A stretch of DNA of 64,000 nucleotides from Lentisphaeria bacterium (GTDB lineage: Bacteria; Verrucomicrobiota; Lentisphaeria; Victivallales; Victivallaceae), in NCBI GenBank assembly GCA_017450705.1, contig JAFSTC010000055.1, forward strand, positions 1 to 64,000, read 5' to 3'. How positions within the stretch are numbered: the stretch's first letter is position 1; each line of letters starts with the position of its first letter. A program made the position numbers and the translations under genes. The notes below the pieces were generated by a model, which was given only the letters and a program-made list of their open reading frames with translations, ran no database searches and was not told the DNA's origin. This document shows positions 1-64,000 of this stretch, piece by piece.

Positions 1-66
1 GAACCCGGCGCCGCCGGTGACGAGAAAGCGGCTTCCCTCGGGGAACCTGAGGTCCTTGTACTCCAC
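1..66 (-). CDS. NAD-dependent epimerase, N-terminal fragment (TviC/WbpP-like)
   Basis: Only the first 22 residues are inside the window; the gene runs off the left edge. They end in FLVTGGAGF, the start of the Rossmann dinucleotide motif (TGGAGFIG) of extended SDR nucleotide-sugar epimerases. The preceding RFPEGSR resembles the leader of UDP-HexNAc 4-epimerases of the TviC/WbpP type. The likely start is the GTG at 66-64, two bases after the stop of the TviB-like gene, so the two are probably co-transcribed and translationally coupled. The pairing with a UDP-sugar 6-dehydrogenase supports a role in making a uronic acid precursor for surface polysaccharide. The substrate is inferred from the neighbour only. 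Confidence 0.75.
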   Translation of the reverse strand, partial: MEYKDLRFPEGSRFLVTGGAGF

Positions 67-68
67 GG

Positions 69-1379
69 TCAGAATCTCCAGTAAAGGTATCCGGCCTCTT
101 CGTAGACCCGGCGGTCGAACAGGCCCTTGATGTCCAGCAGGACCTTCTGCCCCGGACCGAAGAATCTGTCCACATCCTGCCGGGTCATTCCGGCGAAACA
201 GGAGTGGGCCACGGCGAGGATGACGGCGTCCATGTTCCGGATCCGCTCCGGCTCGACGAACCGGATGCCGTAAAGCCTGAAAGCCTCGTCGGCATCCGCT
301 GCGGGATCGCCGACCACGGGCTCGATGCCGTACTCGCGCAGCTCCCGGACGATGTCCCACACCTTGCTGTTCCGGGTGTCGGGACAATTTTCCTTGAAGG
401 TGAATCCCAGGATCGCCACCCGGGCCTCCTTGACGGCCTTGCCGGCCCGGATGAGGCTCTTCACGCAGTTTTCGGCGGCGTATTTGCCCATGTCGTCATT
501 GATCCGGCGTCCGGCGAGAATGATCTGGCTGTGGTAGCCCAGCATCTCGGCCTTGTAGGTAAGGTAGTAAGGATCCACGCCGATGCAGTGACCTCCGACC
601 AGTCCGGGACGGAAATTGAGAAAATTCCATTTCGTCCCCGCCGCCTCCAGAACGGATCTCGTGTCGATCCCCATCCGGTTGAAGATGATGGCCAGCTCGT
701 TCATGAAGGCGATGTTGATATCCCTCTGGCTGTTTTCGATGACCTTGGCGGCCTCGGCCACACGGATGCAGGGCGCACGGTGGACGCCGGCCTTGACGAC
801 GAGGGAATACACGTCGGCGATCTGCCCGAGAGTCCAGTCGTCCATCCCGGAAACGATCTTTTTGATGTTTTCGAGGCGGTGGAGTTTATCCCCCGGATTG
901 ATGCGCTCGGGCGAGTACCCGACTTTGAAGTCGACGCCGCACCTGAGGCCGGACTCCCGTTCGAGGACGGGGACGCAGACCTCCTCGGTCACGCCGGGAT
1001 AGACGGTGCTTTCGAAGACGACGATGCTGCCGCGGGAGAGGTTCCTGCCGAGGATGCGGCTGGCTCCCTCGATACAGCCCAGATCCGGCGTGTGATCGTC
1101 GTGGACCGGCGTCGGCACGGCCACGATGTGGAACTTCGCTTCGCGGAGTTTCTTTTCGTCCGCAGTGAATTCGACGGTCGTGCCGGCAATGACGTCATTG
1201 CCCACCTCCCCCGTGGGGTCGATCCCCTTCCGGTAGAGTTCGATCTTTTTTTCGTTGAGGTCGAATCCGATGACCTTGACCTTCCTTGCGAAAGCCACCG
1301 CGATCGGCATACCGACGTATCCGAGTCCGATCAGCGAGAGTTTCGTCCCGCCGTCCGCCAGCTGTCTGTAAACATCCAT
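69..1379 (-). CDS. tviB: UDP-N-acetylhexosamine 6-dehydrogenase, TviB-like
   Basis: 436 residues, close to the usual length of the UDP-glucose/GDP-mannose dehydrogenase family. It oxidises the 6-OH of a UDP-sugar to the uronate using two [11 protein letters not shown] (about 18-25) is the NAD-binding loop, FESTVYPG (123-130) is a family signature, and the catalytic cysteine is C265 in [12 protein letters not shown] at 1379 is chosen because the conserved fold begins about 15 residues later; an in-frame extension to 1553 has no family features and would run over the promoter. It lies two bases upstream of an epimerase of the same pathway. The UDP-GlcNAc/GalNAc preference is inferred from similarity to TviB/WbpO; plain UDP-glucose dehydrogenase is less likely. 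Confidence 0.85.
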
Positions 1380-1415
1380 GAGGAAATTCTCTTCGGTTGA
1401 TGAGGACACGGAACT

Positions 1416-1444
1416 AATATAACACGGAAACGCCGAAAATCCAA
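1416..1444 (-). promoter_or_regulatory. Promoter of the TviB-like gene
   Basis: Read on the minus strand: -35 TTGGAT (1444-1439), 17 bp spacer, -10 TATATT (1421-1416), about 37 bases before the ATG. It matches the TTGNNN/TATATT pattern seen across the window. Nothing else was recognised between here and the divergent promoter at 1561. Confidence 0.6.
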
Positions 1445-1560
1445 ACAGAATCCGATCGAAATCCGAATCGAAACCGGGGCTTGCACGCATCCCGCAGGCA
1501 AAAACGGGCAAGACGCCCGGAGGCTTACAAAAATTTTTCACGCATTCCCCCATCTTCAGC

Positions 1561-1589
1561 TTGTTTTTTGCGGAATACCCGGCTATATT
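1561..1589 (+). promoter_or_regulatory. Promoter of the M24-family operon
   Basis: -35 TTGTTT (1561-1566), 17 bp spacer, -10 TATATT (1584-1589), about 100 bases before the ATG at 1690. It is divergent from the tviB promoter; the 310-base intergenic region holds these two promoters and nothing else recognised. Confidence 0.6.
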
Positions 1590-1689
1590 AACCGAGGACC
1601 GCTGAGAATCATCAGGATAAAGGGTCCGCCCGGAAAAACATCAACGGAAGACGCGTGTCTTCGGATGAACCAAAAATCAGGAGAGAAAA

Positions 1690-2856
1690 ATGAACTACAC
1701 GATCCCGAAACAGGAGTACTTCGACCGCATCGCCAAGTTCCAGGCGCGCATCAAGAAGGCCGGACTGGACGCCTGCCTCGTGCACGGAACGGAGTCCGAC
1801 TTCGCCAATGTCCGCTACCTGACCGAGTACTGGCCCACCTTCGAACAAGCCGGCGTCTTCGTTCCCGCCAAGGGCGACGCGGTGCTGCTCATCGGTCCCG
1901 AAAGCTACAAGTACGCCGTCGGCCGCAGTGTCGTTCCCAAGATCGCCCTCATGCTCAACTACCGCGAATCCGCCGAACCGGATTATCCGGGGATCCCGCT
2001 GGCCACCTATCCCGAAGTGGTCAAGATGTCCGGCATGAAGTCCCTCAAGAAGCTGGGTCTGGTCGGCACCGCCGTCATGACCAAACCCACCCTCGACGCC
2101 GTCGCGGCACAGCTGCCCGGAGTCCAGGTCGTCGCCGCCGACGAAGTCTTCCGTCCCCTGCGCTGGATCAAAAGCGAAAACGAGCTCAACTGCCACCGCA
2201 AGGCCTTCAAGGTCGCCGAGAAGGCGGTCCAGGCCATGCTCAATGAGATCAAGCCGGGCATGACCGAATTTCAGGCCATCGGCATCGCCCAGCGCGAGAT
2301 CTATGCCAACGGCGGCGAGTACGAAGGGCACAGCCTCTACTGCTTCGGCGGCGACCGCACCAGCAACGGCATCAGCCGTCCCACCGGCGCGAAGCTCAAG
2401 AAGAACGAGATCATCCAGCTCAACATCGGCGCCCGCGTCGGCGGCTACAGCTCCTCCATCGGTCTGCCGGTCTGGTTCGGCAAGCTCCCGAAGGAACAGC
2501 TCAAGCTGGTGGAGTTCGGTCTCCGCGCCCACAAGTTCACCTTCGAACTCATGAAGGCCGGCGTCGAGGCCTCCAGCATCGCCCAGAAGTACTACGACTG
2601 GGGCTGCGCCGAGGGATGGAAGGACTACATGCTCTACGGTCCCGTCCACGGGCTGGGCATCATGGAGACCGAGAGTCCCTGGATCGAGACCACCAGCAAG
2701 TACAAGCTGCAGGAGAACATGACCTATCAGATCGACACCTTCTTCACCGGCAACGGCTACGGTCTGCGCTGGGAGCGCGGATGCATCATCAGGAAGGGCG
2801 GCTGCGAACTGCTGTCGAAGAAGTTCATGTCCATGGACTGCTGCAAGCTTGACTGA
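1690..2856 (+). CDS. M24-family creatinase/prolidase-like protein, probably non-metallo
   Basis: 388 residues with the two-part architecture of creatinase and Xaa-Pro peptidases: an N-terminal creatinase-N domain (about 8-150) and a C-terminal pita-bread domain (about 165-380). A strong RBS (AGGAGAG) precedes the ATG. The five metal ligands of the aminopeptidases are not kept: the first Asp is N245 (LNIG), the second is S256 (GYSSS), and a Glu is D349; only H320 (VHGLG) and E362 remain. The catalytic His of the HExP motif is T327. Creatinase is a known metal-free member of this fold, so a hydrolase acting on a small C-N compound is a better guess than a peptidase. First gene of a plus-strand run. 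Confidence 0.75.
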   Translation: MNYTIPKQEYFDRIAKFQARIKKAGLDACLVHGTESDFANVRYLTEYWPTFEQAGVFVPAKGDAVLLIGPESYKYAVGRSVVPKIALMLNYRESAEPDYPGIPLATYPEVVKMSGMKSLKKLGLVGTAVMTKPTLDAVAAQLPGVQVVAADEVFRPLRWIKSENELNCHRKAFKVAEKAVQAMLNEIKPGMTEFQAIGIAQREIYANGGEYEGHSLYCFGGDRTSNGISRPTGAKLKKNEIIQLNIGARVGGYSSSIGLPVWFGKLPKEQLKLVEFGLRAHKFTFELMKAGVEASSIAQKYYDWGCAEGWKDYMLYGPVHGLGIMETESPWIETTSKYKLQENMTYQIDTFFTGNGYGLRWERGCIIRKGGCELLSKKFMSMDCCKLD

Positions 2857-2861
2857 CCGCC

Positions 2862-3875
2862 ATGCCGAACAAGTTGAGAAACATAGATCCGGAGGTTCTG
2901 GAGCTTGCGTGCAAAGACGGAACGGTCTTCGTCTCCAACAAGCTCCAGGGCCGGATATTCGCCGAGATAAAGGGGACATTCGTCCACAACTTCGTCGAGA
3001 AGCTGGCGGCAAATCCCGATCCGGTGAATTTCAACAACATCGGCGGCAACTCCCTCTGGCCCGCGCCGGAGGGAGGCGATTTCGCCTACAACTACCCCGA
3101 CCACAGCGACTGGCAGGTCCAGAGCGGCATCAACGCCGTGCCGACGGTCCTGAAGTCGCAAAGCGCCGGGAAAGTCGTCATCGGCAAGCGCATCAGACTG
3201 CACAACCGCAGCGGCCGCGAGATCGAACTGGATTTCACCCGCGAAGTGGAAGTCATGCCCGAAACGGACTTCTGGGGCACCGAGAAACTGGCCTGTACCG
3301 GGTACCGTACGGTGGACCGTCTGATCCCCGCGGGCAAGTATTCCAGCCGCGAATTCCTGCTCGGCGCCTGGTCCCTCGAACAGCTGCCGGGAGCCGAGGG
3401 CATCACGGCCTTCGGCAAATGCCTCGGTCCCGCGGCGGGATGCGTCAACGACGATTTCTACGGCGACGCCTCGGCGCGCCTCGCGTACGACGCCGACGTC
3501 TTCCGTTTCGAGCTGGGCGGCCCCAACCGCCTGCAGATCGCAATAAAGAGGGCGGCACACCCGGTGCTGATCGGGTCTCTCGACCGCAAGCGCGGCATCC
3601 TGCTCCTGCGCACGACTCCGGCGCAGGACAGGGGGACGTATTTCAACATCGCCGACAACGACCAGAAGAACGGTCCCTTCTCGGCGGCGGATATGTTCAG
3701 CATCTTCAACGGTTCGCAGGAACTGAACTTCCACGAACTTGAAACCATCGCCCCGATGCAGACGGACGCGGAGGGCAGCATCACCGGCTCCGAACTGCAT
3801 TCGACCACCATGATCTGTCAGGGTTCGCCCGCGGATCTGGAAAAGTACCTCGAAAGATCGGGCATCCGCCTGTAA
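2862..3875 (+). CDS. Galactose-mutarotase-like beta-sandwich protein (resembles DUF6786)
   Basis: 337 residues, starting five bases after the M24-like gene, so very likely the same operon. No signal peptide or membrane segment is visible, so it should be cytoplasmic. The block NNIGGNSLWPAPEGG (about 49-63) and alternating hydrophobic/polar strands resemble carbohydrate-binding mutarotase-like proteins of unknown function such as DUF6786. The family name is from memory and was not searched. If the fold is right, it would bind or epimerise a sugar-like substrate also handled by the M24-like partner or the oxidoreductase downstream. No active site can be assigned. Confidence 0.55.
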   Translation: MPNKLRNIDPEVLELACKDGTVFVSNKLQGRIFAEIKGTFVHNFVEKLAANPDPVNFNNIGGNSLWPAPEGGDFAYNYPDHSDWQVQSGINAVPTVLKSQSAGKVVIGKRIRLHNRSGREIELDFTREVEVMPETDFWGTEKLACTGYRTVDRLIPAGKYSSREFLLGAWSLEQLPGAEGITAFGKCLGPAAGCVNDDFYGDASARLAYDADVFRFELGGPNRLQIAIKRAAHPVLIGSLDRKRGILLLRTTPAQDRGTYFNIADNDQKNGPFSAADMFSIFNGSQELNFHELETIAPMQTDAEGSITGSELHSTTMICQGSPADLEKYLERSGIRL

Positions 3876-3900
3876 CTTTCGGAAGGAACGATCCGCGCGT

Positions 3901-3925
3901 CCGCCGGGGAAACGCTCCCCGGCGG
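3901..3925 (+). terminator. GC-rich hairpin after the mutarotase-like gene
   Basis: CCGCCGGGG (3901-3909) and CCCCGGCGG (3917-3925) form a perfect 9-bp stem with a 7-base loop, in the 76-base gap before the PilT-like gene. There is no T-run, so it may be an attenuating or mRNA-stabilising hairpin rather than a full terminator. Confidence 0.45.
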
Positions 3926-3951
3926 CGCGGTCAAATACGGATGAGACCGCC

Positions 3952-6123
3952 ATGACCGTCGAACAACTGCTGGACTCGCTGGATCTGCACAACGTCTCGG
4001 ATATCTTCCTCACCGACAAACAGATCCCCTTCGTCCGCGTGAACACGGAGGTCTCTCCCCGGGGCACGGAAGCGCTGCCCGCCGGGGAGATCGCGGCCTT
4101 CATGGACCGGATCCTCACGGCCAACGCGGCGGAGCATTATCGGCAGCATCGCTCCGTCGACACGGCTTTCGAAACAGCCAACGGGCGGCGGTTCCGCATC
4201 AGTTTCCACGCCTCTCTGGACGGCGACAACGCCGCGATCCGCCCCGTGAGACCGGCCGGAGAACTTGACTTCAGCAAACTCGGCCTTCCTAAGACGATCA
4301 GACAGCTGACCGGGATCCGGCGCGGCCTCGTCCTCATCTGCGGTGCGACCGGCAGCGGCAAATCCACGACGCTGGCCGCCATGGTCAACGAGATCAATCT
4401 CCGGTACAAAAGACATATCCTGACTCTCGAAGATCCCGTGGAGTTCATCCACACGAACCAAAACTCCATCGTCTCCCAGTGCGATGTCAACGGTTACGAG
4501 ACGGGGTTCGTCGAAGCGGTCAGAAACGCCATGCGCAAAAATCCGGACGTCATCGTCATCGGCGAGATGCGCGATATGGAAACGGCGCAGGCCGCCATCA
4601 ACGCCGCGCTGACCGGACACCTGGTCCTCTCCACGATCCACACGGGGAACGCCATCTCCTCCATCGAACGCATCCTCAATCTCTTTCCCGATGACACGCG
4701 GGAACAGCTGGCCATGGACATCGCCCATGCTTTGCTCGGGATCGCCTCCCAGCGTCTGCTCCCGAGAGCCGACGGCACAGGAATGATCCCCGCCGTGGAG
4801 TATCTCCCGGCCACGCCCATGGTGAAAAAACTGATCTCGAAATGCCTTTTCAACGAACTGGAGTCCACCATGCGGGAGGGAACTTTCCCCGGCATGGAAA
4901 ATTTCCAGCGGGTCATCTTCGGCCTGTGGAAAAAACGTCTCATCACCCGGGAAACCGCTTTTGAGTACGCGGACGATCCGGACGAGCTGACCCTGCTTTT
5001 CGAAGGTCTCAGGAGCGGCGTCGACACCTTCCGCAAGGTCTACGGCGAAAAAGAACAGAGCGGAGACAAGACCATCGACATCACCACGTTGCTCTATTCG
5101 GCCATCCGCAACGGCTCCAGCGACCTCATCCTGACCACGGATACGCCGCCGTGCATCCGCATCGACGGGGCGATCCGCGCACTGGATCTGCCCCCGCTCC
5201 GCCCTGAGGATACCTCAAGCCTGCTTTACGGGCTCCTGACGCCCCACCAGAGGATCGAATTCGAGGAGAAGCGGGAGATCGACCTTGCCCTCTCCCTCAC
5301 GCTCCAGAAAAGGGCCGACGGCACCGCCATGACCGGCCGCTTCCGGATCAACGCCTTCCACCAGCGCGGCGCCGTGGGCATCGTCGCCCGCGTCATCAAC
5401 ACGGAGATCCCCGATCCCCAAAAACTCGGCCTTCCCCCCGTTCTCGGGGAACTCTCGAAACGGGCACAGGGGCTCATCCTCGTCACCGGACCGACCGGCA
5501 GCGGCAAATCCACGACACTGGCGAGTATCATCGACCACATCAACAGGACCCGGGATGCCCATATCATCACCATCGAGGATCCCATCGAGTACGTCCACAA
5601 GAACCGCAAATCCATCATCGAACAGCGGGAACTCCACGCCGACACCCTGAGTTACACAGGCGCGCTGAAAAACGCCCTGCGGCAGGATCCGGACGTGATC
5701 CTCGTCGGCGAGATGCGCGACATCGACACCATGGCCGCCGCGCTGACTGCGGCGGAGACGGGACACCTCGTTCTGGCGACGATCCACACCAACGACTGTC
5801 CTCAAACCATCGACCGGATCGTCGACTCCTTCCCGGATCACCAGCAGAACCAGATACGTCTTCAGCTGGCGGGGGTGGTCCTGGGCGTCGTCTCCCAGCG
5901 GCTCCTGCCGCGGATCGACGGCAACGGCCGCGTGGCCGTCTTCGAGGTCATGGTGGGGACGCCGCCCATCCGGGCCCTGATCCGGGACGGAAAAACACAT
6001 CTGCTCAAATCCTCCATGGAGACCGGCCACAAGGACGGCATGGTCACCATGGAGCGTGCCCTGGCCGATCTGGCCGCGCTGAACATCGTTCCGAAAGAAG
6101 AGATCGACGCGCTGAAGGGCTGA
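3952..6123 (+). CDS. Tandem PilT/PilU-like twitching ATPase (two complete units in one chain)
   Basis: 723 residues, about twice the length of PilT (345-380). Two complete secretion ATPase units are fused. Unit 1 has a Walker A motif near residue 131 (GATGSGKSTT), then IGEMRD and TGHLVLSTIHTGN. Unit 2 has a Walker A motif near residue 513 (GPTGSGKSTT), the PilT-type ALRQDPDVILVGEMRD block and TGHLVLATIHTND. Each unit has its own PAS-like N-terminal domain. PilT and PilU hexamers drive type IV pilus retraction, so this may be a PilU-PilT fusion. No other pilus machinery gene adjoins it, although a pseudopilin is encoded at 18.8 kb. The ATG follows 76 bases after the mutarotase-like gene. Confidence 0.85.
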   Translation: MTVEQLLDSLDLHNVSDIFLTDKQIPFVRVNTEVSPRGTEALPAGEIAAFMDRILTANAAEHYRQHRSVDTAFETANGRRFRISFHASLDGDNAAIRPVRPAGELDFSKLGLPKTIRQLTGIRRGLVLICGATGSGKSTTLAAMVNEINLRYKRHILTLEDPVEFIHTNQNSIVSQCDVNGYETGFVEAVRNAMRKNPDVIVIGEMRDMETAQAAINAALTGHLVLSTIHTGNAISSIERILNLFPDDTREQLAMDIAHALLGIASQRLLPRADGTGMIPAVEYLPATPMVKKLISKCLFNELESTMREGTFPGMENFQRVIFGLWKKRLITRETAFEYADDPDELTLLFEGLRSGVDTFRKVYGEKEQSGDKTIDITTLLYSAIRNGSSDLILTTDTPPCIRIDGAIRALDLPPLRPEDTSSLLYGLLTPHQRIEFEEKREIDLALSLTLQKRADGTAMTGRFRINAFHQRGAVGIVARVINTEIPDPQKLGLPPVLGELSKRAQGLILVTGPTGSGKSTTLASIIDHINRTRDAHIITIEDPIEYVHKNRKSIIEQRELHADTLSYTGALKNALRQDPDVILVGEMRDIDTMAAALTAAETGHLVLATIHTNDCPQTIDRIVDSFPDHQQNQIRLQLAGVVLGVVSQRLLPRIDGNGRVAVFEVMVGTPPIRALIRDGKTHLLKSSMETGHKDGMVTMERALADLAALNIVPKEEIDALKG

Positions 6124-6151
6124 CTCGAACATCGCTTGAAAGGAATATATC

Positions 6152-7213
6152 ATGGCAAAAATCAATTACGGGATCATCGGTTTCGGCGGCATTGCCGAGA
6201 ACCGCATCGCAAAAGAGGGGTTCGCCTGCGACACGTCGCGTTTTTCCCCGCTCAAAAAAGCAAAACTCGTCGGCGCGGTCGACCTTAATCCGGCCCGCCG
6301 GGCGGCGGCTGAGGCGCTGGGGCTCAAGTGGTACGATTCCATCGACGAACTGCTGAAAGACAAGAGCATCGACGCGGTTTTCATCGCCACGAACAACGCT
6401 TCCCACGTTCCTGTGGCGCTCAAGGCCTTTGCCGCGGGCAAGCACGTCATCTCCGAAAAGCCCATGGCCACGGCCAAAGCCGACGCCCTCAAGGCCATCC
6501 GGGAAGCGGAAAAGCGCGGCCTCTCCTACACCGTCGATCACATGATGGTCAACAATGCGCTGCACAAGAAGGCGGCGGCACTGGTCCAGGGCGGCAAGCT
6601 GGGGGCCGTCAACGACTGCTGTTTTCACATGGAGTGCAAGACCTCCAACGGACAGGCCTGGCGCTGCGCGAACATTGCCGAGATGGGCGGACCCATCGGC
6701 GACATGGCCAGCCACTGTTTCTATATGATGGAGTTCATTCTCGGCAAGAAGGCCGTCAAAGTTGCGGCGTCCTATCTGCCCAAGACGATGCCGATCAAGG
6801 TCGAGGACGGGGCGTACATCAAACTTTTCTTCGGCGACGGAAGTTGCGGCAGCGTCAAGGCGGCCTTTTCGGAGCCCCGGGGAAGCACGCGCTCGATGAT
6901 CTCCAATCTGGGCTTCGAGGTCTACGGCGAGACCGGCGTCCTGCGGTCCTACGGGACGATGTTCCAGCTCTCCGGTCACGACGACGAGCCGGTGAAACTG
7001 CGTCTGGAGATCGACCGTTTCGACGGGAAGCCTCAAGCGGTCCGGCCCGGGAGGATCCGCAACATCTATCAGTGCCTCATCGAGAAGCACGCGGACTCCA
7101 TCCGCACGGGCCGCCGCATGGACGGGCGCGACGGTTTCCACAACCTTCTCATCTGCAAAGCGGCCTACGAATCCGCCGAAAACGGCGGCAGACTCGTCCC
7201 CGTCGAGGCGTAG
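6152..7213 (+). CDS. Gfo/Idh/MocA-family oxidoreductase
   Basis: 353 residues, normal for the family. The N-terminal Rossmann motif GFGGIA (residues 10-15) binds NAD(P), EKP (K103) is the family catalytic lysine motif, and GGPIGDMASH matches the C-terminal substrate-pocket block. These enzymes oxidise or reduce sugars, inositols or their derivatives. A good RBS (AAAGGA) lies before the ATG, and the gene starts 28 bases after the PilT-like gene. No signal peptide, so cytoplasmic. The substrate cannot be told; the mutarotase-like and creatinase-like genes upstream may belong to the same catabolic route. Confidence 0.85.
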   Translation: MAKINYGIIGFGGIAENRIAKEGFACDTSRFSPLKKAKLVGAVDLNPARRAAAEALGLKWYDSIDELLKDKSIDAVFIATNNASHVPVALKAFAAGKHVISEKPMATAKADALKAIREAEKRGLSYTVDHMMVNNALHKKAAALVQGGKLGAVNDCCFHMECKTSNGQAWRCANIAEMGGPIGDMASHCFYMMEFILGKKAVKVAASYLPKTMPIKVEDGAYIKLFFGDGSCGSVKAAFSEPRGSTRSMISNLGFEVYGETGVLRSYGTMFQLSGHDDEPVKLRLEIDRFDGKPQAVRPGRIRNIYQCLIEKHADSIRTGRRMDGRDGFHNLLICKAAYESAENGGRLVPVEA

Positions 7214-7284
7214 CCGGGGCGCCTCCCCTGCCCCATTTCGACCGGGACAGGAGCGCAAAAACGGCAAAATTTTCCGTTTCGGGC

Positions 7285-7312
7285 TTGAAAGCGCCGAAAC
7301 AGGTACTATATT
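7285..7312 (+). promoter_or_regulatory. Promoter of tRNA-Pro
   Basis: -35 TTGAAA (7285-7290), 16 bp spacer, -10 TATATT (7307-7312). Transcription would begin about 10 bases before the mature tRNA. Confidence 0.65.
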
Positions 7313-7330
7313 AAGAGACGACATAAAAGT

Positions 7331-7408
7331 CGGGGTGTGGCTCAGTCTGGCTAGAGCGCTGCGTTCGGGACGCAGAGGCCGGAGGTTCAAATCCTCTCAC
7401 CCCGACCA
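7331..7408 (+). tRNA. tRNA-Pro (anticodon CGG)
   Basis: A complete cloverleaf can be drawn. The acceptor CGGGGTG pairs with CACCCCG, the D-arm is GCTC/GAGC, and the anticodon stem CTGCG/CGCAG carries the loop TTCGGGA, giving anticodon CGG with G37. The T-arm has GGAGG and the loop TTCAAAT. CCA is encoded at 7406-7408. Its 3' part is repeated downstream several times (7618, 11913, 14868, 25381, 25481), so this copy looks like the intact target of an insertion hotspot. A strong terminator follows. Confidence 0.95.
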
Positions 7409-7440
7409 GTTTTTGCCTACATACCACAAAATCGCGTACG

Positions 7441-7490
7441 AAAACAAAAGCCCCCTCTGCAAGTAAGCTTGCTCAGGGGCTTTTTGTTTT
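7441..7490. terminator. Bidirectional intrinsic terminator after tRNA-Pro
   Basis: AAAACAAAAGCCCC (7441-7454) pairs with GGGGCTTTTTGTTTT (7476-7490). The loop contains a small inner hairpin (GCAAG/CTTGC). T-rich arms on both strands let it work in either direction. Confidence 0.8.
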
Positions 7491-7617
7491 CCTACTTTTC
7501 GCGGCTCACCGGGTTCGCCGCTGCGATTTTTTTCTTGCGCAACACACCCGCAAAACTTCGCTGATGGTGGGGTGCCGCCGCGACTTGCGGCGGCTCACTG
7601 CGGGCTAACGCCCTTAT

Positions 7618-7691
7618 GTGTGGCTCAGTCTGGCTAGAGCGCTGCGTTCGGGACGCAGAGGCCGGAGGTTCAAATCCTCTCACCCCGACCA
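7618..7691 (+). pseudogene. tRNA-Pro 3' duplicate (att-like remnant)
   Basis: Apparently identical to the intact tRNA-Pro from its fifth base through the encoded CCA, and similarity continues into the T-rich sequence beyond. The first four acceptor bases are replaced, so four acceptor pairs fail or are only wobble, and it should not be a working tRNA. A 3' tRNA duplicate next to the intact gene is typical of tRNA-targeted integration. The 209 bases between the copies hold only the terminator and short palindromes. Confidence 0.85.
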
Positions 7692-8161
7692 TTTTTTTGC
7701 CTTGATGGGCAAAAAAAAGGTCAACGAAGCCGCAAGGCTTCACTTCACGCGGCGTCAGCCGCTCTTCGCTCAAAAGGCAGAGCCTTTTCTTCACATCTTC
7801 ACTTTCCCGGAAAGCCTTGCTTGCTTGTCACGCCATAGCCTCTGGCGGCGGATGAAGACGCTCCCTTCCTTCGGTCGCTTGTGAAGGCGTTCGCTGACGC
7901 GGTACTTGTGAAGTTTTCTCGCTCCGCGAGTATGGACAGTGTTGTCATTCAACGCGCGGCTCCGCCGCTTAAATCGTCCATCATGGGAAACGCCCGGCAA
8001 TTTTCCGTTCACCTTAAGGACGGGATTTTCGACTATTGCACCTCAAAAAAGGGAGAGTCGCGCCGAAAACGCGACCGCATTTTCCCCAAAAGTCGCGCTG
8101 CATATTCAGCGCAGACGCTGCGAAAAATCAAGTCCCCCTCAAAACGCCTTAAACCTCGCGC
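7692..8161. other. Non-coding stretch rich in short hairpins
   Basis: No credible gene is seen in these 470 bases. Short inverted repeats recur: AAGCCGCAAGGCTT, GCGGCGTCAGCCGC, AAAGGCAGAGCCTTT, GTCGCG/CGCGAC (8057-8075) and GCGCTG/CAGCGC (8095-8112). The 24 bases at 8042-8065 recur almost exactly at 11938-11959. The first 60-70 bases resemble the sequence after the tRNA fragment at 25381. It looks like accumulated debris of insertion events or a structured non-coding element. Confidence 0.5.
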
Positions 8162-8228
8162 TGAATGATACGGAATAAACCGGGTTGACCGTCTGGCGCA
8201 AGGGTCTGTGGTTTCAATAACGCGGTAT
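8162..8228. repeat. 67-bp imperfect repeat, copy A
   Basis: Aligns with 9672-9738 at roughly 70% identity by eye, including exact TCTGGCGC and GTTTCAATAA. Like the other copy it ends at the stop codon of a minus-strand gene, here the permease. Possible functions are a 3'-end processing or termination element, or a recombination boundary. Confidence 0.5.
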
Positions 8229-9241
8229 CACATCAGCAGACCTTGAAAGGCGTTGAACAGATACCCGACGATGATAATCCCCAAAACGCAGATGCCGATG
8301 AACAAGGCGAGGAGCCGAGCCATCATGACCTTACGCAGCATAATCATCGACGGCAGGCTCAACGTGGTCACCGCCCTCATGAAGGCGAGTATCGTTCCGA
8401 GCTGTGCGCCTTTTCCAAGCAGGGCTTCGGCAACCGGGATCGTGCCGAAAATGTCAGCATACATCGGTGTTCCCGCCGCAACCGCCAGAATGACGCCGAA
8501 GGGATTCTTCCCGCCCAGTATCGCTTCCACATAGTTCTGCGGAATCCAGTTGTGGATGAATGCCCCCACCGCGACTCCGAGCAGGATGTAAGGGAAGACC
8601 TTCTTGAACGTGCCGATGGTCTCATCCCAGGCAAATCTTAAGCGGGGCTTCTCATCCTTTTCGTCATTTTTCTGCCCGCAGCAGCAACAGCAGCACGGCT
8701 TCTCCGTCGCCACTTGTTCAAGATATTTCTGCAGGCGCATTTTCTCCAGCAGCGTACCACCGACCACTGCGATCACCAGTCCGGCAAGCGTATAGATCGC
8801 CGCGATCTTCGCTCCGAAAATGCTGGTCAAGAGAACCAGACTGCCCAGATCCACCATCGGCGAAGAGATCAGGAACGAGAACGTTACCCCCAGCGGAAGC
8901 CCCGCACGGGTAAAGCCGATGAAAAGAGGGATGGACGAGCACGAGCAAAACGGGGTGACCGTTCCCAGCAGCGCGCCGAAAATGTTTGCCCACAGCCCGT
9001 GATATCTGCCGAGTATCTTTTTGCTCCGTTCCGGCGGGAAATAGCTTTGAATATAGGAGATGATGAAGATCAACACGCAAAGAAGGATCGTGATCTTCAA
9101 TACGTCGTAGAGGAAGAACTGCAGCGTCCCGCCCCACTTGCCCGCAACATCGATCCCGCAACGGACCAAGATTTTTCCGATGAGTTCATTGAGCCAGTTC
9201 ATCCCCAGCAGCTGGCCTTGGATAAAATTCCACAGATTCAT
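8228..9241 (-). CDS. ArsP/YraQ-type permease (UPF0718/DUF318) with a six-cysteine loop
   Basis: 337 residues with about eight membrane segments in two halves. CSCSS at 99-103 and the related second-half block GTPMYADIFG are typical of the ArsP/YraQ permease family, members of which export organoarsenicals or other metalloid compounds. The cytoplasmic linker carries six consecutive cysteines (183-188), encoded by a CTG/TGT-rich tract, followed by a charged stretch; such a run could bind a soft metal. It lies about 50 bases downstream of an ArsR regulator on the same strand, which supports metal/metalloid-induced expression. The cargo is inferred from context. RBS AAAGG precedes the ATG. Confidence 0.8.
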   Translation of the reverse strand: MNLWNFIQGQLLGMNWLNELIGKILVRCGIDVAGKWGGTLQFFLYDVLKITILLCVLIFIISYIQSYFPPERSKKILGRYHGLWANIFGALLGTVTPFCSCSSIPLFIGFTRAGLPLGVTFSFLISSPMVDLGSLVLLTSIFGAKIAAIYTLAGLVIAVVGGTLLEKMRLQKYLEQVATEKPCCCCCCGQKNDEKDEKPRLRFAWDETIGTFKKVFPYILLGVAVGAFIHNWIPQNYVEAILGGKNPFGVILAVAAGTPMYADIFGTIPVAEALLGKGAQLGTILAFMRAVTTLSLPSMIMLRKVMMARLLALFIGICVLGIIIVGYLFNAFQGLLM

Positions 9242-9292
9242 GGCACTACCTTTCCATATTTTGCAAAAAGACTAAATGTGTGTGCAAAAAAA

Positions 9293-9586
9293 TCATTCAT
9301 CCTGTTTTTGCGCGATGCAGTCAATCATGTTCAGAATGCACGGGCAATTCAAGCGGTAATACATCTGCTTGCCGCGTTTGTCGTTGGATATGATCCCGGC
9401 GTTACGCAGAACGGTCAGGTGCTGACTGATCGTGGCAAATTTCACTCCGACCGCATCGACGAACTCGCACACGCAGTGTTCCGCGCCATCGGCAAGCTGC
9501 CGAACGATCCACAGGCGGATGGGATGCCCCAACGCCTTGAATACTTCGGCTTCCCGCTTGCAGCAATTTTTCTCGTAAACCAGCAT
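9293..9586 (-). CDS. arsR: ArsR/SmtB-family metal-responsive repressor
   Basis: 97 residues, normal for the family. The winged-helix core runs from about 14 to 80; EHCVCEF (37-42) corresponds to the ELCVC(D/E)L metal-sensing motif on the recognition helix. Extra cysteines lie at 8-9 and at 81, 83 and 90 (NCPCILNMIDC), enough for a trivalent arsenic/antimony or soft-metal site. ATG at 9586 is chosen because a GAGGT RBS precedes it; a longer in-frame start would overlap the promoter. It should repress itself and the permease downstream, with metal binding releasing the DNA. Confidence 0.88.
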   Translation of the reverse strand: MLVYEKNCCKREAEVFKALGHPIRLWIVRQLADGAEHCVCEFVDAVGVKFATISQHLTVLRNAGIISNDKRGKQMYYRLNCPCILNMIDCIAQKQDE

Positions 9587-9605
9587 ATTCACCTCGTTAT
9601 TTAGT

Positions 9606-9633
9606 AATATAACATAATATTGCACAAAGTCAA
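9606..9633 (-). promoter_or_regulatory. arsR promoter with AT-rich partial dyad
   Basis: Minus strand: -35 TTGACT (9633-9628), 16 bp spacer, -10 TATATT (9611-9606). The spacer and -10 contain an imperfect dyad (AATAT then ATATT), placed where an ArsR dimer could block RNA polymerase. Operator assignment is inference. Confidence 0.6.
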
Positions 9634-9671
9634 GTCATATGCCGTTTATTTCAAGATGTTGCGCTCCGAAG

Positions 9672-9738
9672 TGAAATGTACGGAACAACCAGAGTCAAGT
9701 ATCTGGCGCGGGGGGCTAAAGTTTCAATAAATCGGTTA
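9672..9738. repeat. 67-bp imperfect repeat, copy B
   Basis: Partner of 8162-8228. It ends on the stop codon of the SIMPL-domain gene. A weaker resemblance is seen at 11983-12004, next to the stop of the esterase gene. Confidence 0.5.
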
Positions 9739-10392
9739 TGCTATCTCCCAAACAAAGGTCGCATTGTCGTTGAGTTTGATATCCTCGGGGTCGATCTCCG
9801 GTTCGCTGTATACTCCCGTCGGAGCGGAGCCGAAAATCCCGCTGTCATACTTCGTGTGAGGAAAGATGTTGATCTCGCTCCAGTTGTAATCGATCCGCAC
9901 CACACTCCCGAGCGTTACGCCGATGGCGTTGCAAAGCGTTTCCGCCTTCTTGCGAGCATTCTTCGCGGCACTGTCAAGCAGCGCAGTCTCGGCCTCGCCG
10001 GAGTCTGCCAGCGTAAAGTCCACGCCGACCTTGCAGTCCGCATGAGACTCGGCGATGAAGTGCAAGACCGTTTTCAGCAGTTTGATGTCGAGCGGAAACT
10101 CCACCTTGAAATCGTGGGAACACTTCCACCCGACAAAAACGGATCGATAGTTCCCATCCCTGTTCTTTTCCGAACGGAACTCCGTGGTCACTCCGAAATT
10201 GGAGGTCTTGAGGGAATCACCCGGCAGACCGGCCTTGACGATGGCGTCCTTGAGGAGGTCGCAACGCTCCCCGGCGATTTTCATGCACTGGTCGTAATCG
10301 CAGCTGGTGGTCTCCAGCTCAAGCGACAACACCACGAGGTCCGGCTTCATCGTGACCTGCCCGACACCCTTGACCGTAATCAGTTTTTCCAT
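9736..10392 (-). CDS. SIMPL-domain protein (DUF541, YggE-like)
   Basis: 218 residues matching a single SIMPL/DUF541 domain. It starts with the typical ITVKGVGQVTMKPD, has the central helix with AKNARKKAETL, and ends in a beta-rich tail. Family members form ring-like oligomers and are linked to oxidative-stress tolerance (YggE), but the biochemical activity is not settled. Unlike YggE it has no signal peptide, so it is predicted cytoplasmic. The gene begins 15 bases after the unknown gene at 10408 on the same strand and may be co-transcribed with it and with the next gene upstream. Confidence 0.8.
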   Translation of the reverse strand: MEKLITVKGVGQVTMKPDLVVLSLELETTSCDYDQCMKIAGERCDLLKDAIVKAGLPGDSLKTSNFGVTTEFRSEKNRDGNYRSVFVGWKCSHDFKVEFPLDIKLLKTVLHFIAESHADCKVGVDFTLADSGEAETALLDSAAKNARKKAETLCNAIGVTLGSVVRIDYNWSEINIFPHTKYDSGIFGSAPTGVYSEPEIDPEDIKLNDNATFVWEIA

Positions 10393-10407
10393 AACGCACT
10401 TCCCTTC

Positions 10408-11238
10408 TTACTTGTTTTTAGTGAAATTCGTGATGTCCCACTCACCACCGCAGACGAAACCGTTAAGTGCGGCGGAGCACTTTATCGTTTCCAGTTTCAC
10501 AACGGTGATCTTGTCACAGTAGATGCGGAATCCGTCAAACTCGAAGACAAGCACTTCCGGATGTTCATAAGCCGGAAAAATTCGGACATCACTGAGCCAG
10601 CGCGAGTCCTTTTCATAGTTGTATTCCACGTCTTCGATTCCGTCGAAACGCAGCGTGGCAACCTTGAGCTTTCCCGGCACCTGCTTCGAAAAAAAAGTTT
10701 CCGCGACCTGTACTATGATAGCCTGCTCGACCGGACGGTGTTCGAATTTTAGGATCACGCCATCGTGAAAGATGAAGTCCTGCAGCAAATCGTGATTGAT
10801 GGCCAGCGGCAGATGCCGCTTGTAATCCCAATCATCATCCTTGGTCTGCTCCAATTCATATGCTTGCCGGTTCTCGTCATCCTGCAGTACGCTGACGGTT
10901 TGCTCAAAATTTTTCATTTCGCTTTCAGTAGGCGCACCATCGGCGGCAGCCTTGGCAAGTTCATACTCCTTACTCGCTTCGGCCAAAAAACCGTCGGCTT
11001 CGGGCATAAAGAAGGCAGAAGGCCAAGTCTTGGCTTCAAATGCTTGATACATGCTCCACAGGATTCGAGCGTAGAGCCGATGGTCTTTTTCGGGCATCAT
11101 CGACGCCTTGACATAAGCATCGAGCAGATGCCGCCGCCCATTTCGGTCATCGCGCACCCAGACTTCTCCGGGGTTAGCAGGACCGTAAATACACCTTCTG
11201 AATGCTTCGTAGTCGGCGTTGATGTCTTTCCAATCCAT
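10408..11238 (-). CDS. Hypothetical protein, 276 residues
   Basis: No family recognised with confidence. The start is well supported: the RBS AGGAGG lies just before the ATG at 11238. The N-terminal part is helical and acidic, with a Glu/Asp/Lys-rich middle (about 95-135); the last 120 residues look beta-rich and open with FHDGVILKFE. That layout recalls small Firmicute proteins with a DUF4085-like tail, but this is only an impression. No signal peptide or membrane segment. It sits between the SIMPL gene and another unknown gene, all on the minus strand with gaps of 11-15 bases, so a three-gene operon from the promoter near 11.8 kb is likely. Confidence 0.65.
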   Translation of the reverse strand: MDWKDINADYEAFRRCIYGPANPGEVWVRDDRNGRRHLLDAYVKASMMPEKDHRLYARILWSMYQAFEAKTWPSAFFMPEADGFLAEASKEYELAKAAADGAPTESEMKNFEQTVSVLQDDENRQAYELEQTKDDDWDYKRHLPLAINHDLLQDFIFHDGVILKFEHRPVEQAIIVQVAETFFSKQVPGKLKVATLRFDGIEDVEYNYEKDSRWLSDVRIFPAYEHPEVLVFEFDGFRIYCDKITVVKLETIKCSAALNGFVCGGEWDITNFTKNK

Positions 11239-11249
11239 GGTTTTCCTCC

Positions 11250-11744
11250 TCACTTCGATGACGAAAGCCTTAACTTCGCCAGACCCTTGACGATATCCTC
11301 CCGACGAAAACGATGCGCGACATAGCGGTACTGCAGGAACGGACAATCGAAGAAAAGGCCTTCCGCCGGGCAATCCTCAAATCCCCCTTTCGGACGGTAG
11401 AACTCGCATGACTCGCATGGGCCGACTCTCCGCAGCGGATCGCGCCAGACCATGATTATCGTGTCATCCTTGTGAAAACAACGGACGGGGAAATCAATAT
11501 AGTCATCATCCGGAATGCCGCAAGTGCATGTAAATGGAGAGTAATCTCCCGGACGCTGGAGCATTCGCTCAAACTCCGAAATGTCTATCGCGGGGCAGTC
11601 CGGTTCTTCTCCGTTGATCTTCACACGATCCCGCATCCAAACCCCATCGATCATGATGTATCCGCACTCATATCCGGGCTGCGGCGGCTCCGGCGCGACC
11701 TCCCGGTAAAAACTGATTCCATCGAATTTTCTACGTTTTTTCAT
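11250..11744 (-). CDS. Hypothetical cysteine-rich protein, 164 residues
   Basis: No family recognised. Translation from ATG 11744 (RBS AGGAG 11 bases upstream) gives a soluble, acidic protein that starts with a basic MKKRRK. Cysteines cluster as CTCG, CESC and two further single residues, which could form one or two metal sites. First gene of the run that continues with the 276-residue unknown and the SIMPL protein. Its promoter carries two palindromes, so the trio is probably under repressor control. Base composition is visibly more AT-rich than the flanking core genes, consistent with acquired DNA. Confidence 0.65.
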   Translation of the reverse strand: MKKRRKFDGISFYREVAPEPPQPGYECGYIMIDGVWMRDRVKINGEEPDCPAIDISEFERMLQRPGDYSPFTCTCGIPDDDYIDFPVRCFHKDDTIIMVWRDPLRRVGPCESCEFYRPKGGFEDCPAEGLFFDCPFLQYRYVAHRFRREDIVKGLAKLRLSSSK

Positions 11745-11774
11745 CGGAACACAGTCTCCTGTTTTGTTTTTCTT

Positions 11775-11818
11775 TGCGTATAATATACGCATATAAACTG
11801 ACAAATAATGTCAGTCAA
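11775..11818 (-). promoter_or_regulatory. Promoter with two palindromic operator candidates
   Basis: Minus strand: -35 TTGACT (11818-11813), 17 bp spacer, -10 TATATG (11795-11790). Palindrome 1 is ACTGACA-AATAA-TGTCAGT (11797-11815), filling the spacer. Palindrome 2 is TGCGTATA-A-TATACGCA (11775-11791), covering the start site. Their perfection and position suggest a repressor; the regulator is unknown. Confidence 0.65.
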
Positions 11819-11821
11819 AAG

Positions 11822-11848
11822 AAAAAACCGTAAAAAATCGGTTTTTTT
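11822..11848. terminator. Bidirectional intrinsic terminator
   Basis: AAAAAACCG (11822-11830), an 8-base loop and CGGTTTTTTT. It separates the esterase/MATE genes from the promoter at 11.8 kb and would stop leftward read-through. Confidence 0.65.
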
Positions 11849-11912
11849 CATGCACGATGTCATGCGGTGAAAAATCGTAAACGGCGACGACATTCTGCCT
11901 AAAAACATCATC

Positions 11913-11947
11913 CGTCCCGACCTATCGGTTTTTACCCTCAAGCAAGG
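11913..11947 (+). repeat. Weak tRNA-Pro 3' remnant
   Basis: CGTCCCGACC followed by a T-run and ACCCTCAAGCAA resembles the tRNA-Pro 3' end plus the flank seen at 25381-25425 (ACCATTTTTTTACCCTGAGCAA). Similarity is short and the case rests on the better copies. Confidence 0.35.
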
Positions 11948-12004
11948 AGAGTCGCGCCGGACCGGGCGGCAAAAAAAACAGAGTCACAAGGGCGCGGATA
12001 ACGA

Positions 12005-13171
12005 TCACTCCGGGGTTTCGACCGTGATCTTCGCCGTGTAATCCGGATGCGAGGCGTCCGCGTCCGCCCGGAGCGTGAGACTCCGTCCGTTGACCTCGAT
12101 CTTCAGCGGCGCAGAAAGGTCGGCCATCGCCGGATGCAGTCGGCAGAGGAATTTGCCGACGTTTTCCGCGTGGAACCGGAAGCGGTTGCCGCCGAGATTT
12201 TCCGCGGTCAGACGCGCTCCCTCATGCGCGGCTTTTTTCAGGAAGAAACTCTGCGCTTCGAGCTCGTCGATGGTCCAGGCAACATTCGGACCGGTCAGAC
12301 AAATCTTGTCCAGTTCGATCTTGCCCGGCACGGTTTCCAGAATTTCCAGATAGCGGGACTTCAGACTGCATTCGAGGTCGGGATTACAGGAACCGTTGGG
12401 GGTGACGACCGCGCAGCGCGGGGCGTAGGGCGCGCGTTTCTGCCGTCCGGCCCAGCGCAGAAAACGCGTCAGCGCCATCTGCGTCGGCTCCCAGCCCAGA
12501 CCGTGGCCGCCGTCATGTTCGTCGTAGACGTGTTCCACCCCGTCGCGCAGCATCAGCTCGTGCGCGGCACGGGCGAAGGAGACCCCGCACCAGTCGTGAT
12601 GACGCGGCTCCGGGTGCGGCGCACTGTAATGCCGCGCACAATCGTATTTTGCGTGCATGATGTAGACCGGCGTGCCGAGGAATCCCTTGAAATCCTCCTC
12701 GAGCCACGCGCCGGCGCTCAGCCATACTCCGGCAAAACGGTCCGCAAGAAGCGCGCCCTGATGATACGCTCCGAAACCGCCCATCGAGTGTCCGCCGAAA
12801 ATGATCCGGTCGCGTTCGATGTTGAATTTACGGCAGGCATCCTCAATGACCGCCAGAATGAAATCGGAGACTCCGGCGCAGTTCCAGCGTCTGTCTTCAG
12901 CCGCGGGCGGGGCGGCAGGCGCCACGGTGATGAACGGAATGTTGTCGATATGCGGACGCAGCCCGCCGTTTTCCGGGTTCAGATAAGTTGTGTAAGGCTG
13001 GTCGGGCGTGGAATTCCGGTCGCCGCCATGCATGAAGAAAAACAGTCCGATCGGCTGACCCGGGTCGTAACCGGACGGGATCAGCGCGTAGACCGGACAA
13101 TCCGGATACTCGGGCAGGATCCACGGTTTCAAGACACGGTCGCCGGGGTAAAAATCGAATGAGGTCATCAT
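12005..13171 (-). CDS. Alpha/beta-hydrolase, carbohydrate esterase/PHB-depolymerase-like
   Basis: 388 residues. GHSMGG places the nucleophile at S129; D177 (AKYD) and H223 (DGGHG) complete the triad. HGG near 48-50 is the oxyanion region. The last 130 residues form a beta-rich extension. No signal peptide is seen, so it is probably cytoplasmic and acts on a small imported ester. RBS AAAGGAG lies six bases from ATG 13171. It lies 40 bases after the MATE gene and is probably co-transcribed. The substrate is unknown; acetyl-xylan, feruloyl or antibiotic esters are all possible. Confidence 0.78.
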   Translation of the reverse strand: MMTSFDFYPGDRVLKPWILPEYPDCPVYALIPSGYDPGQPIGLFFFMHGGDRNSTPDQPYTTYLNPENGGLRPHIDNIPFITVAPAAPPAAEDRRWNCAGVSDFILAVIEDACRKFNIERDRIIFGGHSMGGFGAYHQGALLADRFAGVWLSAGAWLEEDFKGFLGTPVYIMHAKYDCARHYSAPHPEPRHHDWCGVSFARAAHELMLRDGVEHVYDEHDGGHGLGWEPTQMALTRFLRWAGRQKRAPYAPRCAVVTPNGSCNPDLECSLKSRYLEILETVPGKIELDKICLTGPNVAWTIDELEAQSFFLKKAAHEGARLTAENLGGNRFRFHAENVGKFLCRLHPAMADLSAPLKIEVNGRSLTLRADADASHPDYTAKITVETPE

Positions 13172-13211
13172 CTGCAACTCCTTTCAAGTTCGGCATGATA
13201 AATATTGAAAT

Positions 13212-14603
13212 TCATTTATTCCTCCCGGCCTTTTTGGCGAGGGACAGCGGGATCCATGCGCCGGAGCGGTAGCGCCAGTAAAATCCGGTCAGACGGACGA
13301 TCCAGTCAAAAACCATGGCGATCCAGACGGCCAGGACACCGCTGTGGATCCAGCCGGCGATCAGATAACTGAACCCGACTCGGATCGCCAGCATGGAGCC
13401 GACCGAAATGCACATGGTGGCCCGGACATCGTTCATCGAACGGAGGATGTTCGGGAAAACAAAGGAGATCGGCCACAGGAAGATCCCGATCCCGTTATGG
13501 ATCAGGATCAGATACCAGGCCAGTTTCCGGGTGTCGGCATCGATCTTGCTGAAACAGGCCAGGATCAGCGGCGTCAATGCGAATACCAGAATATTCCAGA
13601 GGATGTGCGCGGAATATGCCCATTTCATCATTTTCCCGACATAGTACCGGATCTGCTTTTCATCGCCGGCGCCCACAGCCTGACCGATGACCGTAACGAC
13701 CGCCAGACAGAACACCCCGCCGCAGATCGCGCCGATCATATCGACCGTAGTGGCAACGGCGTTGGCGGCGATCTCCCTGGTGCCGTAAGTGGCGATCAAC
13801 CCCAGGACCAAGACCCTGCCGAACTGGAACACCCCGTTCTCGATCCCTCCCGGGATCCCGATGTACAGGATCTTTTTTACCAGCTGCCACGAAAGGCGGA
13901 AGCCTTTCCGGAAATCGATATGGACGCTCAGGGACCGGTTTGAAATCATGAAAAGGATGATCAGCATCGAAGAGAAACGGGCAGCCAGGGTGGCATAAGC
14001 CGCCCCGGCGACCCCCATGCGGAAACAATAAATGAACAATGCGTTTCCGACGATGTTGATGATATTGCCAGCCAGAGAAATATACATGGTGGTCTTCGTC
14101 CGGTTCATGGAACGGAACAGCGCCGCACTGCCGCCGTAGACCGCGATAAAAGGGACACCGACAAGAGTGATCCGGAAATAACTCATTACCCCCGCATGAA
14201 CATCCGCCGGCAGCTGGCCGTACAGAATGCGGACAACATCCGGCAGCAGCAATTCGACCATAACACAAATGGCAGCTCCGGAAAACAGGCCGATCGCCAG
14301 AAGCTGTTTCGCACTTTCCCTCGCACGGGTCAGACTGCCTCCGCCGAGATATTGCGACACGACCACCGCGCCTCCGGTCGACAGTGCGAACAACACGCTG
14401 GTCACACAGCGGTTGAAACTGTCGACCAGGGAGACCGCCGAGATACTTGCCTCCCCCAAGCCGGCGACCATCAGGGTATCGGCGGTTCCCACCAGAATAA
14501 ACAGGAGCTGTTCGACAAAAAGAGGCAGAACAAGACGGAAAATATCGCGGTTGGTGAAGAGCGTATACCGCTTGTCATCTGCGAAAGAAAACAAATTATT
14601 CAT
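13212..14603 (-). CDS. MATE-family efflux transporter
   Basis: 463 residues with about twelve hydrophobic segments in two related halves, the size and pattern of multidrug and toxic-compound extrusion proteins (cation/drug antiport). The N-terminal half contains LFVEQLLFILVGTADTLMV, typical of the first helix of the MATE fold. ATG at 14603 is favoured (AGGA 11 bases upstream); an earlier in-frame ATG near 14621 lacks an RBS. The esterase follows on the same strand, so a detoxification or export pair is plausible. No promoter was recognised; the sequence just upstream is the decayed grpB copy. Confidence 0.85.
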   Translation of the reverse strand: MNNLFSFADDKRYTLFTNRDIFRLVLPLFVEQLLFILVGTADTLMVAGLGEASISAVSLVDSFNRCVTSVLFALSTGGAVVVSQYLGGGSLTRARESAKQLLAIGLFSGAAICVMVELLLPDVVRILYGQLPADVHAGVMSYFRITLVGVPFIAVYGGSAALFRSMNRTKTTMYISLAGNIINIVGNALFIYCFRMGVAGAAYATLAARFSSMLIILFMISNRSLSVHIDFRKGFRLSWQLVKKILYIGIPGGIENGVFQFGRVLVLGLIATYGTREIAANAVATTVDMIGAICGGVFCLAVVTVIGQAVGAGDEKQIRYYVGKMMKWAYSAHILWNILVFALTPLILACFSKIDADTRKLAWYLILIHNGIGIFLWPISFVFPNILRSMNDVRATMCISVGSMLAIRVGFSYLIAGWIHSGVLAVWIAMVFDWIVRLTGFYWRYRSGAWIPLSLAKKAGRNK

Positions 14604-14646
14604 GAGAACATGATCCTGCATGCTGCCGGAAAGCCCGGAGTACAAC

Positions 14647-14768
14647 TCAGTTTTTTCTTCGTTTGCGGGCTTCTTTCACGCAAGCCCGGATGAAATCGCC
14701 CTTGGCTTCGGTGTAAGCCACAATTCCTCCGGCGTCATCTCCGACAACGGTTTCGCAAATTCAGTCAT
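14647..14768 (-). pseudogene. grpB deletion derivative
   Basis: The first 17 codons read MTEFAKPLSEMTPEELW, nearly the N-terminus of the intact GrpB-family protein at 24755-25327. After an out-of-frame junction the sequence encodes AYTEAKGDFIRACVKEAR, nearly its C-terminus, then a stop. About 170 internal codons are missing. The -10 box of the intact copy (TATAGT) is changed at the matching place, so the promoter is also dead. Confidence 0.85.
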
Positions 14769-14867
14769 ACCCAATACTCCCAAAGATAAGATACCGCAAT
14801 GCAGAACGCGTCCGTTCCAGGCAAAAAAATTCCGGCTCCGTTCCCGACAGCGGTTGACAAGGAGCCG

Positions 14868-14895
14868 GAGCGCTGCGTCCGGGACGCAAAGGGCC
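14868..14895 (+). repeat. Decayed tRNA-Pro anticodon-arm remnant
   Basis: GAGCGCTGCGTCCGGGACGC and the next eight bases match the D/anticodon-arm region of tRNA-Pro except for two substitutions and one inserted base. It lies 100 bases upstream of the grpB remnant, the same order as at 25381. Flanking bases (14769-14867 and 14896-14990) hold no gene. Confidence 0.6.
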
Positions 14896-14990
14896 GCGGG
14901 GAACCGTGCTTTACAGATCCCGAGGCCAGTCGAGATCAATTACTGCGAAAAGCGTCACACCGTGATAAAATGTTCCCTTTCCACGGGGCA

Positions 14991-16664
14991 TTACTTTTTC
15001 AGCTTTTTCAGGGCGTCTTGGGCATCTTTATTCCCATGGTCGGCAGCTTTGCGATACCATTTCTCCGCTTCGGCGAGGTCCTTGCTGACGCCTTCGCCGT
15101 TCTGATAGCAATATCCCAGGCCGTATTCGGCTTCCGCATACCCCTGCTCCGCGGATCTCCGGCACCATTTCACCGCTTCGGAGAGATCCTTTTGGACGCC
15201 TTCGCCGGAATAATAGCAATACCCCAAATTGAATTGGGCTTCCGCATATCCCTGCTCCGCGGATTTCCGGAGCCATTTCATCGCTTCGGCCAGATCCTTT
15301 TTGACCTCTCTGCCGTAATAATAGCCCGCCGCGAGATTGAATTGGGCTTCCGCGAATCCCTGTTCCGCGGATTTCCGAAGCCATTTCACGGCTTCGGCCG
15401 GATCCTTTTTGACTTCCTGTCCGTAATAGTAGCAGGCGGCAAGATTGAACTGAGCTTCCGCATGGCCCTGCTCCGCGGCCGCGCGAAGCCACTTCATCGC
15501 CTCGGCCGGATCCTTGCCGATGTCATTGCCGTAATAATAGCTTTTCGCGAGATTGAACTGGGCATCCGCATATCCCTGCTCCGCGGATCTCCGATACCAT
15601 TTTATCGCCTCGACCGGATCCTTTTTCAGGCCTTCGCCGGAAGAAAGGAATGAACCGAGATAGAATTGGGCTTCGGCATTGCCCTGTTCCGCGGATTTCC
15701 GAAGCCATTTCATCGCTTCGGCCAGATCCTTGCCGATGCCTCTGCCGTAATAATAACCTGCCGCGAGGTTGAGCTGGGCATCCGCCTGCCCCTGTTCCGC
15801 GGCTTTGCGGACCCATTTCACCGCTTCGGCCAGATCCTTGCCGACGCCTTTGCCCTCATAATAGCACAATCCGAGGTTGTTCTGGGCATCGGCATGCCCC
15901 TGTTCCGCGGCTTTGCGATACCACTTCACCGCCTCGGCCGGATCCTTCTCGATGCCGTTGCCATTGGCATAGCACAGTCCGAGGTTGTTCTGGGCATCCG
16001 CGACACCCTGCTCGGCAGCTTTGCGATACCATTTCACCGCCTCGGCCGGATCCTTCTCGACTCCGTTGCCTGACTCATAACTCATTCCGAGATTGAATCG
16101 GGCATCCGCGACACCCTGCTCGGCAGCTTTGCGGAACCATTTCACAGCCTCGGCCGGATCTTTCCCGACGCCATTGCCGTCGGCATAGCACAAGCCGAGG
16201 TTGTTCTGGGCATCCGCGACACCTTGATCCGCGGCTTTGCGGTACCATTTCACAGCCTCGGCCGGATCCTTCTTGACGCCATAGCCATTGGCATAGCATA
16301 CGCCGAGACCGAACTGCGCCTCCGCGTGCCCCTGTGCCGCAGCCATGCGCCCGTATTTCACCGCGGAAACGTAATCCTCCCGGTCGGCAAAACCGACAGC
16401 TTTCTGATACAGAGCCTCGGCATCATCCGGTTTGGCGGAGAACGCTTTCGGAAACTCTTTATGCAGTTCGGCGATCTTTTCCTTCTCCGGTTTCGCCGAA
16501 TCGGAAATGGCCAGGAGTTTTTTTCTGGCGGCCCCATGATCCTGCGAGCCCGGCTCGTATGTCCGGTCCAGCCATTGTTCGGCACGCCGGCGTTCTTCTT
16601 CGAAACCCTGTGCGAACGCTCCCAGAAGCGCCGCGGTCAGCATCGTCGTCAATATTCTTTTCAT
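14991..16664 (-). CDS. Exported SEL1-repeat protein, 12 full repeats
   Basis: 557 residues: signal peptide (about 1-19), a short helical region, then twelve 36-residue SEL1/TPR-like repeats of the type AEAQFNLGxCYxxGxGVxKD and a thirteenth partial one. SEL1 solenoids bind other proteins; secreted ones often serve in signalling or host interaction, but no partner is seen here. The repeats are also very similar as DNA (108-bp period), so they expanded recently and copy number may vary between strains. RBS GGAGGAAG precedes the ATG. Predicted location is periplasm or cell exterior. It is transcribed alone from the promoter at 16737. Confidence 0.9.
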   Translation of the reverse strand: MKRILTTMLTAALLGAFAQGFEEERRRAEQWLDRTYEPGSQDHGAARKKLLAISDSAKPEKEKIAELHKEFPKAFSAKPDDAEALYQKAVGFADREDYVSAVKYGRMAAAQGHAEAQFGLGVCYANGYGVKKDPAEAVKWYRKAADQGVADAQNNLGLCYADGNGVGKDPAEAVKWFRKAAEQGVADARFNLGMSYESGNGVEKDPAEAVKWYRKAAEQGVADAQNNLGLCYANGNGIEKDPAEAVKWYRKAAEQGHADAQNNLGLCYYEGKGVGKDLAEAVKWVRKAAEQGQADAQLNLAAGYYYGRGIGKDLAEAMKWLRKSAEQGNAEAQFYLGSFLSSGEGLKKDPVEAIKWYRRSAEQGYADAQFNLAKSYYYGNDIGKDPAEAMKWLRAAAEQGHAEAQFNLAACYYYGQEVKKDPAEAVKWLRKSAEQGFAEAQFNLAAGYYYGREVKKDLAEAMKWLRKSAEQGYAEAQFNLGYCYYSGEGVQKDLSEAVKWCRRSAEQGYAEAEYGLGYCYQNGEGVSKDLAEAEKWYRKAADHGNKDAQDALKKLKK

Positions 16665-16736
16665 GTCTTCCTCCTTGCGTATATCAAACAGGACAGATCG
16701 CGTCCATTTTCCTGTTCTCCGTTATGACGGTATGAG

Positions 16737-16764
16737 AATATAGCGCGATTCCCATGAAAAGCAA
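16737..16764 (-). promoter_or_regulatory. Promoter of the SEL1-repeat gene
   Basis: Minus strand: -35 TTGCTT (16764-16759), 16 bp spacer, -10 TATATT (16742-16737). Confidence 0.55.
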
Positions 16765-16820
16765 CCGGGAAATCCGAAAACGATGCATTTTTTTTGCGTC
16801 AACAATTATTTTCCTCTCCC

Positions 16821-16848
16821 TTGACATTTCGGTTTTTCAAAGTATATT
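16821..16848 (+). promoter_or_regulatory. Near-consensus promoter of the small basic exported protein
   Basis: -35 TTGACA (16821-16826), 16 bp spacer, -10 TATATT (16843-16848). The strongest -35 match in the window, suggesting high constitutive expression. Confidence 0.7.
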
Positions 16849-16889
16849 ACATCGTCATTGTTTGAAGAATTGTCAGGAAGGACAAAACC

Positions 16890-17294
16890 ATGAGAATTTT
16901 GGCAGCTGCAGTTTTTTTGACTTTCGTTTTCTGCGCGGTTTCCGCCGGCGGCAGGGATTTGGCGAAAGGATCCGATCGGAAGCCGTCTTCCGAGATGTTT
17001 GGAGATGTGTTCACTTTTTCCGAATTTGACGGACCGATCGGAGCGGGGCAGGTTTCGGAGAGGACCCGCCAGCTGGATAAAGAACGCGCTTTCCAGCAAA
17101 CTCTCTGGAAAGAAAGGTTGAACGCTTGGAGAAACCGCCGCATCACAGTCCACAGAAGTCGGCCGCGCGCCGCCTTCAAACACCATAAACATTCTTCATC
17201 CAAACATTACAGATCGTCTCACCGTGGTTTCAAGTCTCACCGCCACACGATCAGACACGTCAAGCACACCCGACACCGCAGCAGAAAAAGATAG
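16890..17294 (+). CDS. Small exported protein with His/Arg/Lys-rich tail
   Basis: 134 residues, no known family. A clear signal peptide (1-19, cleavage near AVSAGG) is followed by an acidic middle and a strongly basic tail from about 80 to 134, dominated by H, R, K and S (for example HHKHSSSKHYRSSHRGF). Such a tail could bind metal, nucleic acid or anionic polysaccharide. A strong RBS (AGGAAGGA) and near-consensus promoter suggest abundant product. The stop codon lies inside a 10-bp hairpin that may end the transcript. It stands alone between the SEL1 gene and the regulator operon. Confidence 0.7.
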   Translation: MRILAAAVFLTFVFCAVSAGGRDLAKGSDRKPSSEMFGDVFTFSEFDGPIGAGQVSERTRQLDKERAFQQTLWKERLNAWRNRRITVHRSRPRAAFKHHKHSSSKHYRSSHRGFKSHRHTIRHVKHTRHRSRKR

Positions 17295-17320
17295 AGGCGC
17301 TGACCCCATCCGCCTCTATC
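17290..17320 (+). terminator. Hairpin overlapping the stop codon
   Basis: GATAGAGGCG (17290-17299) pairs perfectly with CGCCTCTATC (17311-17320) around an 11-base loop. No T-run follows, so termination efficiency is uncertain. Confidence 0.5.
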
Positions 17321-17587
17321 ATGGCAGTCCGCCTCCCCGGCGGCTGCCGCGGTCGGGATTCCTGAAATTCCAGAAGAAATATTTGGACTCCGCCCTCAGG
17401 AACGGAGCCGGCGATATTGCCTCCGTCACGTAACGCGCGATCACCGTCGATGGCGGTAATCGGTTCATGGGTTTTGGCAAACCTCCCATCGCCGGTCAGC
17501 GACCGCCTGCAACGAGTGCAAGTAACTCGTTTCCCGCGTCAAATGCCCCGTTTTGAGCCATTCTTTTGTTTTTTTCATGGGGAAGAC
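17321..17587. other. Intergenic stretch, nothing recognised
   Basis: No gene, repeat or structured RNA was recognised between the hairpin and the regulator promoter. Weak codon-like composition hints at a decayed gene, but no family could be read. Confidence 0.4.
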
Positions 17588-17633
17588 TTGACTTTTGACC
17601 TTCTTGGAACTATAGTATATACCAATATACCAA
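17588..17633 (+). promoter_or_regulatory. Promoter and tandem-repeat operator of the regulator operon
   Basis: -35 TTGACT (17588-17593), 17 bp spacer, -10 TATAGT (17611-17616). The 8-bp sequence TATACCAA is repeated exactly at 17618-17625 and 17626-17633, covering the start site. This is a candidate autoregulatory site for the GntR-type protein encoded just downstream. Confidence 0.6.
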
Positions 17634-17646
17634 ACAGGAGACCTTT

Positions 17647-18798
17647 ATGGGCAGCAGCTCTTTGGCGGAAACGATCGCGGAACATTTGCTCGCGGATTTC
17701 AGGAACGAGCCATGCCTTCCCAGCGAACGAAAATTGACGGAGCATTACAACTGCAACCGCATGACCATACGGAGGGCGCTGCAGATCCTGACCGAACGCG
17801 GCCTGCTCTCCAATTCCAGCAGGAAACGCTTTTTTTCGGAAGAGGTGAAAAACAGTTCGGACAAGGCCGGCAAAAAACAGTCGGTGATCATGGTCCTGAG
17901 TTTCGAGAAAGAACTGCTGGATCATACCCGGACATACATGCTGGGCGGCATCGCGCACGAGGCGGCCCGCCGCGGATTGAAACTGATGTTCCGGGAACTG
18001 ACCGAACCGATGCTGGAAAAAATGACCTCATGCGCGGATATCGACGACGGCTTCGATGTGGCCGGTTATCTGGTGACTGGGCCCGCGCCGCTGCGTCTGC
18101 ACGATATTTTGAGTTCGAGCCTGAAGCCGTGCATCATCAACGGCACGTTCATCGGCGAGGAAAATACCCGCTGCCGCATCCGTTTCATGGAAGTACGCAT
18201 CGATTACGCCGCCATCTTCCGCGATATCGCACTCAGACTGCTGGCTCTGGATCATCGTAAAATATTGCTGGCGCATACCGGACGAGGGTTTATGATGGAC
18301 CAGATCACCCAGGGGATCCAGGCCGCCGTGAAGCAATTCGGCCTGCCGCCCGAGACCCTGACGGCCAAAGTTTACGCTGTGGACATCTTCGCCGAGAGTG
18401 AAAATGTCCGTGATATTGCCGGCAGACTGGCCGCGGATGCGCGGAAGTATTCCGCACTGGTTTTGCCCTGCGGCAATGTCTTCGGTCTGGAAGTCGTCAA
18501 TGCCTTGCGGGAAAAAAAGATCGGCATCCCGGCCGAATTGAGCCTCGCGATGCTCGGCTGCGAGACCGACTATTTCATCCCCGTTCTGGGCATCAGCGGC
18601 GTCTGGGCGGATGTCAGGGAACTGGGGGCGTTTTGCGTAAAAGAACTTGCCCGGCAGATCCGGGCCGGGCGGGCCGAATACGGCATCAGTTATTTTTCCA
18701 CCTCTTTCATCGACCGGGGCTCCATTGGCGAAGCGCGAAAAATGCAAAACTCATCGATAAAACACTCCAAATGCAACAGGAAGGATTTCGACAGATGA
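17647..18798 (+). CDS. GntR-type winged-helix / LacI-type sugar-sensing regulator
   Basis: 383 residues. Residues about 5-65 form a GntR winged helix ([11 protein letters not shown], then [12 protein letters not shown]); from about 80 a periplasmic-binding-protein-like domain of the LacI/AraR kind follows, which normally binds a sugar effector. No signal peptide, so a cytoplasmic transcription factor. RBS AGGAG before the ATG. It is the first gene of a five-gene operon, joined to the pseudopilin gene by an ATGA overlap, and probably controls the operon through the repeat at 17618. The ligand is likely a product of the hydrolases downstream. Domain order resembles AraR of Bacillus. Confidence 0.85.
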
Positions 18799-19469
18799 AA
18801 AAAACTCAACAAACAACTGCGGCTTTCACACTTATAGAACTTTTAGTCGTGATCGCCATCATCGCCATACTGGCCGCGATGCTCATGCCCGCGCTGCAGC
18901 AGGCGCGGGAACAGGCACGCCAGGCAAACTGCGTGAGCAACCTTCGTCAGATCGGAACGCATTACATGCAATACACCCAATCGAACAGTGAATTCCTGCC
19001 GGATATGTATGCCTATTCTCTGGATATCCGGGACATTTACCTTGGGAATGCGAATGCGCTGACGAAGAAACTTCTGAGCTGCCCGAGCGACACTCAGGCC
19101 TTCGACGAATCGCAGGCATTCTATGACGCGCCCAGTTACGGCGTCAACTGCGTGTGGCACAACTGGAAGCATCTGCGGAAACTGTCGCAGATCACCCGGG
19201 CGTCGCGGTGTGTTTTCTTCGCCGAACGCGGACACAAGGGACCGGTCAGCGAGCAGCTTCAGTCGTCCTACGTGGCGTATCCGAAAGCGTTTCTTTCCGG
19301 CGGAGCCAAGATCTGGAGCCGACACGCAGCGGGAAGCCGCACAAATATCCTGTTCGTGGACGGGCATGTGGCGACATATGCCGCCGCATATGCCGAAGAT
19401 GTCATAGGCGTGAATCAGGGCACCGGTTATCCCTGGTGGGGATACCAGATGGAACGGCTTGTCGAATGA
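18795..19469 (+). CDS. Type II/IV pseudopilin-like protein (prepilin N-terminus, DG C-terminus)
   Basis: 224 residues. A short basic leader ends in [21 protein letters not shown], the prepilin-peptidase site and first pilin helix; the residue before the Phe is Ala instead of the usual Gly, which could affect processing. The globular part has CVSNLRQIG and ends with [12 protein letters not shown], the pattern of the large pseudopilin families of Lentisphaerota and Planctomycetota (H-x9-DG type). The ATG overlaps the stop of the regulator (ATGA), and the next gene again overlaps by ATGA, so expression is tied to the hydrolases. The role is unproven: surface display or a secretion pseudopilus for the operon's enzymes is inference. 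Confidence 0.85.
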
Positions 19470-20347
19470 AATTCCAAACGATCATTGCCCTGCTGGCGCT
19501 TGCCGTCCTGCCGGCGTTCTCCGCCGTGCCGTCGGCGGGAATTCTGCCGGAGAGTTCCCGCATCGATGTCGAAGCGGGCCTCACATGCCTTGTCACTCTG
19601 TCGATCCCCGAAATCAGCCTGACGGACGGCAAGCCGGAAGAGTTTTATGATGCCTTCTTTTACCGGCACAAACAGTTTGTTTTCGGACGGCGGGGCAGTC
19701 AGCTTTACTTCAATTTTCACGACGGCAGCCGCTGGACCGCCTTTATTCTTTCCGATGCCGATTTTGCACTGGAAGCCAACCGGACATATCAGCTTGCGTT
19801 TACCCTGGATGTTCACCAGGTCCCCTCGCAGGGCGAACTGTGGACGGATGCGGTGATCTATGCCGACGGACGGGCGGTCGGCCGGGCCCGGGTCATGGAC
19901 CGCAAGCCGGCTGCAAGCAAACTCCCCATTCAGTTTGCCCGGGCTCAGGGATTCGGCACAGGATGGGACTGTCACGGCAAATTCTACGACGTGCGGATCA
20001 TCAACCGCGCCCTGGATGCGGACGAAATCGCAGAACTCGCCTCAAAAGAAAAACGCATCAAATTTATTCCCGAGGGCGCGGCTGCTCTGCCCGAAAAAAT
20101 CCGGAAGAGCATCGACGCCTTCCGGGAAAGGTCCACCGGGCCGTTTGCCCATGCGGTGACGGCCGCGCTTGAAACCTGGGCGAAATTTTGCGGTGAACGT
20201 GAATTTTTCAAAACATTCACTTCGCTGGAAAAAATTTCGATGCCGAAAAGTTTTCCCTTTGTCCCGAATGGCAGGCGCTCCGCGGCGATCGGACAGTACT
20301 GCTCATCTCCCGTTCCGACAATCGCATTCTGGCGTGGTATGATCTGA
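19466..20347 (+). CDS. LamG-domain hydrolase, N-terminal part (frameshifted)
   Basis: Starts with ATGA overlap after the pseudopilin. Signal peptide about 1-19 (ending PAFSA), then a concanavalin/LamG-type jelly roll (about 30-200, with [17 protein letters not shown] near its end) and a helical linker. From about 20246-20260 the reading frame stops making sense: residues after MPKSF lose family character and a stop comes at 20347, while the frame one base back continues smoothly ([19 protein letters not shown]). One missing base in the T-run at 20251 would explain it. The intact protein would have about 960 residues. Whether this is a real mutation or a sequencing error cannot be told here. 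Confidence 0.75.
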
Positions 20348-22350
20348 CCCATGACAAAAATCTGCTGCGCGCAGGAAATTCTCCCTGGTTCCAGGCCGTG
20401 TATTTCCGCGAAGGGAAACTGCAAAAGGTTTCCGGAAACTCGCCGGATGTGAAATTGTCGGCGGAAACCGGGCCTGTATCCAAGGACGGAATATACCGCT
20501 GGATCAGCTGTTGCCGGCACAGGGATTTCACCGCCCGGATCGACTGGTCTTATGCCGGCGATTCCCTGCGTTACCGTCTGAGGATCGAAGCCGCCCCCGG
20601 AATCAGACTTCACGAGGCCGCTTTCCCGCATGTAAAACTGGAAGCGCATAAAGAAGGCGATCTGCTGATCCCTCGCATGTCCGGCGCAGTCAAACGCAAT
20701 GCGGCCGCCAACCGGATCAGTTATTCGGGAAATTATCCGTCCGGTCACGTTTCCATGCAGCTGGGCGCCTACTACGACCGCAAAAGCGGCGTCTATTTCA
20801 CGGTCGAAGACGGGCGTGCCCGAGCCAAGTCATTGCTGTTCCGAGCCGGTAAACACGGGGTGGAGATCGTTTACCGCTGGCCGGTGGCATATCCCGCAGA
20901 CAAAAATAAAAAATCGGTGTTTGCTCCGCAATGCGATGCGGTGTTGAGTTCATTTACGGGGGATTGGTATGATGCCGGGCTGCTTTACAAGGATTTTCTC
21001 CGGCGTTCGGCAGTCTGGTACCGGTCCGCAAAACCGGTCACGGACTATCCCGAATGGTTCAGAAAAAACACCCTTTGGCTGACATTGGGGCACAAGGAGG
21101 ATTCCGCCCGGAAACTTGCCCGACTGCGGGAATACTTCGAACTGCCCTTCGCCGTCGAATACATCAACTGGTTCGGCAAATTCGACCGGGACTACCCGCA
21201 TCACCATGCCAATCCGCGCCATTACCTGTGGATACAGGATATCAGGAAAATGGGCATCAACGTCGTCCCCTATACCAACGGCCGTCTCTGGGAGACCCTC
21301 GACCGCCGGGACACCGATTACCGGTACACCTCGCACGGCGTACCCGATGCCGTGAAGCTTGCCGATGGCAGCGTGGTGACCGAAAAATACCATGGGGCCA
21401 CCTTCGGCGTCATGTGCCCCGCCTGCGAAAACTGGCGGAACGAATTGAAAGCTCTGGCCGGACGCGTGCTTGGCCTGAACGCGGACGGGATGTACATGGA
21501 CCAGATCGGCGCGGCGCGGCCCCGGCTGTGCTTCGACCCGTCTCATCCCCATGCTCCCGGCGATCCGGACAGCTGGTATATGCAGGGATACCGGAAACTG
21601 CTGCTGGACCTGCACAAGCTTTATCCGCAGGCGGTCTGGACGACGGAGGACAACTCCGAACCTTATGTGGGGCTCATGCACGGCATGCTTTCCTGGCGCT
21701 GGATGATCGACGGGAACGTGCCGCTTTATCCGCTCTGCTACAGCGGCAGGACGGAGATGGTCGGGCGCTCGTTCGGCGGGGAAGATCCCGATGCTCTGGC
21801 GGTCAAGCTCTTCCAGCAGTGGATGCAGGGCGAGCAGCTCGGCTGGTGCGGAGTGGAATTCCTTGCGTCGCCGCCGCGCGCGAAGTTCCGGCTGCAGGTC
21901 AAGCAGGCGATGCATCTGCGGCGCGGGATGCTGGACTTCTTTCAGCGCGGGATGCCGGACCGGACGCCGGAAGTCTCTCCGCAGACGTTCCGCCGCCTCA
22001 AATGGGGCGTCGTGGGGGATCAGTTCGTATCGACGCCGGCTATTGCCGTCCGGGCGTGGAAACTGGAAAAAACGCGGCTCGTACTGATGGTGAATCAGAC
22101 CGGCCTCCCGCGGCGCTTCCGCCTGAGCCTTCCTGCGGCGGCGGGGGAGCGACAGAAGTTGTGGACGGTCTCCGGGAGCGGGAAGCTCCTCGATGACGGC
22201 ATGATCGAGCTTGCTCCGTGGGACCCGGCGGCGCTGGTGTCGGCGCCGGAGCCGGAATTTGCCGACGCGGCGGCGCGGTTCGATCCGCTGTTCCGGCAAG
22301 TCGGGACTTTTTCGATGACGGACGATCCTTTTGCGACAAAGAAAAAATAA
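20251..22350 (+). CDS. Glycoside-hydrolase-like protein (resembles DUF6259), C-terminal part
   Basis: Continuation of the preceding gene in another frame. About 700 residues: a beta-rich stretch, then a TIM-barrel-like catalytic region. Blocks typical of alpha-galactosidase-like and DUF6259 barrels are visible: INWFGKFDRDYP, INVVPYTNGRLWET, LNADGMYMDQIGAA (a likely catalytic Asp) and TTEDNSEPYVG (acidic pair), followed by a beta-sandwich end (VRAWKLEKTRLVLMVNQT). With the signal peptide of the first part, it would act outside the cytoplasm on a polysaccharide. A GTG at 20398 could restart translation but would give a protein with no export signal. Confidence 0.7.
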   Translation, partial: FSLCPEWQALRGDRTVLLISRSDNRILAWYDLTHDKNLLRAGNSPWFQAVYFREGKLQKVSGNSPDVKLSAETGPVSKDGIYRWISCCRHRDFTARIDWSYAGDSLRYRLRIEAAPGIRLHEAAFPHVKLEAHKEGDLLIPRMSGAVKRNAAANRISYSGNYPSGHVSMQLGAYYDRKSGVYFTVEDGRARAKSLLFRAGKHGVEIVYRWPVAYPADKNKKSVFAPQCDAVLSSFTGDWYDAGLLYKDFLRRSAVWYRSAKPVTDYPEWFRKNTLWLTLGHKEDSARKLARLREYFELPFAVEYINWFGKFDRDYPHHHANPRHYLWIQDIRKMGINVVPYTNGRLWETLDRRDTDYRYTSHGVPDAVKLADGSVVTEKYHGATFGVMCPACENWRNELKALAGRVLGLNADGMYMDQIGAARPRLCFDPSHPHAPGDPDSWYMQGYRKLLLDLHKLYPQAVWTTEDNSEPYVGLMHGMLSWRWMIDGNVPLYPLCYSGRTEMVGRSFGGEDPDALAVKLFQQWMQGEQLGWCGVEFLASPPRAKFRLQVKQAMHLRRGMLDFFQRGMPDRTPEVSPQTFRRLKWGVVGDQFVSTPAIAVRAWKLEKTRLVLMVNQTGLPRRFRLSLPAAAGERQKLWTVSGSGKLLDDGMIELAPWDPAALVSAPEPEFADAAARFDPLFRQVGTFSMTDDPFATKKK

Positions 22351-22365
22351 ACGGAGGCGTGAACG

Positions 22366-23964
22366 ATGAGAATGATCATGTTTCTTCTGACGATGCTGAC
22401 CGCATGGCAGCTTGCGGCAGCTTCCCGGACGATTTTGTCGCAGGAATTCAACGGCCCGGCGCTGTCGGACGTCAAAAGCGCGGACGGCTGGATGCTGCAG
22501 CGGTTTTGGGCCGGCAGACTTGCCCGCAAAAACGGCGCGCTCGAACTCCTGTCGACCCAAACCGGAAAGCGGAACTGGGGGCGCATGATGTGTCCGCTGC
22601 TCCGCCACAATGCTTCCGGTATGCGGCTGGATCTGGTTTGCCGGGTGCGCGGAACGGGCAGATTCCGCGCCGGGGCGGTCCGCTATTACCCGGGCCGTCC
22701 CGTGCCCCAGCCCAAGGATTATATCTGGAGCGGATGGGAGCCGCTTACGGCGGAATGGCGGGATTTTTCGATGAAGATGGTTCTTTCGGGCGAGCTCCTG
22801 CGCGGGCTGAATTTCGTGCTCGAACTGGACGGGGACGGGCGGCTGGAACTCGACGCCTTCCGGGCGGCCGGGGAATATGACGAAACCGTTCGGATCGACG
22901 CCCCCGCGCCGATCCTCGTCCGGGCGGGCGATCCGGTCCCGCCGCCGTGTTTCCGGACCAACCGTCCGGGCGGAAAGTTCATCGTTTTTTCCGCGTCTTC
23001 CGTGGATGCGGTCGCGATCCCGGATATGCCCGCGGGCGTGGTGACGGCCGATGCCGAGGGCCGCGCGGTCGTTCCCGCGGCGATGATCGACGCCTCCCGG
23101 CCGATCCAGGTGTTCCGCCTGTCGCTGCAGGGGAACGGGCTTGTGAAACCCCCGGCCTCGTTCGGCTGTGCCATCTGCGGCGCGATCCTCTCGCAGGACC
23201 GGACGACCGGGTCGGTCGTGATCACCAGGATCCCGTCCGATGAATATGACGCCTCCCTGCAGGCGGCAAAGAAGGCTAAACTGAACGGTGCCAAGACCGT
23301 CCTCATTCTGGCGGACAGCATTTGGGACTTCGACCGCGGCGCCAACGCCGCCGACCGGATGAATTTCTTTTTGCGGAAAGCTCAGGGCGGCAATATCAAA
23401 GTCGTCAATTACGCGGTGCACGGCGACCGGATCGACAAGATGACCGCGCGTTTCAAAGGCGATCTCGCCGCGGTGGATCACGGCAAGGCCCGTTATCGGG
23501 ACCTGAAAAACGAAACGCCGGATCTGATCATGATCATGCTGGGACACAATGACACCGCGACCAATTCGCGCAGCGATTTTACCTCGCCCACGGTCGCTCC
23601 GGAGGTCCAGAAAACGAAATACGGGGAATTGCTGGCGGCTCTCAAGGAAACGTATCCCCGGAGCAAGGTCATCTTGCTCACCCCGCTTGCGGTGAATTAT
23701 GAAGGGATCCTCAAGCGCTGCGAAGAGATGCGCAAGGCTGGAAGAAAGCTCATATTCCGCTATGGCGATCCGGACAAAGTCGGGGCGTTCCGCAAAACAC
23801 TGGCGGAAGTCGCCGGGGAACATAAACTGCCGCTGCTGGACATGTATACCCCGACTGAACATCTGGACAACAAACCGAGTTACTTCCGCCCCGACAATGT
23901 GCATCTTTCCCCGCGCGGGTACGGTTTGCTTGCCCGGCTGGTCTTGCAGGAAATGGGAAAATGA
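22366..23964 (+). CDS. Exported SGNH/GDSL-family esterase
   Basis: 532 residues. Signal peptide about 1-19. The first 280 residues are beta-rich, probably carbohydrate-binding. The C-terminal catalytic domain shows SGNH blocks: ILADS (nucleophile S318, with ADS in place of GDS), GHND (393-396) and DNVHLS (D510, H513). Members of this family remove acetyl or other acyl groups from polysaccharides. RBS GGAGG, 15 bases after the preceding gene, and an ATGA overlap with the next gene. Partnership with the LamG-hydrolase suggests deacylation and cleavage of the same acylated glycan. Confidence 0.82.
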   Translation: MRMIMFLLTMLTAWQLAAASRTILSQEFNGPALSDVKSADGWMLQRFWAGRLARKNGALELLSTQTGKRNWGRMMCPLLRHNASGMRLDLVCRVRGTGRFRAGAVRYYPGRPVPQPKDYIWSGWEPLTAEWRDFSMKMVLSGELLRGLNFVLELDGDGRLELDAFRAAGEYDETVRIDAPAPILVRAGDPVPPPCFRTNRPGGKFIVFSASSVDAVAIPDMPAGVVTADAEGRAVVPAAMIDASRPIQVFRLSLQGNGLVKPPASFGCAICGAILSQDRTTGSVVITRIPSDEYDASLQAAKKAKLNGAKTVLILADSIWDFDRGANAADRMNFFLRKAQGGNIKVVNYAVHGDRIDKMTARFKGDLAAVDHGKARYRDLKNETPDLIMIMLGHNDTATNSRSDFTSPTVAPEVQKTKYGELLAALKETYPRSKVILLTPLAVNYEGILKRCEEMRKAGRKLIFRYGDPDKVGAFRKTLAEVAGEHKLPLLDMYTPTEHLDNKPSYFRPDNVHLSPRGYGLLARLVLQEMGK

Positions 23965-24689
23965 AACTTTTGAAGACTGTCGCAATGCTGTTCATGGGTC
24001 TGCTGATCGCCGACTGCATGGCGGCGCCCGGTTTTGCCACGGTCCACAGCAACGGCATCATCGAGGTGAAAACCGGCAGTTACGAACTGTCATTCTTCCC
24101 CGGATGCATGTTCCCGTTCAGGTTGAAAACCGGCGGCAGGACCTTGCCCGAACCGGTCTGGCTGGACCGGATCGTCGGCATGGACGGAAAACAGTATTTT
24201 CTGAATATCGACCGTTTTGCGGAACGCAGGATCGTGACCCGCACCGACCGGGAGTTCTGCGTGGAAATGTCCGGAACATATTGTCTGAACGACGATGCTT
24301 CCAACCCCGGGAAAGTACTGGCCCTTTACCGGTACACATGCCGGCCCGACGGCATCGAAGTCGATGTCAGGATCAGCAATCCGGAAGGGATCCTGTGGAA
24401 AGAATTGCAAGTGCTTGTGCCCGGCTGGAAAAACGATCCGTGGGACCGGTTTGCCGCAGACGATCCATCGCGTAACGTGAACGAACAGGGCGTTCTGCAA
24501 GGCGGACAATATGTTTCCGCGGCAAGCGGAAATGTTGCGTTCGCTTTGTACGGTGACCGCGTGACCGGATACACGAATCCGCGGAACAAATATTACAGTT
24601 ACCTGTCCGCATTCCGCCGCGGGAAATGGAAGGATACGGTGATCGAGCTCAAGGGCCTGAAGATCCGCCTCACCTCAAACGCAAAATAA
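23961..24689 (+). CDS. Exported beta-rich protein of unknown family
   Basis: 242 residues. Signal peptide about 1-21 (LLIADCMAA); the cysteine precedes MAAP and does not make a good lipobox. The rest alternates short strands and reads like a mutarotase or carbohydrate-binding beta-sandwich (GSYELSFFPGCMFPFRL, then LYRYTCRPDGIEVDVRI). No catalytic motif recognised. The ATG overlaps the stop of the SGNH gene (ATGA), making it the last gene of the regulator-pseudopilin-hydrolase operon. A role in binding the same glycan is inference. Confidence 0.65.
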   Translation: MKLLKTVAMLFMGLLIADCMAAPGFATVHSNGIIEVKTGSYELSFFPGCMFPFRLKTGGRTLPEPVWLDRIVGMDGKQYFLNIDRFAERRIVTRTDREFCVEMSGTYCLNDDASNPGKVLALYRYTCRPDGIEVDVRISNPEGILWKELQVLVPGWKNDPWDRFAADDPSRNVNEQGVLQGGQYVSAASGNVAFALYGDRVTGYTNPRNKYYSYLSAFRRGKWKDTVIELKGLKIRLTSNAK

Positions 24690-24754
24690 AAGTTTTTTTA
24701 GTTTTTTCCGTTTCCGGTATCGAAATCCGGAGGCGATTTCCGAATGACGGAGGG

Positions 24755-25327
24755 TCAACCCCTCTCCTCCCGGGCTTCTTTCACACAGGCCCGGATGAAA
24801 TCGCCCTTGGCTTCCGTGTAAGCATCACGGTTGTGTTCGAAGCGTTTTTGCGAGTCAATCTTTAATCGGGCGTATTCCTGTGCCTTGACCGGATTCCGCC
24901 TGAGAAAATCGCGGAACACGATCTCGTCCCAGTCGCCGGGATGACGGATATGCAGATGAAAGACTTTATCCGCAAAACCCCGCGAGGTGTAGCCTTTGCA
25001 CAGGTCGAGACGATATTCCGGAGCGGTTTTTTCCGACATGACCGTATAGCCGCACCGCTCGGCGGTCTGCCGGACCGCCTCCGGGGAAGCGGAGGGATCC
25101 GCTTCCGGCAGGATATCCACGGTCGGCTTGGCGCTCAGTCCTTCGACCGCGGTGCTGCCGATATGCTCGATCCGGACCAGAAGTCTGCCGAACGATTTTC
25201 CCAGCAGGGCTTTTTCTTCCTCGTAATATTTTTTCCAGGCCGGGTTATGCTCGGACAAAACGATCGGGAAAAGCTGCCACAATTCTTCCAGTGTCATCTC
25301 CGACAAGGGTTTCGCAGTTTCATCCAT
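24755..25327 (-). CDS. grpB: GrpB-family nucleotidyltransferase-like protein (UPF0157)
   Basis: 190 residues, normal for the family. RIEHIGSTAVEGLSAKPTVDI (positions about 50-70) carries the GS-x-A-V-x-G-L and the Asp typical of the GrpB/UPF0157 nucleotidyltransferase fold. LHIRHPGDWDEIVFRDFL is the second conserved block. ATG at 25327 is preceded by GGAGG; a longer in-frame start at 25387 would overlap the promoter. Function is not established for the family. A deletion copy lies at 14647-14768, and both copies sit just beside tRNA-Pro fragments, so this gene belongs to the repeated accessory module. Confidence 0.85.
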   Translation of the reverse strand: MDETAKPLSEMTLEELWQLFPIVLSEHNPAWKKYYEEEKALLGKSFGRLLVRIEHIGSTAVEGLSAKPTVDILPEADPSASPEAVRQTAERCGYTVMSEKTAPEYRLDLCKGYTSRGFADKVFHLHIRHPGDWDEIVFRDFLRRNPVKAQEYARLKIDSQKRFEHNRDAYTEAKGDFIRACVKEAREERG

Positions 25328-25352
25328 ACCTGATCCTCCGCCAAGAGGAGAT

Positions 25353-25380
25353 ACTATAATGCAAATCGCGTCCGTTTCAA
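25353..25380 (-). promoter_or_regulatory. grpB promoter
   Basis: Minus strand: -35 TTGAAA (25380-25375), 16 bp spacer, -10 TATAGT (25358-25353). The same segment is present but mutated upstream of the grpB pseudogene near 14800. Confidence 0.6.
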
Positions 25381-25411
25381 GGGTCAAATCCTCTCACACG
25401 ACCATTTTTTT
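25381..25411 (+). repeat. tRNA-Pro 3' remnant, right end of accessory region
   Basis: GGGTCAAATCCTCTCACACG, then ACCA and a T-run, matches the T-arm, acceptor and CCA of tRNA-Pro with two or three differences. The next 60 bases also resemble those after the 7618 copy (GCAAAAA and AAGGCTTC blocks). Only the T-arm and 3' acceptor strand are left, so it cannot be a tRNA. Confidence 0.75.
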
Positions 25412-25480
25412 ACCCTGAGCAAAAAGTTGTTAATGATGCCTGAGAAGGCTTCGCGGCATATGTCGCCTCAATCCTCGCCG

Positions 25481-25506
25481 AACCTCTCTGTCCCGACCAT
25501 TTTTTG
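25481..25506 (+). repeat. Second tRNA-Pro 3' remnant
   Basis: CCTCTCTGTCCCGACCAT followed by a T-run and GC matches the last 18 bases of tRNA-Pro and its flank with a few changes. It lies 100 bases after the first remnant, so it may mark a second insertion or a tandem duplication. Confidence 0.6.
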
Positions 25507-25520
25507 CTGATGCCTGTACC

Positions 25521-25549
25521 TTGAAAAAAATGCCGAAAGATGCTATAGT
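25521..25549 (+). promoter_or_regulatory. Promoter of the zinc-ribbon/DUF4177 pair
   Basis: -35 TTGAAA (25521-25526), 17 bp spacer, -10 TATAGT (25544-25549), about 65 bases before the ATG. Confidence 0.55.
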
Positions 25550-25613
25550 AAGGAATTCCGGTTTTCATATTAACAACGCCGTTGCAACAGGGCATTGAAC
25601 CGCGGGGGCGAAA

Positions 25614-26021
25614 ATGAGTTTTATTTTCATGTGTCCGTTCTGCAATCAAAAATTAGATTGTGACGACACTCTGGAAGATCAAATAACAAAGTGTCCCGAG
25701 TGCGGAGAGGACATCGTACCGACAAAAGAAAATCTCTCCTTCCAGCCAATGGATAATCGTCCTTGCCATCCCCCGAAGAGAGAAGTTCAACGACCGCAAC
25801 AAACCGATTTGAGAACAGTAAACCGGAAAAAAGAATATAAAGTATTGACCCAAAAGGACAAATGGTTTGACGGGAAGTTTGCGCCGGAATTGCTGGAGCA
25901 GGCCATCAACTCCTATGCTTCGCAGGGGTGGCGAGTCGTTGCCGCCACTACTGCATCTTTCCCCTCGCTGATTTCGGGGAACCGAGAGGAAATGATCATA
26001 ATTATGGAGCGAGATAAATAA
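25614..26021 (+). CDS. Zinc-ribbon and DUF4177-like protein
   Basis: 135 residues. An N-terminal zinc ribbon (CPFC at about 7-10 and CPECG at about 27-31) is followed by a polar linker and a DUF4177-like domain: YKVLTQKD, LEQAINSYASQGWRVV and a final MIIIMERDK strand. DUF4177 domains are small alpha-beta folds of unknown function, often next to zinc-ribbon or short membrane segments. Predicted cytoplasmic. AT-rich codon use differs from the surrounding core genes. The stop overlaps the next start by one base (TAATG), so the two are translationally coupled. Confidence 0.7.
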   Translation: MSFIFMCPFCNQKLDCDDTLEDQITKCPECGEDIVPTKENLSFQPMDNRPCHPPKREVQRPQQTDLRTVNRKKEYKVLTQKDKWFDGKFAPELLEQAINSYASQGWRVVAATTASFPSLISGNREEMIIIMERDK

Positions 26022-26341
26022 TGTATTTTTCTGAATATGGCGGTGTTTACTTCGTAGAGGGCATCCCGGCGGATGCAAAAATAATTGGTAACATATCCAC
26101 AGTGGTGGATGGCGTCTTTTGCAATGCTCAGCTCAAAACGCTTGATGATGTCAAGAGAGAGATGGCATTGCAGGTACGGCGAAATGGGGGCAACGCAGTT
26201 GTTGCTTTTAAATACGGTCAACATTCGATGGGCTTTTGGCGAAGTTTGTTCTCGCTGGATAACGTGTATTGGAAAGGTGAAGGCAAGATAGCCTCCATAA
26301 ATCCGTTATCACCACAGCAGAAGAACCCTGTTGTCCGGTAA
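26021..26341 (+). CDS. Small protein resembling YbjQ/heavy-metal-binding folds
   Basis: 106 residues, coupled to the zinc-ribbon gene by TAATG. The order of strands and the block MALQVRRNGGNAVVAFKYG recall YbjQ/DUF74 proteins, where a similar motif (A.xxLGANAVVGxxxxxxxxG) stabilises a pentamer. The match is by eye and incomplete, so the family is tentative. No signal peptide, no membrane segment. Like its partner it is AT-rich and sits directly outside the last tRNA fragment. Confidence 0.55.
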   Translation: MYFSEYGGVYFVEGIPADAKIIGNISTVVDGVFCNAQLKTLDDVKREMALQVRRNGGNAVVAFKYGQHSMGFWRSLFSLDNVYWKGEGKIASINPLSPQQKNPVVR

Positions 26342-26602
26342 AAACTTCAGAAAAGGCAATCGCCGCTCGCGCATTCTTTTTCTTCGCTCCACCTTGCCAC
26401 CTGCCTGTTCATTCCGTAGACGAAGCCCGAGAAAGCTTTGCTTCATGGTACAACGTGCCGCTTCATACGCCGTCAGGCATGATTCATTTTGCTTTTTCGG
26501 ACTTGGACCGCCACAACCTTGGACCAAGTGGCTGAAGCATCGCTCCGCCGTGAGGCGCCCGCCTGGCAAGCAAAGTTGTAACGCCGTATCGGCAGAAACC
26601 GG
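26342..26602. other. Non-coding stretch with short palindromes
   Basis: No gene recognised. Short inverted repeats and phrases such as GCTTCATACGCCGTCAGGC resemble those at 7692-8161, so it may be of the same origin. No T-rich terminator was seen. Confidence 0.35.
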
Positions 26603-27277
26603 TCAGTAGATCTTGCCGTGCTTTTCCCGGTAAAGCTCGAAGGGGGTGAAGGCTTCCTTGCCGAGCAGCGGGCCGACAACAGGGATTCCCCTTTTGGCGG
26701 TCGCCGACCGCCAGAATACCCCCTTGTACCCCTCGTCGAATCCGATCTCTTCCGCGGCTTCGCGCGGCGCGCCGTAGATCAGTTTTTCCACGCCGCTCCA
26801 CAGGGTGGCGCCGCTGCACATCGCACAGGGTTCACAGCTGCTCGCCAGCACACAGCCCTTCAAAGAGGCATTGTCCAGCTTGTTCTGCGCACGGGCAAAA
26901 GCCGTCATTTCGGCATGGGCCCAGGACTGCTTCGCGGGCACGACGACGTTGACGCCGACGGCGATCAGGCGGTCCGTGCCGCTCTCGAAGATCGCGGCGG
27001 CGAAGGGCCCTCCGGTCCCGTGCAGGACATTCTCTTCGGCCAGTTTCACGACGAACCGGATCTTGGCCTCGTCCCCCGCGATCGCGCGCCCGACGTTCTC
27101 CTTTTCCAGCTTCGCCAGCCAAGGCGGCATCGGGATCGCTTTGACCAGGATCGGCCCGGATTGCCGGTCGGCAGAACAACATCCCGAAAGAATGAATGCG
27201 GCCGCGCTCATCAGAAAGAAGGAAATTTTTTTCGAACGAACCCCGCCCTGCCCGATGTTGTCTCCCGTCTCTCTCAT
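26603..27277 (-). CDS. Lipoprotein nucleoside/guanine deaminase-like protein
   Basis: 224 residues. The N-terminus has a signal peptide with a lipobox (ILSGCC), predicting a membrane-anchored lipoprotein. The rest is a zinc-dependent cytidine/guanine deaminase domain: HAE at the active site (in SWAHAEMTAF), and PCAMC providing the two zinc cysteines. The C-terminal part (YGAPREAAEEIGFDEGYKG) resembles guanine deaminase-type COG0590 proteins. Such enzymes are normally cytoplasmic, so export is unusual and may mean salvage or detoxification of extracellular bases. RBS GGAGG before ATG 27277. Single gene between the accessory region and a terminator. Confidence 0.82.
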   Translation of the reverse strand: MRETGDNIGQGGVRSKKISFFLMSAAAFILSGCCSADRQSGPILVKAIPMPPWLAKLEKENVGRAIAGDEAKIRFVVKLAEENVLHGTGGPFAAAIFESGTDRLIAVGVNVVVPAKQSWAHAEMTAFARAQNKLDNASLKGCVLASSCEPCAMCSGATLWSGVEKLIYGAPREAAEEIGFDEGYKGVFWRSATAKRGIPVVGPLLGKEAFTPFELYREKHGKIY

Positions 27278-27416
27278 ACCATTTCCTCCCGTCGCTCGGT
27301 TCGTTTTCCGTAAACATCGGCGATATGCCGAACCGTTGCTGCAATATACACTGCGGCATCATCTTTTACAAGGCACCCTCCCCTTGCCAGAGGAAGAAAA
27401 ATGTCGAAAGGGACAG

Positions 27417-27459
27417 AAAAAAGCCAGCCGTGAAGGGTTCGCGGCTGGCTTCGTTTTTT
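27417..27459. terminator. Bidirectional intrinsic terminator
   Basis: AAGCCAGCCG (27421-27430) and CGGCTGGCTT (27442-27451) form a 10-bp stem with an 11-base loop. A-run on the left and T-run on the right make it active in both directions; it ends the gene at 27480 and insulates the deaminase gene. Confidence 0.8.
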
Positions 27460-27479
27460 GCGGGAGATTTTCCGGCGGC

Positions 27480-28436
27480 TCACTTGATGTTGAACTGACC
27501 GCCGCCGACGCCGTAGAGGACCAGTTCGCCGTAGCCGTTTCCGGTGTAGGGCTGGGCGAACTGGCACCGGAAGGCCCGCTTGCAGCGCGGCATCTGCTTG
27601 ATGACCCACGCACCGACCTTGCGCCGCTGAATGATGCCGGCGGAATTGCGCTCGACCGTCCAGTCATCGCCATCGATAACGACATCGATGGCGTCCTTGT
27701 AGCTGTCGCTCTTTTTAGCCAGCGCGAGGGCTTTGGATGCGAAGCTGTTGAGCTTTCCGGGCTTCGGCATCGGATGGTAGTCGACGTTTTCCGGTTTGTT
27801 GTTTTTCATGGCCATGCTGATGTATCTCAGGCAGGTGTCGGCGACGGCGCGGGACTTTTTGTATTCCGGCTTGTCGAGCCCCTGAAAGAAAAAGAGGGAG
27901 TAGTACAGCTGACGGAACTGCTGCTGGACCTCCTTCAGATCCTCCCCTTCCAGGAACACCCGGTCGCCGTTGCGGAAGAAGTACACGTTTTTCCCGTCCG
28001 TGCTCATCACCCGGACATTGGATCTGGGGATGCTCAGCAGGGCGTAATCGAAGGTGACGTTGTTCTTTTTCAGATCCACGGTCCCGTGGAAGATGAACCA
28101 GAGCCGCTGGCCCAGCCAGCCGAGGAAACCTTCATAACGGTCGATTTCCTCCTTCGCCTGCTCGTACTTTTCGTGACTGCTGCCCGCCGCGACGATCTTC
28201 TCGTCCTCGGCCACGCGTGCCCGCAGCTGCTTGCGGAATTCGCCGACAAGCTTGCTGTTGGTGGTCGTACCCAGCTTTTTGTAATAATCTTTCAGCGGCT
28301 GGTCATTCTGCGAGAGGTCCTGCGCGAGGACCCACGGACACGGGTTCTGGTACTGGTATCCCGCCGACGCAACGGCGCAAAGGGCCGATCCAAGGCAAAT
28401 GACAAAAACTGCTTTGATGATGGCATTCCCGAACAT
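27480..28436 (-). CDS. Exported protein of unknown function, 318 residues
   Basis: No family recognised. A signal peptide (about 1-26, ending AVASA) is clear, so it should be periplasmic or secreted. The body is charged and mixed alpha/beta, with repeated Lys-rich stretches and a C-terminal NGYGELVLYGVGGGQFN that looks like a terminal strand. ATG 28436 is supported by AGGAGG six bases upstream, whereas an earlier in-frame start at 28478 would overlap it. It has its own promoter and terminator and is monocistronic. Possibly lineage-specific. Confidence 0.65.
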   Translation of the reverse strand: MFGNAIIKAVFVICLGSALCAVASAGYQYQNPCPWVLAQDLSQNDQPLKDYYKKLGTTTNSKLVGEFRKQLRARVAEDEKIVAAGSSHEKYEQAKEEIDRYEGFLGWLGQRLWFIFHGTVDLKKNNVTFDYALLSIPRSNVRVMSTDGKNVYFFRNGDRVFLEGEDLKEVQQQFRQLYYSLFFFQGLDKPEYKKSRAVADTCLRYISMAMKNNKPENVDYHPMPKPGKLNSFASKALALAKKSDSYKDAIDVVIDGDDWTVERNSAGIIQRRKVGAWVIKQMPRCKRAFRCQFAQPYTGNGYGELVLYGVGGGQFNIK

Positions 28437-28519
28437 GACGATCCTCCTGTTGGTTTGATTTCTCCCTGTGTCCGGCACCTGAACGGTCGTGACGCCGCGA
28501 TACAGCGGACTGCGCTATA

Positions 28520-28548
28520 CTTATAACGCCGAAACTCGGAAAAATCAA
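28520..28548 (-). promoter_or_regulatory. Promoter of the 318-residue exported protein
   Basis: Minus strand: -35 TTGATT (28548-28543), 17 bp spacer, -10 TATAAG (28525-28520). Confidence 0.55.
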
Positions 28549-28651
28549 TCGGTTTTCGAAAAAAATGTAATTGGCGAGTATTTTCGCGGGACCCGTGCTT
28601 CATGGATCAGGCTGCGAAAACTCACGTCCGGCGTGATTTTCCCGGAACCTG

Positions 28652-28680
28652 TTGAAAAATGAGCCTCTGACGTGTATGTT
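28652..28680 (+). promoter_or_regulatory. Promoter of the HAD lipoprotein
   Basis: -35 TTGAAA (28652-28657), 17 bp spacer, -10 TATGTT (28675-28680), 42 bases before the ATG. Confidence 0.5.
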
Positions 28681-28721
28681 AAATCAATTTTTCAGGTCCA
28701 GTATCAAATGACAGGAACAAA

Positions 28722-29774
28722 ATGAAAAGCAAAACCACTTTCCACGCCGTCTTCTTTCTTCCGGTGCTGATCATCGTCGTCCTCGCGGGATGTGCTCACG
28801 ACCCCCTCCCCCTCTGGAATGACGGCGCCCCCGCGAAAACGGCTCTGGTCGATTATGTAAGAACAGTCACGGAACAGGGTTCTCCAAACTACATCCCCAT
28901 CGAAAACCGCATCGCCGTCTTCGATTTCGACGGCACGCTGTTTTTGGAGACGGATCCCACCTATTTCGACTGGCTGCTCTTCGAGTACCGCGTCCTGGAA
29001 GATCCCGGTTACAGGGCAACTGATGAGCAGCTGGCGGCGGCGCGTGCCGCGCGGAAAGGCAAGTTCCCGAAACTGGACGGCAACCGTGAACGCATGGTCG
29101 CGGAGGTCTACCGCGGAATGACTTTCGGCGAATTCGACGCCTTCGTCCGCCGGTTCATGGTCCAGGACCAGCCCGGCTTCACCGGACTCAAACGCGGCGA
29201 CGCCTACTACAAACCGATGCTGGAGGTCATCGCCTATCTGCGGCAAAACGGTTTCACCGTGTACGTGATCAGCGGCACCGACCGCTTCACCATGCGTCCC
29301 CTGACCGATGTCCTGCGCCTGCCGCCGGCTCAGATCATCGGTTCGGACGGGACGGTCGTCGCCTCCGGGCAGGCCGGTCGGGACGGTCTGGCATATGTTT
29401 TCGTCAAGGGCGACAAACTGCTTCTGGGCGGAACCAATCTCGTCAAAAATCTCCAGATGAACAAAGTCTCCGTCATCGTGCGCGAGATCGGCCGTCAGCC
29501 GGTGCTGGCCTTCGGCAACACCATGAGCGATGCGAGCATGCTGAACTACACGATCGGCGACAACAAATACAGGGCCCTCGGCTTCATGCTCCTCTGCGAC
29601 GATCTCGCCCGTGAGTACGGCAACGCGGCAAAAGCCGATCAAATGCGCAAACAGTGCGGCAAATACGGATGGATCCCCGTTTCCATGCGCGACGACTGGA
29701 AAACGATCTACGGCAACGGCGTCGCGAAGCGGCCGAACGCCGCCCGGCATCCCGTTTCGGGATCCGAAAAATGA
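28722..29774 (+). CDS. HAD-superfamily phosphatase, lipoprotein
   Basis: 350 residues. Lipobox LAGC places the lipidated cysteine at 24. HAD motif I is DFDGTL (nucleophile D68, acid/base D70); ISGTDR is motif II, the lysine of VKGDK may be motif III, and FGNTMSD is motif IV. The layout is that of secreted acid phosphatase or phosphoserine-phosphatase-like HAD enzymes, so an outer-surface or periplasmic phosphomonoesterase is likely; the substrate is unknown. The stop overlaps an ATG (ATGA) that opens the decayed gene downstream. Confidence 0.82.
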   Translation: MKSKTTFHAVFFLPVLIIVVLAGCAHDPLPLWNDGAPAKTALVDYVRTVTEQGSPNYIPIENRIAVFDFDGTLFLETDPTYFDWLLFEYRVLEDPGYRATDEQLAAARAARKGKFPKLDGNRERMVAEVYRGMTFGEFDAFVRRFMVQDQPGFTGLKRGDAYYKPMLEVIAYLRQNGFTVYVISGTDRFTMRPLTDVLRLPPAQIIGSDGTVVASGQAGRDGLAYVFVKGDKLLLGGTNLVKNLQMNKVSVIVREIGRQPVLAFGNTMSDASMLNYTIGDNKYRALGFMLLCDDLAREYGNAAKADQMRKQCGKYGWIPVSMRDDWKTIYGNGVAKRPNAARHPVSGSEK

Positions 29775-30639
29775 GCCGTCTCCGCGCGATAAAGCCCCCA
29801 AAAACCAGCTGGACGAGCTGAAGAAGCAGACCGGCGTCGATGTACTCGAATTGATGCGGGCTCTGCAGAACGGCCAGACGCCTCCGGAAAATCCGTCCGC
29901 AGTCAAAAAACATCCGTACCGGATGATCGAACTCCCTGCAAATCTGCCGGGCATCAGGGGATGGAACTTCGACATCGAAGGCTTCAACAGGAAACTCGCC
30001 TCGCAGCTGGTCCGGGACAAACACGGTTTCTCCCGTATGAAAACACCGGAATACGACGCCGCCCCCCGGGGAAGACAATCTGCCGGCCCCGAATCCGCCC
30101 ATCCGGACCATCAACCGCCGCAACGAGGAGTTTGCGACAGAACAGCTCGACGCCGCAAAATATCCGCGGTGCGATCATCTGCGCAAACAGGCTCTCGAAC
30201 CGGACCAGCAGGATTCCCAAGAACTCACATTCAAGTACTGGGAGGTCGGGGACAATCTTTACTTCTCGATATCCGCCGATTTCACGGGAGCCTGGAATCC
30301 GCGGTATTATTGTTTCCGGCCCCGTCTCGACGGCCGCCTTCTCGCCATCGCTTCCTTCGACGAACTGCCGAACGCCGATGTCGCCCGGATCGTCAACGGC
30401 GTGAAGCTCGGCGTCCCCGAAGCCTTCAACAACCTTGCCGTGATCGGCGCCGGCAACATGTTTTCAGCGACGGGGACGTGGAAAAAATGTTCTTCATCGC
30501 GGCGAAAACCTGCCCGGCGGCCAGGCGCAATCTGTATTTGTTCTACGTGAACAAGCGGATGGACGACAAGGCGAAAGAGCTGCGGAAACAACTTCCCGAC
30601 AAGGATCTCCCGCCCATTCCCGCAACGCGGACAAAATGA
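29771..30639 (+). pseudogene. Frameshifted gene of unknown function
   Basis: Protein-like sequence runs in one frame (LDELKKQTGVDVLELMRAL to EYDAAPRG), moves to another near the C-run at about 30062 (PIRTINRRNEEFATEQLDAA, WEVGDNLYFSISADF, WNPRYYCFRPRLDGRLLAIA), and returns near 30470-30485 (EKMFFIAAKTCPAARRNLY to the stop). The +1 and -1 shifts compensate, so one frame stays open throughout but its middle third is Arg/Pro-rich nonsense. The start is also out of phase: ATG 29771 overlaps the HAD stop but shifts after about 10 codons. All changes lie in homopolymers. No family is recognised; the short tetratricopeptide-like end is not diagnostic. Confidence 0.7.
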
Positions 30640-30681
30640 TCCCTCCCCGGGAGGACAGCCCCGTGAAGATCCGGGCACTCG

Positions 30682-32370
30682 TCAGTAATTTTTGACGTAA
30701 ATGCCTTTCAGCTGAAATTCGACATTCAGCTTGGCACGAACCGCCAGCGCATCAAGGATGGAACGCAGCGACGGCTGCGTCACTTCGAAGCTGACGGTCT
30801 TGTTCAAAGTCGCCCGGTCGATGCCCCAGCGGACATACATGCTGTTGTCGAATCTGACACGGCTGAGGACCTGGACGAATTTGAGGACATTCTCAACGGA
30901 AACATCCTGAAAGCTGATCGAAGCAAAGTCGAGCGGCACGTCCACCTTGTCTGCACCGGGGGTGATGCGGGGCAGCTCCATCGGCTCCAGCTTCTTGATG
31001 GTGATTCCGTTGAAGCCGAAAAGCCCGCTTTTGACCACAATGTAACTCGTGCCGCAGCTGGAAACGTAGCCGTAGAGCCCCAGGGCCAGCGTGAGACGTC
31101 TCAACAGTTCCCCGATCTGCGTCTCCGGCAGATCCATGGAGATCTCGTCCTTCGGCTGATCCGTCTGCCAGATGACCGGGATGCCCTGATGGGTCTCGTC
31201 GGCGGCAAGACACCGCTTGTTGATCTCGTCCAGTATCTGCTTGAAGGAAGCTTTCTCGAAATCCAGCTCGGAGACCGTCATCTTCATCCGGCCGGCAAAA
31301 GCCGCGCGGGCCCGGACCGGATTCGGGATGAGGAGAATGACGCCGTTGGACATGTAAAGCACCCGAAGCTGCAGACATCTGGCGACGGTTTCAAGAGCGT
31401 CGGTGATCTTGGTCCCGGAGACTTCCACGGGGACCATGGCCCGGTAGTGCTGATGAGAGAGACCGTTCATATGCAGAAAGATCCAGGCCGTCCCGGCGTG
31501 GGCGCTCTGCATGAATTTCGCTACGGGGAGCGGATTTTTGATCACGGGATACTTGACGGCGACCATCTTTTTGGCCAGCGTATCGTCGGTCGGATAAAAA
31601 CCGACGCCGGGGCCTTTCAGAAAGCGGATGTTTTGACCGGTGACTTCACAATCCAGACCGGTCGCCATGCAGACGGCCGTCAAAAACTGCCTCAGCTGAA
31701 CATTTCCGGCGGCGATCGTCACCCTGGCCTGAGTCTTGCCGGCCGTCGAAACCTTGTACTTCTGAGCCCTCAAAAGTTTTTCGACCTCGGAAAAAGGGGC
31801 ATTGTCCAGCTTGACGTTCCTCACGCGCGACCGGTTCACCCACGCCGGATTCCCGTCCATGATCTTCATGCTGCCGAATCCGGTCTGCCACTCGGAAGCC
31901 TTGCCGACGGGATTGATGGCGATCGACTGCCCCGTCTTGCTCCAGATGTAGCCGAACTTCGTGAAATCGTTGAGCACGGCGCGAAGCGTCTTGCGCTTCG
32001 AGGCATTGATCGTCACACACCGCTCCTGATTCGGCGGGATCTTGACGATGAGTTTCAACTTGAAATTGGGTTTCACGGCCTTCTTCGGCTTGCCGTCCGG
32101 ACCGTTTTCGGGCTTCGGCGGGTTGGTTTCTTCTCTCTTCTTTGCCTGCTGTTCCATGCTGTCCGCAATGGCATCAAGTTTTTTCTGAAGCTCAGCAAAA
32201 GCCTTCTTCGCCGGACAGGAATCCACATTGAACCCGGAAATGAAGTAACGGCTCAATTTGTAGTCGACGCTGCTGACGTCCGGAACCGCAGGTGCCCCCG
32301 AAGCCGACAGCGCGATGGAACAAACCAGAACGGCCGAGAGCGGCAGCAGACCTTTCAAAAACTTTTTCAT
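30682..32370 (-). CDS. Exported protein of tandem STN/secretin-N-like modules
   Basis: 562 residues. Signal peptide about 1-26, a helical and Lys/Pro-rich linker, then four short alpha-beta modules separated by turns. These have the rhythm of STN (secretin/TonB short N-terminal) domains: VKLDNAPFSEVEKLLRAQKY, VEVSGTKITDALETVARCL, MDLPETQIGELLRRLTLAL and FEVTQPSLRSILDALAVRA. No secretin barrel or TonB plug follows, so it may be a periplasmic scaffold or a secretin-associated protein. RBS GGAGG lies nine bases before ATG 32370. It ends 40 bases from the decayed gene, tail to tail. Confidence 0.68.
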   Translation of the reverse strand: MKKFLKGLLPLSAVLVCSIALSASGAPAVPDVSSVDYKLSRYFISGFNVDSCPAKKAFAELQKKLDAIADSMEQQAKKREETNPPKPENGPDGKPKKAVKPNFKLKLIVKIPPNQERCVTINASKRKTLRAVLNDFTKFGYIWSKTGQSIAINPVGKASEWQTGFGSMKIMDGNPAWVNRSRVRNVKLDNAPFSEVEKLLRAQKYKVSTAGKTQARVTIAAGNVQLRQFLTAVCMATGLDCEVTGQNIRFLKGPGVGFYPTDDTLAKKMVAVKYPVIKNPLPVAKFMQSAHAGTAWIFLHMNGLSHQHYRAMVPVEVSGTKITDALETVARCLQLRVLYMSNGVILLIPNPVRARAAFAGRMKMTVSELDFEKASFKQILDEINKRCLAADETHQGIPVIWQTDQPKDEISMDLPETQIGELLRRLTLALGLYGYVSSCGTSYIVVKSGLFGFNGITIKKLEPMELPRITPGADKVDVPLDFASISFQDVSVENVLKFVQVLSRVRFDNSMYVRWGIDRATLNKTVSFEVTQPSLRSILDALAVRAKLNVEFQLKGIYVKNY

Positions 32371-32450
32371 CACATTCGTCCTCCAATGATTTTCCGCTAA
32401 AACAAGAGGGCCGCGGTTCGCGAAAACACTCCGGCGCGGTCCCCTGCTGC

Positions 32451-32473
32451 GGCGGCCGCAACATCCGGCCGCC
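32451..32473. terminator. GC hairpin between hisF-like and STN genes
   Basis: GGCGGCCG (32451-32458) and CGGCCGCC (32466-32473) form an 8-bp stem with a 7-base loop. There is no T-run; it may weaken read-through from hisF. Confidence 0.4.
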
Positions 32474-32491
32474 TCGTGTTCTCTTTCCCGG

Positions 32492-33250
32492 TCAGAAACA
32501 GTATCCGTTCTTCGTCAGATATTCTTTGAGCTCGGGAATGTCTATCATGTGAAAATGGAAAACCGACGCGGCCAAAAGGACGCTTGCCCCGGCCTGGGCC
32601 GCTTCGAGAAAATGCTCCATTTTCCCGGCGCCGCCCGAGGCGACGATCTTGGCCCGGCACGCATCCGCCATCGCCCGGATGACGGGAATATCATATCCGG
32701 TGCGGGCGCCGTCTCCGGCCTTGCTGGTCGGCAAAATGACTTCGACGCCGTAATCATCGACCTTCTTCGCCCATTCGACGGCGTCGGCACCCGTGGCCGT
32801 CCTGCCGCCGTCGATATAGACTTCGTAGCCGGAGGGCATCCTGGGATTGACGTCAAGATCGATGGCGACGGTCACCGCGTGGGGGCCGAACTCCTTGATC
32901 AGGGCCGGGATGAGCTCGGGATCGCGAAACGCGGCGCTGCTGGTGGAGATCCGGTCGGCGCCCGCGGAGAGCACGGCCCGGGCGGACTCCACATCGCGGA
33001 TGCCGCCCCCCACCGTGAAGGGGACCGTGCAGACGTCCGCGACTTTTTTAACGACTTCCACGAGGGTCTTCCTGTTCTCGACCGTCGCTGTGATATCGAG
33101 CATGGCCAGCTCGTCGGCGCCGGCCGCGCAGTAGGCTTTGGCGCACGCGACGGGATCGCCGGCATCGGCGATATCCACGAAATGGACACCCTTGACGACC
33201 CTGCCGTTCCGCATATCGAGACAGGGCATGATGGTCAAACGCTTCTCCAT
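32492..33250 (-). CDS. hisF: HisF-like cyclase subunit of imidazole glycerol phosphate synthase
   Basis: 252 residues, full family length. HisF uses ammonia from HisH to turn PRFAR into IGP and AICAR. The two catalytic aspartates are kept: D12 in PCLDM and D131 in VAIDLD; RVVKGVHF is the phosphate loop. The usual TSMDRDGT block is TSKAGDGART, so the first Asp of that block is lost while GDG remains, making this copy more divergent than typical HisF. No other his gene is near. It follows an SDR gene by 16 bases. Genuine HisF is likely, but a specialised paralogue feeding another pathway cannot be excluded. Confidence 0.8.
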   Translation of the reverse strand: MEKRLTIMPCLDMRNGRVVKGVHFVDIADAGDPVACAKAYCAAGADELAMLDITATVENRKTLVEVVKKVADVCTVPFTVGGGIRDVESARAVLSAGADRISTSSAAFRDPELIPALIKEFGPHAVTVAIDLDVNPRMPSGYEVYIDGGRTATGADAVEWAKKVDDYGVEVILPTSKAGDGARTGYDIPVIRAMADACRAKIVASGGAGKMEHFLEAAQAGASVLLAASVFHFHMIDIPELKEYLTKNGYCF

Positions 33251-33266
33251 AGCGATCCTCCGGGTC

Positions 33267-34442
33267 TTATCTGGCGCCGGCGCGCCGGGGTTCCCGGTCG
33301 GGCTGGGTCGTGGCCAGCTGCTGTATCCACTCGACGCCGGGGAAGTAGTCGACGTAGAAGGCACGGATCAGTGTCTCCAGCCCCTTCACGCCGTACTCCC
33401 AATCCAGGATCTTGTCGCCGAGCTCGCGCCGGACATTGGTCTGGTCGAACTTGATGTCTCCGGAGAAATAGGGGAAGAGATCCCCCAGGAAACGCCCCAT
33501 CAGACGATCATCCTGAGTCTCCAGCTGCTTATGGGCCTCCACGGAAACACCGTCGAGGCGGAGGATCCGGCAGATGGTGTCTTCGATCTGCCGGGTCGTC
33601 ACAGGACTGTCTCCCGTAATGTGATACGCCTGATTCCGTACGGGTTTCTGGAACAGCGCCGTGACCGCCTCCTGAACGTAGTCGATGGGAACGAAATAAA
33701 CGTGTTCGGAGGGCTGTGTCGTGAAATTCAGGCCGATATCGAACCATTCGCGGGGATCGACGCCGGCCTTCGAACAGGCATGACTTTTCATTTTGCCGAG
33801 GAATTCGAGGACACGGTAAAAGGCAAGGGGCTTGCGGATCCGCCCGTCGGAGCGCCGCCCCGTGACGATGGCAGGACGGTAGACGGTGAAGGGGATCCCG
33901 GAGCCGCGGACGAGCATCTCGGCCTTGAATTTGCTCTCCTCGTACGGATTGTTGAAGCCGCTGTCGATCGGATTGTCTTCCATCGCCGTCCCGAAGAGCT
34001 TCCCTGCGACATAGGCCGTCCCGACGTAGTGGAACGCGGAGACTTTGAGCAGCTGTGCGAGACGGATGATGTTTTTCGTTCCTTCGTAATTGATCCGGAA
34101 GGTCTTGCCGGTGGGATCCTTGCCGAGATTCACGTCCGCGGCACAGTGGAACACCTCCGTGACGCCGGCAAGCCGGGGATCCCGGGCCAGCTCATCGGGA
34201 TCGATCGTGACCACATCCCCGTCGATGACGGTCATGGCTTTCAAAACCTTCTCGGCGATCTCCGGACAGCCGTCGAACCGGCACTCGTCCCTGACGATGG
34301 ACTCCGCCCGTTCCTCGGCCGATCGGCCGCCGCCGTGCCGCACGAGGCAGATGATACTGTAATCACTTCGCTGCCGAAACAGCTCCACGACAAACGCGCT
34401 TCCCACAAGTCCGGTGATACCGGTCACAAACAGCTTTTTCAT
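33267..34442 (-). CDS. Extended SDR / thioester-reductase-like NAD(P)-binding protein
   Basis: 391 residues. TGITGLVGSA (residues 7-16) is the NAD(P)-binding glycine motif of extended SDRs; HCAADVNLG, YVGTAYVAG and YEESKFKAE (Tyr-x3-Lys catalytic pair) follow in order. The closest architecture is NAD-binding_4: male-sterility/fatty acyl-CoA reductase and thioester-reductase domains, which release aldehydes or alcohols from thioesters. No PKS or NRPS partner is adjacent, so a stand-alone reductase of acyl or sugar substrates is possible. It is upstream of hisF with a 16-base gap. RBS is weak. Confidence 0.78.
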   Translation of the reverse strand: MKKLFVTGITGLVGSAFVVELFRQRSDYSIICLVRHGGGRSAEERAESIVRDECRFDGCPEIAEKVLKAMTVIDGDVVTIDPDELARDPRLAGVTEVFHCAADVNLGKDPTGKTFRINYEGTKNIIRLAQLLKVSAFHYVGTAYVAGKLFGTAMEDNPIDSGFNNPYEESKFKAEMLVRGSGIPFTVYRPAIVTGRRSDGRIRKPLAFYRVLEFLGKMKSHACSKAGVDPREWFDIGLNFTTQPSEHVYFVPIDYVQEAVTALFQKPVRNQAYHITGDSPVTTRQIEDTICRILRLDGVSVEAHKQLETQDDRLMGRFLGDLFPYFSGDIKFDQTNVRRELGDKILDWEYGVKGLETLIRAFYVDYFPGVEWIQQLATTQPDREPRRAGAR

Positions 34443-34564
34443 AAGAGTTACCGCAAATTTACACCCTGATGTTGTACGAACTTACACTCGCAGATGACTT
34501 ACGATTGGTAAACATACACCCCTTTTCGCAGTTATGCAAGTAAAAAAAGCAAAATAAATCGACT

Positions 34565-35269
34565 TTATACCGTAAAATCCTCTTTTTTGTCACAGTACCG
34601 CGTAGGATCGGGGAGCCCGGCCTCGATGAACCCCGCGCGCCGCAGACGGCAGCTGGCACATTTTCCGCAGGCCCGACCGGCCTCGTCCGGAGAATAGCAG
34701 CTGACCGTCAGGGAGTAGTCGACGCCGAGCTTCGTTCCCAGTTTGACGATCTCGGCCTTACTGAGATCCTGAAGCGGCGTCTCCACGTTCCACGACCATC
34801 CTTCGTCCGCGGAACGCGTTCCGAGCGTGACTGTTTGCCGGAACGACTCGATGAATTTCGCCCGGCAGTCGGGATAGTTCGAATAGTCGACGCTGTTCAC
34901 GCCGATGAAAATGTGACGCGCTCCGAGCGTCTCCGCCCAGGCCGAAGCCACGGAGAGAAAGACAAGGTTTCTCGCGGGAACGTAGGTGATGGGGATCCCC
35001 TCGGCAGGTCCCTCGGGAACGGGAAGGCTCCTGTCCGTCAGCGCCGACCCTCCCCACTGCGACAGATCCAGTTTGAAGATGCGGTGATCGCGGCAATGCT
35101 GACTTGCGGCGACAGCCCTTGCCGCCGCAAGTTCACAGCTGTGACGCTGACCGTAGTCAAAACTCAGCGCATGGACGCGGAACCCCCTGCTGAACGCGAT
35201 GGCCAGACAGGTCGCGGAATCGGCACCGCCGCTCAGCAGAACAACGGCATCTTTCTGAAAATCACTCAT
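34565..35269 (-). CDS. queC: 7-cyano-7-deazaguanine (preQ0) synthase QueC
   Basis: 234 residues. QueC is an ATP-dependent amidotransferase-like enzyme that turns 7-carboxy-7-deazaguanine into preQ0. The PP-loop SGGADS is at 13-18; the C-terminal cysteine cluster (CYSPDEAGRACGKCASC) is the zinc site of the family. ATG 35269 is preceded by AGGAG that overlaps the stop of queE, so the genes are coupled; a longer in-frame start at 35395 lies inside queE and is not needed. Last gene of the queD-queE-queC cluster. Confidence 0.93.
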   Translation of the reverse strand: MSDFQKDAVVLLSGGADSATCLAIAFSRGFRVHALSFDYGQRHSCELAAARAVAASQHCRDHRIFKLDLSQWGGSALTDRSLPVPEGPAEGIPITYVPARNLVFLSVASAWAETLGARHIFIGVNSVDYSNYPDCRAKFIESFRQTVTLGTRSADEGWSWNVETPLQDLSKAEIVKLGTKLGVDYSLTVSCYSPDEAGRACGKCASCRLRRAGFIEAGLPDPTRYCDKKEDFTV

Positions 35270-35280
35270 TCGCGCTTCTC

Positions 35281-35919
35281 CTAAACACCCCTCCGGTCCC
35301 CCCAGATGATCTTGTGCAGCTGCAGCTGCAGACGGAACGGCTGCGCCGACGCGAGGACCCAGCCGGCCAGCTCGCCGAGATCGACCCGCCCCCACACGGG
35401 GGAGACCAGCAGATGAGGCGTCTTCGATGCCAGGGCATACCTGGCGCAGACAGCCTCGGCAAACTCGAAATCACGCTTCGACGAGACGACGAACTTGACC
35501 TCGTCACGCGGCGTGAGTCCCGCATAATTTTCGGACAGCATGCGATCGCTCATGCCCGAATCCGGCAGTTTGCAGTCCACGATCCGCCGGACCTGCGCCG
35601 GAACGTCCCCGATAGGCCGCGCCCCGTTGGTTTCGAGCATGACCTCGAATCCCCTTTCAAGCAGCGCCCGGCACAGTGCGGGCGTCTCCTCCTGGAGAAG
35701 CGGCTCCCCCCCCGTGATCTCGACCAGCGGGATCCCCGATCTCTCCGCAAGACGCGTCAGCTCTCCGATGCTCATCTCTCTGCCGCCCGACGCGGCATAC
35801 CGGGTGTCGCAGTAACGGCAGGCCAGATCGCATCCCTCCAGACGGATGAAAAAACACTTGCGGCCGGCCTGGGTCGATTCCCCCTGGATACTGACGAATG
35901 TTTCAACGACGCGGAGCAT
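35281..35919 (-). CDS. queE: 7-carboxy-7-deazaguanine synthase QueE (radical SAM)
   Basis: 212 residues. The [4Fe-4S] cluster cysteines are C30, C34 and C37 (CDLACRYC, C-x3-C-x2-C), in the compact QueE form. It makes the 7-deazaguanine ring from 6-carboxy-tetrahydropterin. ISIQGES-like VSIQGES at 9-15 and GGEP are typical. It starts two bases after queD and ends 11 bases before queC, in reaction order D, E, C. Predicted cytoplasmic. Confidence 0.93.
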   Translation of the reverse strand: MLRVVETFVSIQGESTQAGRKCFFIRLEGCDLACRYCDTRYAASGGREMSIGELTRLAERSGIPLVEITGGEPLLQEETPALCRALLERGFEVMLETNGARPIGDVPAQVRRIVDCKLPDSGMSDRMLSENYAGLTPRDEVKFVVSSKRDFEFAEAVCARYALASKTPHLLVSPVWGRVDLGELAGWVLASAQPFRLQLQLHKIIWGDRRGV

Positions 35920-35921
35920 CT

Positions 35922-36293
35922 TCAGTTCTCGAAGTACACGACGTCCGAATTTTCCGACTCTCCGACCTTGACCCGGTTGACCTTGATCTCGTCGGTATTG
36001 AGTTTTTTGCTCATGCGCCGATAAATGCTGCGGGCGAGGATCTCGCTGGTCGGATTGACTTCGGCGAACTCCGGCAGCTCGGAGAGATTGTGGTGATCGT
36101 AAGCGCCGATGACATCGTCGAGAGCTTTTTTCAGCTTTTTGAAATCGAGGGCGATGCCGATCTCGTTGAGTTCGCTTGCATGGACCGTGACGACGACGGA
36201 GTAGTTGTGTCCGTGAAGATTGCGGCAGTCGCCGTCGTAGCCGCGGAGCCGGTGGGCCGCCGCAAAGGTCCTTCGTATCTCTATTTCAAACAT
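35922..36293 (-). CDS. queD: 6-carboxy-5,6,7,8-tetrahydropterin synthase QueD
   Basis: 123 residues. Zinc ligands H14, H27 and H29 (AAHRL, HGHN), catalytic cysteine C23 (GDC), and the family DHHNL block mark QueD/PTPS-like enzymes. It converts 7,8-dihydroneopterin triphosphate to CPH4, the first committed step of queuosine synthesis. The ATG lies within the 3' end of the YceD gene (13-base overlap). FolE (GTP cyclohydrolase) and QueF are not in the window. Confidence 0.93.
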   Translation of the reverse strand: MFEIEIRRTFAAAHRLRGYDGDCRNLHGHNYSVVVTVHASELNEIGIALDFKKLKKALDDVIGAYDHHNLSELPEFAEVNPTSEILARSIYRRMSKKLNTDEIKVNRVKVGESENSDVVYFEN

Positions 36294-36793
36294 GGATCGT
36301 TACCTCCCTTTTTGTTTTTTTTACCGTCCAGCTCCAGTCTGTCGAGCTCGCCCCACGCGAGGGCGCCGCCCGGGGAAACGGTGCAGCTGCACTTCCCCCG
36401 GTTGAGATTTTTGCCGCACACGGGGCAGAGCCCCCTGCAGTCCTCCCGGCACAGCAGGATCATCGGCAGTTCCAGAAGAAGCTCCGAACGGATGTCCTCC
36501 GAAATATCGACCTCTTCCGGCGCCCGGGCAAGATCGACGAAAAACTCGATCTCCCCGGCGGAGATCTCCCGTTCGACCCTGTCGAGACAGCGTCCGCATT
36601 CGCCGGAAATGACGGTGCGGCACGAACCGGAGACCAGCGCTCCTCCGGAGACGCGCGATACGCGCAGATCGTAATCGACTCCGGAAGAAGCCGCGTAGAC
36701 GTCGTCGGAAGCCAGTTCAAGAAAACCGGCAGGCTCCGTCCCCTGAAGTTCGATGGGCTCCTTGTCCAGCCGCGCGACGGAAAATTTGATCAT
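36281..36793 (-). CDS. yceD: YceD/DUF177-family protein
   Basis: 170 residues. Two cysteine pairs are visible: CGRC (about 66-69) and CRGLCPVCGKNLN (about 117-129), the signature of YceD/DUF177, which is linked to 23S rRNA accumulation and is often beside rpmF. Here no rpmF follows; queD overlaps its end by 13 bases and MarR overlaps its start (ATGA). The C-terminus is Lys-rich. The function in ribosome biogenesis is from the family. Confidence 0.85.
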   Translation of the reverse strand: MIKFSVARLDKEPIELQGTEPAGFLELASDDVYAASSGVDYDLRVSRVSGGALVSGSCRTVISGECGRCLDRVEREISAGEIEFFVDLARAPEEVDISEDIRSELLLELPMILLCREDCRGLCPVCGKNLNRGKCSCTVSPGGALAWGELDRLELDGKKNKKGGNDPCLK

Positions 36794-37275
36794 GACGTGC
36801 CGCCCTGTTCTCCGGAGGGCGTCCCCGCGGCATAATCGTTCCAGAGGCGCAAAACTTTTGCAAATATCTCCCGTTCCCCCGGATCGACCGTTTTCATGAA
36901 ATCGGCCGTGAGCCGATCGAACAGCTGCTCGCTCTGCCGGAAACGCTGCTGGAATTCGCCGGAGATGCGGATGGAAATGGCCCGGCGGTCCGTCGGATTT
37001 TCCTCGCGGGTGAAAACCCCCTTCCGGACGAGCGTGTTGACCATCTCACTGGCCGCCGCCGGAGTGATCCCCAGTTTTTCCGCAAGAAACTTCAAAGAGA
37101 GTCCGGGCGCATCCTCCCGACCGCAGACGTAGACGCACTGGATCATCCGCAGCTGATTGTAGGTCAGCTTGTAAAAAATCTTGTCCTCGGAGCCGCGGTT
37201 CCGCTCGCGCATGTAGCCGCCGATGCGGAACACCGCTCTCCAAAGGTCGCTGCAGCCGGTCTCTGTCTTTTTCAA
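36790..37275 (-). CDS. MarR-family transcriptional regulator
   Basis: 161 residues with TTG start at 37275. The start overlaps the stop of the upstream gene as TTGA, has GGAG seven bases before it, and gives the normal MarR length; the fold begins with LWRAVFRIGGY. The winged helix is complete: LTYNQLRMIQCVY, LAEKLGITPAAASEMVNTLVRKG and the wing NPTDRRAISI. The end overlaps yceD (ATGA). Position at the head of the que genes suggests control of them or of its own operon; the effector is unknown. Confidence 0.82.
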   Translation of the reverse strand: MKKTETGCSDLWRAVFRIGGYMRERNRGSEDKIFYKLTYNQLRMIQCVYVCGREDAPGLSLKFLAEKLGITPAAASEMVNTLVRKGVFTREENPTDRRAISIRISGEFQQRFRQSEQLFDRLTADFMKTVDPGEREIFAKVLRLWNDYAAGTPSGEQGGTS

Positions 37276-37901
37276 AATCCGCTCCGATCGACGGGAAACA
37301 ACTCCGGTTCGAGGAACCCCTCCGGCAGACGCCGTCTTTTGCGGAAATTCCGGGTGATCCCGCATTTCCGCCGGGCCTCCGCCCAGCTGCCGTTGCCCAG
37401 CTTCCGGATCCCGTAAGCCAGAAGATAGGAAAAATTCTTGCGCATGTTCGGATAGGCGAGATTCTCCCCGCTCTCGAACAAATTGATGATCTCCTCCCGG
37501 ATCTCCTCGGCGGTAAGTCTGCGCCTTTGCCGGATGGTGTTGTAGTCGACGCCCGCGGCGACGACGGCGGTGTTCCACGCGCCGAACTTGTGGATCGCCG
37601 CCATGTAGAGCGCCCGGCAGTTGAGCTGGACGAACTGACAGGAGACGGGTTCGTGTTTTTCGACCCGTCGGCGGATCTCGGTCACGACATCGCGCTTTTC
37701 CCACTTCCTGTACTTGCGGATGCCGTCGTAATCCAAACCGGCCGCGGTGATCGCGTTCTTCCAGGAGCCGAAGATGCGGCAGCCGGCCGAATACAGGTCG
37801 GAGTGGTGAACGGAAACATAATGCGAACTCAATGGTTCGTTCCCGTACATACCTGTTATCCTGTCACAGACGAGCTGATCGTTCCAAAGTTTTACGAACA
37901 T
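37272..37901 (-). CDS. Protein with three homing-endonuclease-associated-type repeats
   Basis: 209 residues. Three units of about 60 residues recur: LYSAGCRIFGSWKNAITAAG, LYMAAIHKFGAWNTAVVAAG and LLAYGIRKLGNGSWAEARRK, each followed by a helical Arg/Lys/Glu-rich segment. The pattern L...A...FGSWN.A...AG matches what I remember of the HNH_repeat/homing-endonuclease-associated repeat, a small DNA-binding element. No nuclease motif is seen, so a DNA-binding or regulatory role is more likely than cleavage. TTGA overlap couples it to the MarR gene, suggesting they act together. Confidence in the family is moderate. Confidence 0.6.
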   Translation of the reverse strand: MFVKLWNDQLVCDRITGMYGNEPLSSHYVSVHHSDLYSAGCRIFGSWKNAITAAGLDYDGIRKYRKWEKRDVVTEIRRRVEKHEPVSCQFVQLNCRALYMAAIHKFGAWNTAVVAAGVDYNTIRQRRRLTAEEIREEIINLFESGENLAYPNMRKNFSYLLAYGIRKLGNGSWAEARRKCGITRNFRKRRRLPEGFLEPELFPVDRSGF

Positions 37902-37929
37902 GCCGCGATGTCATCCTTTCCCTGAAAAA

Positions 37930-38466
37930 CTAAAACATCTCGCGACGGCGCCTGCGGAGCGTTTCCGTTCCGGTTTTGACGAGAGCCAGCAGCTGGGTCT
38001 TTCTCTCTTCCGGCGGCAGGGCGAGAAAGAGCCCCATCAGCAGATTTTCCTCTTCCGACAGACTTTTGAAAGTGGTCGGCGCGGCATCGGCGGCTCCCGC
38101 CGCGCGAAGAGCGGCCGCGGCCGCCTTTCTCTGGGAATCGTTCAGGATATCGAAGACATCCAGCAGGACCTTCTGGTCGCTGAGCATATCCACCAGTTCG
38201 AGATGGCGGCGGTAGGGCGAACCGATCCGGGGCGGAGGACTGTTTTTGGGTTCGGGACCGAGAAGAAGCGGTTTGAGCGTGGGATAGATCTTGTCCCACG
38301 TCTCCACCCGGGCGTTCCTCGCTCTCCGGTTGATAAAACGGCGCAGAAGTTCGATCCGCACCCCCGTGACACGGGAAAACTCCGCGAGGGAAAACGCGTT
38401 GATGCAGCTCTCGAGTGCCTTCGCGGCATCCTCGCTGAATTTCTTGTGACTGCCTTTCTTATCCAT
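37930..38466 (-). CDS. HTH-domain protein (XRE/phage-repressor-like), 178 residues
   Basis: The first 75 residues read as a helix-turn-helix: ALESCINAFSLAEFSRVTGV, then ELLRRFINRRARNARVETWD and KIYPTLKPLL, the shape of XRE/Cro proteins that choose a sequence and dimerise. The rest is helical and Ala/Leu-rich, ending in a basic RRRRREMF tail. No enzymatic motif. It lies 40 bases after the lipoprotein gene and 28 before the repeat protein, on the same strand. Function unknown; a regulator is a reasonable guess. Confidence 0.6.
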   Translation of the reverse strand: MDKKGSHKKFSEDAAKALESCINAFSLAEFSRVTGVRIELLRRFINRRARNARVETWDKIYPTLKPLLLGPEPKNSPPPRIGSPYRRHLELVDMLSDQKVLLDVFDILNDSQRKAAAAALRAAGAADAAPTTFKSLSEEENLLMGLFLALPPEERKTQLLALVKTGTETLRRRRREMF

Positions 38467-38506
38467 GATACGACCTCGATTTTGAAGATAAAACGGGCTC
38501 TCTGTT

Positions 38507-40246
38507 TCAACGGGATCCCAAAAGAGCGTCCAGACGCGACGCGCGGGCAATGAGCTCCGTGAAATCCTCCTCGCTGTAGGAGAACTTCGTGTGCAGAAAC
38601 CCCGCCATCCGCCTGACGCTTGTGCAATTTTCAAGTTTGAACGAGGCGACGCTGCCGTCGTTGAAGATGACGTGAAACAGGTCGCTGTGATTTTCGGGAC
38701 GGTCGACAAGGAGGGGCAGTTTCGCACCGCCGCCTTTCCTCCAGGCGCCGAAGTAGACGTAACTGCAGCTGCTGAAATCCAGCAGCTCGGGCCCGGGCGC
38801 GGCGGTTTCCTCCATTCCGGCAAGGACGAGGTCGGCAGGCGCGATGCCGCCGTCGGCAAGGAGTTTACGCAGGCCGGGGATGTCCGATTCGGCGGGGACG
38901 CTCCCGTGTTTTTTCGCGTAGGCCGTCAGCGCGGCCGCGATTTTCCGCAAATTTCCCTCGCAGGCGGAGATGCCCTCGGCCTCCAGGCGGGCTTCGGATC
39001 CGGGCTTTTCCATTTTCTGCTGCGGCGGAGGGACCGTCGCCCGGGGCAGCAGGGGAGAGAGCTCATCCCAGTGTGCCGCGAGAAGGAGCACTGGAGCGAC
39101 GAAAACGGAGACGATATCCGTTGTCGGGATGTCGAATCCGCTGTTGGAAGTGACCGAAAGCCCATCCTTTTCCCGCCTGACGACGACCAGCTGAGGCCGG
39201 TCGAAATCGGCGGGATCGATGGAAATGCCGCCGAATTTTTGCGGTAGCGTGACGGTTTTGGTCTCGGGACGGGTCCCCGCGGAATAAAACACGGCGACCC
39301 CCTCCTCCGGCATGCCGCGGGAAAGACGGAGGAAGTCCGGCTGGCGGGCAAGTCCGCCGTCGGAGGAACAGAAGTGTTCCTTTGCCTCGGCGCAAGAGAA
39401 AATCACGAGCCGGTCATCGGCGCCGGTGCACACCATGGTGCATTTTGCCCCGGGAAGCCGCAGCGTGATCTCCGTGTCGCCGACTTTCGCAGAGGGCAGA
39501 TTCCCGGCAAGCTCCGAAAGCCGCTTGAAAAGACGCAGTTTCCTGTCGGGGAGCGTCAGGACGAAATCATGGTATTTCCCGCTGGTCCTCCGGGCAAACA
39601 CGACGAATCCCCACTCGCCGGAGATCCCCTCGCAAAGTTCGCGGATCCCGGTCTTGAAAAGCATCCGGCAGGAGACGGCGAGCTTTTCTCTGCCGAGGGA
39701 ACTCCTTTCCAGCATATCTCCCAGCGGGGCAAGATCGAGAATGAAATCTCCCGCGAAAAGGGTGTCGGCGGGCAGCCCCGATATCTCCCCGGCAAGGGGA
39801 CGGTTCCGCTTCCCCGGTATCGACCAGAAAACGCCCGCATTTTCCTCGGGCAGGAGGTAAAATGTCCTGTTCCGGAACGTCGTTTCCAGCGCATCGGGAA
39901 TGGGGACGGAACTTGCTCCGCTCCACCGGCAGGCGGTGATCCCGGACATCCGGACCGCAAGTTCCACGACGGAGGTCACGATCATCAGCCGCTCGTCGCC
40001 GGCCTTTTCCGAAATCCGGTCCTCCAGCAGAGACCGCTGGAAGCTTCTGAAAAAAGTCTTCGCCTCCCGGTACAGAGGGCCGTTGTCGGAGATCCTGTAG
40101 TAGCTCCCGCCGCGGTCGAGATGCGCGGCAACGGCGTCGAAGGCGGCCTCCTCGGGGGTGCAGCAGCCGCCCGTGATCACGACGCAAAGCACCGCGAAAA
40201 CGACCGACGCAATAAAAACACCGATCCTGCGTTTCGTCGTGCCCAC
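38507..40246 (-). CDS. Lipoprotein of unknown function with pseudopilin-like C-terminal region
   Basis: 579 residues from a GTG with a strong GGGGAGG upstream. The lipobox VVITGGCC predicts lipidation. The first 380 residues read like DUF3352-type mixed alpha-beta repeats. The last 150 resemble the globular half of H-x9-DG pseudopilins: CEGNLRKIAAALTAYAKKHG, LPLLVDRPENHSD and NDGSVASFKL. No prepilin helix is present, so this would be a lipid-anchored protein sharing a domain with the pseudopilins. It follows asd by 17 bases; no functional link is evident. Confidence 0.62.
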   Translation of the reverse strand: MGTTKRRIGVFIASVVFAVLCVVITGGCCTPEEAAFDAVAAHLDRGGSYYRISDNGPLYREAKTFFRSFQRSLLEDRISEKAGDERLMIVTSVVELAVRMSGITACRWSGASSVPIPDALETTFRNRTFYLLPEENAGVFWSIPGKRNRPLAGEISGLPADTLFAGDFILDLAPLGDMLERSSLGREKLAVSCRMLFKTGIRELCEGISGEWGFVVFARRTSGKYHDFVLTLPDRKLRLFKRLSELAGNLPSAKVGDTEITLRLPGAKCTMVCTGADDRLVIFSCAEAKEHFCSSDGGLARQPDFLRLSRGMPEEGVAVFYSAGTRPETKTVTLPQKFGGISIDPADFDRPQLVVVRREKDGLSVTSNSGFDIPTTDIVSVFVAPVLLLAAHWDELSPLLPRATVPPPQQKMEKPGSEARLEAEGISACEGNLRKIAAALTAYAKKHGSVPAESDIPGLRKLLADGGIAPADLVLAGMEETAAPGPELLDFSSCSYVYFGAWRKGGGAKLPLLVDRPENHSDLFHVIFNDGSVASFKLENCTSVRRMAGFLHTKFSYSEEDFTELIARASRLDALLGSR

Positions 40247-40263
40247 GTGTGCCCCTCCCCTTC

Positions 40264-41268
40264 TCAGAGATGCTCGGCGATCTGAACGGCGTTGAGCGCC
40301 GCGCCCTTGAGGACCTGGTCTCCGGCGACGAAGATATCCAGTCCGCGCCGGTCGTCACGGGAGATGTCCTGACGGATGCGTCCGACCAGAACGTCGTACT
40401 TCTCCGTCGCATCGATCGGCATGGGATAAAGCTTGTTCGCGGGATCGTCGACGACCTTGACGCCGGGAGCGGCAGCGAGAATGGCCCGCGCCTCATCGGG
40501 CGTGACCTCGTCGGCAAATTCCAGATTCAGCGCCTCGGAGTGAGCCCTGAGAACGGGGACCCGAACGCAGGTGCAGGTGACTCTGATCGAGTCGTCGTGG
40601 AGCATCTTGCGGGTCTCGTTGAGCATTTTGAGCTCTTCCTTCGTGTAGGCATTGTCGAGGAAAACGTCGATGTGAGGGATCAGGTTGAAACCGATCCTGT
40701 GCGCAAAGGCTTTGGGCTCGATCGGCTGACCGTCGAGCAGCTGCCGGGTCTGGGTGAGCAGTTCGTCCATGCCCTTGGCGCCGGCGCCGCTGGCGGCCTG
40801 ATAGGTGGCGGCCACGAGGCGGCGGAGCTTCTTCGCCCGGTGCAGGGGGGCGACGGCCACCAGCATGATGATGGTGGAGCAGTTGGGATTGGCGATGACG
40901 CCGTGATGTTTGGCGATGTCCTCGGGATTGACCTCGGGAACGACCAGCGGCACATCGGGCTCGAGCCGGAAGGCGCTGGAGTTGTCGATCATGACCGCGC
41001 CCGCGTCGACGACGCTCCGGCGGAACTTCTTCGAAATGTCTCCGCCCGCGCTGAACAGGGCGATGTCGATCCCCTTGAAGGAATTCTCCGTCATCTCCTC
41101 GATGACCACATCCTCACCGCGGAATTTCATGGTCTTCCCCGCGGAGCGGGCGGAAGCCAGAAGGCGAAGGTTTTTCACCGGGAAATTTCTCTTCTCCAGC
41201 GTTTTGACCATTTCGACACCGACAGCGCCCGTGGCGCCGGCGACGGCAACGTTAAAGCTTTTCGACAT
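40264..41268 (-). CDS. asd: Aspartate-semialdehyde dehydrogenase
   Basis: 334 residues, normal for Asd. GATGAVG (11-17) binds NADP; the catalytic cysteine is C130 in NPNCST; the C-terminal FVAGDQVLKGAALNAVQ matches the family end. It reduces aspartyl phosphate to the semialdehyde for lysine/diaminopimelate, threonine and methionine. The promoter at 41316 interlocks with that of ligA. It is the first gene of a long co-directional run to queC, and may be transcribed with several unrelated genes. Cytoplasmic. Confidence 0.93.
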   Translation of the reverse strand: MSKSFNVAVAGATGAVGVEMVKTLEKRNFPVKNLRLLASARSAGKTMKFRGEDVVIEEMTENSFKGIDIALFSAGGDISKKFRRSVVDAGAVMIDNSSAFRLEPDVPLVVPEVNPEDIAKHHGVIANPNCSTIIMLVAVAPLHRAKKLRRLVAATYQAASGAGAKGMDELLTQTRQLLDGQPIEPKAFAHRIGFNLIPHIDVFLDNAYTKEELKMLNETRKMLHDDSIRVTCTCVRVPVLRAHSEALNLEFADEVTPDEARAILAAAPGVKVVDDPANKLYPMPIDATEKYDVLVGRIRQDISRDDRRGLDIFVAGDQVLKGAALNAVQIAEHL

Positions 41269-41315
41269 GTTCAGTCATCTCCATTCTTGCATTCCGCATG
41301 TTGGCATTTGGGATT

Positions 41316-41344
41316 AATATAATCCAATACCTTGAAAAATGCAA
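41316..41344 (-). promoter_or_regulatory. asd promoter, interlocked with ligA promoter
   Basis: Minus strand: -35 TTGCAT (41344-41339), 17 bp spacer, -10 TATATT (41321-41316). Its -35 box is one base from the -35 box of ligA, so two polymerases cannot bind at once. Confidence 0.7.
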
Positions 41345-41360
41345 CCGGAGACGCTATATT
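41332..41360 (+). promoter_or_regulatory. ligA promoter with nearly no leader
   Basis: -35 TTGAAA (41332-41337), 17 bp spacer, -10 TATATT (41355-41360). The expected start site near 41367 is about two bases before the ATG at 41369, and no RBS is present, so ligA mRNA is probably leaderless. Confidence 0.7.
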
Positions 41361-41368
41361 TATGCGCT

Positions 41369-43261
41369 ATGGACAAAATCGATTTCGACTTGAAAACACT
41401 CGGCCGGGACGAGCTGGTCGAACTGCTGGAGTATCACAACCGGCTCTACTGGGAAAGGAATGCGCCGGAGATCTCCGACGCGCGTTACGACGAGATCGTA
41501 AGAGCGCTCCAGGAGATCGATCCGGAGAATCCCCTTCTCTCCCGGATCTTCACGCCTTCCGTCGCCGGAAACGGCAAGGTCCGGCACGCTTCTCCCATGC
41601 TCTCTCTCGACAAGGCCTATTCGCTGAGCGCGCTGCTGGAATGGGCAAAAAAATTCGCGAGGAGCGAAGACGAACTGCTCTATGTCGAACCCAAATACGA
41701 CGGCATCTCCGCGAATTTCGACGGACGGATCCTCGCCACGCGCGGCGACGGGGAGTTCGGCGAGGACATCTCCGGCAAGATCCCGCTGATCGAGCTGGAG
41801 GCCCCCGGATACACCGGTCCTCTGGATCGTCCCGCCCGCGGAGAACTGCTCATCCGCGAGGACGACTTCAGGACCCTCTACGCCTCCATCCGCAAAAAGG
41901 ACGGTTCCGTCTACAAGAACAGCCGGAACGCCGTTGCGGGGATCATGGGCCTCAAGGATATCTCCGCCATGCTGGCCCAGCACGCAAAGATAACGCTGGC
42001 CGATTATACGCTGTGGCGGCGGGAGATCCCGCTCTCGCGTCTGGAGTCCGGCTGGGAAGCGCTGAAGGAGGAGCTGGCGGCCCTGCCCTATCCTCAGGAC
42101 GGCATCGTGCTGAAGTTCGCCGACGAGGCCTTCCGGAGATCCCTCGGCAGCACGGCGCACCATCCGCGCGGCGAGATCGCCTACAAATTCACGAACCTCA
42201 GAAAAAACACCGTTCTTCTGGATGTCGAGTGGAGCTCCGGCAAGAACTGTCTCACCCCCGTCGCGATATTCGCCCCCATCGACATCTCGGGAACCACCAT
42301 CAGCCGGGCGACACTGCACAACGCGGAGAACCTGTCCGCCCTCGGCGTCATGATCGGCGACGAGATCACCGTGGAGCGGGCGGGCGACGTGATCCCCCAC
42401 ATCGTTTCGTCGGTCCCCGGCATTTTCCGCAGGGACCCCATGATATCCGCGTGCCCGAAATGCGGCACGGCCGTCGTGCGCCGCGGTCCGGAACTGGTCT
42501 GCCCCAACCCCTCCTGCCCGGGAACGATCCTGCAGCAGCTGGCGGCCGCGGTGAAGTGCCTCGGCATCGACAATCTGGGCGGCGCGACACTGCAGAAACT
42601 GATCGACAGGGGATTCGTCCGCCGGATCCGCGACCTCTTCGATCTCACCGCGGCGGATCTGCTGACGGTCGAGGGCTTCGCAAAGAGATCCGCCGCGAAC
42701 CTGATCTCGGAACTCGAGAAGGCCAGGACCGTCAACGATTACCAGCTGCTGGCCGCGCTGAACATCCCGGGGATCGGCCTCAATATCGCCCGGCAGCTGC
42801 TGGCGGATCACACGATCCAGGACCTCAGGACCATGTCCTGCGAGGAGCTGTCGGCCTGTCCCGGGATCGGACCGGAACGGGCCGCCGCCATCCGTCAGGA
42901 GCTGGATCTTCAATCTGGCTACCTCGATGAACTGCTTTCCGCCGTCGCCCCGGTCCATGCGGGGAAACGCCCTTCGACGGAAAAAACGGTCTGTTTCACG
43001 GGGAAAATGCCGGAAAAGCGTTCCTTCTACGAAAAACTGGCGGCATCGCACGGATATCTCCCCGTCGACGATGTTTCGAAGGAGCTGGATCTGCTCGTGG
43101 CGGCCGATCCCTCCGCCTCGGGGGGAAAACTGGGCAAGGCGGTCAAATACGGCGTGACGACGGTCAGTCTCGAGGCTTTTCTGGCAAGTCTCGATCCGGC
43201 GGCTCCCGCTCTGCCGGAAACGGAACCGGCCGGACGCCCCGTGCAGGGAGAACTGTTTTGA
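41369..43261 (+). CDS. ligA: NAD-dependent DNA ligase
   Basis: 630 residues, somewhat shorter than the typical 670. Order of domains: Ia (HNRLYWERNAPEISDARYD), adenylation domain with K109 in PKYDG (the AMP-binding KxDG) and TRGDGEFGED, OB fold, zinc finger (C362, C365, C378, C383), helix-hairpin-helix repeats (LNIPGIGLNIA, CPGIGPERA) and a C-terminal BRCT domain (TVCFTGKMP). It seals nicks in replication and repair. ATG 41369 is preferred: MDKIDFDLKTLGRDELVELL aligns with family N-termini; an upstream in-frame ATG at 41339 lies before the -10 and cannot be transcribed. The TTG of the next gene overlaps its stop. Confidence 0.93.
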   Translation: MDKIDFDLKTLGRDELVELLEYHNRLYWERNAPEISDARYDEIVRALQEIDPENPLLSRIFTPSVAGNGKVRHASPMLSLDKAYSLSALLEWAKKFARSEDELLYVEPKYDGISANFDGRILATRGDGEFGEDISGKIPLIELEAPGYTGPLDRPARGELLIREDDFRTLYASIRKKDGSVYKNSRNAVAGIMGLKDISAMLAQHAKITLADYTLWRREIPLSRLESGWEALKEELAALPYPQDGIVLKFADEAFRRSLGSTAHHPRGEIAYKFTNLRKNTVLLDVEWSSGKNCLTPVAIFAPIDISGTTISRATLHNAENLSALGVMIGDEITVERAGDVIPHIVSSVPGIFRRDPMISACPKCGTAVVRRGPELVCPNPSCPGTILQQLAAAVKCLGIDNLGGATLQKLIDRGFVRRIRDLFDLTAADLLTVEGFAKRSAANLISELEKARTVNDYQLLAALNIPGIGLNIARQLLADHTIQDLRTMSCEELSACPGIGPERAAAIRQELDLQSGYLDELLSAVAPVHAGKRPSTEKTVCFTGKMPEKRSFYEKLAASHGYLPVDDVSKELDLLVAADPSASGGKLGKAVKYGVTTVSLEAFLASLDPAAPALPETEPAGRPVQGELF

Positions 43262-44679
43262 ATCTGCCGAAAACCGACTTCCCCGTTCTCCTGATCGCGC
43301 TGGCGGGCATTCTTCTCCGGCTGGGATTCGTCCTGCCCGGTCTCGCGGCGGGATCCCACGAAAGGTATCTGCGCCCCGATTCGGCCTTTTACATGCATGC
43401 CGCACAGGAACTGGCCGCCGGACGTCATTATCCGGGGTCCGTGCGCGCTCCGGGTTTTCCCGCAGCCGCGGCTCTGCTGCTGAAATGCACCGGGGAGCCG
43501 CTGGCGGTCCCGCTGTTCTTCGCGGTCGCGGGCGGGCTTGCCGCCGTCTTCGTCTACGGAGCCGGCCGGGCGTACGCCGGCCGCGGCGCAGGACTGCTGG
43601 CCGAAGCGCTGTACGCATGTGATCTCACGAGCGTCGTCAACGCCCCCATGCTGCTTTCAGACACCTTTTTCGGGATCCTGACGGCGCTCCAGCTCTGGTT
43701 TTTCGTCCTCTTCTGGAAAAACGGGCGTCCCCTTTTTTTCGCAGTTTCCCTGTTCACCGCCGCTCTGGGCGCGCTGATCCGTCCCATCAATCTGGTCTGG
43801 TTCCTCCCGGCGCTGGTGCTTCTGGCCTGCAAACCGGGGCTCTCCCTGCGGAACAAATTCGTCACGGGGCTTGCCGCGACGCTGATCTTCTGGGCCGTCC
43901 TCACGCCCTGGATGGTCCGGAATGCCCGACGCGGAGCCGGGTTCTGCATCGACGTCAACACGGGGGCCATGCTCCACCAGAACGGCGCCATGCTCCTCGC
44001 GGAGGTGAACAAAAGCGACTTCGAGAAGGAAAAGGCAGCGATCCTCGCGCGGCTCGACCGGCTTTTCGAGGACAAGAAGCGTTTTCCCGACGAGAAAAGC
44101 AGGGTCGATTACAGGAAGCGGGCGTACATGCGCCTCATCGCGGCGCATCCCTTCATCTGGCTGAAGCAGCAGTTCCAGTGGAAGATCCTCCTGCCGGATG
44201 CGCCTACGGGATTCGAGATTCTGGGGCTGACGAAGTCCGACCGGGGGACCATGGGCATCCTGGCCCGGGACGGTCTCTTTGCGGCGATCCGGCATTACTT
44301 CGACGGCAGGCTTTTCCTGCCGCTGCTTTTCCTGCCCTTCCTTCTCGTCACGGCGGCGGTTTACGCCGGATGCACGTTCCAGCTGTGCCGGGATCTGTTC
44401 CGCCTGAAAACGGGCTGGGGAGAACTGCTGCTTTTCCTGGCCTTTTCCGAGTATTATCTGTTTCTTCCCGGAGCGATCACGGCGCCGCGCTATCAGATCC
44501 CGGCCCTGCCGCTGATCTCAATACTGGCGGCGGAAGGGCTGCTGGCCGGAGCGCGGCTGCTGCGGCACAGGCCGCTCCGCCTTTCGAAAGGCCCTGCGGA
44601 CGATATCCCGGTCGAAGCGGCCGGGGAGAACACGCCACAGACCGAGGGAGCCGAGTTTCTCTCTCAGGACCGGCGTTGA
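43258..44679 (+). CDS. Membrane glycosyltransferase, GT39/ArnT-like
   Basis: 473 residues. TTG start overlaps the ligA stop (TTGA) with AGGGAG seven bases upstream. About ten hydrophobic segments; the first loop carries RPDSAFYMHAAQELAAG, like the Asp-containing loop of dolichyl/polyprenyl-phosphate mannosyltransferases and ArnT (GT-C fold). Likely transfers a sugar from a polyprenyl-phosphate donor to a protein or lipid A-like acceptor outside the membrane. The C-terminal tail after the last segment is soluble and overlaps the UshA-like gene on the other strand by 162 bases. Donor and acceptor are unknown. Confidence 0.75.
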   Translation: MNLPKTDFPVLLIALAGILLRLGFVLPGLAAGSHERYLRPDSAFYMHAAQELAAGRHYPGSVRAPGFPAAAALLLKCTGEPLAVPLFFAVAGGLAAVFVYGAGRAYAGRGAGLLAEALYACDLTSVVNAPMLLSDTFFGILTALQLWFFVLFWKNGRPLFFAVSLFTAALGALIRPINLVWFLPALVLLACKPGLSLRNKFVTGLAATLIFWAVLTPWMVRNARRGAGFCIDVNTGAMLHQNGAMLLAEVNKSDFEKEKAAILARLDRLFEDKKRFPDEKSRVDYRKRAYMRLIAAHPFIWLKQQFQWKILLPDAPTGFEILGLTKSDRGTMGILARDGLFAAIRHYFDGRLFLPLLFLPFLLVTAAVYAGCTFQLCRDLFRLKTGWGELLLFLAFSEYYLFLPGAITAPRYQIPALPLISILAAEGLLAGARLLRHRPLRLSKGPADDIPVEAAGENTPQTEGAEFLSQDRR

Positions 44680-45948
44680 GACCAGTGTGTGATCCGTCAC
44701 GGCCAGAACGCATTTTTCGGGCTTCATGACCGGGACGCCCTCTTCGTTCAGGCGGATGCATCCTGCGAAATAATGACGCATTTTGCGCTTCTTCCCGTTC
44801 TCCCGTATGAAGCGGCCCAGCTCCGTCAGATCCTCCCGGGTCACGATGACCGTGCACACCCGGTTGCGGAAAGGGAAGAGCCGGTAAAGAATGCCCTCCG
44901 TCAGGACGAACCGCCCGCTGACGGGTTCCTCCCCGCCGTCCGTCCGGCGGACCGGCAGGGAAACGAGCGCCGCGTCGGCTCCCGCCGCATCGAGCAATGA
45001 CGCCGCAAAGAAGCGTCCCAGCTCCGCGGGGCGACCGTTTTTCCCCGGCCACCGGCAGTTCAGCGAGGTGGCGGCGATCCGACGTGAGGCGATCTCGCGC
45101 TGGTCGAGAAAAAAGCCATCGCAGAGACGGGCCGTCTCCTCGTCGCGGGCGTCTTCGCGGGGATGGAGAAGCGCGGACTCGATCCTGACGATCCGGCCGG
45201 TCGCGTCGTCCACTTTGACCTTGACATGGGCCGCACAGGCGCCGTGACACCCCGCCTGAACGAAGTAAGCGTGGCGCAGTCTGTGTCCCGCGACCTCCTT
45301 ATGGGAGTGGCCGCCGAGGATCAGGTCGATCTCGGGATAAGTCCGGCACAATTCGTGAAGGTTGGCGTATTTCGAGTACATCCCGTTGTGAAAGGCCAGG
45401 ATGACGACGTGGGGCCGGGCGGCGAGGATCTCCGGCATGATCCGCCCGATCGACTTGGTGACATCATCGAACACGCCGTCGGTTCCGGGCAGGACGCGCC
45501 GGGGCATCGCCGGATCCGTCGCACCGATGACGGCGGCTCTGACCCCGTTGATCTCAAACAGCTTCCATTTCACGGGAACAACGTCCCGCCAGTGCCAGTG
45601 CGCGCCCAGCGTCACGCCTTCGAACTCCTTTACCCGCGAAGAGAAGGCTTCGTATCCAACTTCGAAATCATGGTTGCCCGGGACCCAGACGTCAAACCGC
45701 AGGTGGTTGAGCAGACGGATCATGGGCTTCCCGCCGCAGAGATCGGAATACAGCGTCCCCGTGAGCGTGTCTCCCGTATCGATTTTGAGCGTTTTTCCGC
45801 CGAAGGACCTCAGGACGGCCGCCAGAGCCGGCATCTTCTCGAAGTGCCCGTGAAGATCGGATGTGCACAGGATGTCGAGTTCCGCACCGGCAAGTCCGAA
45901 ACAGAAAAGCAGCAGAAACAGCCGCGGCAGGAAAAAGTGTTTTTTCAC
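44518..45948 (-). CDS. Exported UshA-type metallophosphatase / 5'-nucleotidase
   Basis: 476 residues from GTG 45948 (GGAG nine bases upstream), which gives a proper signal peptide (about 1-20). The calcineurin-like domain shows TSDLHGH, DTGDTL, GNHDFEVG and GGHSH, the dimetal ligands. The C-terminal half is the 5'-nucleotidase substrate domain (EGILYRLFPFRNRVCTVIVT) and ends with RFDRDIVRRAFRKA, the expected end of the fold. It probably hydrolyses nucleotides or nucleotide-sugars in the periplasm. The last 54 codons overlap the glycosyltransferase gene on the opposite strand, and both proteins seem to use the region. Confidence 0.83.
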   Translation of the reverse strand: MKKHFFLPRLFLLLFCFGLAGAELDILCTSDLHGHFEKMPALAAVLRSFGGKTLKIDTGDTLTGTLYSDLCGGKPMIRLLNHLRFDVWVPGNHDFEVGYEAFSSRVKEFEGVTLGAHWHWRDVVPVKWKLFEINGVRAAVIGATDPAMPRRVLPGTDGVFDDVTKSIGRIMPEILAARPHVVILAFHNGMYSKYANLHELCRTYPEIDLILGGHSHKEVAGHRLRHAYFVQAGCHGACAAHVKVKVDDATGRIVRIESALLHPREDARDEETARLCDGFFLDQREIASRRIAATSLNCRWPGKNGRPAELGRFFAASLLDAAGADAALVSLPVRRTDGGEEPVSGRFVLTEGILYRLFPFRNRVCTVIVTREDLTELGRFIRENGKKRKMRHYFAGCIRLNEEGVPVMKPEKCVLAVTDHTLVSTPVLREKLGSLGLWRVLPGRFDRDIVRRAFRKAERPVPQQPRSGQQPFRRQY

Positions 45949-46005
45949 TCGACGGAACTCCAGAAAAAATTGACCCGGCCTTAAAATACTGCACGGGGAG
46001 GTGAT

Positions 46006-46034
46006 TTGCAAATCGCGGGAGAGGCCTGTATATT
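46006..46034 (+). promoter_or_regulatory. Promoter of the glycerol-1-phosphate dehydrogenase gene
   Basis: -35 TTGCAA (46006-46011), 17 bp spacer, -10 TATATT (46029-46034), about 55 bases before the ATG and 57 bases from the divergent UshA-like start. Confidence 0.6.
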
Positions 46035-46089
46035 ATCGGCCGTGTTCACCGTTTTGTTCAGTCTTTGAAAGCAGGGGGAAGAAAATATC

Positions 46090-47364
46090 ATGCCGAGAAT
46101 AGCCGTTCCGGAAGGGATCACGACGAAAGTTTTCATTTTGGACGATGACGCGCTGCCGCAGATACCGGAGCTTCTCCGCGAACTGTGGCCGGGAAAGACC
46201 CCCTGGATCATCGCCGACGGCAACACTTGGCGCGCCGCCGGAGAGAAAGTGCAGCGGATCGTCTCCGCCGCCGGGATCGCCGCACAGGAACCGCACATCC
46301 TTCCGGCCGTGCCGAAACCGCATCCGGATCACGCCGTTTCCTGCAGACTGGCCGGGATGATGACGGAAAACACCGTCCCCCTCGCCGTCGGATCAGGCGT
46401 CATCAACGATCTGGTCAAAACCGCCGCCGGGATCAAAGGCATCACCTACTGCTGCATCCCCACGGCCCCCTCCGTCGACGGATACACCTCCCGGGGGGCC
46501 GCCATGTCGGTCAACGGATTCAAGGTGACGGTCCCCTGCCCGGCTCCCGCCGCAGTCGTCGCGGACAAGTCGGTTCTGCTGTCGGCCCCCGCCGAAATGG
46601 CCGCGGCCGGTTACGGAGATCTGGCGGCGAAGGTCGTTGCCGGCGCTGACTGGCTCATCGCCGACGCGCTCGGGCTCGATCCCGTCAGGCCCGAAATATG
46701 GGACATCGTTCAAAAGAATCTGCGCGCCTGGCTCGCCGATCACCGCGACCGCATGGCCGTTTTCATGGGACTGGCCGCGACGGGATATGCCATGCAGCGC
46801 TGTCTGGACTCCCGGCCCGCTTCCGGAGCCGAACACCTGTGCAGCCACATCTGGGAGATGGAGGGATTGACCTGCGGCGGGGAAGAAGTTTCCCACGGCT
46901 TCAAGGTGGCGGTGGGATCCGTCGCCTCGCTGCGGCTCATGCAGTTTTTCCTGACGACCTCCCGGGAGGAAGCCCGCCGCCTGGCGGCACCGCTGCTCAC
47001 AACGGAAGAACGGGAAAAGGAGATCGCGGGATTGCTCGCACGCGGCTGTTACGGCGACGACCCCGCCCGGATCGCTCTGGAGAAATTCCAAACGGGTGCG
47101 GCCGGGGTCTCCCGCCGGGAGGCGATCTGGGCCGTATGGGATCCCCTCCGGGAAAAAGTCGCGCGCCAGCTGGGAGATCAGGAGGCTTTCGTCCACAGTC
47201 TGAAGGACGCCGGATGCCCTGCGGCGCCCGAAGAGATCGGACTGGACAAAGCGCAATTCATCCACGGGATCTTCGCCGCCCAGCTCATCCGCAAACGCTA
47301 TACGATTCTCGATCTGCTCTACGACGCGGGATTGCTGCACACAGCCGTCGAAAAGGCGTTTTGA
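46090..47364 (+). CDS. sn-Glycerol-1-phosphate dehydrogenase, AraM/EgsA-like
   Basis: 424 residues. GSGVINDLVK is the NAD-binding loop of the family, PTAPSVDGYTS the substrate loop, and GYGDLAAK plus the His residues of EHLCSHIWEM and EVSHGFKVAVG match metal ligands of G1PDH and the AraM group. It would reduce dihydroxyacetone phosphate to sn-glycerol-1-phosphate, the archaeal stereoisomer; in Bacillus AraM feeds heptaprenylglyceryl phosphate. RBS AGGGGGAAG precedes the ATG. No prenyltransferase of that pathway is in the window, so the use of G1P here is unknown. It is tail to tail with the SBP gene. Confidence 0.82.
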   Translation: MPRIAVPEGITTKVFILDDDALPQIPELLRELWPGKTPWIIADGNTWRAAGEKVQRIVSAAGIAAQEPHILPAVPKPHPDHAVSCRLAGMMTENTVPLAVGSGVINDLVKTAAGIKGITYCCIPTAPSVDGYTSRGAAMSVNGFKVTVPCPAPAAVVADKSVLLSAPAEMAAAGYGDLAAKVVAGADWLIADALGLDPVRPEIWDIVQKNLRAWLADHRDRMAVFMGLAATGYAMQRCLDSRPASGAEHLCSHIWEMEGLTCGGEEVSHGFKVAVGSVASLRLMQFFLTTSREEARRLAAPLLTTEEREKEIAGLLARGCYGDDPARIALEKFQTGAAGVSRREAIWAVWDPLREKVARQLGDQEAFVHSLKDAGCPAAPEEIGLDKAQFIHGIFAAQLIRKRYTILDLLYDAGLLHTAVEKAF

Positions 47365-47385
47365 CGGATCGTCTCCCCCCGCGCC

Positions 47386-49254
47386 TCACATCCCGGGAAC
47401 GGGGAGCTGTTCTTTGCCCGGGACCCAGAACGTCTCTTCGGCCAGTCCGGCCGGGAAGACGCGCACGTTGCGGTAGCGGGCGCTCAGGGCAACGAGGGAA
47501 TAAGGACAGAACAAAAAAGTGTAGGGCTGATCTTCGTGCAGTACGGCGGAGATCCTGCGGGCCAGCTCGATCCGGCGGGAAACGTCGAAGGTCTTGCGCA
47601 TCTCGACGATGAGGGAATCCAGTTCGGGGTTGGCGTAACCGATGTGGTTGCTGCCGCCCTCCCCCCGCTGACTGGAGTGCCAGATCTGATACATGTCCGG
47701 ATCGAAACTGCTCATCCAGCCGAGGCAGCAGGCGTCGTAGCGGCGCTCATCCAGACGTTTCACGTAAACGGACCACTCCACGTTCTGCAGTTTCATGTCG
47801 ATGCCGGCCGCGGCGAAAGACTCCTTGATGACCGGCAGCATCCGCTGCTGGAGACTGCTGTTGGCGACCTGAAGCATGGTGAAGGAAAATTTGATGCCGT
47901 CCTTTTCGAGGATGCCGTCCCCGTCGGAATCCCGCCAGCCGGCCTCGTTCAAAAGTCGGCGCGCCTGCGGGGGGTCGTACGGAAGAGCTTTCAGACTGTG
48001 GTCGTAATACCGGCTGCCGGGAAAAAAAGGACCGTTCACGGTCTGCGCCAGATCGAAGTAAACGGTGCGCCGCAGTTTTTCCCGATCGACCAGCATGGTC
48101 AGGGCCCGGCGCACCCGCCGGTCGCGGAAAAGCGGGTTCTTCTGATTGTAGCCGATGTAGGTGTAGCTGGGCAGAAGATACCTGAAGCGGTTGACGCGCC
48201 CCGCTTTGAACATCGGCGCATCGGCCCGGCGGATCCACTGCTCCGGCGTCAGACTCAACTCGTCGATCTTCCCGCCTTCCAGCGCCTGAAAGCGCGTGTT
48301 GGGATGCTTGATGACGTCAAAAACCAGCGTTTGGAGGGAGGGCGCGGCGCCGAGGGCGATGCCGAAATAATCCGGATTGCGCTCGAAGATCAGGCGTCTG
48401 TCCTTTTCCCACCGGACCAGCCGGTAGGGACCGCAGCCCACGATCATGCGGTTGCGGACGTGATCGTCATTGAACGCCTTGCCGTCGAAAGATTTCCCCG
48501 GCGTCAGGTAAAAATGCCGGGGCAGCGGCGAGAGACCGAGGGTGGAGGCCACCGAACCGTAATAGGCGGTCTTCCATTTGACGGTGAACTCATAAGGAGA
48601 CAGGATCTTCACCTCTTCCAGATCCTGATAATAGACCCGGAGCGGGGCGCAGTTGACATCGGGATCTCTGATGACGTCGATGAAGAACTTGAAATCCCCG
48701 GCCGTCACCTCGCGGGGGGGGACATGCTTTCCGGAGAAGGGATCCTTGTAGCTCTGCCACATCACGCCCTTGCGCAGTTTGATCCGGAAGATCCTGTGGT
48801 CGCCGGAAATGCTCCAGGATTCGGCCAGAAGCGGCTGAAACTCCTCGGGCTTCTCCAGATTGCGCTCCGCCAGGGACGACGAGCAAAGACCGTAGAAGCG
48901 CGATGCGGAAGCTTCATTGCAGATGATGGGGTTGAGATTGGGCGGTTCCGCCTCGATCGCCCGGATCAGCCGCCCGCCGACGACGGCATCATCGGCGTAA
49001 AACTGCCTGTTGGCGACGTTCGGAGCCGTTTCACGGGGAAGACCGGCAGTCTTTTTCCCGGGACGGGCCTCGGGGACCGGAGCCGGCACGGGAGCCGGAG
49101 CAGATGCCGTCACGCCGCCCCGTTCGAGCTTGTCCAGAAGCCTGACGTTGACGCGGTGCAGCCGGTCGACGGCAGAAACGCCGAGATACCCGAACACGAT
49201 GACCGCCAGCGTCAGAACGGTCAGGATGAATTTGATGTAGAAACCGCCCGTCAC
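47386..49254 (-). CDS. ABC-type peptide/solute-binding protein (SBP family 5), membrane-anchored
   Basis: 622 residues from GTG 49254 (GGGAG nine bases upstream; an in-frame TTG at 49278 would add eight residues). An N-terminal transmembrane segment (about 6-26) and Ala/Pro/Val-rich linker precede a long OppA/DppA-type binding domain: IEAEPPNLNPII, LLAESWSISGDHRIFRIKLR, GCGPYRLVRWEKDRRL and LFRDRRVRRALTMLVDREKL are family blocks. It would bind oligopeptides or other solutes and pass them to permeases not in this window. It is the last gene of the ROK-ftsA-ftsZ run, 49 bases after ftsZ, so division genes and uptake may be co-expressed. Confidence 0.85.
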   Translation of the reverse strand: MTGGFYIKFILTVLTLAVIVFGYLGVSAVDRLHRVNVRLLDKLERGGVTASAPAPVPAPVPEARPGKKTAGLPRETAPNVANRQFYADDAVVGGRLIRAIEAEPPNLNPIICNEASASRFYGLCSSSLAERNLEKPEEFQPLLAESWSISGDHRIFRIKLRKGVMWQSYKDPFSGKHVPPREVTAGDFKFFIDVIRDPDVNCAPLRVYYQDLEEVKILSPYEFTVKWKTAYYGSVASTLGLSPLPRHFYLTPGKSFDGKAFNDDHVRNRMIVGCGPYRLVRWEKDRRLIFERNPDYFGIALGAAPSLQTLVFDVIKHPNTRFQALEGGKIDELSLTPEQWIRRADAPMFKAGRVNRFRYLLPSYTYIGYNQKNPLFRDRRVRRALTMLVDREKLRRTVYFDLAQTVNGPFFPGSRYYDHSLKALPYDPPQARRLLNEAGWRDSDGDGILEKDGIKFSFTMLQVANSSLQQRMLPVIKESFAAAGIDMKLQNVEWSVYVKRLDERRYDACCLGWMSSFDPDMYQIWHSSQRGEGGSNHIGYANPELDSLIVEMRKTFDVSRRIELARRISAVLHEDQPYTFLFCPYSLVALSARYRNVRVFPAGLAEETFWVPGKEQLPVPGM

Positions 49255-49303
49255 AGCTTTATTCTCCCTTCTCCGCAAAGGACCCGTCCGGATCCGCGGA
49301 ACA

Positions 49304-50497
49304 CTATTTTTTCCTCACCGGTTGTCCGTTGTCGATCACGGCATTGCGCCGGATGTAGGTCGGGATGTCCAGATCCTCCCCGTTCCACACGACTTTCTGC
49401 GTGGACTCCATGATCCCTTTGGACACGTGGTCGAACGGCAGAGCCGGCTGTTCCACCGCGCCGTCGCCGAAAAGGCTCCCCTGCTCGGATTGACGGCGTC
49501 CGCCGGAACCGCCTTTGCCGGGGACGGCGATCTCCTCCTGCCTGTCGAACTTGATCGCCACCGCGGAAAACTGCAGCATGCCCTTCCACTCGGGAGCCGT
49601 CGACGCGGACGTGAGCATCACCGTTTCAGGACGGGTGTACCTCTCTGCCAGACTGAAAACCGCCTGGACGTCTCCCACGGCAAGCTCGGGCCCGCCCAGC
49701 AGACTGAAGATGACGGCGTCCGCCTCCGTAAGGGAGGAGGCTCCGCCCAGCAGGGGAGAACACAGCATCTCCTCGAAGGCGATCTCGGGACGGCGCGCGC
49801 CGTCCTCGGTCCGGGAAACCCCCACGCCGAGGGAACACCGGCTCTTCCGGCGCTTGAGCAGCGCGGAAAAAGCGGAAAAATCGGCGTTGAGCAGATTGCC
49901 CGCGCAAAGCAGCTCCGAAAGGGCGAGGGCCGTCCGGGCGACCTGTTCGTCGGCCATGCGGAAAGCCTCCGCCAGAGGCGCCGTGGACGGCAGAACGGAA
50001 AACAGCAGATCGTTGGGCATGGCGACGACGGCGTCGGCGATTTTGTGGATATCCTCGTCGAGCGCCTGGACCGCCTGACGGCGCCGCAGATTCCCCTCGT
50101 GGGCAAAGGGCAGCGTCACCAGAACGACGGAAGGGATGTGCAGACGCATGGCCTCGCTCAAAACGACGGGGATGCCGCCGGAAGCCGTCCCGCCGCCCAG
50201 TCCGGCTGAGACGAGAAGCATGGAGCTTCCGGAGATCATATTGGCGATCTCGGTCCTGGCGCGTCCGAAGGCGATCTGGCCGTCGCCGACATTGCCGCCG
50301 CACCCGCGGCCGCCGCGCCACATTTCACCGGCGAGAAGACAGCGGTCGGCGGGAAGTCCGGAACTCTCCAGGCCGCTCCTGTCCGTATCCGCGGCGACGA
50401 GCCGGATCTTTTCCGCGGCCGACATCTGCCGCAGGGTCCCGATCACCCGGCATCCGGCTCCGCCGACCCCCATGATTGTAAACTTTTCCTTTTCCAT
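49304..50497 (-). CDS. ftsZ: Cell division GTPase FtsZ, divergent
   Basis: 397 residues. Start ATG 50497 follows ftsA by eight bases. Nucleotide loops: GVGGAGCRVI (T1, 10-19), ADTD (T2), GRGCGGNVGDG (T3) and LGGGTASG (T4, 100-107; the classic is GGGTGTG). The T7 loop is NADFSA (204-209): N204 and D206 are kept, but the second catalytic Asp (D212 of E. coli) is Ala. A linker ends in DIPTYIRRN, the conserved C-terminal peptide that binds FtsA. It assembles the Z-ring; loss of the T7 Asp suggests slow GTP turnover. Paired with ftsA, but no mur or fts neighbours of a classic dcw cluster are present. Confidence 0.9.
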   Translation of the reverse strand: MEKEKFTIMGVGGAGCRVIGTLRQMSAAEKIRLVAADTDRSGLESSGLPADRCLLAGEMWRGGRGCGGNVGDGQIAFGRARTEIANMISGSSMLLVSAGLGGGTASGGIPVVLSEAMRLHIPSVVLVTLPFAHEGNLRRRQAVQALDEDIHKIADAVVAMPNDLLFSVLPSTAPLAEAFRMADEQVARTALALSELLCAGNLLNADFSAFSALLKRRKSRCSLGVGVSRTEDGARRPEIAFEEMLCSPLLGGASSLTEADAVIFSLLGGPELAVGDVQAVFSLAERYTRPETVMLTSASTAPEWKGMLQFSAVAIKFDRQEEIAVPGKGGSGGRRQSEQGSLFGDGAVEQPALPFDHVSKGIMESTQKVVWNGEDLDIPTYIRRNAVIDNGQPVRKK

Positions 50498-50505
50498 AAG
50501 CCGGT

Positions 50506-51777
50506 TCAGATTTTGATGACTTTTTTGATATTTTTCAGAGTCGTCTTGCTGCTGCCCCACATCCTGTTGAGCCCGTCGACAAGGGAGTCGATGGGTCTGC
50601 GGGTCTCGTCGTACTCGCCGAGGAAAAGGGCGGCCAATTTCAACCCGCCCCAGACAGAGGTGAATCTGGGATCGTCCAGTCCCGTGAGGACGCCGCCGAC
50701 ATCGGCGGGGATCCGTTTGCGGCAGTCCAGTTCGAACACCTCGCGGAACAGCTCCTCCGACCGGAAAAACGATGCCCCGCCGCCGGTGAGGACGCCGCCG
50801 GCGTCCAGACTGTGGGGCGCCCCCGATGCGGTCAGCTGTTCGCGGATGATCTCGAAGATCTCCCGCAGACGCCAGTCGATGACCGTCTCGAAGCTGGAGA
50901 ACGGGATCTTTCTCAAGTGACCGGCCGCGCCCCGGAACTCCAGATATTCCCGGTTCTCGGCGCGCATCCGGCCCAGTGTTCCGTCCGCAAGCATCCGGCG
51001 GCACAGATCGATGTTGAGGTTCATGGCCACGGAGAGGTCGTTGGCCACATGTTCCATGCCCAGCTGGATCACGCCCGAAGCGCAGATCCCCCGGTCGTAT
51101 TCGACGATGTACTCGGTGCATCCGGCCCCCAGATCGACCAGCAGGACCCCCTGCGCCCGTTCGTCATCTGTCAGGACGGCGAAATCATCCGCCAAGACGG
51201 AAAAAGTCACCTCCGTATCGACGTCGCCGAACCCGGCATCCGCAACGGCGCGGCGGAAAACATCCAGCCGGGCGGCTATCCCGTGCACGACGTGCACGTG
51301 GGTTTCGAGGCGGACCCCCCGCTGCTGGAGCGGATCGCTCACACGGCGGCCGTCGACCTTGAAAAATGTTTCGGAGCAGTTGAGGATCTCCCGGTCGCCG
51401 GCCAGATTCAGGACCTGGGCGTTTTCCATGGCCTCTCTGCGTTCGGTCTCCGTGACGATCCGCTCGTCGTTGCGGATGGTGGAAGAGCCGACCCCCTGCT
51501 GGGACGCGATGCCGCAGCCGGTGACCAGCACATGTACCAGACGGCAGTCGCCGAGACGGCCTCCGGAAGAGGCGTCGGCCTCATCCACGGCCTTTTCCAA
51601 AAGGGGCAGCAGCGCCGGATAGTTGCATATCTCGCCTTTCACGACAGTCCCGGCGCTGGGAACGAGTCCCCGCCCGATGACCTCGACCTGCCCGTCTCCG
51701 GAGATCTCTCCCAGAAGCACGCAGATCTTGGATGTCCCGATCTCCACGGAACAGACGACATCGCGGTTCTTAAACAT
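50506..51777 (-). CDS. ftsA: Cell division protein FtsA
   Basis: 423 residues, actin-like fold. CSVEIGTSKICVLLGE is phosphate loop 1, VDLGAGCTEYIV is phosphate loop 2, and GVLTGGGASF the adenosine motif. The C-terminus ends in KTTLKNIKKVIKI, a short amphipathic helix as needed to attach FtsZ to the membrane. Its start overlaps the ROK kinase by eight bases and its stop is eight bases before ftsZ, so the three are tightly coupled. Residues between motifs are divergent, as expected for PVC bacteria. Cytoplasmic, membrane-peripheral. Confidence 0.9.
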   Translation of the reverse strand: MFKNRDVVCSVEIGTSKICVLLGEISGDGQVEVIGRGLVPSAGTVVKGEICNYPALLPLLEKAVDEADASSGGRLGDCRLVHVLVTGCGIASQQGVGSSTIRNDERIVTETERREAMENAQVLNLAGDREILNCSETFFKVDGRRVSDPLQQRGVRLETHVHVVHGIAARLDVFRRAVADAGFGDVDTEVTFSVLADDFAVLTDDERAQGVLLVDLGAGCTEYIVEYDRGICASGVIQLGMEHVANDLSVAMNLNIDLCRRMLADGTLGRMRAENREYLEFRGAAGHLRKIPFSSFETVIDWRLREIFEIIREQLTASGAPHSLDAGGVLTGGGASFFRSEELFREVFELDCRKRIPADVGGVLTGLDDPRFTSVWGGLKLAALFLGEYDETRRPIDSLVDGLNRMWGSSKTTLKNIKKVIKI

Positions 51778-52777
51778 TTTCGTCTCTCCCCGAGGGATTT
51801 TCCCTTTCGTTCAGATAATTCAGCGCGGCGGCGATGCCGGCAAAGGAACTGATCTCCCGGCGCAGTCCGCTGCCGACGATGTCACAGGCTTCCCGTGGTT
51901 CCTTCCAGCAGAAGCGGGGGAGGTATTTTCTGATCGGATCCGTGTACAGCTCCCCGATGGCCCAGGCCATGGTGCCGAGGATGATCTTCTCGGGATTGAG
52001 AAGATTGATGAGGGTCCCCATGGCCTGAGCGTTGCGCAGCGCGATCTCGTCCCAGAGGGCAAGCGCGTAGGGGTCGCCGGCCCGGACGGCTTTTTCGAGA
52101 ACGATCATATCCACTTTTTCCGGATCGCCGCCGGCCAGGCGCATGATGAGACTTTCGGGCTTGCCGGAGAGTTCCTCGCGCATACGCAGGGCGACGGCCC
52201 GTCCGCCGGCATAAGCCTCGTAGCACCCCTCCTGCCCGCAGCTGCACTTTCTTCCGCCGACCTGAACGCAGATGTGGCCGACCTCGCCGGCGCTCAGGGC
52301 CGCCCCTCCCCGGACAAGCCGCCCCGAAGAGATGATGCCGCCGCCGATACCGGTGCTCATGGTGAGATAGATCATGTTTTCGCACCCCCTGCCCGCGCCG
52401 AAGTACCATTCGGCGAGCGCGGCGCTGTTGGCGTCGTTCTCGAAGGTCCCGGGGATCCGCAACGCATCGGAAAGGTATTCCAGAATGGGGACGTTGCGCC
52501 ACAGGGGGTTATTGGGCGGTTCGAGCATGATCCCCCGGCGGGCGTCGGCGGGGAAAGGCGCGGATATGCCGAAGGCGGCCACGTCCGACATCTCAAGTTT
52601 CTGCTCCTTCACCATCCGTTCGGCCTCCGCGGCGATGCGGGGAAGGACTTCTTCGGGCCGGGTGTTGACGTTGGGCATCCGCCATCCGGAGAGGATGCGT
52701 CCGGAACTCGTCCCGAGCCCGATCCCCAGCTTCGTTCCCCCCACGTCGAAACCGAGCAGTACAGAATCTTTTTGCAT
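51770..52777 (-). CDS. ROK-family sugar kinase (glucokinase-like)
   Basis: 335 residues. FDVGGTKLGIGL is the phosphate-binding motif, FENDANSAALAEW carries the catalytic Asp, STGIGGGII follows, and the zinc motif CSCGQEGCYEAYAGGRA completes the ROK signature. No HTH is present, so it is a kinase and not a repressor. It phosphorylates glucose, or possibly N-acetylglucosamine or mannose, with ATP. ATG 52777 is preceded by AGGGAC. First gene of an operon with ftsA and ftsZ, starting from a dyad promoter shared with exbB. Confidence 0.88.
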   Translation of the reverse strand: MQKDSVLLGFDVGGTKLGIGLGTSSGRILSGWRMPNVNTRPEEVLPRIAAEAERMVKEQKLEMSDVAAFGISAPFPADARRGIMLEPPNNPLWRNVPILEYLSDALRIPGTFENDANSAALAEWYFGAGRGCENMIYLTMSTGIGGGIISSGRLVRGGAALSAGEVGHICVQVGGRKCSCGQEGCYEAYAGGRAVALRMREELSGKPESLIMRLAGGDPEKVDMIVLEKAVRAGDPYALALWDEIALRNAQAMGTLINLLNPEKIILGTMAWAIGELYTDPIRKYLPRFCWKEPREACDIVGSGLRREISSFAGIAAALNYLNERENPSGRDENV

Positions 52778-52811
52778 TTTTGTCCCTTTTTCAGAAATAT
52801 GCCACTTGTAG

Positions 52812-52833
52812 AATATAATACCCGAATTATATT
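52812..52833. promoter_or_regulatory. Palindromic divergent promoter between ROK-ftsAZ and exbB-exbD-tonB
   Basis: AATATAAT (52812-52819), spacer ACCCGA and ATTATATT (52826-52833) form a perfect 8-bp inverted repeat. Each arm holds a -10 TATATT: plus strand at 52828-52833 with -35 TTGTAG at 52806-52811 (16 bp); minus strand at 52817-52812 with -35 TTTATA at 52840-52835 (17 bp). The two promoters overlap, so they should compete or be co-regulated. Confidence 0.65.
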
Positions 52834-52883
52834 TTATAAAGCGGGAAAAAAAAGTTTTTTTCAAAATAGGAGGATGATTTGCC

Positions 52884-53687
52884 GTGAATATGTCCCTGCT
52901 GGCCTCGACGCCCGGAGTTTACTATGCCTTTGAAAACAGCGACACCGTCGGCAAAGCCATCGTGATCGGTCTTCTGCTGGGGTCGGTCCTCACCTGGAGT
53001 CTGATGATCGAAAAATTCATCCATCTGCAGCGGGCGAAGAAGCTCTCCCTCCGCTTTCTCGCGCTCTTCAAGTCAAACGAAAAGAACATCGCCACGCCGG
53101 GGATGATCCGGGAGGGGCTGAACAATCCCGGTCCTCTGGCGACGATCTACTCCTCCGGCGTCGAGAAGCTTCAGGATTTCTATCAGGCCGGGAGCCGGGA
53201 AATGTACTCCAGCGTCCACGGCGTCACCCCGTGCAAACTCTCGGATGCCCAGTACAACGCCATCGAAGCCGTGCTGGAACGGGAGGTCTCCGCCCAGATC
53301 CGCGAACTGGAAACCAACGTGGGGACCCTGGCCACACTGGTGAGCCTGAGTCCCTTCTGCGGCCTTTTCGGTACGGTTTGGGGCGTCATGATGGCCTTCA
53401 GCGGCATCGCAATCGCGGGCAAACCGGACTTCACCGCGCTGGCCCCCGGCGTCGCGGGCGCGCTGCTCACCACCGTGGCCGGTCTGGTCGTCGCCATTCC
53501 CTCCCTCGTCGGCTACAATTTCGTGACGGCGGCGATCCGCGACCTCACCGTCTCCATGGACAACTTCACCGAGGAATTCATGGTCCGGGTCAAACTGGAA
53601 CAACTGGAGTTCGACGCGAAGCAGCAGGCGGCTCCGGCCTTCCCCGCGAACGGGCAGACGGCGGTCTCCCGGGAGCCGCAGGAGTGA
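52884..53687 (+). CDS. exbB: ExbB/TolQ/MotA-type proton channel protein
   Basis: 267 residues. Three membrane segments (about 22-42, 150-172 and 190-215) with the family block GLFGTVWGVMMAF and the second-segment ALLTTVAGLVVAIP. With ExbD it forms a proton-driven motor in the inner membrane, energising TonB- or Tol-dependent processes. GTG 52884 lies 10 bases after AGGAGG; the ATG at 52890 is an alternative start. The gene is followed by exbD after four bases and by a TonB-family gene. Tol or Ton cannot be decided from the sequence alone. Confidence 0.88.
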   Translation: MNMSLLASTPGVYYAFENSDTVGKAIVIGLLLGSVLTWSLMIEKFIHLQRAKKLSLRFLALFKSNEKNIATPGMIREGLNNPGPLATIYSSGVEKLQDFYQAGSREMYSSVHGVTPCKLSDAQYNAIEAVLEREVSAQIRELETNVGTLATLVSLSPFCGLFGTVWGVMMAFSGIAIAGKPDFTALAPGVAGALLTTVAGLVVAIPSLVGYNFVTAAIRDLTVSMDNFTEEFMVRVKLEQLEFDAKQQAAPAFPANGQTAVSREPQE

Positions 53688-53691
53688 AACG

Positions 53692-54105
53692 ATGACCAGA
53701 AGGAAACGCGGACGCGCCGCCATGGCGGCCATCGACCAGATCAACGTGACACCGCTGCTGGACCTCACGTTCATTCTGCTCATCGTCTTCATGATCAGCA
53801 TGCCCCTGATGGAGTACGGCACCAAGATCAATCCGCCCGAGATGAACAGCGATCAGCTTCCCCTCGACAACGTGAAGAGCGTGAGCATCACCGAGACGGG
53901 TACGATCGTGTTCGGCAAAGAACCGGTCACCCGGGAACAGCTGGTCGAAAAACTCAAGGCCCTGAAAGCGACGGATCCCAAAACGGAACTGCTGCTGCGG
54001 GCCGACGGGTCCCGCAAGTACGATGACGTCATCAGCCTCATGGCCCTCATCCGCTCCGCAGGTTTCGCGGACGTGGTCCTCGTCACACAGGCGGAGTCGA
54101 AATGA
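53692..54105 (+). CDS. exbD: ExbD/TolR-type motor protein
   Basis: 137 residues. A short cytoplasmic N-terminus is followed by a single membrane helix containing the essential Asp (VTPLLDLTFILLIVFM) and a periplasmic domain ending SAGFADVVLVTQ. It is the ExbB partner that converts proton flow to movement. It starts four bases after exbB and ends in an ATGA overlap with the tonB-like gene. Confidence 0.9.
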   Translation: MTRRKRGRAAMAAIDQINVTPLLDLTFILLIVFMISMPLMEYGTKINPPEMNSDQLPLDNVKSVSITETGTIVFGKEPVTREQLVEKLKALKATDPKTELLLRADGSRKYDDVISLMALIRSAGFADVVLVTQAESK

Positions 54106-55004
54106 CGCCGGTCTTTTCACAAACGGATCTGCGCCTCGAACAGGAGAGGACGCAAAACGCCGCCCGCCGGCTGAAGATCTGCGGGAGCGTCTTCCTCATC
54201 CACACGCTGCTGCTGGGGATCCCGCTGCTCTGGGTGGCGCTGGACGCCTTCTTCCGTCCGCCCAAGATCAACGCCTTCCGGGTCAAGATCGGTCCCAAGG
54301 AGCTCTCTCACGCGCCGCAGGTGGGGCCGCCGGAACGGACCCGTCCCGGGGGCGGTGCGCCGACACCCGCCGAACCCAAAGTGAGCATTCCCAAATCGAA
54401 GCCGAAACCGAAACCCAAACCGACGCCCAAAAAGACGCCGAAGGAGCCCCGTGTCGCCGTCCCCCGGCCCCGGCCCAGGCCGCGTCCGAAACCGGCGATA
54501 AAGGAGCCCCGTGTCACGATCCCGAAGCAGAAACCGCCCGTCAAGCCGGCACAGGACAGACATACGGCAAAATCGTTGAAACAGGATGAAGGCATTTATC
54601 ATCCGCCCCAGGGCCGGAACGACCGGACCATCGGCGGGCGCAACTTCAACGCCAATGTCCCCATCGGCACGAGAAACCGGGGGCAGGAAAAAGGCCCTGA
54701 GGACCACCGCACGCCGGGGGGAGGACTCTCGGAAGAGATGGAAGCCTACAACCGCCGGGCCGGGATGTATCTCAAAAACGTCTGGATCCAGCCGCCGAAG
54801 TCGCTTCTGGGGAATCAGCTGCCCGCCGTGACCATCGAGCTTGAGATCGCCGCGGACGGAAGGGTCACGTCCAAGCGCATCCTGAAAACATGCGGCATCG
54901 CCGCCATGGACGAGTCCGCAAAGAATCTGCTCCGCCAGCTGGACAGGATGCCGGCTCCTCCGAAAAACACGGTGGTCCAGTTCATCCTTCAGACAGACGA
55001 TTGA
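54102..55004 (+). CDS. TonB/TolA-family energy transducer
   Basis: 300 residues. One N-terminal membrane helix (about 26-48), a long Pro/Lys/Arg-rich linker (about 75-155) with internal near-repeats of KEPRV, and a C-terminal TonB-like domain (AGMYLKNVWIQPPKSL, then VTIELEIAADGRVTSKRIL). This is the spanning protein of the ExbB/ExbD motor. The C-terminal domain contacts outer-membrane receptors (TonB) or Tol/Pal partners (TolA); TolB and Pal are not found beside it. The ATGA overlap with exbD marks an operon, and it converges on hydE with a 23-base overlap. Confidence 0.85.
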   Translation: MTPVFSQTDLRLEQERTQNAARRLKICGSVFLIHTLLLGIPLLWVALDAFFRPPKINAFRVKIGPKELSHAPQVGPPERTRPGGGAPTPAEPKVSIPKSKPKPKPKPTPKKTPKEPRVAVPRPRPRPRPKPAIKEPRVTIPKQKPPVKPAQDRHTAKSLKQDEGIYHPPQGRNDRTIGGRNFNANVPIGTRNRGQEKGPEDHRTPGGGLSEEMEAYNRRAGMYLKNVWIQPPKSLLGNQLPAVTIELEIAADGRVTSKRILKTCGIAAMDESAKNLLRQLDRMPAPPKNTVVQFILQTDD

Positions 55005-56082
55005 GCCGCGCGAGATAGTGCCGGGGCGTTCCCTGCGTCCGGTAGGCGATGTGTCCGCCGATCCGGGCGATGGAGCGCTCCAGCGCCGCACGGATGGCTG
55101 CCGCGTTCTCGTCCAGATCGGGTTTCCCGTCGTAAAGCTGATAGTCCGCCCGGTGTTCCACGGCGCCGACGTTGGGCATGATGACATTGGCCCCGGCGAG
55201 GAGCCCCATTTCCCGCCCGTCGGCGGGCCTCAGAGTCTGCAGAGCCGTCGTCGAGGCGATGTTCACGTCGCGCAGAAGAAGCCGCGTGACGGCGATCATA
55301 TTCAATCCCAGCCGGAAGCGGCGGGCGGCCTTTTCGGGCGTTTCCGGCGTGTCGTCCCGCAGGGGCGCGTCGTGCTGGGGCAGCCACGGTCCCATGCCGA
55401 TCATATCCAAGTCGAGATCGCGGAAGAAGAAAATGTCCCGGGCCAGATCCGCCGCCGTCTGGCGCGGCAGGCCGATCATGACGCCGCTGCCGACCTGGAA
55501 TCCCGCCGCACGCAGATCCTTCAGCGCGGCAAGACGTTCGTCGAAATCGCTGTCGGCCGGGTGGATGCGCCGGAAGAGCTCCCGGCTGGAGCTTTCGATC
55601 CTGAGCAGATACCGGTCCGCGCCGGACTCGCGCCATCTCCGGTACACGTCGTGGGACTGCTCCCCGCAGGAGAGCGTGATCCCGAGGCCGGGAAACGCCT
55701 TTCGGATCCCCCGTACCGCTTCGTCGACGAGCTCCACGGCGCGCCCGTCCCGGCGCTCGCCGCCCTGGAGCACGACGGACCCGTAGCCGTATTCCTCCGC
55801 CAGCGCCGCGGCGCCGAGGATCTCGTCAAGGCCGAGTTCGAACCGCCGGATGCGGCCGTTGCCGCGCCGGATGCCGCAGTAAAGACAGTTTCTGGCGCAG
55901 ATGTTGCTGTACTCGATGAGCCCGCGGAGATAAACGTCGTTCCCGACATACCGCAGTTTGACCCGGCAGGCCGCCTCGTAAAGGGCGCGGCAGGCCGCCT
56001 CGTCCTCACGGGCGACGAGAGACGCCGTCTCCTCGAGGGAAATGCCCTCCCCCGCCTCGGCGCGAGCCAGCAGATCCCTCAT
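54982..56082 (-). CDS. hydE: [FeFe]-hydrogenase maturase HydE (radical SAM)
   Basis: 366 residues. CARNCLYC (C-x3-C-x2-C) is the radical SAM cluster, in YLRGLIEYSNICARNCLYCG as in HydE. The rest (GVMIGLPRQTAADLARDIFF, MGPWLPQHDAPL and TTALQTLRPADGREMGLLAGAN) fits the HydE barrel. HydE helps build the dithiomethylamine bridge of the H-cluster; HydF, HydG and the hydrogenase are not in the window. ATG 56082 overlaps the pepF stop (ATGA). A BioB/PylB-like relative is the main alternative, but the pattern is closest to HydE. Confidence 0.85.
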   Translation of the reverse strand: MRDLLARAEAGEGISLEETASLVAREDEAACRALYEAACRVKLRYVGNDVYLRGLIEYSNICARNCLYCGIRRGNGRIRRFELGLDEILGAAALAEEYGYGSVVLQGGERRDGRAVELVDEAVRGIRKAFPGLGITLSCGEQSHDVYRRWRESGADRYLLRIESSSRELFRRIHPADSDFDERLAALKDLRAAGFQVGSGVMIGLPRQTAADLARDIFFFRDLDLDMIGMGPWLPQHDAPLRDDTPETPEKAARRFRLGLNMIAVTRLLLRDVNIASTTALQTLRPADGREMGLLAGANVIMPNVGAVEHRADYQLYDGKPDLDENAAAIRAALERSIARIGGHIAYRTQGTPRHYLARLNRLSEG

Positions 56083-57851
56083 CTGCCGAGCTCCCGGCGC
56101 AGACGTCCGACCACCCGCGAGAAATAGGCCAGCGCGTCGCGAACGGGCGCCGGCGTGGAAAGGTCCACCCCCGCGTCCCGCATGATATCCAGCACGTCTT
56201 TGGAATCCCCTGCCCTGAGGAACCCGAAATAGGCCTCCCGCTTGGCCGGATCGCCGCTGCGCAGGTTTTCCGCCAGCTTCAGCGCCGCGGACATGCCCGT
56301 CGCGTACTTGTAGACGTAGAAGTCGTAGTAGAAGTGAGGGATCCTCGCCCACTCCAGACTGATGAGCTTATCGGGCTTCACCTCCGGACCGTAGTAGAGT
56401 TTGTTCAGTTCGTAATAACGGTCGGAAAGCCAGTCGGCTGAGAGGGGGATCCCCTTTTCCGAAGCCTCGTGCATCTCCAGCTCGAACTCGGCAAACATGG
56501 TCTGGCGGTAAATGGTCCCGCGGATCTCGTCGGCCAGGTGCCCCAGCAGAAAGGCCCGGAACCCGGCGTCGGAGGCATTTTCCAGCAGATGCTCGAAGAG
56601 AAGGATCTCATTGGTCGTGCTGGCCACCTCCGCCACGAAGATCTCGTAGTCCGCGTAATGGTATTCCTGTGCGGCGTTGCTGTAAAAGCTGTGCATGGAG
56701 TGGCCCAGTTCATGGGCCAGCGTGAAGACGTCGTTGAGCGTCGAATCGTAGTTGAGCAGCACGTAGGGGAAACTGTCGTAACAGCCCCCCGAATAGGCCC
56801 CGGAGCGTTTCCCTTTGCGGGCGGGGACATCGATCCAGCGCTGGGTGAAGGCCCGGGACAGATCGCGCCCGTACTCCTCACCCAGCGGAGCCAGAGCCGC
56901 TTTCACCAGACGTTCTGCCTCATCGAAGGGATACTCCCTGCGGCAGTCCGGCAAGAGCGGATTGTACATGTCGAACATATCCAGCTTCGCGAGTCCCATC
57001 ACCTCCCGGCGGAGCTTCATGTAGTCGTAGAAGGGAGCGAAGCCGTCGTGGACGGCGGCAATGAGATTGCGGTAGACGCTTTCGGGCACGTTGTCGCCGG
57101 AAAGGGCGGCGGCAAGAGACGAACCGTAATGCCGGATCTTCGCCGAAGCGGCGTGACGCTTGACCGTCGCATCCAGCGTCGAGGCAAAGGTGTTGCGCAA
57201 TTTCCCGTAGCACTTGTACAGCCGGCGGAAAGCCCGGCGCCGGGTGGCCCGGTCGCCGCTTTCGAGGAAACGCCGGTAGTTGCCGTGGGTCAGCGCGACG
57301 GAACGGCCTTTCTCATCCTTCACTTTTCCGAAATCAAGATCGGCGTCGTTGAGCATCTCGAAGGTCCTGTCCGACGATCCCATGACGTCCGAGAGCGACC
57401 CGAGAAGCCGTTCCTCCGGTTCGGAGAGCGTGTGAGGACGCTCCCGCAGGAGCTCCTCGAGGCTCCGCCGGTAGAATGCGAGCTCCGGATCGGCCAGAAA
57501 CGCGTTCATCCGCTCCTCGGGGATCGCCATGATCTCCGGGTCGAACCAGGTCTCCAGCGGAGCCAATTCCGCAAATTTGCCTCTCACCCGGTCCACCCGA
57601 GATCTGTTGGCGTTGACGGTCGTGTCTTCGTCGCTTCTCAAATGCGCATAGCTGTAGACTTTTTCGCTGAGTCTGTCGAAAGCGTCTCCGGCCTCGATGG
57701 CCGCTTTGAGAACGGCGGGGGACTCGTGGAGACGCCCCCGGAAAGAGGCGAATTTTTCAGCCAGTTCCGGGATCCGCGCGAAATCACGTTCCCATGCGGC
57801 GGCATCGGGGTAGAGGGCCTCCAGATCCCAGGTCATTTCCGAAATGTTCAT
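56079..57851 (-). CDS. pepF: Oligoendopeptidase F (M3 family)
   Basis: 590 residues, normal for M3B peptidases. The zinc motif HELGH is at 380-384 in LAHELGHSMHSFYS, with EVASTTNEILLFEHLL downstream supplying the third ligand. It cleaves peptides of about 7-17 residues in the cytoplasm. It ends in an ATGA overlap with hydE and starts 69 bases after metH on the same strand. No signal peptide. Confidence 0.92.
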   Translation of the reverse strand: MNISEMTWDLEALYPDAAAWERDFARIPELAEKFASFRGRLHESPAVLKAAIEAGDAFDRLSEKVYSYAHLRSDEDTTVNANRSRVDRVRGKFAELAPLETWFDPEIMAIPEERMNAFLADPELAFYRRSLEELLRERPHTLSEPEERLLGSLSDVMGSSDRTFEMLNDADLDFGKVKDEKGRSVALTHGNYRRFLESGDRATRRRAFRRLYKCYGKLRNTFASTLDATVKRHAASAKIRHYGSSLAAALSGDNVPESVYRNLIAAVHDGFAPFYDYMKLRREVMGLAKLDMFDMYNPLLPDCRREYPFDEAERLVKAALAPLGEEYGRDLSRAFTQRWIDVPARKGKRSGAYSGGCYDSFPYVLLNYDSTLNDVFTLAHELGHSMHSFYSNAAQEYHYADYEIFVAEVASTTNEILLFEHLLENASDAGFRAFLLGHLADEIRGTIYRQTMFAEFELEMHEASEKGIPLSADWLSDRYYELNKLYYGPEVKPDKLISLEWARIPHFYYDFYVYKYATGMSAALKLAENLRSGDPAKREAYFGFLRAGDSKDVLDIMRDAGVDLSTPAPVRDALAYFSRVVGRLRRELGR

Positions 57852-57920
57852 CGATGTATGCTCCTCAAATAAAACGGATGGATTTTTCAGGACACGGCAA
57901 GCGGGGCGCAGAGAAAGATC

Positions 57921-60332
57921 CTACTCCAATCCCGCGATCTTCTTCGCCGCCCGCACGGTTCCCATGGCGTCGGCAGCGTAGATGGCGCCGATCTCCTCGG
58001 CGTAGTCGGGATCGACGGCGGCGCCGCCGATGATGACAGGCAGATCGATCTTCTTTTCCTCCAGCAGCCGGACGACCTCGCGCATGCGGGGCATGGTGGT
58101 GGTCATGAGGGCGGAGAGCCCGATGCAGAAGGCCTTTTCCCGGACCGCCGTCTCGACGATCCGTTCGGCGGGGACATCCTTGCCCAGATCGATGACCCGG
58201 AAACCATGGTTGCCCAGCAGCATGTTGACGATATTTTTACCGATATCGTGGATATCGCCCTGCACCGTGGCGAGGACGAAAACCGGACCATCGGCAACTT
58301 CGCCCCCTCTATTTTTCTTCAGCTCCGGTTCGAGAAGCTCCATGGCCGTGCGCATGGCCTCGGCGCTCTGCATCAGCTGAGGCAGAAAATACTCCTTGCG
58401 CTCGAAGCGGCTCCCGACTTCAGTCAGGGCGGGGATCAGGACTTCGTTGACGAGTTTGTCGGCCGAAAACCCCGCGCCGAGGGCGTCTTTCACCGCCTGG
58501 GGAACGGCGTCGGGCAGACTTTCGACCACAGCGCGCTTCAAAGCGGCGTCGGGGGAAAGGAGCTCCTGCGTCCCGGGCTTCACCGCGGTCTTCGGCACGT
58601 CGGCGTGGCGGGAAATGAATCTCTTCATCCCGGGATCCAGCGCCCGGAGCGCGTCGGAGGCCTCGACGGTCGACACGATCCCCGGCGCGCCGGGATTGGC
58701 GATGGCGCTGGCAAGTCCGCGCCCGCAGGCCAGCCCGAGGAAGGTCTGGTTCAAAGCGGCCCGGTCGGGGAGACCGAAACTCACGTTGGAGAGCCCGCAG
58801 GTCGTCCCGATCCCCAGGGTCCGGGAGCAGTATTCGATGAAATCCAGCGCCTCCAGCGCCGCGCCGGGGTCCGTGCTGACCGTCATGATGAGGGCATCCG
58901 CGACGCAGTCGGCGGGCTCGTAACCGTACTTCGCCACCTCGGCGAGCAATTTTTCAAGCAGAACGATCCGCTCCCGGCACGTTGCGGGGATCCCCGCGTC
59001 GGAGAGCGGCAGCAGAATGGGCATGGCGCCGTACTTCGCCGCAACGGGAAGGACTTTTTCGAGCCGCTCCTTTTCCGCGCTGATGGAGTTCAGCAGCGCC
59101 CGCCCGGGATAGAATCTCAACGCGGCCTCCACCGCCCCCGGCAGCGTGGAGTCGATGGCCAGCGGCAGAGGGACCGTTTTGACAACTTCCGCCACGGCCT
59201 TCCTGAGGACGGCCTCCTGATCGATGCCGCCGACGCCGACGTTGACGTCCAGAAGCGCCGCGCCGGCCTCATTCTGCTCGACGGCGAAACGGCGGACAAG
59301 ATCGAACGACCCCGCCCGCAGTTCCGCCTGGAGAGCCTTCTTGCCCGTGGGGTTGATCCGCTCGCCGATCAGCACGAAGGGGGATGACGCGCCGAGAACA
59401 CGGTACTGGCGCACGGAAGAAACCGCGCCGCGAATAGTCTGTTCAACAGGAGGAGGCGCGAATTTTTTCAACTCTTCGTTCAGGCGGGCGATATGTTCGG
59501 GGGAAGTCCCGCAGCAGCCGCCGACGATCCCGGCGCCGGACGCAACGAGCAGAGCCGCGGCCCGGCCGAACTCCTCCGGTCCCTGCGGGAAGACGGTCTT
59601 GTCCCCCACCAGACGCGGCATGCCCGCGTTGGGTTTGGCGACCAGCGGGATGGAGGCAAAGGGCTTCATGGCGGAAATGATCTCCGCCATCTCGGCGGGC
59701 CCCGTGGAGCAGTTGCACCCGAAGGCCGCCGCGCCGAGTCCCTGGAACGTGACCAGCGCCGACACGGGATCCGTTCCCGTCAGGGTACGCCCGCCGGGCT
59801 CGAAAGTCATGGTGACGATGACGGCGCATCCGGGAGCCGCTTCGCGGACGCCGAGGAATGCCGCCCGCGCCTCCTGCAGATCCATCATCGTCTCGATGAC
59901 GAACCCGTCCACACCTCCGGCGAGGAGAGCCTCCGCCTGAGTGCGGTAAATCGAAACGGCCTCCTCGAAGGCCAGGGGACCGTTGGGTTCGACCAGCTGC
60001 CCCGTGGGGGCCAGATCGCCGAAGATCAGCTTGCCGGGACAGGCCTTTTTGGAGAGTTCCGCCAGCGTCCGGTTGAGATGCCGTGCCTCACGGTCAAGAC
60101 CGAACTCGGCCAGCTTCGCGGGATTTGCGCCGAAGGTGGGCGCATAAAGCAAATCGCTCCCCGCCCGGCAGTAAGCCTGCTGGACGGAGATGACCGCATC
60201 GGGATTCCGGACGCACCACGCTTCCGGACAGACGCCGGGAGGCAGTCCTCTTTTGATGAGTTCCGTCCCCGTCGCGCCGTCCAGCCGGATGATCCGGCTC
60301 CCGGCAAGGCGTATGAATTCGTCCCGTCGCAT
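57921..60332 (-). CDS. metH: Cobalamin-dependent methionine synthase lacking the reactivation domain
   Basis: 803 residues, about two thirds of E. coli MetH (1227). Domain order: homocysteine S-methyltransferase (about 1-300; zinc ligands in CNCSTG and GGCCGTSPEH), pterin-binding domain (about 320-570; GERINPTGKK), B12 cap (about 590-680) and B12-binding Rossmann domain with DIHDIG (about 700-803). The chain ends there, so the C-terminal AdoMet reactivation domain is absent. Such short MetH proteins need a separate activator or a low-oxygen life. RBS GGAGAGAGG before ATG 60332. Part of the long minus-strand run with nifU-like and speD. Confidence 0.9.
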   Translation of the reverse strand: MRRDEFIRLAGSRIIRLDGATGTELIKRGLPPGVCPEAWCVRNPDAVISVQQAYCRAGSDLLYAPTFGANPAKLAEFGLDREARHLNRTLAELSKKACPGKLIFGDLAPTGQLVEPNGPLAFEEAVSIYRTQAEALLAGGVDGFVIETMMDLQEARAAFLGVREAAPGCAVIVTMTFEPGGRTLTGTDPVSALVTFQGLGAAAFGCNCSTGPAEMAEIISAMKPFASIPLVAKPNAGMPRLVGDKTVFPQGPEEFGRAAALLVASGAGIVGGCCGTSPEHIARLNEELKKFAPPPVEQTIRGAVSSVRQYRVLGASSPFVLIGERINPTGKKALQAELRAGSFDLVRRFAVEQNEAGAALLDVNVGVGGIDQEAVLRKAVAEVVKTVPLPLAIDSTLPGAVEAALRFYPGRALLNSISAEKERLEKVLPVAAKYGAMPILLPLSDAGIPATCRERIVLLEKLLAEVAKYGYEPADCVADALIMTVSTDPGAALEALDFIEYCSRTLGIGTTCGLSNVSFGLPDRAALNQTFLGLACGRGLASAIANPGAPGIVSTVEASDALRALDPGMKRFISRHADVPKTAVKPGTQELLSPDAALKRAVVESLPDAVPQAVKDALGAGFSADKLVNEVLIPALTEVGSRFERKEYFLPQLMQSAEAMRTAMELLEPELKKNRGGEVADGPVFVLATVQGDIHDIGKNIVNMLLGNHGFRVIDLGKDVPAERIVETAVREKAFCIGLSALMTTTMPRMREVVRLLEEKKIDLPVIIGGAAVDPDYAEEIGAIYAADAMGTVRAAKKIAGLE

Positions 60333-60360
60333 GGCCTCTCTCCGAAGCGGAACAGAAAAG

Positions 60361-60591
60361 TCAGATCACACGCTCGATGACGATCTCGGGATCGATCTCG
60401 TCGCGCAAAATGCGCTCCAGACCGCCCTTGATGGTCATGGCGGCATGAGGACATCCGCCGCAGGCGCCGCGCAGTCTCAGCCTGACCGTTTTCCCCTCGA
60501 TCGCGACGATCTCGAGATCGCCGCCGTCAGCCTGCAGATGAACGCGCAGTTCTTCCAGACGATCCGTGATTTTTTTGCTCAGTTCTTCCAT
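60361..60591 (-). CDS. NifU-like C-terminal domain protein (Fe-S scaffold)
   Basis: 76 residues, a stand-alone NifU C-terminal domain. CGGCPHA carries the C-x2-C that holds a [4Fe-4S] cluster, after the conserved LQADGGDLEIVAIEG. Such proteins deliver clusters to targets such as radical SAM enzymes, of which HydE and QueE are present in this window. It starts 38 bases after speD and ends 28 bases before metH. RBS GAGGAAAG precedes the ATG. Confidence 0.9.
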   Translation of the reverse strand: MEELSKKITDRLEELRVHLQADGGDLEIVAIEGKTVRLRLRGACGGCPHAAMTIKGGLERILRDEIDPEIVIERVI

Positions 60592-60629
60592 GATCTTTCC
60601 TCCTGTTTGAAAGTCGTCCTGTGTCTCTT

Positions 60630-61439
60630 CTATTGCCGCACATGCGGCTGCATCCGGTAGTAGGAGCATGAAAAGCTCGCGAGAGCCGTTTCCGCAGCCT
60701 TTCTCGGATCGAAAAACGATTCGTTGAATATGTCGATGTACACCGTCCTCCGGGCGGCATTCCAGACGCCTCCGATCCACCCGCCGACAAGGGGCAGGAC
60801 GAACTTGCAGCTCCCGTCGCGGCGGGACATCCGGCATACGCCGTCGGCCTGGAGCCCCAGTGCGGAGGCGATCTCCGCCGCGGTCCGGCGCACTCCGGCA
60901 AAATTCTCGTCGGTGGGCTCCCGGCGGGAATCGTAGAGATCGATGGCCACCGAAAACGCCCGGGCGGCGGTCTTCTCGAAACGGCTTTTCCACGAAAGCT
61001 GGAAACTGTGAAAGTCACGCCCCTCGGTCACGGGGACGAGCCGTTCGATGCCGTTGTTGCCGACGATCCCCCGGTCGATCAGGCTGGAGACCACCCACTG
61101 CTCGCTGCCGAGACCGGAAGCGATACAGGCCGCCGCACGGGAGAAATCCACATTCTCCCCGCACGTGAAAAGATCCACTGCCGCGTACTCGTGTTCCGGC
61201 CAGGCGTGTACGGCGAAGTGAGACTCCGAAATGATCACGACCCCGCTGACTCCCTGAGGCATGAAACGGTGGAAATGACTGCTGATCACGGTCGCGCCGG
61301 ACTCTTTGGCGGAGGTGACGAAGATCTCCTCCATCCGTGCGGAATCCGCAAGGATCTTCGCATCACAGTCATAAAACTCGATGGTCATCTGCCGTCCCAG
61401 CGCACAGCCGGGAGGCGCCGGAGTCTCACGGGGCGTCAT
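60630..61439 (-). CDS. speD: S-adenosylmethionine decarboxylase proenzyme SpeD with C-terminal extension
   Basis: 269 residues. The N-terminal 130 match the Bacillus/Thermotoga type: LGRQMTIEFYDCD, the self-cleavage site E72-S73 in SESH (Ser becomes the pyruvoyl group), WPEHEYAAVDLFTCG with C93. The remaining 130 residues are extra and look like a degenerate repeat of the same alpha-beta fold (AFSVAIDLYDSR, then FVLPLVGGWIGGVWN and YIDIFNESFFDPRKAAETAL). E. coli SpeD is also about 264 long but differs in motif. Decarboxylated SAM feeds spermidine synthesis. It starts five bases after the PpiD-like gene. Confidence 0.85.
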   Translation of the reverse strand: MTPRETPAPPGCALGRQMTIEFYDCDAKILADSARMEEIFVTSAKESGATVISSHFHRFMPQGVSGVVIISESHFAVHAWPEHEYAAVDLFTCGENVDFSRAAACIASGLGSEQWVVSSLIDRGIVGNNGIERLVPVTEGRDFHSFQLSWKSRFEKTAARAFSVAIDLYDSRREPTDENFAGVRRTAAEIASALGLQADGVCRMSRRDGSCKFVLPLVGGWIGGVWNAARRTVYIDIFNESFFDPRKAAETALASFSCSYYRMQPHVRQ

Positions 61440-61444
61440 GATCG

Positions 61445-63073
61445 TCAGTCGTTCCGCCCGTTGCCGGTAAAGCGGCAATTCGCGGCGAACTCCTCCTGGA
61501 GCGTCTGCATGGCCAGGGACATTTTCTGGTTCCGGCACATCATGACATACATATCCTTCTGCTTGGCAAAGGCCGTCATGTCCGCGGGAGTGCGTCCCGT
61601 CAGCTGGGCGACGACAGCACCCTGTTTCTCCCGCACGGGCGGCGTGAACGCACCGGGTTTGACGTTGATGACGGCCAGCGCCACGTCAAGACGGTTTTCC
61701 GGCGGCCGCTTCGCCATGAGCGAGAAATCGAACTTGCTGAACCGGCATCCCTTGTATTTCGCCAGGATCTTGCCGGCCTCTCCGGCCTTGGCCCGGCTCA
61801 GCTCGGCAAACGCGGACGCGGCCTTCTTCATCGCCTCCGCCGCGGCTTTTTCCGCGAGGCAGTCGGCCTTGACCTTGTCGGCGACCTCCTGAAATTCCGC
61901 CTGACGGGGCTGGATTCTCGACCGGGCAAAGCCGATGTAGACACGCTGACCTTCGACGACGGGATCGGTGACGCGGTTGTCGCCCGCCAGTCCGGCCAGC
62001 TGACTGACAAGCCGGGCGGATCTGATCTTGCCGATGGCAGGATCGTCGAATTTGGCGCTGCCCGCTTCGATCACCACAAGGTTGTACTTGTCCGCAAGGG
62101 CGCGGAACACCTTTTCCTTGTTCTGGGAAGGCGTTTCACCCAGCTGTTCGTAGGCTGCGGTCGCGAAATCGTAGGCAGCCTGCTGCGCCAGCTCCAGCGA
62201 CGCGGCGGCGATGAATTTCTCCTTCACGGCCGACTTGACGGCCTCGAATTTGGGCGACTTGATCTTGTCGGTTTCGAAGGCTTTGGGGTCGCGGTCGAAG
62301 AAGGCCTTGAGAGCCTTGTCCGTGGCCCGCTTCACGGCCTCGGCGCGGAAGGTCCCGGCATCCCAGGCGATGACCAGAGCATCGACTTTTCCGGGAATGG
62401 GATACGCCGCGCGATGGGCGGCAAAATAATCCTGGAGCTCCTTTTTGGAGAGCTTCAGCTTCGAGGCGTCCGGGGCGGGAAATTCGATGACGCGGACCGC
62501 GTACACGGTGTTGAGCCTGCGGAAAAGTTCCTGAGCCTCCCCTTCGGTCGCGGTGATCCCGCCCGTCAGCTCCCGCTGAAGTTTTTCAAGCATGATCTGC
62601 TGGCGGCAGGCATCGTGAAGATCTGTTTCGGAGATACCGTTCCGGCGCATCGTCTGGAGCATCCGGTCGTAGGCGCTCCTGTCGAAGCTGCCGTTTTTGA
62701 GGAACGCGGGCGTGCGGCGGATCAGAGAGGCCACCTCCTTGTCGCTGACGGCCAGCCCCAGGGCCCCGGCTTTGCGGAGCATGCACGCATAGATGAAGAC
62801 GGTCTCATTGGGGATGTCCCGCGAAATGGGCACGCCGTTGAAGACCTCGCTGAAGACGGAGATGTTCCGGCCGATACCGCGGAGTTCGCCGTAGGTCACG
62901 TTCTCGCCGTAGGCCGTTCCGACGGGAATGGATGCGGGATCTCCCATGCCGCCGAAACCGAAGGTCCCGGGCGTCAGAAAGCCGAGGAAAGAGACGATGA
63001 TGATGATGGTGAATGCGCCGAACAGCCAGCGGCTGTGCCGGTGAAAGACGGAATTGAGCTTTTCGATGATCAT
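61445..63073 (-). CDS. PpiD/SurA-like membrane-anchored periplasmic chaperone
   Basis: 542 residues. One N-terminal membrane segment (about 15-36), then a SurA-N-type helical region (KEVASLIRRTPAFLKNGSFD, ETDLHDACRQQIMLEKLQREL) and a long helical body. A clear parvulin PPIase core is not evident, so the isomerase activity may be absent, as in many PpiD middle domains. It should help outer-membrane or secreted proteins to fold in the periplasm. ATG 63073 follows the ybbR-like gene by about 30 bases; speD follows it by five. Confidence 0.82.
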   Translation of the reverse strand: MIIEKLNSVFHRHSRWLFGAFTIIIIVSFLGFLTPGTFGFGGMGDPASIPVGTAYGENVTYGELRGIGRNISVFSEVFNGVPISRDIPNETVFIYACMLRKAGALGLAVSDKEVASLIRRTPAFLKNGSFDRSAYDRMLQTMRRNGISETDLHDACRQQIMLEKLQRELTGGITATEGEAQELFRRLNTVYAVRVIEFPAPDASKLKLSKKELQDYFAAHRAAYPIPGKVDALVIAWDAGTFRAEAVKRATDKALKAFFDRDPKAFETDKIKSPKFEAVKSAVKEKFIAAASLELAQQAAYDFATAAYEQLGETPSQNKEKVFRALADKYNLVVIEAGSAKFDDPAIGKIRSARLVSQLAGLAGDNRVTDPVVEGQRVYIGFARSRIQPRQAEFQEVADKVKADCLAEKAAAEAMKKAASAFAELSRAKAGEAGKILAKYKGCRFSKFDFSLMAKRPPENRLDVALAVINVKPGAFTPPVREKQGAVVAQLTGRTPADMTAFAKQKDMYVMMCRNQKMSLAMQTLQEEFAANCRFTGNGRND

Positions 63074-63103
63074 TTTTTTCTCCCTGATTTTGGTTTGTAT
63101 TTT

Positions 63104-64000
63104 TTATGGCAGTTTGATGACGTTGACCTTGATCTCGCCCGGAGAGACAGCCTTGACGCTGACGCCTTCCACGGAACAGCTGCAGCGCAGCGGGACGGTG
63201 TACATGCCGGGTTTGCGGATATCGGACAGATCGGCAAAAAGCCGTATATCCTCGGTTTTGAGCATGGCCAGCCGGGTGGACAGGCCCGAGAGAGTCACGT
63301 CGGCGGTCTGTGCGGGATCGACGGTCGCGGCCTTGAGTTTGTCCGACCCGTTCTGCAGGAGCCGGACGGGAAGACGGCCGATGCGCCTCTGTTCGAGACT
63401 CTTGATGATCTCCGCCTGGACCATCACTTTCGCCGTGGCGAACTGGAGATCGGCGGGAACGGCCAGCCGGCTTTCGTATTCGAAGGAATCCGTCACCGTC
63501 TCCGAGAGCGGGATGGGCTCGGTGAAGACGGTATCGAGAGATTTGAGCATGAGTTCGGGTCCGGAAACGACCACTTCGGCGGGGATGCAGCGGACATCCG
63601 AACAGTGATATTCGTCCGACAGGCGTCCGCTGAACTGCGCCTTGACGGGGACCCGTTTGGAAATACGCCGCTGGAGATTGAGCTTCAAAACGGGTTCGTT
63701 GACGATCTTGACGCCCGGCCTCCGCTTGAACATGTCCGCGCGCATGTGCACGAGGTAGACGTCTTCAGAAACGCGGTGTTCCGGCCCGATGTAAACGGTC
63801 CCGGAAAAATCCTCCGGGCTGAGTTTCTGGAGCACCCGCTCCGCGCCACGGACGACCAGCGTGACCTGATAGTGAGGCCGGGCGATGAACGCCAGATCCG
63901 GCGCCAGTTTCACCTCGACGGGAACGCTGGGGATGTTCCGCTCGACAAAGATCTGACGGCTCACGCCGATGTACAGCATCACGGCGAAGACCAGCGCCAG
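63104..64000 (-). CDS. YbbR-domain protein (CdaR-like), partial
   Basis: The 5' end is outside the window. About 299 residues are seen: the end of an N-terminal membrane segment (LALVFAVMLYIGV), then repeated YbbR-type beta domains: VPVEVKLAPDLAF, VPVKAQFSG, PAEVVVSGPELMLKSLD and VDPAQTADVTLSG. Proteins of this type (CdaR) bind and regulate the diadenylate cyclase CdaA, whose gene is usually just upstream and would lie beyond 64000. The reading frame is intact. Same strand as the PpiD-like gene, gap about 30 bases. Confidence 0.85.
   Translation of the reverse strand: MALVFAVMLYIGVSRQIFVERNIPSVPVEVKLAPDLAFIARPHYQVTLVVRGAERVLQKLSPEDFSGTVYIGPEHRVSEDVYLVHMRADMFKRRPGVKIVNEPVLKLNLQRRISKRVPVKAQFSGRLSDEYHCSDVRCIPAEVVVSGPELMLKSLDTVFTEPIPLSETVTDSFEYESRLAVPADLQFATAKVMVQAEIIKSLEQRRIGRLPVRLLQNGSDKLKAATVDPAQTADVTLSGLSTRLAMLKTEDIRLFADLSDIRKPGMYTVPLRCSCSVEGVSVKAVSPGEIKVNVIKLP

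Follow-up and report, generated by a model that had tools for sequence, protein, structure and literature searches.

Loss of the second catalytic aspartate of the FtsZ T7 loop (D212 in Escherichia coli) is the rule in the phylum Verrucomicrobiota, where either of the two T7 acids is often gone and both are rarely gone. The FtsZ encoded in the window (the whole stretch of 64,000 nucleotides of a Lentisphaeria bacterium analysed here) carries an alanine at this position, which, taken as a peculiarity of one protein, is nothing unusual within its phylum. What is of real interest is that the loss of a catalytic residue extends across the phylum under reciprocal constraint, possibly with a series of erosion stages beyond it. 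The turnover of FtsZ is believed to set the pace of septum building, and the two T7 acids are regarded as necessary; since one of them is routinely dropped in this phylum, natural proteins allow this requirement to be tested directly. Intermediates from Lentisphaeria would also supply material for the question of how FtsZ-free division arose in Planctomycetes and Chlamydiae. No discussion of T7 acid loss or of reciprocal retention was found in the open literature on Verrucomicrobia FtsZ, subscription journals (e.g. Pilhofer 2007, 2008) being outside the scope of this search.

The window protein matches the tubulin/FtsZ GTPase domain (PF00091) with 77.1 bits, above the cut-off of 33. The FtsZ C-terminal domain (PF12327) scores 23.8 bits for a cut-off of 27, and is visible in the AF2 model, which has a pLDDT of 85.6 and displays an FtsZ-like fold with both domains present. 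The top Foldseek matches of this model are solved FtsZ structures, with TM values of up to 0.87 (by target length). The score against the NCBI equivalog TIGR00065 (159.3 bits) is below the cut-off of 295.2; only 34 of the 388 genomes in the phylum reach this cut-off, which therefore leaves out the larger part of the phylum and was not taken as decisive for FtsZ orthology. Both marks of an FtsZ orthologue, adjacency to ftsA and a C-terminal FtsA-binding peptide, were found (Table 1). A preliminary description of the locus had recorded this peptide as intact and the T4 motif as GGGTASG, and both are borne out by the sequence. It had also raised the matter of a second ftsZ: searches of the assembly (97.4% complete) with PF00091 and with the window protein itself as queries gave none, and another FtsZ supplying catalysis was rejected on this ground. 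Comparison with the nearest congener gives a dN/dS of 0.12, indicative of purifying selection, which together with the intact open reading frame rules out a pseudogene. Thus the window protein is probably the working FtsZ of the organism, tethered by FtsA, and we infer that it acts in division.

Table 1 Features of the ftsZ locus. Residues are numbered as in the window protein.
Feature	Coordinates	Strand	Remarks
ftsZ	49304..50497	-	397 aa; AF2 model and Foldseek matches to solved FtsZ
ftsA	50506..51777	-	Immediately upstream of ftsZ; TIGR01174 207.5 bits, cut-off 175.85
Arg17	50447..50449	-	Replaces outgroup Asn24 (T1 loop); alignment
T4 nucleotide loop	50174..50203	-	GLGGGTASGG; sequence and alignment
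Arg138	50084..50086	-	E. coli R142, arginine-finger-like residue (helix H5), kept; alignment, role from PMC8936486
Asn204	49886..49888	-	E. coli N207, kept here though lost in most of the family; alignment
Asp206	49880..49882	-	E. coli D209, sole acid within residues 196-230; codon GAT
Ala209	49871..49873	-	Aligns with E. coli D212 at the beginning of helix H8 (T7 loop); no acid here; codon GCT
C-terminal FtsA-binding peptide	49343..49375	-	DLDIPTYIRRN; sequence

The residue register was set by an alignment including FtsZ of E. coli MG1655, and a phmmer comparison with Methanocaldococcus jannaschii FtsZ yields the identical register (NVDFADV / NADFSAF). Both confirm the alanine that the preliminary description had placed at the D212 position, within the loop NADFSA. 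The window protein therefore departs from the canonical two-acid T7 signature (N207, D209 and D212), having Asn, Asp and Ala at these positions; the nearest congener, whose FtsZ is 87% identical, has a serine at the last of them. A nearby acid standing in for D212 had been named in the preliminary description as an argument against its reading. The search of residues 196-230, in the T7/H8 region, returned no acid besides D206, so no local substitute is seen. A second departure in the nucleotide pocket, the T1-loop arginine in place of Asn24, is family-wide.

The distribution of the two acids (Asp or Glu, E. coli numbering) was established on 250 genomes of the phylum, with one FtsZ per genome. 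Both acids are present in 57 proteins, only that at 209 in 133, only that at 212 in 46, and neither in 14. D212 is absent from about 60% of the sampled Verrucomicrobiota FtsZ, and its loss is no oddity of the window protein. All 61 outgroup FtsZ from other phyla have N207, D209 and D212, in a sample fetched with motif patterns and hence non-random. Under the genus label of the window (28 genomes), 22 proteins hold the acid only at 209, five only at 212 and one at both; these counts and the serine of the nearest congener exclude a sequencing error or a one-off mutation at Ala209. At the family level the figures are 29 (209 only), 11 (212 only), 21 (both) and 0 (neither). Across the phylum, the nucleotide-binding residues are kept at 90-99% (P134 99%, E138 99%, G105 99%, G107 97%, D45 95% and N165 90%), versus 77% for D209, 39% for D212 and 36% for N207, which indicates that relaxation is concentrated in the hydrolysis loop. 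In two families (f22 and f35, e.g. L293, L295, L298 and L304) D209 is replaced by glycine and D212 is retained; an additional Asp at 211 (GLDD) frequently accompanies this change and may compensate for it locally. Two loci of family f24 (L208 and L210) encode highly divergent FtsZ proteins with no recognisable T7 acids, in which the tail is retained.

The two acids do not appear to be lost independently. Families f10 and f24, whose FtsZ are degenerate, were left out of the main tests. Outside these, six proteins have neither acid, versus 29.4 expected under independence (Fisher p 3e-14, uncorrected for kinship). On a tree built without the T7 columns, a minimum of 22 changes at 209 and 25 at 212 is required; the tests rest on single FastTree trees. 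An independent-pairs test on the tree agrees in direction and is underpowered (median p 0.625 and 0.25). In a likelihood test of dependent versus independent evolution, rooted on both acids, the dependent model fits better (LR 21.4, p 2.6e-4), as it does when the degenerate families are added (p 6.6e-4) or when only Asp is counted (p 0.0019-0.0032). All four fits give a rate of loss at 209 that is 5-9 times lower once 212 is gone; the converse, a slower loss at 212 after that at 209, is seen only when Glu is counted as an acid. Moreover, simulation under independence gave six or fewer tips with neither acid in 1.5% of runs. Within one group of four genus members (support 93, each pair 100), one pair bears NADFSA (the window) and NADFSS, and the other NADFSD and SAGFSD. 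These patterns suggest that a single T7 acid is normally enough across the phylum, and that the one kept may be either D209 or D212.

In Staphylococcus aureus FtsZ, two aspartates of the upper subunit, D210 and D213, hold the attacking water; the first swings to bring it into position, whereas the second remains in place and contacts R143 via a water (PMC8936486). According to the alignment, the equivalents of D210 and R143 are kept in the window protein. GTP binding is probably intact and the T7 active site cut to a single acid: the swinging acid (D206) and the arginine (R138) remain, Ala209 taking the place of the second acid, and the filaments most likely form and hydrolyse GTP slowly, with slower turnover. 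We consider it likely, with moderate confidence, that the protein is a functional but slow FtsZ in which D206 performs catalysis. Slow hydrolysis is the consequence expected by analogy with engineered mutants. Indeed, E. coli D212A has about 7% of the wild-type GTPase activity (PMC8142252) and still forms filaments in cells (PMC4383033), and treadmilling of Bacillus subtilis D213A is slowed (PMC8079713). Against this, D212G rescues an E. coli ftsZ null only when a suppressor is present (PMC5405962), and S. aureus D213N shows no assembly in vitro (PMC8936486). The canonical scaffold thus tolerates the loss poorly, and it is by assuming compensating changes that we infer a slow but working FtsZ. 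Since D213N abolished assembly rather than stabilising the filament, the "very stable" filament proposed in the preliminary description is not a safe prediction. With either acid often gone in the phylum but rarely both, cells of this lineage probably divide with slow FtsZ filaments. The ftsZ gene is essential in Verrucomicrobium spinosum (PMC12283558), and D209 is lost in family f35, which we guess to be the family of this species.

The loss of D212 might instead be one step in the erosion of FtsZ, the constraint on hydrolysis being generally relaxed on the way to a non-polymerising protein and maybe to a final loss as in Planctomycetes and Chlamydiae. Fast evolution of FtsZ in the phylum is already known (PMC2474590, PMC9871819), the T7 loop is the most relaxed region of the molecule, and FtsZ stubs occur in another family of the same class (f10). 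In most of its sampled genomes the gene after ftsA encodes a truncated FtsZ of some 230-310 aa (L168-L184 except L171 and L172), devoid of T7 loop and C-terminal domain, with an LDIP-like FtsA-binding tail kept; the open reading frames inspected stop before the T7 loop yet retain a tail such as GQNLDIPTFQRRG. Some of these stubs also have no recognisable T4 loop. By profile comparison, two stub groups align to FtsZ columns 2-192 with a probability of 99.7-99.9%, and the two most degenerate stubs match FtsZ mainly through the tail, or weakly. One stub sits in a single-contig genome (G128), and close stub pairs have dN/dS values of 0.02-0.27 (dS being saturated in one pair), hence these are not obvious pseudogenes. 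As exceptions, the stub L175 (G256) does not adjoin ftsA, and L171, L172 and L185-L187 encode FtsZ of full length whose T7 loops are altered. Furthermore, in three Lentisphaera-like genomes (L375, L376 and L377) ftsA is present and the adjoining stretch contains no ftsZ; the Lentisphaera homologue was called non-functional by a reviewer in PMC2474590. However, the window protein retains both domains, all phosphate loops and the equivalents of D209 and R142, under the purifying selection given above, and simple relaxation does not predict that loss at 209 slows down once 212 is gone. We thus regard erosion as an unlikely account of the window protein.

A different residue could also take over from D212 and leave the GTPase normal. 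Where D209 has become Gly, lineages often have an extra Asp at 211, and 17 of the 45 proteins with an acid at 212 only carry an acid at that position; local substitution thus occurs in the phylum, and distant interface residues lie outside the segment searched in the window protein. Within that segment, D206 is the sole acid, and we find such a replacement quite improbable here. The slow, D206-dependent FtsZ remains our preferred reading for the window protein. The stubs of family f10 perhaps mark a stepwise route to FtsZ loss. More broadly, and only tentatively, FtsZ of the phylum could run with slow turnover on a single T7 acid (D209 or D212), with a graded series in Lentisphaeria leading to FtsA-bound, non-polymerising stubs, a living record of FtsZ loss.

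The window protein has in common with canonical FtsZ (E. coli, B. subtilis and S. aureus) the fold, the GTP-binding loops, the helix H5 arginine, the ftsA neighbour and the C-terminal tail, and differs by one T7 acid instead of two, the T1 change of Asn24 to Arg, and a score below the TIGR00065 cut-off. It lacks the same residue as engineered D212A (E. coli) and D213A (B. subtilis), with slow hydrolysis likewise expected, but here the change is natural, fixed and set in a divergent scaffold, and no other FtsZ was found in the genome. Divergence and fast evolution are features that it shares with the FtsZ of V. spinosum and other Verrucomicrobiota (PMC1845146, PMC2474590, PMC9871819). Nitrosopumilus maritimus FtsZ is also a natural protein with a changed T7 loop; it is devoid of the GTP-binding motif as well and did not polymerise (PMC3684127), whereas the window protein keeps its GTP-binding motifs.

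A further conserved tubulin-superfamily protein of 365 aa (L378:3088-4185, minus strand; L211-L218) is present in 37 of the 388 phylum genomes and absent from that of the window. It co-occurs with degenerate as well as with fuller FtsZ, and its neighbour in G128 (L378:1968-2996, minus strand) looks kinase-like by eye.
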